Assembly (NCBI GenBank): GCA_022560715.1
Contig: JADFSQ010000028.1
Location: 1 to 11,138 of the forward strand
Origin: Bacteroidota bacterium
GTDB taxonomy: Bacteria > Bacteroidota > Bacteroidia > Flavobacteriales > Flavobacteriaceae
Direction: 5' to 3'
Length of the DNA: 11,138 nucleotides
The position numbers were made by a program, and so were the translations under genes. The notes under the pieces are model-generated. The model saw only the letters and a program-made list of their open reading frames with translations, was not told the DNA's origin and ran no database searches. Every line of letters begins with the position of its first letter. Position 1 is the first letter of the stretch. This document shows, piece after piece, positions 1 through 11,138 of the stretch.

Positions 1-1571
1 AAAGTTCTTATTTTTCCATATTTTTCTCCTGAATTTTTAGGACACCATTCTTCAGGATTGCCATATTTATTTTTTTCGATGCAAAAAGGAGAATCCGGAA
101 GCAGATCACAAGGTGATAAATGTAATTGGTCTATAGCAGTTGCATAAACAAATGGTTTAAAGGTAGATCCTATTTGGCGCTTTCCTTGTTTAACCATATC
201 GTATTGAAAATGTTTATAATTAACACCACCAACCCAAGCTTTTACATGTCCTGTTTGTGGTTCCATAGACATCATTCCTGTTCGGAAAAACGATTTGTAA
301 TAACGCATAGAATCCATAGGTGTCATGATGGTATCAATGTCTCCTTTCCAAGAAAAAACAGACATTTTAATAGGCTTGTTAAAAGATGACAATATTTTCT
401 CGTCTGGAATCTTCAAATCGTATTTCATATGTCTCCATCGCTCCGATTGTCGAATCGAGCGTCTCAATAAAGTATCTATTGCACCATAAGTTAATTCTAA
501 AAAGGGAGTTGTCGGGTTTCGTTTTGCTGTGTTTTGATGAAAAAATTCGGCTTGCAGCCTTGGCATGTGTTTAGCTACAGCATCTTCAGCATATTTTTGC
601 ATCCTTGAATCTATGGTAGTATAAATTTTTAAACCATCACTATAAATGCTATATTTTGAACCATCTGGTTTACGATTTGCTTTATCATTAACCCATCTTT
701 TCATAAACCTTTGTAAATAGGCTCTGAAATAAGTTGCTGTCCCATCACGATGTGATTGTGGTGTATAACGCAATCCTAAATCTAATTTTTGAAGCGAATC
801 TTTAACTGCTTTAGTAATGTAGCCGTTTTTCTTCATTTGACTTAAAGCCACATTTCTTCTGTTTTTTGTGCCTTCAGGATTTCTATGCTCTCTTGGGTTG
901 TACAATGAAGAATTCTTAAACATCCCAACCAGCATTGCAGATTCTTTTACGTCTAAATCCATAAGCTTTTTATCAAAATAAATGCTTGCTGCTGAACGAA
1001 TCCCGTCAGCATTATTACCAAAATCGTAAATATTAAAATACATTGCTATGATTTCTTCTTTGGTATATTGGCGTTCTAAACGTGTAGCGATAACCCATTC
1101 TTTTATTTTTTGGGTCATCGCCTGAAACTTATTTCTTGACCTAACACCAACAAATAATTGTCGTGCCAATTGTTGAGAAATTGTACTGGCTCCACCTCTT
1201 TTACCTAAAAAAACAAATGCTCTTATAGTGCCTCTGGCATCAATTCCAGCATGCTCATGATAACGTACGTCTTCAGTTGCAATTAAAGCATCAACCAAAT
1301 GTTGTGGTAACTCGTTATAATCAACAGGAGTCCTGTTGTCATTAAAATAAAATTTTCCTAATATTTCGCCGTCTGCAGATATAATTTGGCTTGCGAGGTT
1401 GTTTTTTGGGTTTTCTAAATCTTCAAAGGTTGGCATTTCTCCAAAAAATCCCCAGGATGCTAACAGAAAAACTAAAGTTATGGCTAATATCCCGCTGGAA
1501 AACAGCATCCAAAACCAGCGAATATACTTTGAAAAACCGGATGCTTTATTTGTTTTCTTTTTAACTGCCAT
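1..1571 (-). CDS. mrcA: Class A penicillin-binding protein (PBP1A family), 3' part outside window
   Basis: This bifunctional peptidoglycan synthase polymerises lipid II glycan chains and cross-links stem peptides on the outer face of the inner membrane. The first 523 codons are present and the reading frame is open to the window edge, so the C-terminus is missing only because of the cut. Residues 19-43 form a single N-terminal membrane anchor after a Lys-rich start. The GT51 glycosyltransferase domain shows E100 in EDVRYHEHAGID, the GGASTISQQLARQLF motif, and a second Glu at E158 (KIKEW). Their spacing matches the two catalytic Glu of E. coli PBP1b. The transpeptidase active-site serine is S469 in GSTFKP (codon at 165-167). 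The ATG lies 8 bases after the gldH stop, so it is probably the last known member of the ricT-gldH operon. Family assignment is very secure; the exact symbol is by analogy. Confidence 0.95.
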   Translation of the reverse strand, partial: MAVKKKTNKASGFSKYIRWFWMLFSSGILAITLVFLLASWGFFGEMPTFEDLENPKNNLASQIISADGEILGKFYFNDNRTPVDYNELPQHLVDALIATEDVRYHEHAGIDARGTIRAFVFLGKRGGASTISQQLARQLFVGVRSRNKFQAMTQKIKEWVIATRLERQYTKEEIIAMYFNIYDFGNNADGIRSAASIYFDKKLMDLDVKESAMLVGMFKNSSLYNPREHRNPEGTKNRRNVALSQMKKNGYITKAVKDSLQKLDLGLRYTPQSHRDGTATYFRAYLQRFMKRWVNDKANRKPDGSKYSIYSDGLKIYTTIDSRMQKYAEDAVAKHMPRLQAEFFHQNTAKRNPTTPFLELTYGAIDTLLRRSIRQSERWRHMKYDLKIPDEKILSSFNKPIKMSVFSWKGDIDTIMTPMDSMRYYKSFFRTGMMSMEPQTGHVKAWVGGVNYKHFQYDMVKQGKRQIGSTFKPFVYATAIDQLHLSPCDLLPDSPFCIEKNKYGNPEEWCPKNSGEKYGKIRT

Positions 1572-1579
1572 TATTAATT

Positions 1580-2065
1580 TTAATTTTGAATTTTTTCAAT
1601 TCTAAATCCAACATCTGTAATCCCTTCAAGATTTTCGATGCCTATAACACTTCCGTTTTTACGCATAGCATGTTGAATATTTATTTTATAATCGCCACTT
1701 TCTTCAAAAATAAAGCCTTCTTTATAAAACAACTTATTCTCTTTAATATCTGAAAATCCTGATCCTAAAAATTCTCCATTTGGTTTTGCCATTACATACT
1801 CTAATGTATCTTTTATCACTTTCCCGTTCGGGAAATTAATTTCAACAATTAGAAACAAATTACTGTATTTAAAATCATAAGTATTTCTAATATTTACGAA
1901 CAAATTATAGTGTTTGGTTGTGTCGGGCGGAATGACATTAAAACTTACTATATTATCTTTATGCCAACTATCAGGAATGGTTTTATACTCGTCAAAAACC
2001 TGACTGGAATCGCAGGAAGTAAATCCTATCATAATAATAAAGAGACACCATAAATTATTTCGCAT
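1580..2065 (-). CDS. gldH: Gliding motility lipoprotein GldH
   Basis: GldH is one of the lipoproteins required for Bacteroidota gliding and for the associated type IX secretion machinery; its biochemical role is unknown. The 161-residue product starts with a short hydrophobic signal peptide ending in FTSC, with C18 as the predicted lipidated residue. The mature part is a compact beta-rich domain without a known catalytic motif. Length and sequence fit the GldH family as I remember it. Its position between ricT and a class A PBP gene also matches the order I recall from other flavobacteria. The start overlaps the end of ricT by 11 bases, which suggests translational coupling. Its presence suggests the organism can glide or descends from a glider, but the other gld genes are not in this window. 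Confidence 0.87.
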   Translation of the reverse strand: MRNNLWCLFIIMIGFTSCDSSQVFDEYKTIPDSWHKDNIVSFNVIPPDTTKHYNLFVNIRNTYDFKYSNLFLIVEINFPNGKVIKDTLEYVMAKPNGEFLGSGFSDIKENKLFYKEGFIFEESGDYKINIQHAMRKNGSVIGIENLEGITDVGFRIEKIQN

Positions 2066-3215
2066 TGCTTTGAGGCTTTCTTCGGTTTCGGTTTCTATTA
2101 TTTCTACGTTTCTTTCTACGCCTTGGACTATCGAACCGTGTTAAACTATCTTGCCCTACAACGTTTTCAAAATCGTTTTTAGTGTCTTCTATCAACTCTT
2201 CGGCATACTCTTCTAGGCTTACAACTTTTTTCTTCTTAATATTTAATTCAATTATTTCATTGGCTTGATCTGTAGTTAATTTGTGCCAATTCATCCATTC
2301 GCCTTCATAAGCATACCACATGTGTCTTTTAAAAATATCTGTTTTCTGGCAAACAGCTACGCCTTTTTCGGTTTGAAGTTTAATCTCTGTTTTAGGAAAA
2401 TCTTTTAATGCGTCAAGGTAAGAATCAAGTTCGTAATTTAAACAGCATTTTAATTTTCCACATTGCCCAGCTAATTTTTGAGGATTTAAAGACAATTGCT
2501 GATAACGGGCTGCAGACGTGCTTACTGATCGAAGATCGGTTAACCAAGTGGAACAGCATAGTTCTCTGCCACAAGAACCTATTCCTCCAAGTCTGGCTGC
2601 TTCTTGACGAAGCCCAATTTGTTTCATTTCTATTCGTGTTCTAAATTCTTTTGCAAAAACTTTAATAAGTTCCCGAAAATCTACACGCTCGTCGGCTGTA
2701 TAATAAAAGGTCGCCTTACTTGCATCGCCTTGATATTCAATATCTGATATCTTCATCTGCAATTTAAGATCTATCGCAAATTGGCGTGCTTTTACCTTCA
2801 TTGCCTCTTCTTTATCTCGTGCTGTTTGCCAAATATCAATATCTCTTTGTGATGCTTTTCGGTATATTTTTAAAACCTCCTCGCTATCTTCTTCAACTTT
2901 TTTGCGTTTCATTTGTACTCTTACAAGTTCTCCTGCAAGAGTAACCATACCAACATCATGACCTGATTGTGCTTGAGTGGCAACAACATCGCCAATGCTT
3001 AAGGATAAATTTTCAGAATTTTTATAATAATGTTTTCTGCCATTTTTGAAACGAACTTCAATGCAATTAAAAGGAGTTTCACCATTAGGAAGAGACATGT
3101 TTGATAACCAATCGAAAACGGTTAGTTTATTGCAGCTGTCTGAACCACAAGTTCCGTTGTTTTTACATCCTCTTGGCTGACCATCTTTACCAGTCGTACA
3201 ACTGTTACAAGCCAT
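2055..3215 (-). CDS. ricT: RicT (PSP1/YaaT family) Fe-S regulatory protein
   Basis: This is a PSP1-domain protein. In Bacillus subtilis RicT (YaaT) forms an Fe-S complex with RicA and RicF that affects RNase Y-dependent mRNA processing; the role in Bacteroidota is not established. The core holds the family signature GIGSCGRELCCSTWL with C215, C220 and C221, then QKLAGQCGKLKCCLNYE with C252, C257 and C258. Residues 1-30 add five further cysteines (C3, C6, C17, C23, C28), a likely extra metal or cluster site. The tail at 365-386 is strongly basic (Arg/Lys/Asn) and could bind RNA. At 386 residues it is longer than the Bacillus protein because of these two ends. The ATG at 3215 is kept because the Cys-rich segment begins right after it. 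The 3' end overlaps gldH. Confidence 0.9.
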   Translation of the reverse strand: MACNSCTTGKDGQPRGCKNNGTCGSDSCNKLTVFDWLSNMSLPNGETPFNCIEVRFKNGRKHYYKNSENLSLSIGDVVATQAQSGHDVGMVTLAGELVRVQMKRKKVEEDSEEVLKIYRKASQRDIDIWQTARDKEEAMKVKARQFAIDLKLQMKISDIEYQGDASKATFYYTADERVDFRELIKVFAKEFRTRIEMKQIGLRQEAARLGGIGSCGRELCCSTWLTDLRSVSTSAARYQQLSLNPQKLAGQCGKLKCCLNYELDSYLDALKDFPKTEIKLQTEKGVAVCQKTDIFKRHMWYAYEGEWMNWHKLTTDQANEIIELNIKKKKVVSLEEYAEELIEDTKNDFENVVGQDSLTRFDSPRRRKKRRNNRNRNRRKPQSNAK

Positions 3216-3232
3216 AAAAATAAATATATAGA

Positions 3233-3257
3233 TTCTGAAAACGTTTCATTTTCAGAA
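3233..3257. repeat. Inverted repeat in the ricT leader
   Basis: Perfect 9-base arms TTCTGAAAA and TTTTCAGAA enclose a 7-base loop, 18 bases before the ricT start codon. There is no T-run after it on the minus strand, so it does not look like an intrinsic terminator for the ferredoxin gene. It could be an operator or a leader hairpin. Just upstream on the minus strand (3277-3290) lie two overlapping 7-of-8 matches to the -7 box TAnnTTTG, without a clear -33 TTG. Confidence 0.4.
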
Positions 3258-3326
3258 GATGATTAATAATTTGTTTGAAATGTAAAGATAATATTATTAT
3301 ACTGACTTTAAAATTGAAGAGATTAT

Positions 3327-3557
3327 TTAAATATTTTTAACATCAATTATGTTTTCAGGACAAACTTTCGCTGCGTTTTGACACTTCAGGTAAATTAACT
3401 CATCTGATGATTTAATCGTGAAGAATCCTTTTTTCTCCTTAGCGTGAAGTAATACTGATTTGCCATCCTTTTTAGACATTTGAAATTGCTCAGGAGCCAA
3501 TTCTACACAATAATTACAACCAATACATTTTTTTCGTTGCAGGGTAACTATTACCAT
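3327..3557 (-). CDS. Small single-cluster ferredoxin
   Basis: This 76-residue electron carrier has C11-x2-C14-x2-C17 near the N-terminus and C66-Pro near the C-terminus. That is the arrangement of ferredoxins with a single [4Fe-4S] (or [3Fe-4S]) cluster. C59 is an extra cysteine in the same C-terminal segment. There is no signal peptide, so it is cytoplasmic. Its ATG shares one base with the stop of the U32 gene (TAATG), so the two are surely co-transcribed and probably translationally coupled. From this context I infer that it may supply electrons to the Fe-S enzyme encoded just before it. That partnership is not shown by the sequence itself, and it could serve other redox enzymes. Confidence 0.87.
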   Translation of the reverse strand: MVIVTLQRKKCIGCNYCVELAPEQFQMSKKDGKSVLLHAKEKKGFFTIKSSDELIYLKCQNAAKVCPENIIDVKNI

Positions 3558-4801
3558 TATGTCTCTACCTTATTTTCAACAATTTTATATAGTTTATCCG
3601 AAGGCCTAATTCTGAAACCCAAAGGTATGGTAACAGAATCGCCTTTAGAGCCAGTATCTTGCTTTATGTCATTGACTAACATTTCTTTTACCTCAAGTTC
3701 TTTGACGCCTGTTGTGATCCCTGTAATTAAAATCTTGTCTCCTATTGAAATATCGTAAGCTTCTATCTTGAATTCTCCTATTTGTGCTTTTGGGAAAAAG
3801 CGTATGCCTTTCCCAAGATAAACTTTCTTTTGTGTAGCGTGAGACCCTGAACCTTTACTCCATTCTCCAAGTTTTTGCCCTAAATAATAGCCATTCCAAA
3901 AACCACGATTATATACTTTTTCTAACTCCAACATCCAAGATACAACTTCCTCTTTATTATAAGTGCCCTTTGCAACACTATTAATAGCTTCTCTATAACA
4001 TTTAATCACATTGGCAACATATTCTGGCGATCTTCCTCTGCCTTCAATCTTTAATACTTTTATTCCCGCATCAACAACTTGGTCTAAAAAATCTATAGTA
4101 CACAAGTCTTTTGGAGACATAATATACTCATTATCCAGCTCCATTTCAAAACCTGTTTCTTGATCGATAACAGTATATTTTTTTCTGCAATTTTGTTTAC
4201 ATGCACCTCTATTTGCTGATGAATTATGTGAATGCAAACTCATATAACATTTTCCCGAAACAGCCATACATAATGCACCATGACCAAAAATTTCAATTTC
4301 AACAAGATTTCCTGAAGGTCCCTTTATTTTATCTTTTTCAATTTGCATAGTAATTTTCTTTACTTGACGTAAACTAAGCTCTCTACTAAGAACCATAGTG
4401 TCAGCAAACAATGAATAAAACTTAACTGTTTCAATATTTGTAATATTAATTTGCGTAGAAATATGTACTTCCATTTCCACTTCTCTTGCAGAAGTAATTA
4501 CCGCTTGATCCATAGCAATAACAGCTGTAATATCAGCTGCTTTAGCTTTTTTAATCAATGTCTTTACAATGAAAAGATCGTGATCGTATATTATTGTATT
4601 TAAAGTAAGATATGTACGAATGTTTTTTGTTTTACATCGTCTAGAAATTTCTTCCAAATCATCCAAAGTGAAATTAGTGGAAGCTCTTGCTCTCATGTTC
4701 AATTGCTCAACACCAAAATACACTGAATTGGCTCCATTATCTATAGCTGCTTGTAAGGATTCAAAATTCCCCGCTGGAGCCATTAATTCAATATGCCGCA
4801 T
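3557..4801 (-). CDS. trhP: U32-family tRNA uridine hydroxylation protein, TrhP-like
   Basis: The 414-residue protein belongs to the family historically called peptidase U32. Characterised members are Fe-S hydroxylation factors rather than proteases. E. coli TrhP (YegQ) makes 5-hydroxyuridine at wobble position 34 of tRNAs without O2, with prephenate as a required metabolite. Here the TIM-barrel start ELMAPAGNFESL, the VLSRELSL segment, FGHGALCMAVSGKC (C178, C185), RGACKQNC (C201, C205) and LKIEGR are all present. C234 (SPKDLC) is an additional cysteine at about the place of the fourth ligand in UbiU-type members. A C-terminal beta-domain covers about 330-414, so the length fits TrhP (about 450) better than UbiU (about 330). 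It starts 2 bases after the trhO stop. Adjacent trhO strengthens the TrhP call; an RlhA-like rRNA role is a less likely alternative. Confidence 0.8.
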   Translation of the reverse strand: MRHIELMAPAGNFESLQAAIDNGANSVYFGVEQLNMRARASTNFTLDDLEEISRRCKTKNIRTYLTLNTIIYDHDLFIVKTLIKKAKAADITAVIAMDQAVITSAREVEMEVHISTQINITNIETVKFYSLFADTMVLSRELSLRQVKKITMQIEKDKIKGPSGNLVEIEIFGHGALCMAVSGKCYMSLHSHNSSANRGACKQNCRKKYTVIDQETGFEMELDNEYIMSPKDLCTIDFLDQVVDAGIKVLKIEGRGRSPEYVANVIKCYREAINSVAKGTYNKEEVVSWMLELEKVYNRGFWNGYYLGQKLGEWSKGSGSHATQKKVYLGKGIRFFPKAQIGEFKIEAYDISIGDKILITGITTGVKELEVKEMLVNDIKQDTGSKGDSVTIPLGFRIRPSDKLYKIVENKVET

Positions 4802-4803
4802 AA

Positions 4804-5835
4804 TTATTTTTTGAATTTCAATTTTTCAGATCTTCCTTTTTTAAATATATCATTACTATTGCCTTGTCCCTTTCGAAGTTCTTTTTGTTTTTTATAGGGC
4901 AATTGATTTATTTCCATACAATTGGTCGAGCAACAATTTTCCATCATTTCTTTACAATCATTACATTGAATAAACAATAAGTGACAGGCTTCGTTTGCGC
5001 AGTTAGTATGTATATCGAAAGGGTTTTTGCATTGATGACAGATAGCAACAACATCATTACTAATACGTTCTGCTCTTCGATCATCAAACACAAAGTTTTG
5101 TCCTAAAAATTTATTTTCAAAATTGTGTTCTTTCACTTGTCTTGTGTATTCTATAATTCCGCCTTCGAGTTGATATACGTTTTTAAAACCTTTATGTTTA
5201 AAATAAGCACTTGCTTTCTCACAACGAATTCCTCCTGTACAATACATTACCAGATTCTTGTCTTCTTTATGGTCTTTTAAATCTTCTTCTATAATATCTA
5301 ACGACTCTCTAAATGTATCCACGTCTGGAGTAATGGCATTTTTAAAATGTCCTATTTCGCTTTCATAGTGGTTTCGCATATCGACAAGAATTGTTTTCTC
5401 ATCTTCAATAAGTTCGTTAAACTGTTTTGCGCCTACATGAATTCCTATATTTCTTACATCAAACGTATTATCGTTTAGACCATCTGCAAGAATTTTGTCT
5501 CGAACTTTTATCTTAAGTTTAAGAAACGACTTATTGTCTTGCTCAACAGCAATGTTTAATCTTACATTTTTCAAAAAAGAAATACTATCTAAATGCTCTT
5601 TAAATGCTGTAAAGCGATCGGCTGGAAGTGATAATTGACTATTAATCCCTTCGTTCGCAATATATATTCTACCAAGAACATCTAATGCATTCCAGGTTAT
5701 AAATAAATGATCTCTAAAAATTTGCGGATTGCCAATTTTGGCATATTGATAAAAAGAAAGGGTTAATCGTTTTTTACCAGATTGGTCAATTAATTCAGCC
5801 CTTTCTTTTGCACTTAATTTATTGTACAGTTGCAT
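4804..5835 (-). CDS. trhO: tRNA uridine hydroxylase TrhO (YceA/UPF0176, rhodanese domain)
   Basis: TrhO is the O2-dependent enzyme that forms 5-hydroxyuridine at tRNA wobble position 34 in the cytoplasm. The 343-residue product has an N-terminal acylphosphatase-like domain (about 25-115, with NEGIN). A rhodanese domain (about 130-235) carries the active-site loop YCTGGIRC, with C199 as catalytic cysteine and C205 as its second cysteine. A Cys-rich C-terminal segment (C266, C269, C279, C284, C291, C294, C301, C302, C306) could bind Zn and is typical of this family. The tail is basic. It is the first gene of the trhO-trhP-ferredoxin group, and a perfect -7 promoter box lies 37 bases upstream. 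Family assignment is very firm; hydroxylation of specific tRNAs is inferred from E. coli. Confidence 0.92.
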   Translation of the reverse strand: MQLYNKLSAKERAELIDQSGKKRLTLSFYQYAKIGNPQIFRDHLFITWNALDVLGRIYIANEGINSQLSLPADRFTAFKEHLDSISFLKNVRLNIAVEQDNKSFLKLKIKVRDKILADGLNDNTFDVRNIGIHVGAKQFNELIEDEKTILVDMRNHYESEIGHFKNAITPDVDTFRESLDIIEEDLKDHKEDKNLVMYCTGGIRCEKASAYFKHKGFKNVYQLEGGIIEYTRQVKEHNFENKFLGQNFVFDDRRAERISNDVVAICHQCKNPFDIHTNCANEACHLLFIQCNDCKEMMENCCSTNCMEINQLPYKKQKELRKGQGNSNDIFKKGRSEKLKFKK

Positions 5836-5872
5836 GCTATACTAATGTTTTAAGGTTAAGAAATATTTTGTG

Positions 5873-5880
5873 CAAATGTA
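5873..5880 (-). promoter_or_regulatory. Candidate -7 box of the trhO operon promoter
   Basis: On the minus strand this reads TACATTTG, a perfect match to the Bacteroidota housekeeping -7 element TAnnTTTG. It ends 37 bases before the trhO ATG, which would give a leader of about 30 nt. At the -33 distance there is only a T-rich stretch and no TTG, so the call is moderate. Confidence 0.45.
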
Positions 5881-5902
5881 ATCTTTTTAAATCAAGGTAA
5901 TA

Positions 5903-5933
5903 AAAAACGCTTTGATTAATTCAAAGCGTTTTT
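5903..5933 (-). terminator. Strong intrinsic terminator hairpin
   Basis: A perfect 13-bp stem (AAAAACGCTTTGA with TCAAAGCGTTTTT) closes a 5-base loop TTAAT. The run of T after the stem is longer when read on the minus strand (six T, then ATTA) than on the plus strand (five T, then AGA), so minus-strand transcripts are the likely target. It lies between divergent genes, where no terminator is needed for trhO or recA. It does fit the end of the 30-codon ORF at 5986-6078, whose stop is 52 bases upstream of the stem. Confidence 0.75.
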
Positions 5934-5985
5934 AGACTAACTCGTTATACAATATTTTAATTTTCTATTAAATACATATATTGAG

Positions 5986-6078
5986 TTAACCACCATCAGC
6001 TTTACAATTACCATTTACAGAAATGGCAACAGTAAAACCTAATTGATTTATTAGCAAAGTTCTTTTAAAAAATTTCAT
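5986..6078 (-). CDS. Candidate 30-codon small ORF with own promoter and terminator
   Basis: The ATG at 6078 opens a 30-residue frame ending in TAA. The product begins MKFFKR, continues with a hydrophobic stretch (LGFTVAIS, about 13-20) and ends NGNCKADGG, with one cysteine and a terminal Gly-Gly. I do not recognise a family. Support is contextual. An ECF-like promoter lies just upstream with 24 bases between its -10 and the ATG, and a strong terminator follows the stop. The predicted transcript is about 200 nt, so this could instead be a small regulatory RNA and the ORF accidental. The basic start and small hydrophobic middle would also suit a short secreted or modified peptide, but no export or modification genes are visible nearby. 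Confidence 0.4.
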   Translation of the reverse strand: MKFFKRTLLINQLGFTVAISVNGNCKADGG

Positions 6079-6102
6079 AGCAAACTTTCCCAGTTCTAAA
6101 AG

Positions 6103-6132
6103 ATAGATGCCAAAAGTTTAAAAAGGTTGCGT
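6103..6132 (-). promoter_or_regulatory. ECF-sigma-like promoter, copy A (drives 30-codon ORF)
   Basis: On the minus strand the element reads ACGCAACCTTTTTAAA, then CTTTTG, then GCATCTAT. GCAACC (6130-6125) and CATCTA are separated by 15 bases, the layout of ECF promoters (AAC-containing -35, CGT/TCTA-like -10). It matches copy B at 7251-7280 in 27 of 30 positions, and in 31 of 36 when extended to the right. The position just upstream of the small ORF gives a leader of roughly 17 nt. It lies back to back with the recA promoter. Confidence 0.6.
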
Positions 6133-6139
6133 CATAAAA

Positions 6140-6170
6140 TTGTATTGTGCTAAAAGATGTATTACTTTAG
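6140..6170 (+). promoter_or_regulatory. Candidate recA promoter
   Basis: TTG at 6140-6142 is followed after 20 bases by TACTTTAG (6163-6170), seven of eight matches to TAnnTTTG. Spacing agrees with the Bacteroidota -33/-7 pattern. The predicted leader is about 20 nt. I see no obvious palindromic LexA-type box around it. The -33 element lies only 7 bases from the ECF-like element on the opposite strand. Confidence 0.5.
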
Positions 6171-6198
6171 CATCAGTTAGAAATTAAAATTTGAAGAA

Positions 6199-7203
6199 AT
6201 GAGCAACGAAAAAGAAGCAAAATTAAAAGCGCTACAACTTACGTTAGACAAATTAGATAAAGCTTATGGCAAAGGAGCAGTCATGAGGATGGGTGATGCA
6301 GCAGTTGAAAACATCGAAGCTATCTCTTCGGGCTCTTTTGGGCTTGATTTAGCCTTGGGAGTTGGAGGTTATCCAAAAGGCAGAGTTGTAGAAATTTATG
6401 GTCCCGAATCTTCTGGTAAAACTACACTTGCTCTACATGCTATCGCCGAAGCCCAAAAAGCAGGTGGAATCGCAGCATTTATTGATGCTGAACATGCTTT
6501 TGATCGCTTTTATGCAAAAAATCTTGGCGTAGATATTGATAATTTAATTATTTCTCAACCAGATTATGGCGAACAAGCTTTAGAAATTGTCGACAATTTA
6601 GTTAGATCTGGTGCCATAGATATTATTGTAATAGACTCTGTCGCAGCTCTTACTCCAAAAAGTGAAATAGAAGGTGAAATGGGCGATTCTAAAATGGGTT
6701 TACATGCGCGATTAATGTCTCAAGCATTACGTAAGCTAACAGCTTCAATTAGTAAAACCAAGTGTGTTATGATGTTTATTAACCAATTACGCGAAAAAAT
6801 TGGTATTGTTTTTGGCAATCCTGAAGTTACTACTGGCGGAAATGCTTTAAAATTTTATGCCTCCATACGTATAGATATTCGTCGTTCTACACAAATTAAA
6901 GACAGTAATGGCACTGTTTTAGGCAATAAAACTCGTGTTAAAGTTGTAAAAAACAAAGTCGCTCCGCCATTTAGACTGGCAGAGTTTGATATTATGTATG
7001 GAAAAGGCATCTCAAAAGTTGGTGAAATATTAGATATTGCAGTAGAGCATGAAATTATAAAAAAAAGTGGCTCATGGTTTAGTTACCAAGGTACGAAACT
7101 CGGTCAAGGACGTGATGCAGTTAAAGTTATTATAAACGATAATCCTGACTTAATGGAAGAGCTTGAGCAAAAAATTAAAGCAATAATTGCTCAAGATAAA
7201 TAA
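6199..7203 (+). CDS. recA: Recombinase RecA
   Basis: RecA forms ATP-dependent filaments on single-stranded DNA, drives homologous pairing and strand exchange, and stimulates LexA-type self-cleavage where such repressors exist. The 334-residue protein is full length. It shows the Walker A motif GPESSGKTT (68-76), catalytic E98 in DAEHAF, Walker B IIVIDS with D146, loop L1 around EGEMGDS and loop L2 [16 protein letters not shown]. The N-terminal segment KGAVMRMGD is conserved. The C-terminus is short and ends in a basic residue rather than the long acidic tail of E. coli RecA. The ATG at 6199 agrees with the usual flavobacterial start. The gene appears monocistronic, with a weak terminator-like hairpin after it and a separate promoter-like element before the next gene. 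Confidence 0.98.
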
Positions 7204-7220
7204 AGTTTGAAAGTCTCGAT

Positions 7221-7243
7221 CTCGATACTATCGGAGTTTTTAT
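7221..7243 (+). terminator. Weak terminator-like hairpin after recA
   Basis: CTCGAT (7221-7226) can pair with ATCGGAG (7230-7236), with one bulged G and a 3-base loop, followed by five T. The stem is short, so termination may be partial. It lies 18 bases after the recA stop and before the ECF-like promoter at 7251. Confidence 0.35.
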
Positions 7244-7250
7244 AATCCAC

Positions 7251-7280
7251 ACGCAACCTTTTTAAAGGTTTAGCATCTAT
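7251..7280 (+). promoter_or_regulatory. ECF-sigma-like promoter, copy B (lipoprotein-sigma operon)
   Basis: ACGCAACCTTTTTAAA is followed by GGTTTA and GCATCTAT. GCAACC at 7253-7258 and CATCTA at 7274-7279 are 15 bases apart. The first 16 bases and the final GCATCTAT are identical to copy A at 6132-6103 on the other strand. It ends 36 bases before the lipoprotein ATG. The ECF sigma gene is the second gene downstream, so autoregulation is the simplest inference. Confidence 0.6.
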
Positions 7281-7316
7281 ATTATAACATAGTTTGTATC
7301 TAAATATCAAATTAAA

Positions 7317-7739
7317 ATGAAGAAATTATTTTTTTTTGGGTTTGTTATAGTTTCTTTTTGGTCATGTAGTGTTGATCCTGTAAATGAAGATTTCTATTTT
7401 GAAATCCTTCCTATTGAAAGTGTATCAATCCCTAATGAAATACGTTTTGGTGAAGTTTATACAATTGGTTATTCTTATTTCAAACCGTCGTCATGCCATT
7501 TTTTTAATGACTTATATTATGTAGCAGAAATTAATGTTAGAACTATAGCTGTAATCAATAAGGTATTAAATTCTAATGAAAACACTATATGTGAGACTCT
7601 TACTAACGAATTAGAAGAAAGATCATTTAATTTTCATGTAAATAAAAATGGAGGTACTTATATTTTTAAATTTTGGCAAGGAGAAGATGAGAATGGGCAT
7701 GACACCTATTTGGTTTTTGAGGTGCCAATAGTACAGTAA
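7317..7739 (+). CDS. Small lipoprotein of unknown function, first gene of the sigma operon
   Basis: The 140-residue product has a short signal peptide with FWSC at 14-17, so C17 is the predicted lipid anchor and the mature protein begins CSVDPVNEDF. The rest is rich in beta-strand-type sequence with aromatic residues. It contains two further cysteines, one in PSSCHFF and one in TICETL, which could form a disulfide in the periplasm or on the surface. No catalytic motif is visible and I do not recognise the family. The stop is 21 bases before the sigma factor start, so the genes are co-transcribed from the ECF-like promoter at 7251. By context it may be a sensor accessory or a target of the envelope response; that is inference. 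Confidence 0.8.
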   Translation: MKKLFFFGFVIVSFWSCSVDPVNEDFYFEILPIESVSIPNEIRFGEVYTIGYSYFKPSSCHFFNDLYYVAEINVRTIAVINKVLNSNENTICETLTNELEERSFNFHVNKNGGTYIFKFWQGEDENGHDTYLVFEVPIVQ

Positions 7740-7760
7740 ATTTAATTAAGCTTTAGATAT

Positions 7761-8303
7761 TTGAGTTTAGATATACTCATACAAAAATGTAAAAAAAATG
7801 ATACTAAAGCACAAAGCGAAGTTTATAAGCTCTTTTCGGGTAAATTATTTGCGGTCTGTTTAAAGTATTCAAGAAATCATGCAGATGCTGAAGACAATCT
7901 GCAAGATGCCTTTGTGACTATTTTTAAAAAAATATCGCAATACAAAAAAAAAGGATCTTTTGAAGGCTGGCTTAAACGAATTGTAATTAATACTGTGCTT
8001 CAAAAATATAGAATAAAAGGTGTTTTTAATATTGTAAATGAGAATAATATTGAAGATGAAGTAATTGAAATTGAAGACTATCAAGTTGATATGAATTTTT
8101 TGCTTTTAAGTATCCAAGAATTACCAGATAGGTATCGCTTGGTGTTTAGTCTTTATGCTTTAGATGGATATTCGCATAAAGAAATAGCGAAAATGCTTAA
8201 TATTTCAACAGGTACAACTAAATCCAATCTTGCTCGGGCAAGAATGATTTTAAAAAATAAAATTGAAAACTATAAAGCAAATTTAAATTTGCAATCATTA
8301 TAA
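7761..8303 (+). CDS. ECF-type RNA polymerase sigma factor
   Basis: This 180-residue sigma-70 family protein of the extracytoplasmic function group directs RNA polymerase to a small regulon. Region 2 covers about 20-88, with DAEDNLQDAFVTIFKKI and GSFEGWLKRIVINTV. Region 4 covers about 112-166, with LPDRYRLVFSLYALDGYSHKEIA followed by the helix-turn-helix MLNISTGTTKSNLARAR. Regions 1 and 3 are absent, as expected for ECF factors. The start is TTG at 7761. An in-frame stop at 7743 excludes an upstream start and no ATG occurs in frame until codon 111. The rare start may keep the level low. It follows the lipoprotein gene by 21 bases and its stop overlaps the next ATG by one base. Confidence 0.93.
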   Translation: MSLDILIQKCKKNDTKAQSEVYKLFSGKLFAVCLKYSRNHADAEDNLQDAFVTIFKKISQYKKKGSFEGWLKRIVINTVLQKYRIKGVFNIVNENNIEDEVIEIEDYQVDMNFLLLSIQELPDRYRLVFSLYALDGYSHKEIAKMLNISTGTTKSNLARARMILKNKIENYKANLNLQSL

Positions 8304-9817
8304 TGAAAGATAAAAAAAACATAGACAGACTGTTTATGGAGAAGCTAAAAGATTTTGAAGCTACTCCTAGCAATTCTGTTTGGGAAAATATATCTATAGA
8401 ATTACAAAGTATTGAAAAAGGGAAAAAAGGCATCCCAACGTGGTGGCGAGTGGCTGGTGTAGCTGCTACTTTATTGTTACTATTTACAATAAGTCAGGTT
8501 GTATTAAATAATAATACTACAATTCCTTTACAAGAAATAATTGTAGATGAAGGCACTATAAAAGATTCTGAAAATACAGATTCACAAGATGCTGTTAATA
8601 AGGAAAATATGCTTTCTGATTCTGATCAAAAAAATGTTTCAGAAGATCTTAAATCTGAATCTTCTAGTTTCCCATCTAATGACTCTACAACTAATGCACG
8701 TTCAATTTCAGCACAAAATGAAAACAGAAATGTAACTGTAAGTAATAATACTCAAAACGTTAATCGGAATACTTATAAAACTAACAAAAACGAACTGGTT
8801 AAATCTTCTTCAGAAAAGTCAAAAAATGCTATCGTAGATAATACCAATTCGAATTTGTATAAAGATAAGGTTGAAAATAATAATATCGATAAAGCAAAAA
8901 TTGATGAGTTATTGAAACCTGTTAACAATACATCAGAAACAAAAGAAACTTATAAGACTGCTTCAACTAACACTAATGTTGATGAAAATATCACAGAATC
9001 TGAAGAGTCTAATACAATTACAGAAAATGACAAATTGTCTTTAACTGAAGAAATTGCTGCTAATGAAGACGAAAATATTGAAGATATTCCTAAAGAAGAA
9101 TTTGATCGATGGAGTATTGCCTCTAATATTGCTCCTGTTTATTTCAATTCTTTCGGAAATGGATCCTCAATCCATCCACAGTTTAACAATAACTCAAAAA
9201 CTGGAGATATTAATATGAGTTATGGTATATCGGGAAGTTATGCTATTAATAAAAAATTGAGAGTTCGTGCTGGAATAAATAAAGTTAATCTTGGTTATAG
9301 TACAAACGATGTTATTGTTTACGATAATATTGGTGGATCTGATAGTCCGGGATTATTAAGGAATGTAAAATTTAATGAAGCAGGCGAAAATCTTTCTTTT
9401 ATTAGTGTTGAGGAATTTAATTTTTTACAAGTTCCTGGAATTCTAAATAATTTTATAGAATCATCAATAGATCAAAAATTAGGATTTATAGAAATACCTT
9501 TAGAATTAGAATATCGAATATCGAATAAAAAAATGGGCATTAGTGTAATAGGTGGATTTAGTGCTTTATTTTTAACTGATAACGAAATTTATTCATTTTT
9601 TAATGGTGTTAGTACTTTATTAGGAGAAGCAACAAATATTAACAATACTAGCTTTAGCGCAAATTTTGGGCTGGGATTCGATTTTAAAATATCAGATAAG
9701 TTTAATTTAAATCTTGAACCTATATTTAAATATCAAATAAATACTTTCAATGAAACTTCAGGTAATTTTAAACCTTATTTTATTGGTATATATTCTGGTT
9801 TAAGTTTTAAGTTTTAA
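8303..9817 (+). CDS. Anti-sigma-like/outer-membrane beta-barrel hybrid protein
   Basis: The 504-residue product appears to span the whole envelope. Residues 1-46 are a charged cytoplasmic segment (DRLFMEKLKDFEATPSN, then VWENI) of the type that follows ECF sigma genes in Bacteroidota and probably binds the sigma factor. One membrane helix lies at about 47-68. Residues 69-265 are a low-complexity linker rich in Asn, Ser, Thr, Glu and Lys. Residues 268-504 alternate beta-strands and turns and end in GLSFKF, with the terminal Phe typical of outer-membrane barrels. The ATG overlaps the sigma stop by one base (TAATG), which fits sigma/anti-sigma co-translation. Anti-sigma function is inferred from position and N-terminal pattern; no known anti-sigma motif such as a zinc site is visible. 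Confidence 0.8.
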   Translation: MKDKKNIDRLFMEKLKDFEATPSNSVWENISIELQSIEKGKKGIPTWWRVAGVAATLLLLFTISQVVLNNNTTIPLQEIIVDEGTIKDSENTDSQDAVNKENMLSDSDQKNVSEDLKSESSSFPSNDSTTNARSISAQNENRNVTVSNNTQNVNRNTYKTNKNELVKSSSEKSKNAIVDNTNSNLYKDKVENNNIDKAKIDELLKPVNNTSETKETYKTASTNTNVDENITESEESNTITENDKLSLTEEIAANEDENIEDIPKEEFDRWSIASNIAPVYFNSFGNGSSIHPQFNNNSKTGDINMSYGISGSYAINKKLRVRAGINKVNLGYSTNDVIVYDNIGGSDSPGLLRNVKFNEAGENLSFISVEEFNFLQVPGILNNFIESSIDQKLGFIEIPLELEYRISNKKMGISVIGGFSALFLTDNEIYSFFNGVSTLLGEATNINNTSFSANFGLGFDFKISDKFNLNLEPIFKYQINTFNETSGNFKPYFIGIYSGLSFKF

Positions 9818-9876
9818 AATTTTTAGTTGGTTAGATTGATTATTGTAATTCCAAATCTTTGGGTTGCAATAATAAC

Positions 9877-9906
9877 AAAAGCTGCTCTGTGCCTCGAGCA
9901 GCTTTT
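9877..9906. terminator. Bidirectional terminator between convergent genes
   Basis: Perfect 11-bp arms AAAAGCTGCTC and GAGCAGCTTTT enclose an 8-base loop. The A-run before and T-run after the GC core make it work in both directions. It lies 59 bases after the beta-barrel gene and 3 bases after the plsC stop on the opposite strand, where convergent transcripts need to end. Confidence 0.8.
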
Positions 9907-9909
9907 AGT

Positions 9910-10650
9910 TTATATGTTTTCTCTTAAAGAATTCAGCACTACTTGTCTTGCTGTATCGTTTAACGTCCTGGTGTCTTCAATAGTTAAGTCGAGCGTTTCT
10001 AAAAATTTATGTTTAATTACACGCATTTTCCCCGGACCTCCGCTAAAAAAAGTATAAGAAAAACGTTTTTTATTATCTAAAAAAGTTAACGGAACAATAG
10101 GAATTTTATGATTAATGGCTAATCTAAAAGCTCCATCTTTAAAAACATCTAATTCTATATGTTCTTCAGGAACGCCTCCTTCTGGAAAAATACAAATACT
10201 CAAGCCTTGATTAAGTCTTTGCTGTGCTCTTAAAAACACTGCTTGCCTGCTTTTTAAACTACTTCTATCTACTAAAATACAGGTCTTTTTATAAAAAAAT
10301 CCAAATAGAGGAATCTTTGCTAATTCCTTTTTCCCGACAAAAACAAAGGGTCTTTTTACAGCAACTAACATTAACATAATATCAACCATCGAGGTGTGGT
10401 TAGCAATAAACATGTAACTTTTTCCTTTTTCAAGGGTTTGTTCTTTTTTAATTTTCCAACGAAATCCCATTCCTATTAAAATAATTTTGGCCCAAAAACG
10501 AGCTATTCTAAAAAACATAGGATACCATTGCTCTCTAGATACAGAAATAATAAGGATTGGAAATAAGATTATAATTGGTACAATTACAAGAATGTAGAAC
10601 CAAATGCGATATAAAATCCAAAATATATACTTAAATACAATCATTGGCAT
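9910..10650 (-). CDS. plsC: 1-acyl-sn-glycerol-3-phosphate acyltransferase (PlsC family)
   Basis: PlsC transfers a second acyl chain to lysophosphatidic acid to give phosphatidic acid, the precursor of membrane phospholipids, at the inner face of the cytoplasmic membrane. The protein shows the acyltransferase signature NHTSMVD (HX4D), the substrate-binding FPEGG block and the later VPLTFLDN block. A hydrophobic N-terminal stretch (about 6-38) anchors it to the membrane. The frame could open one codon earlier with TTG (10653), but ATG at 10650 is preferred; another ATG at 10644 is possible. The length of 246 residues is normal. Some family members acylate other lipids such as ornithine or serine-glycine lipids, so the substrate is not certain from sequence. 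It is a single gene, convergent with the sigma operon and divergent from trpS. Confidence 0.9.
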   Translation of the reverse strand: MPMIVFKYIFWILYRIWFYILVIVPIIILFPILIISVSREQWYPMFFRIARFWAKIILIGMGFRWKIKKEQTLEKGKSYMFIANHTSMVDIMLMLVAVKRPFVFVGKKELAKIPLFGFFYKKTCILVDRSSLKSRQAVFLRAQQRLNQGLSICIFPEGGVPEEHIELDVFKDGAFRLAINHKIPIVPLTFLDNKKRFSYTFFSGGPGKMRVIKHKFLETLDLTIEDTRTLNDTARQVVLNSLRENI

Positions 10651-10691
10651 CAAAACTACTTAAATTAATTTAACATTTCTACTAAAAAAAG

Positions 10692-10699
10692 TACCTTTG
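10692..10699 (+). promoter_or_regulatory. Candidate -7 box of the trpS promoter
   Basis: TACCTTTG is a perfect match to TAnnTTTG. It ends 49 bases before the trpS ATG, giving a leader of roughly 40 nt. No TTG is present at the -33 distance, only TTA-rich sequence. Confidence 0.45.
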
Positions 10700-10725
10700 C
10701 TACTGTTGAACATTAATTAAAAAGA

Positions 10726-10743
10726 TTCCTGCCTACGCAGGAA
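10726..10743. repeat. REP-like palindrome in the trpS leader
   Basis: TTCCTGC, loop CTAC and GCAGGAA form a perfect 7-bp, GC-rich hairpin that ends 5 bases before the trpS start codon. Its composition differs from the AT-rich surroundings and resembles short dispersed palindromes seen in bacterial intergenic regions. In an mRNA it would fold next to the initiation region. Confidence 0.55.
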
Positions 10744-10748
10744 ATATT

Positions 10749-11138
10749 ATGGCAAGAATTTTAACAGGAATACAAAGCACAGGAACACCACATTTGGGAA
10801 ATCTTTTAGGAGCTATTATTCCTGCCATACAAATGAGCAACAATCCTAAAAATGAATCCTTTCTGTTTATTGCAGATATGCATTCGCTCACTCAAATTAA
10901 AGATTCTAAATTGCTTAAACAAAACACCTATTCTACCGCTGCTGCTTGGTTGGCATTTGGATTAGACATTAATAAAACGGTGTTTTATCGTCAAAGTGAT
11001 GTGCCACAAGTAACTGAACTAGGTTGGTATTTAAGCTGTTTTTTTCCTTATCAACGTTTAACGCTTGCACATAGTTTTAAAGATAAAGCCGATAGGTTAG
11101 AAGATGTTAATGCTGGCTTATTTTTCTATCCTATGCTT
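10749..11138 (+). CDS. trpS: Tryptophanyl-tRNA synthetase, 5' part
   Basis: This class I aminoacyl-tRNA synthetase activates tryptophan with ATP and charges tRNA-Trp in the cytoplasm. Only the first 130 codons are in the window; the frame is open to the edge. MARILTGIQSTGTPHLGN contains the HIGH-type motif (PHLGN) and the family's typical start. FLFIADMHSLT, FYRQSDVPQV and the FFPYQRLTLAHSFKDK segment follow in the order expected for bacterial TrpRS. The KMSKS loop lies beyond the window. The ATG at 10749 is fixed by the conserved N-terminus. The leader has a candidate promoter at 10692 and a REP-like hairpin immediately before the start. Confidence 0.95.
   Translation, partial: MARILTGIQSTGTPHLGNLLGAIIPAIQMSNNPKNESFLFIADMHSLTQIKDSKLLKQNTYSTAAAWLAFGLDINKTVFYRQSDVPQVTELGWYLSCFFPYQRLTLAHSFKDKADRLEDVNAGLFFYPML

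Follow-up and report, generated by a model that had tools for sequence, protein, structure and literature searches.

Putative ECF sigma factor promoters on either side of recA and the predicted regulon of a Dma-like system in Flavobacteriaceae

Sigma-E of Escherichia coli is an autoregulated ECF sigma factor with a membrane anti-sigma factor, RseA, an envelope regulon and small outputs. The flavobacterial locus described here is predicted to share each of these traits; however, RseA stops short of the outer membrane and the small outputs of sigma-E are sRNAs, whereas here there is a peptide-coding unit. In Bacteroides, ECF sigma factors with anti-sigma partners that reach the outer membrane have newly been recognised and affect vesicle output, and Das1 is assigned to ECF21 by its authors (excerpts of PMC13088901). 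Like these Dma systems, our locus has an ECF sigma factor gene beside one for a predicted anti-sigma factor spanning from the outer membrane to the cytosol, and envelope outputs (NigD1 and PUL proteins in theirs); unlike them, as far as those excerpts describe them, it lies in Flavobacteriaceae, is linked to recA, includes a microprotein unit and has a sharp promoter motif; the likeness is one of architecture. Predicted ECF-type promoters, one of them before an ECF/anti-sigma operon, are described as SM6 promoters in another flavobacterium, Flavobacterium psychrophilum; in the excerpts of that paper (PMC9723704) their -10 carries a CGT box and their targets include T9SS genes, whereas here CATCTW accompanies a GCAACC -35. 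EcfO of Bacteroides fragilis, likewise an ECF sigma factor of Bacteroidota, is linked to oxidative stress (as cited in an excerpt of PMC12596196). The type of circuit, an envelope-linked ECF sigma factor with a Dma-like anti-sigma factor, is known; no description of the motif, the regulon or the microproteins was found in the literature searched by motif letters and topic.

The window (the whole stretch of DNA analysed, 11,138 nt) is one entire contig of a 2.38 Mb metagenome-assembled genome that is 81.6% complete in 444 contigs, so any regulon list drawn from this genome is partial. The features needed for what follows are these:

4804-5835, minus: rhodanese-family gene (Pfam UPF0176_N, Rhodanese and Rhodanese_C)
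5903..5933, minus: terminator-like stem-loop at the end of the small unit, ahead of the rhodanese-family gene (from the sequence, with similar stems in relatives)
5935..5991, minus: hairpin that takes in the microprotein's final Gly and stop codons (predicted fold in relatives)
5986..6078, minus: 30-aa microprotein MKFFKRTLLINQLGFTVAISVNGNCKADGG plus stop (conserved in relatives; synonymous excess; profile search)
6103..6132, minus: copy A, putative promoter facing away from recA, with -35 ACGCAACC and -10 GCATCTA (from the sequence and recA-linked relatives)
6199..7203, plus: recA (TIGR02012, 552 bits), between both putative promoters and targeted by neither
7251..7280, plus: copy B, putative promoter of the lipoprotein-sigma-anti-sigma operon (from the sequence and the equivalent site in relatives)
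7317..7739, plus: lipoprotein-like protein of 140 aa, first gene of the sigma operon (related ORFs lie behind the self-site of relatives)
7761..8303, plus: ECF sigma factor of 180 aa (Sigma70_r2 and Sigma70_r4_2; TIGR02937 above cut-off)
8303..9817, plus: predicted Dma-like anti-sigma factor (AlphaFold2 model, Foldseek, hydropathy of relatives)

Read directly, copy A (minus strand, 6132-6103) is ACGCAACCTTTTTAAACTTTTGGCATCTAT and copy B (plus strand, 7251-7280) is ACGCAACCTTTTTAAAGGTTTAGCATCTAT. An earlier note on this DNA had described them as near-identical ECF-type promoter elements in opposite orientation, and its readings hold: 27 of 30 bases agree, a 16-base block and GCATCTAT are exact, GCAACC and CATCTA stand 15 bases apart in copies A and B alike, and each element points at a start codon (ATG at 6078 on the minus strand, 24 bases past copy A; ATG at 7317, 36 bases past copy B). 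In a repeat search the match grows to 36 nt, with 86% identity. No other non-overlapping inverted 30-mer pair in the window matches as well; among 40 dinucleotide shuffles of the window the maximum was 25 of 30, reached in one shuffle, with 24 in nine and no pair of at least 24 in the other 30. The ECF sigma factor encoded at 7761-8303 very probably uses both elements as promoters, as the earlier note had proposed, a reading supported by the self-sites of relatives, the co-occurrence of motif and sigma orthologue, and a -10 shift in paralogues.

The circuit that we favour, with a probability of roughly 0.88, is one in which both elements are read by this sigma factor, which is held by its Dma-like partner and drives its own operon, the microprotein and a surface regulon. 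It is built on site conservation, co-occurrence, target type, coding signal in the microprotein and predicted topology; from these we infer binding, transcription, an activating signal and functions for lipoproteins and microproteins. At rest, the sigma factor would be held by the anti-sigma protein encoded directly behind it. The predicted chain of this protein starts in the cytoplasm, crosses the inner membrane and continues as a long disordered linker that ends in an outer-membrane barrel. A signal at the outer membrane would, by analogy with the Dma family, release the sigma factor, which would then read ACGCAACC as -35 and CATCTW as -10. At copy B it would amplify its own operon (lipoprotein, sigma and anti-sigma); from copy A a short transcript encoding the microprotein of ~30 aa would be made; and copies elsewhere would serve genes for lipoproteins, for SusD- and SusC-like and further secreted proteins, and for another type of small protein that has a single transmembrane segment. 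The Dma-like partner and the surface-protein regulon are additions to what the earlier note had proposed.

The sigma and anti-sigma genes overlap by one base, and we take the two products to be cognate. In the AlphaFold2 model of the 8303-9817 protein, helices at 7-38 are followed by a transmembrane helix (46-68), a disordered stretch (69-245) and a barrel (270-503) of eight long strands, mostly of high confidence; overall pTM is 0.49 and the N-terminal anti-sigma part is of low to middling confidence. The best solved-structure matches of the barrel in Foldseek are OmpA barrels. In each of the relatives L185-L213, 29 in all, hydropathy shows a hydrophobic stretch that begins between residues 40 and 55, and the chain terminates in F. 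Proteins encoded beside sigma genes in Bacteroides, Prevotella and others, none of them a proven Dma, gave a profile that matches the barrel only (98.8%). In the model an anti-sigma factor of the inner membrane is linked to a barrel of the outer membrane, and prediction gives the protein the single-chain layout of the Dma type: cytoplasmic N-terminus, inner-membrane helix, linker and outer-membrane barrel. The lipoprotein encoded ahead of the sigma factor has no Pfam match up to E 0.1, and its two NCBIfam matches fall far under the cut-offs.

Copy A lies just upstream of recA on the minus strand, pointing away, at 21 of 21 loci taken from the better sigma matches (the window and L105-L124), and at 11 of 17 further distinct recA-linked loci, making 32 of 38; it is absent at the remaining six (L195, L200, L201, L205, L223 and L225). 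Cultured relatives that share the layout of the window include Psychroserpens jangbogonensis and Mangrovimonas. The 'second small unit' that the earlier note placed behind it turns out to be a conserved microprotein gene, present at 17 of the 21 loci and, as read from the sequences, at nine of the 11 (L189-L194, L198, L199 and L219). Copy A could instead drive a regulatory small RNA, with the peptide secondary or absent, a model for which is given by the sigma-E-dependent sRNAs of enterobacteria. The unit is short, with a conserved leader, a hairpin at the stop codon and a terminator-like stem, as such an RNA might have, and copy A is kept at six of 32 loci where the microprotein is missing (L106, L108, L120, L122, L188 and L196), which may reflect a further use of the promoter or recent losses. 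The coding signal nevertheless speaks against it: across the 30 codons of 15 coding sequences there are 659 synonymous against 453 non-synonymous single-base codon differences where 22% synonymous would be expected (pairs being non-independent), and the microprotein is, on this pattern, under purifying selection. Retention at 26 of 32 loci points the same way, as does the ending [DE]GG, which persists even where the remainder has drifted. M1, F3, G14, C25, G29 and G30 are invariant in 17 aligned microproteins; beyond these rows Phe replaces Cys in L189 and L190, and Aquimarina forms end CIVEGG or CMVEGG. A profile search of 99 genomes found one copy in each of the 17 genomes from which the model was made and an additional match in G011 (E 9e-7), which lies ~1.5 kb from the sigma gene of that genome; one further match, the nineteenth (G034, E 0.004), is probably due to chance.

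The RNA itself offers less to the small-RNA alternative. The stop-codon hairpin is predicted to fold in 16 of 16 sequences that have both arms, with 90% of cells paired; but only two of 10 pairs changed on both sides, and as two of 500 shuffles reached the same score, the covariation is weak, if suggestive. An Rfam scan of 5700-7400 gave no family above the gathering score. We consider a small RNA in place of the peptide unlikely, though of all the alternatives it is the one to be taken most seriously. The TTAGTC end of the hairpin had prompted an integron attC-like reading, which was rejected since the attC core pattern, as we understand it, does not fit. In several genomes a conserved leader, TTTGCTATGAAA, is followed by unrelated inserts before the microprotein, some of them containing short hairpins and a very small upstream frame (L108, L110, L111, L113-L115, L118, L119, L121, L124, L191, L192 and L194).

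The microprotein has a signal-peptide-like segment and a short tail, CKADGG in most genomes. It is conceivable, if rather a long shot, that it is an exported signal that reports the state of the outer membrane or binds the anti-sigma barrel, the two promoters then forming a peptide feedback loop; lipid anchoring at the Cys would be possible only where this residue is kept, and the substitution by Phe at L189 and L190 lowers the odds of this reading. If true, this would be a type of loop that ECF sigma factors are not known to have.

Beyond the terminator-like stem, 3327-5835 on the minus strand holds the rhodanese-family gene together with frames that we take to be U32-peptidase-like (3557-4801) and ferredoxin-like (3327-3557, small). 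TrhO and the U32 protein TrhP both hydroxylate the tRNA wobble uridine, and for this reason the cluster may be a tRNA-modification operon. Further along the same strand are presumably a PSP1/RicT-like protein (2055-3215) and a lipoprotein resembling GldH of gliding motility (1580-2065).

For the favoured circuit, autoregulation was assessed at 59 loci chosen by sigma similarity and blind to the motif: L015-L044, of which L015 is the window, and L185-L213, the first 29 of 80 loci in a second sigma-similarity set. Four pairs among them are the same contig taken twice, leaving 55 distinct loci. The 1 kb ahead of each sigma gene was scanned for GCAACC with CATCT, allowing at most two mismatches, and a site was found at 57 of 59 loci; discounting L206, which is doubtful with a spacing of 20, this becomes 56 of 59, and a site of the ACGCAACC-N14/15-YATCTW type precedes the sigma operon at 52 of 55 distinct loci. 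Of the 59, which include Polaribacter and Tenacibaculum, only L208 and L209 (Tenacibaculum) have no self-site within 1 kb and L206 no convincing one. In the 56, the two blocks stand at a nearly fixed spacing, 15 in 53 and 14 in three. The 53 sites with spacing 15 all have CGCAACC and ATCT. ATCT is preceded by C in 42 of them and by T in 11, and the middle drifts, conservation being concentrated in the -35 and -10 blocks. Genera with the self-site include Psychroserpens, Mangrovimonas, Xanthomarina, Algibacter, Lutibacter, Ulvibacter and Wenyingzhuangia. The next 18 loci (L214-L231) have a CATCT-type site in three cases (L219, L223 and L225) and an AGTC type in twelve, and in the scan of L227, L229 and L231 no site of either kind was seen; the self-site is missing from all 33 loci that are more distant or partial (L232-L264).

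Motif and sigma orthologue also go together across genomes. Leaving out the genome of the window, 59 genomes of the same family were compared: an orthologue is present in 48 (E ≤1.7e-56) and absent from 11 (E ≥2.8e-32), with a clear gap between; the motif, with at most one mismatch, occurs in 48 of 48 with an orthologue versus two of 11 without (Fisher 4e-9), and the 48 hold 213 matches versus eight for the reversed control. Of the two exceptions, G037 has its single match inside a gene (L050), and G004 has its two before a SusD-like gene (L079) and a lipoprotein gene (L084). As G004 is 77% complete and these are plausible targets, the assembly may lack the sigma gene. Outside the family, 39 genomes were compared: the orthologue-bearing G061 has three matches, five genomes have one each and 33 none. 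Together with the self-sites, this co-occurrence upholds the proposal that the sigma factor controls its own operon.

The elements might still serve another regulator that is linked to the sigma factor or co-inherited with it, for there are several ECF genes per genome and co-occurrence alone cannot name the reader. However, G020, G024, G027 and G039, which have other ECF-like matches, have neither orthologue nor motif, and the site precedes the sigma gene even where little intervenes, as in Lutibacter, where it lies ~50 nt away (this genus has the self-site, and no copy A was seen there). Further, the -10 shifts together with sigma residues between orthologue and paralogue clades, with the -35 constant. 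At twelve Aquimarina and Dokdonia loci (L214-L218, L220-L222, L224, L226, L228 and L230) ACGCAACC is followed by AGTC, with the TC one base nearer than in CATC; these sites were readable by eye in 12 of 12, the pattern expression having caught 10 since two end AGTCC and AGTCA. In the sigma tree the twelve lie on one side of a branch with support of 100/99, and Aquimarina occurs on both sides, so that the AGTC-type sigma factors are paralogues; L206, L208 and L209 (Polaribacter and Tenacibaculum) fall beside the AGTC clade with weaker support (83/87). Compared with the 26 sigma factors of group A, those of the AGTC clade show L80I, Q81D and R84K in what we take to be region 2.4, and changes elsewhere too, e.g. 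V133E, A158H and R161K. The common -35 and a -10 that tracks sigma type are as sigma recognition would predict, though this is a correlation and other residues have also changed. Taken with these observations, a different reader of the elements seems quite improbable. The records of L189 and L191 are titled Chlorobiota and Algicola, yet both loci group within the flavobacterial sigma tree, and these names may be mistaken.

At L314 and L318, ACGCAACC is combined with a third -10 type, CAGACTA, before a lipoprotein gene, ~1.1 kb upstream of genes for 51% paralogue sigma factors in G009 and G031. The swapped pattern ACGCAACC-N13-CAGTCTA gave 11 matches versus nine for the reversed control in 99 genomes, and a count at control level indicates no family-wide AGTC regulon in these relatives.

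In the genome to which the window belongs, GCAACC-N15-CATCTA with at most one mismatch gave 14 matches versus four for the reversed pattern, and ACGCAACC-N14-GCATCTWT with at most two mismatches gave nine versus three for the reversed control. Eight of these nine were read: one is within a gene (L104) and seven lie ahead of genes, namely copy A, copy B, L101 and L083 (short lipoproteins), L078 (a secreted protein without Pfam family), L097 (a SusD-like lipoprotein) and L103 (a lipoprotein with a receptor-L/LRR-type match).

A wider set of 117 loci, a sample among the motif matches listed together with 60 stretches from non-recA matches of selected genomes, was scanned for targets, excluding L075-L077, which are all self-sites. 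The earlier note had expected matches before start codons rather than scattered inside genes, and this is borne out: only 17 of 123 sampled matches with at most one mismatch overlap an ORF of at least 100 codons, and 84 distinct ORFs of at least 90 codons start within 150 bases of the motif, with a median distance from motif to ATG of 24 nt. A signal-like N-terminus was found in 76 of these 84 sampled targets versus 31 of 114 control ORFs (other ORFs of at least 150 codons at the same loci), and 66 versus 16 are lipoprotein-like. Eight of the 84 fail the signal test; 13 are, by eye, the operon's own lipoprotein, and without them 63 of 71 bear a signal. The alignment consensus of the targets begins MKK...SC..DD, a start typical of surface lipoproteins in Bacteroidota. 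Pfam families among them include SusD-like (five), LVIVD (five), DUF3575 (three), TonB plug (two) and RmlD (two), besides others; the RmlD-type genes, behind L053 and L164, look like gene-end or chance matches and were rejected as targets.

At 11 loci in 11 genomes (L051, L130, L146, L181, L125, L046, L054, L067, L074, L178 and L092) the motif is followed by small frames of another family, 28-63 aa long and with a single hydrophobic stretch (e.g. MKILFLVIALIIINLILLVFSVNKKTDP). The best matches of a profile of this family include its source frames, and many weaker ones are probably ordinary transmembrane segments; these frames often end in NKKTDP or carry a Cys-containing tail. Neither small-protein family matches any library family tried.

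Two further explanations of the pair can be dealt with briefly. That copy A is part of SOS control of recA is suggested by its place in the recA upstream region, but it points away from recA, the same motif stands before lipoprotein genes elsewhere, and counterparts described in the excerpts of the literature consulted differ from it, making this very improbable. A mobile or invertible element around recA, with the pair as its inverted repeat, would explain the opposite orientation and the arms of the pair, but hardly the drifting middle of the self-sites between their conserved blocks, the single copies before unrelated genes, or the same orientation of copy A at 21 of 21 recA-linked loci, and we dismiss it.

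The paralogue series, with one -35 and an altered -10, amounts to a natural experiment on ECF specificity. The sharp, family-wide promoter motif yields a predicted regulon for a Dma-like system in flavobacteria, made up of lipoproteins, SusC/SusD-type proteins and two small-protein families; and regulon, signal and microproteins could all be tested in cultured genera such as Psychroserpens, Mangrovimonas, Xanthomarina and Lutibacter.
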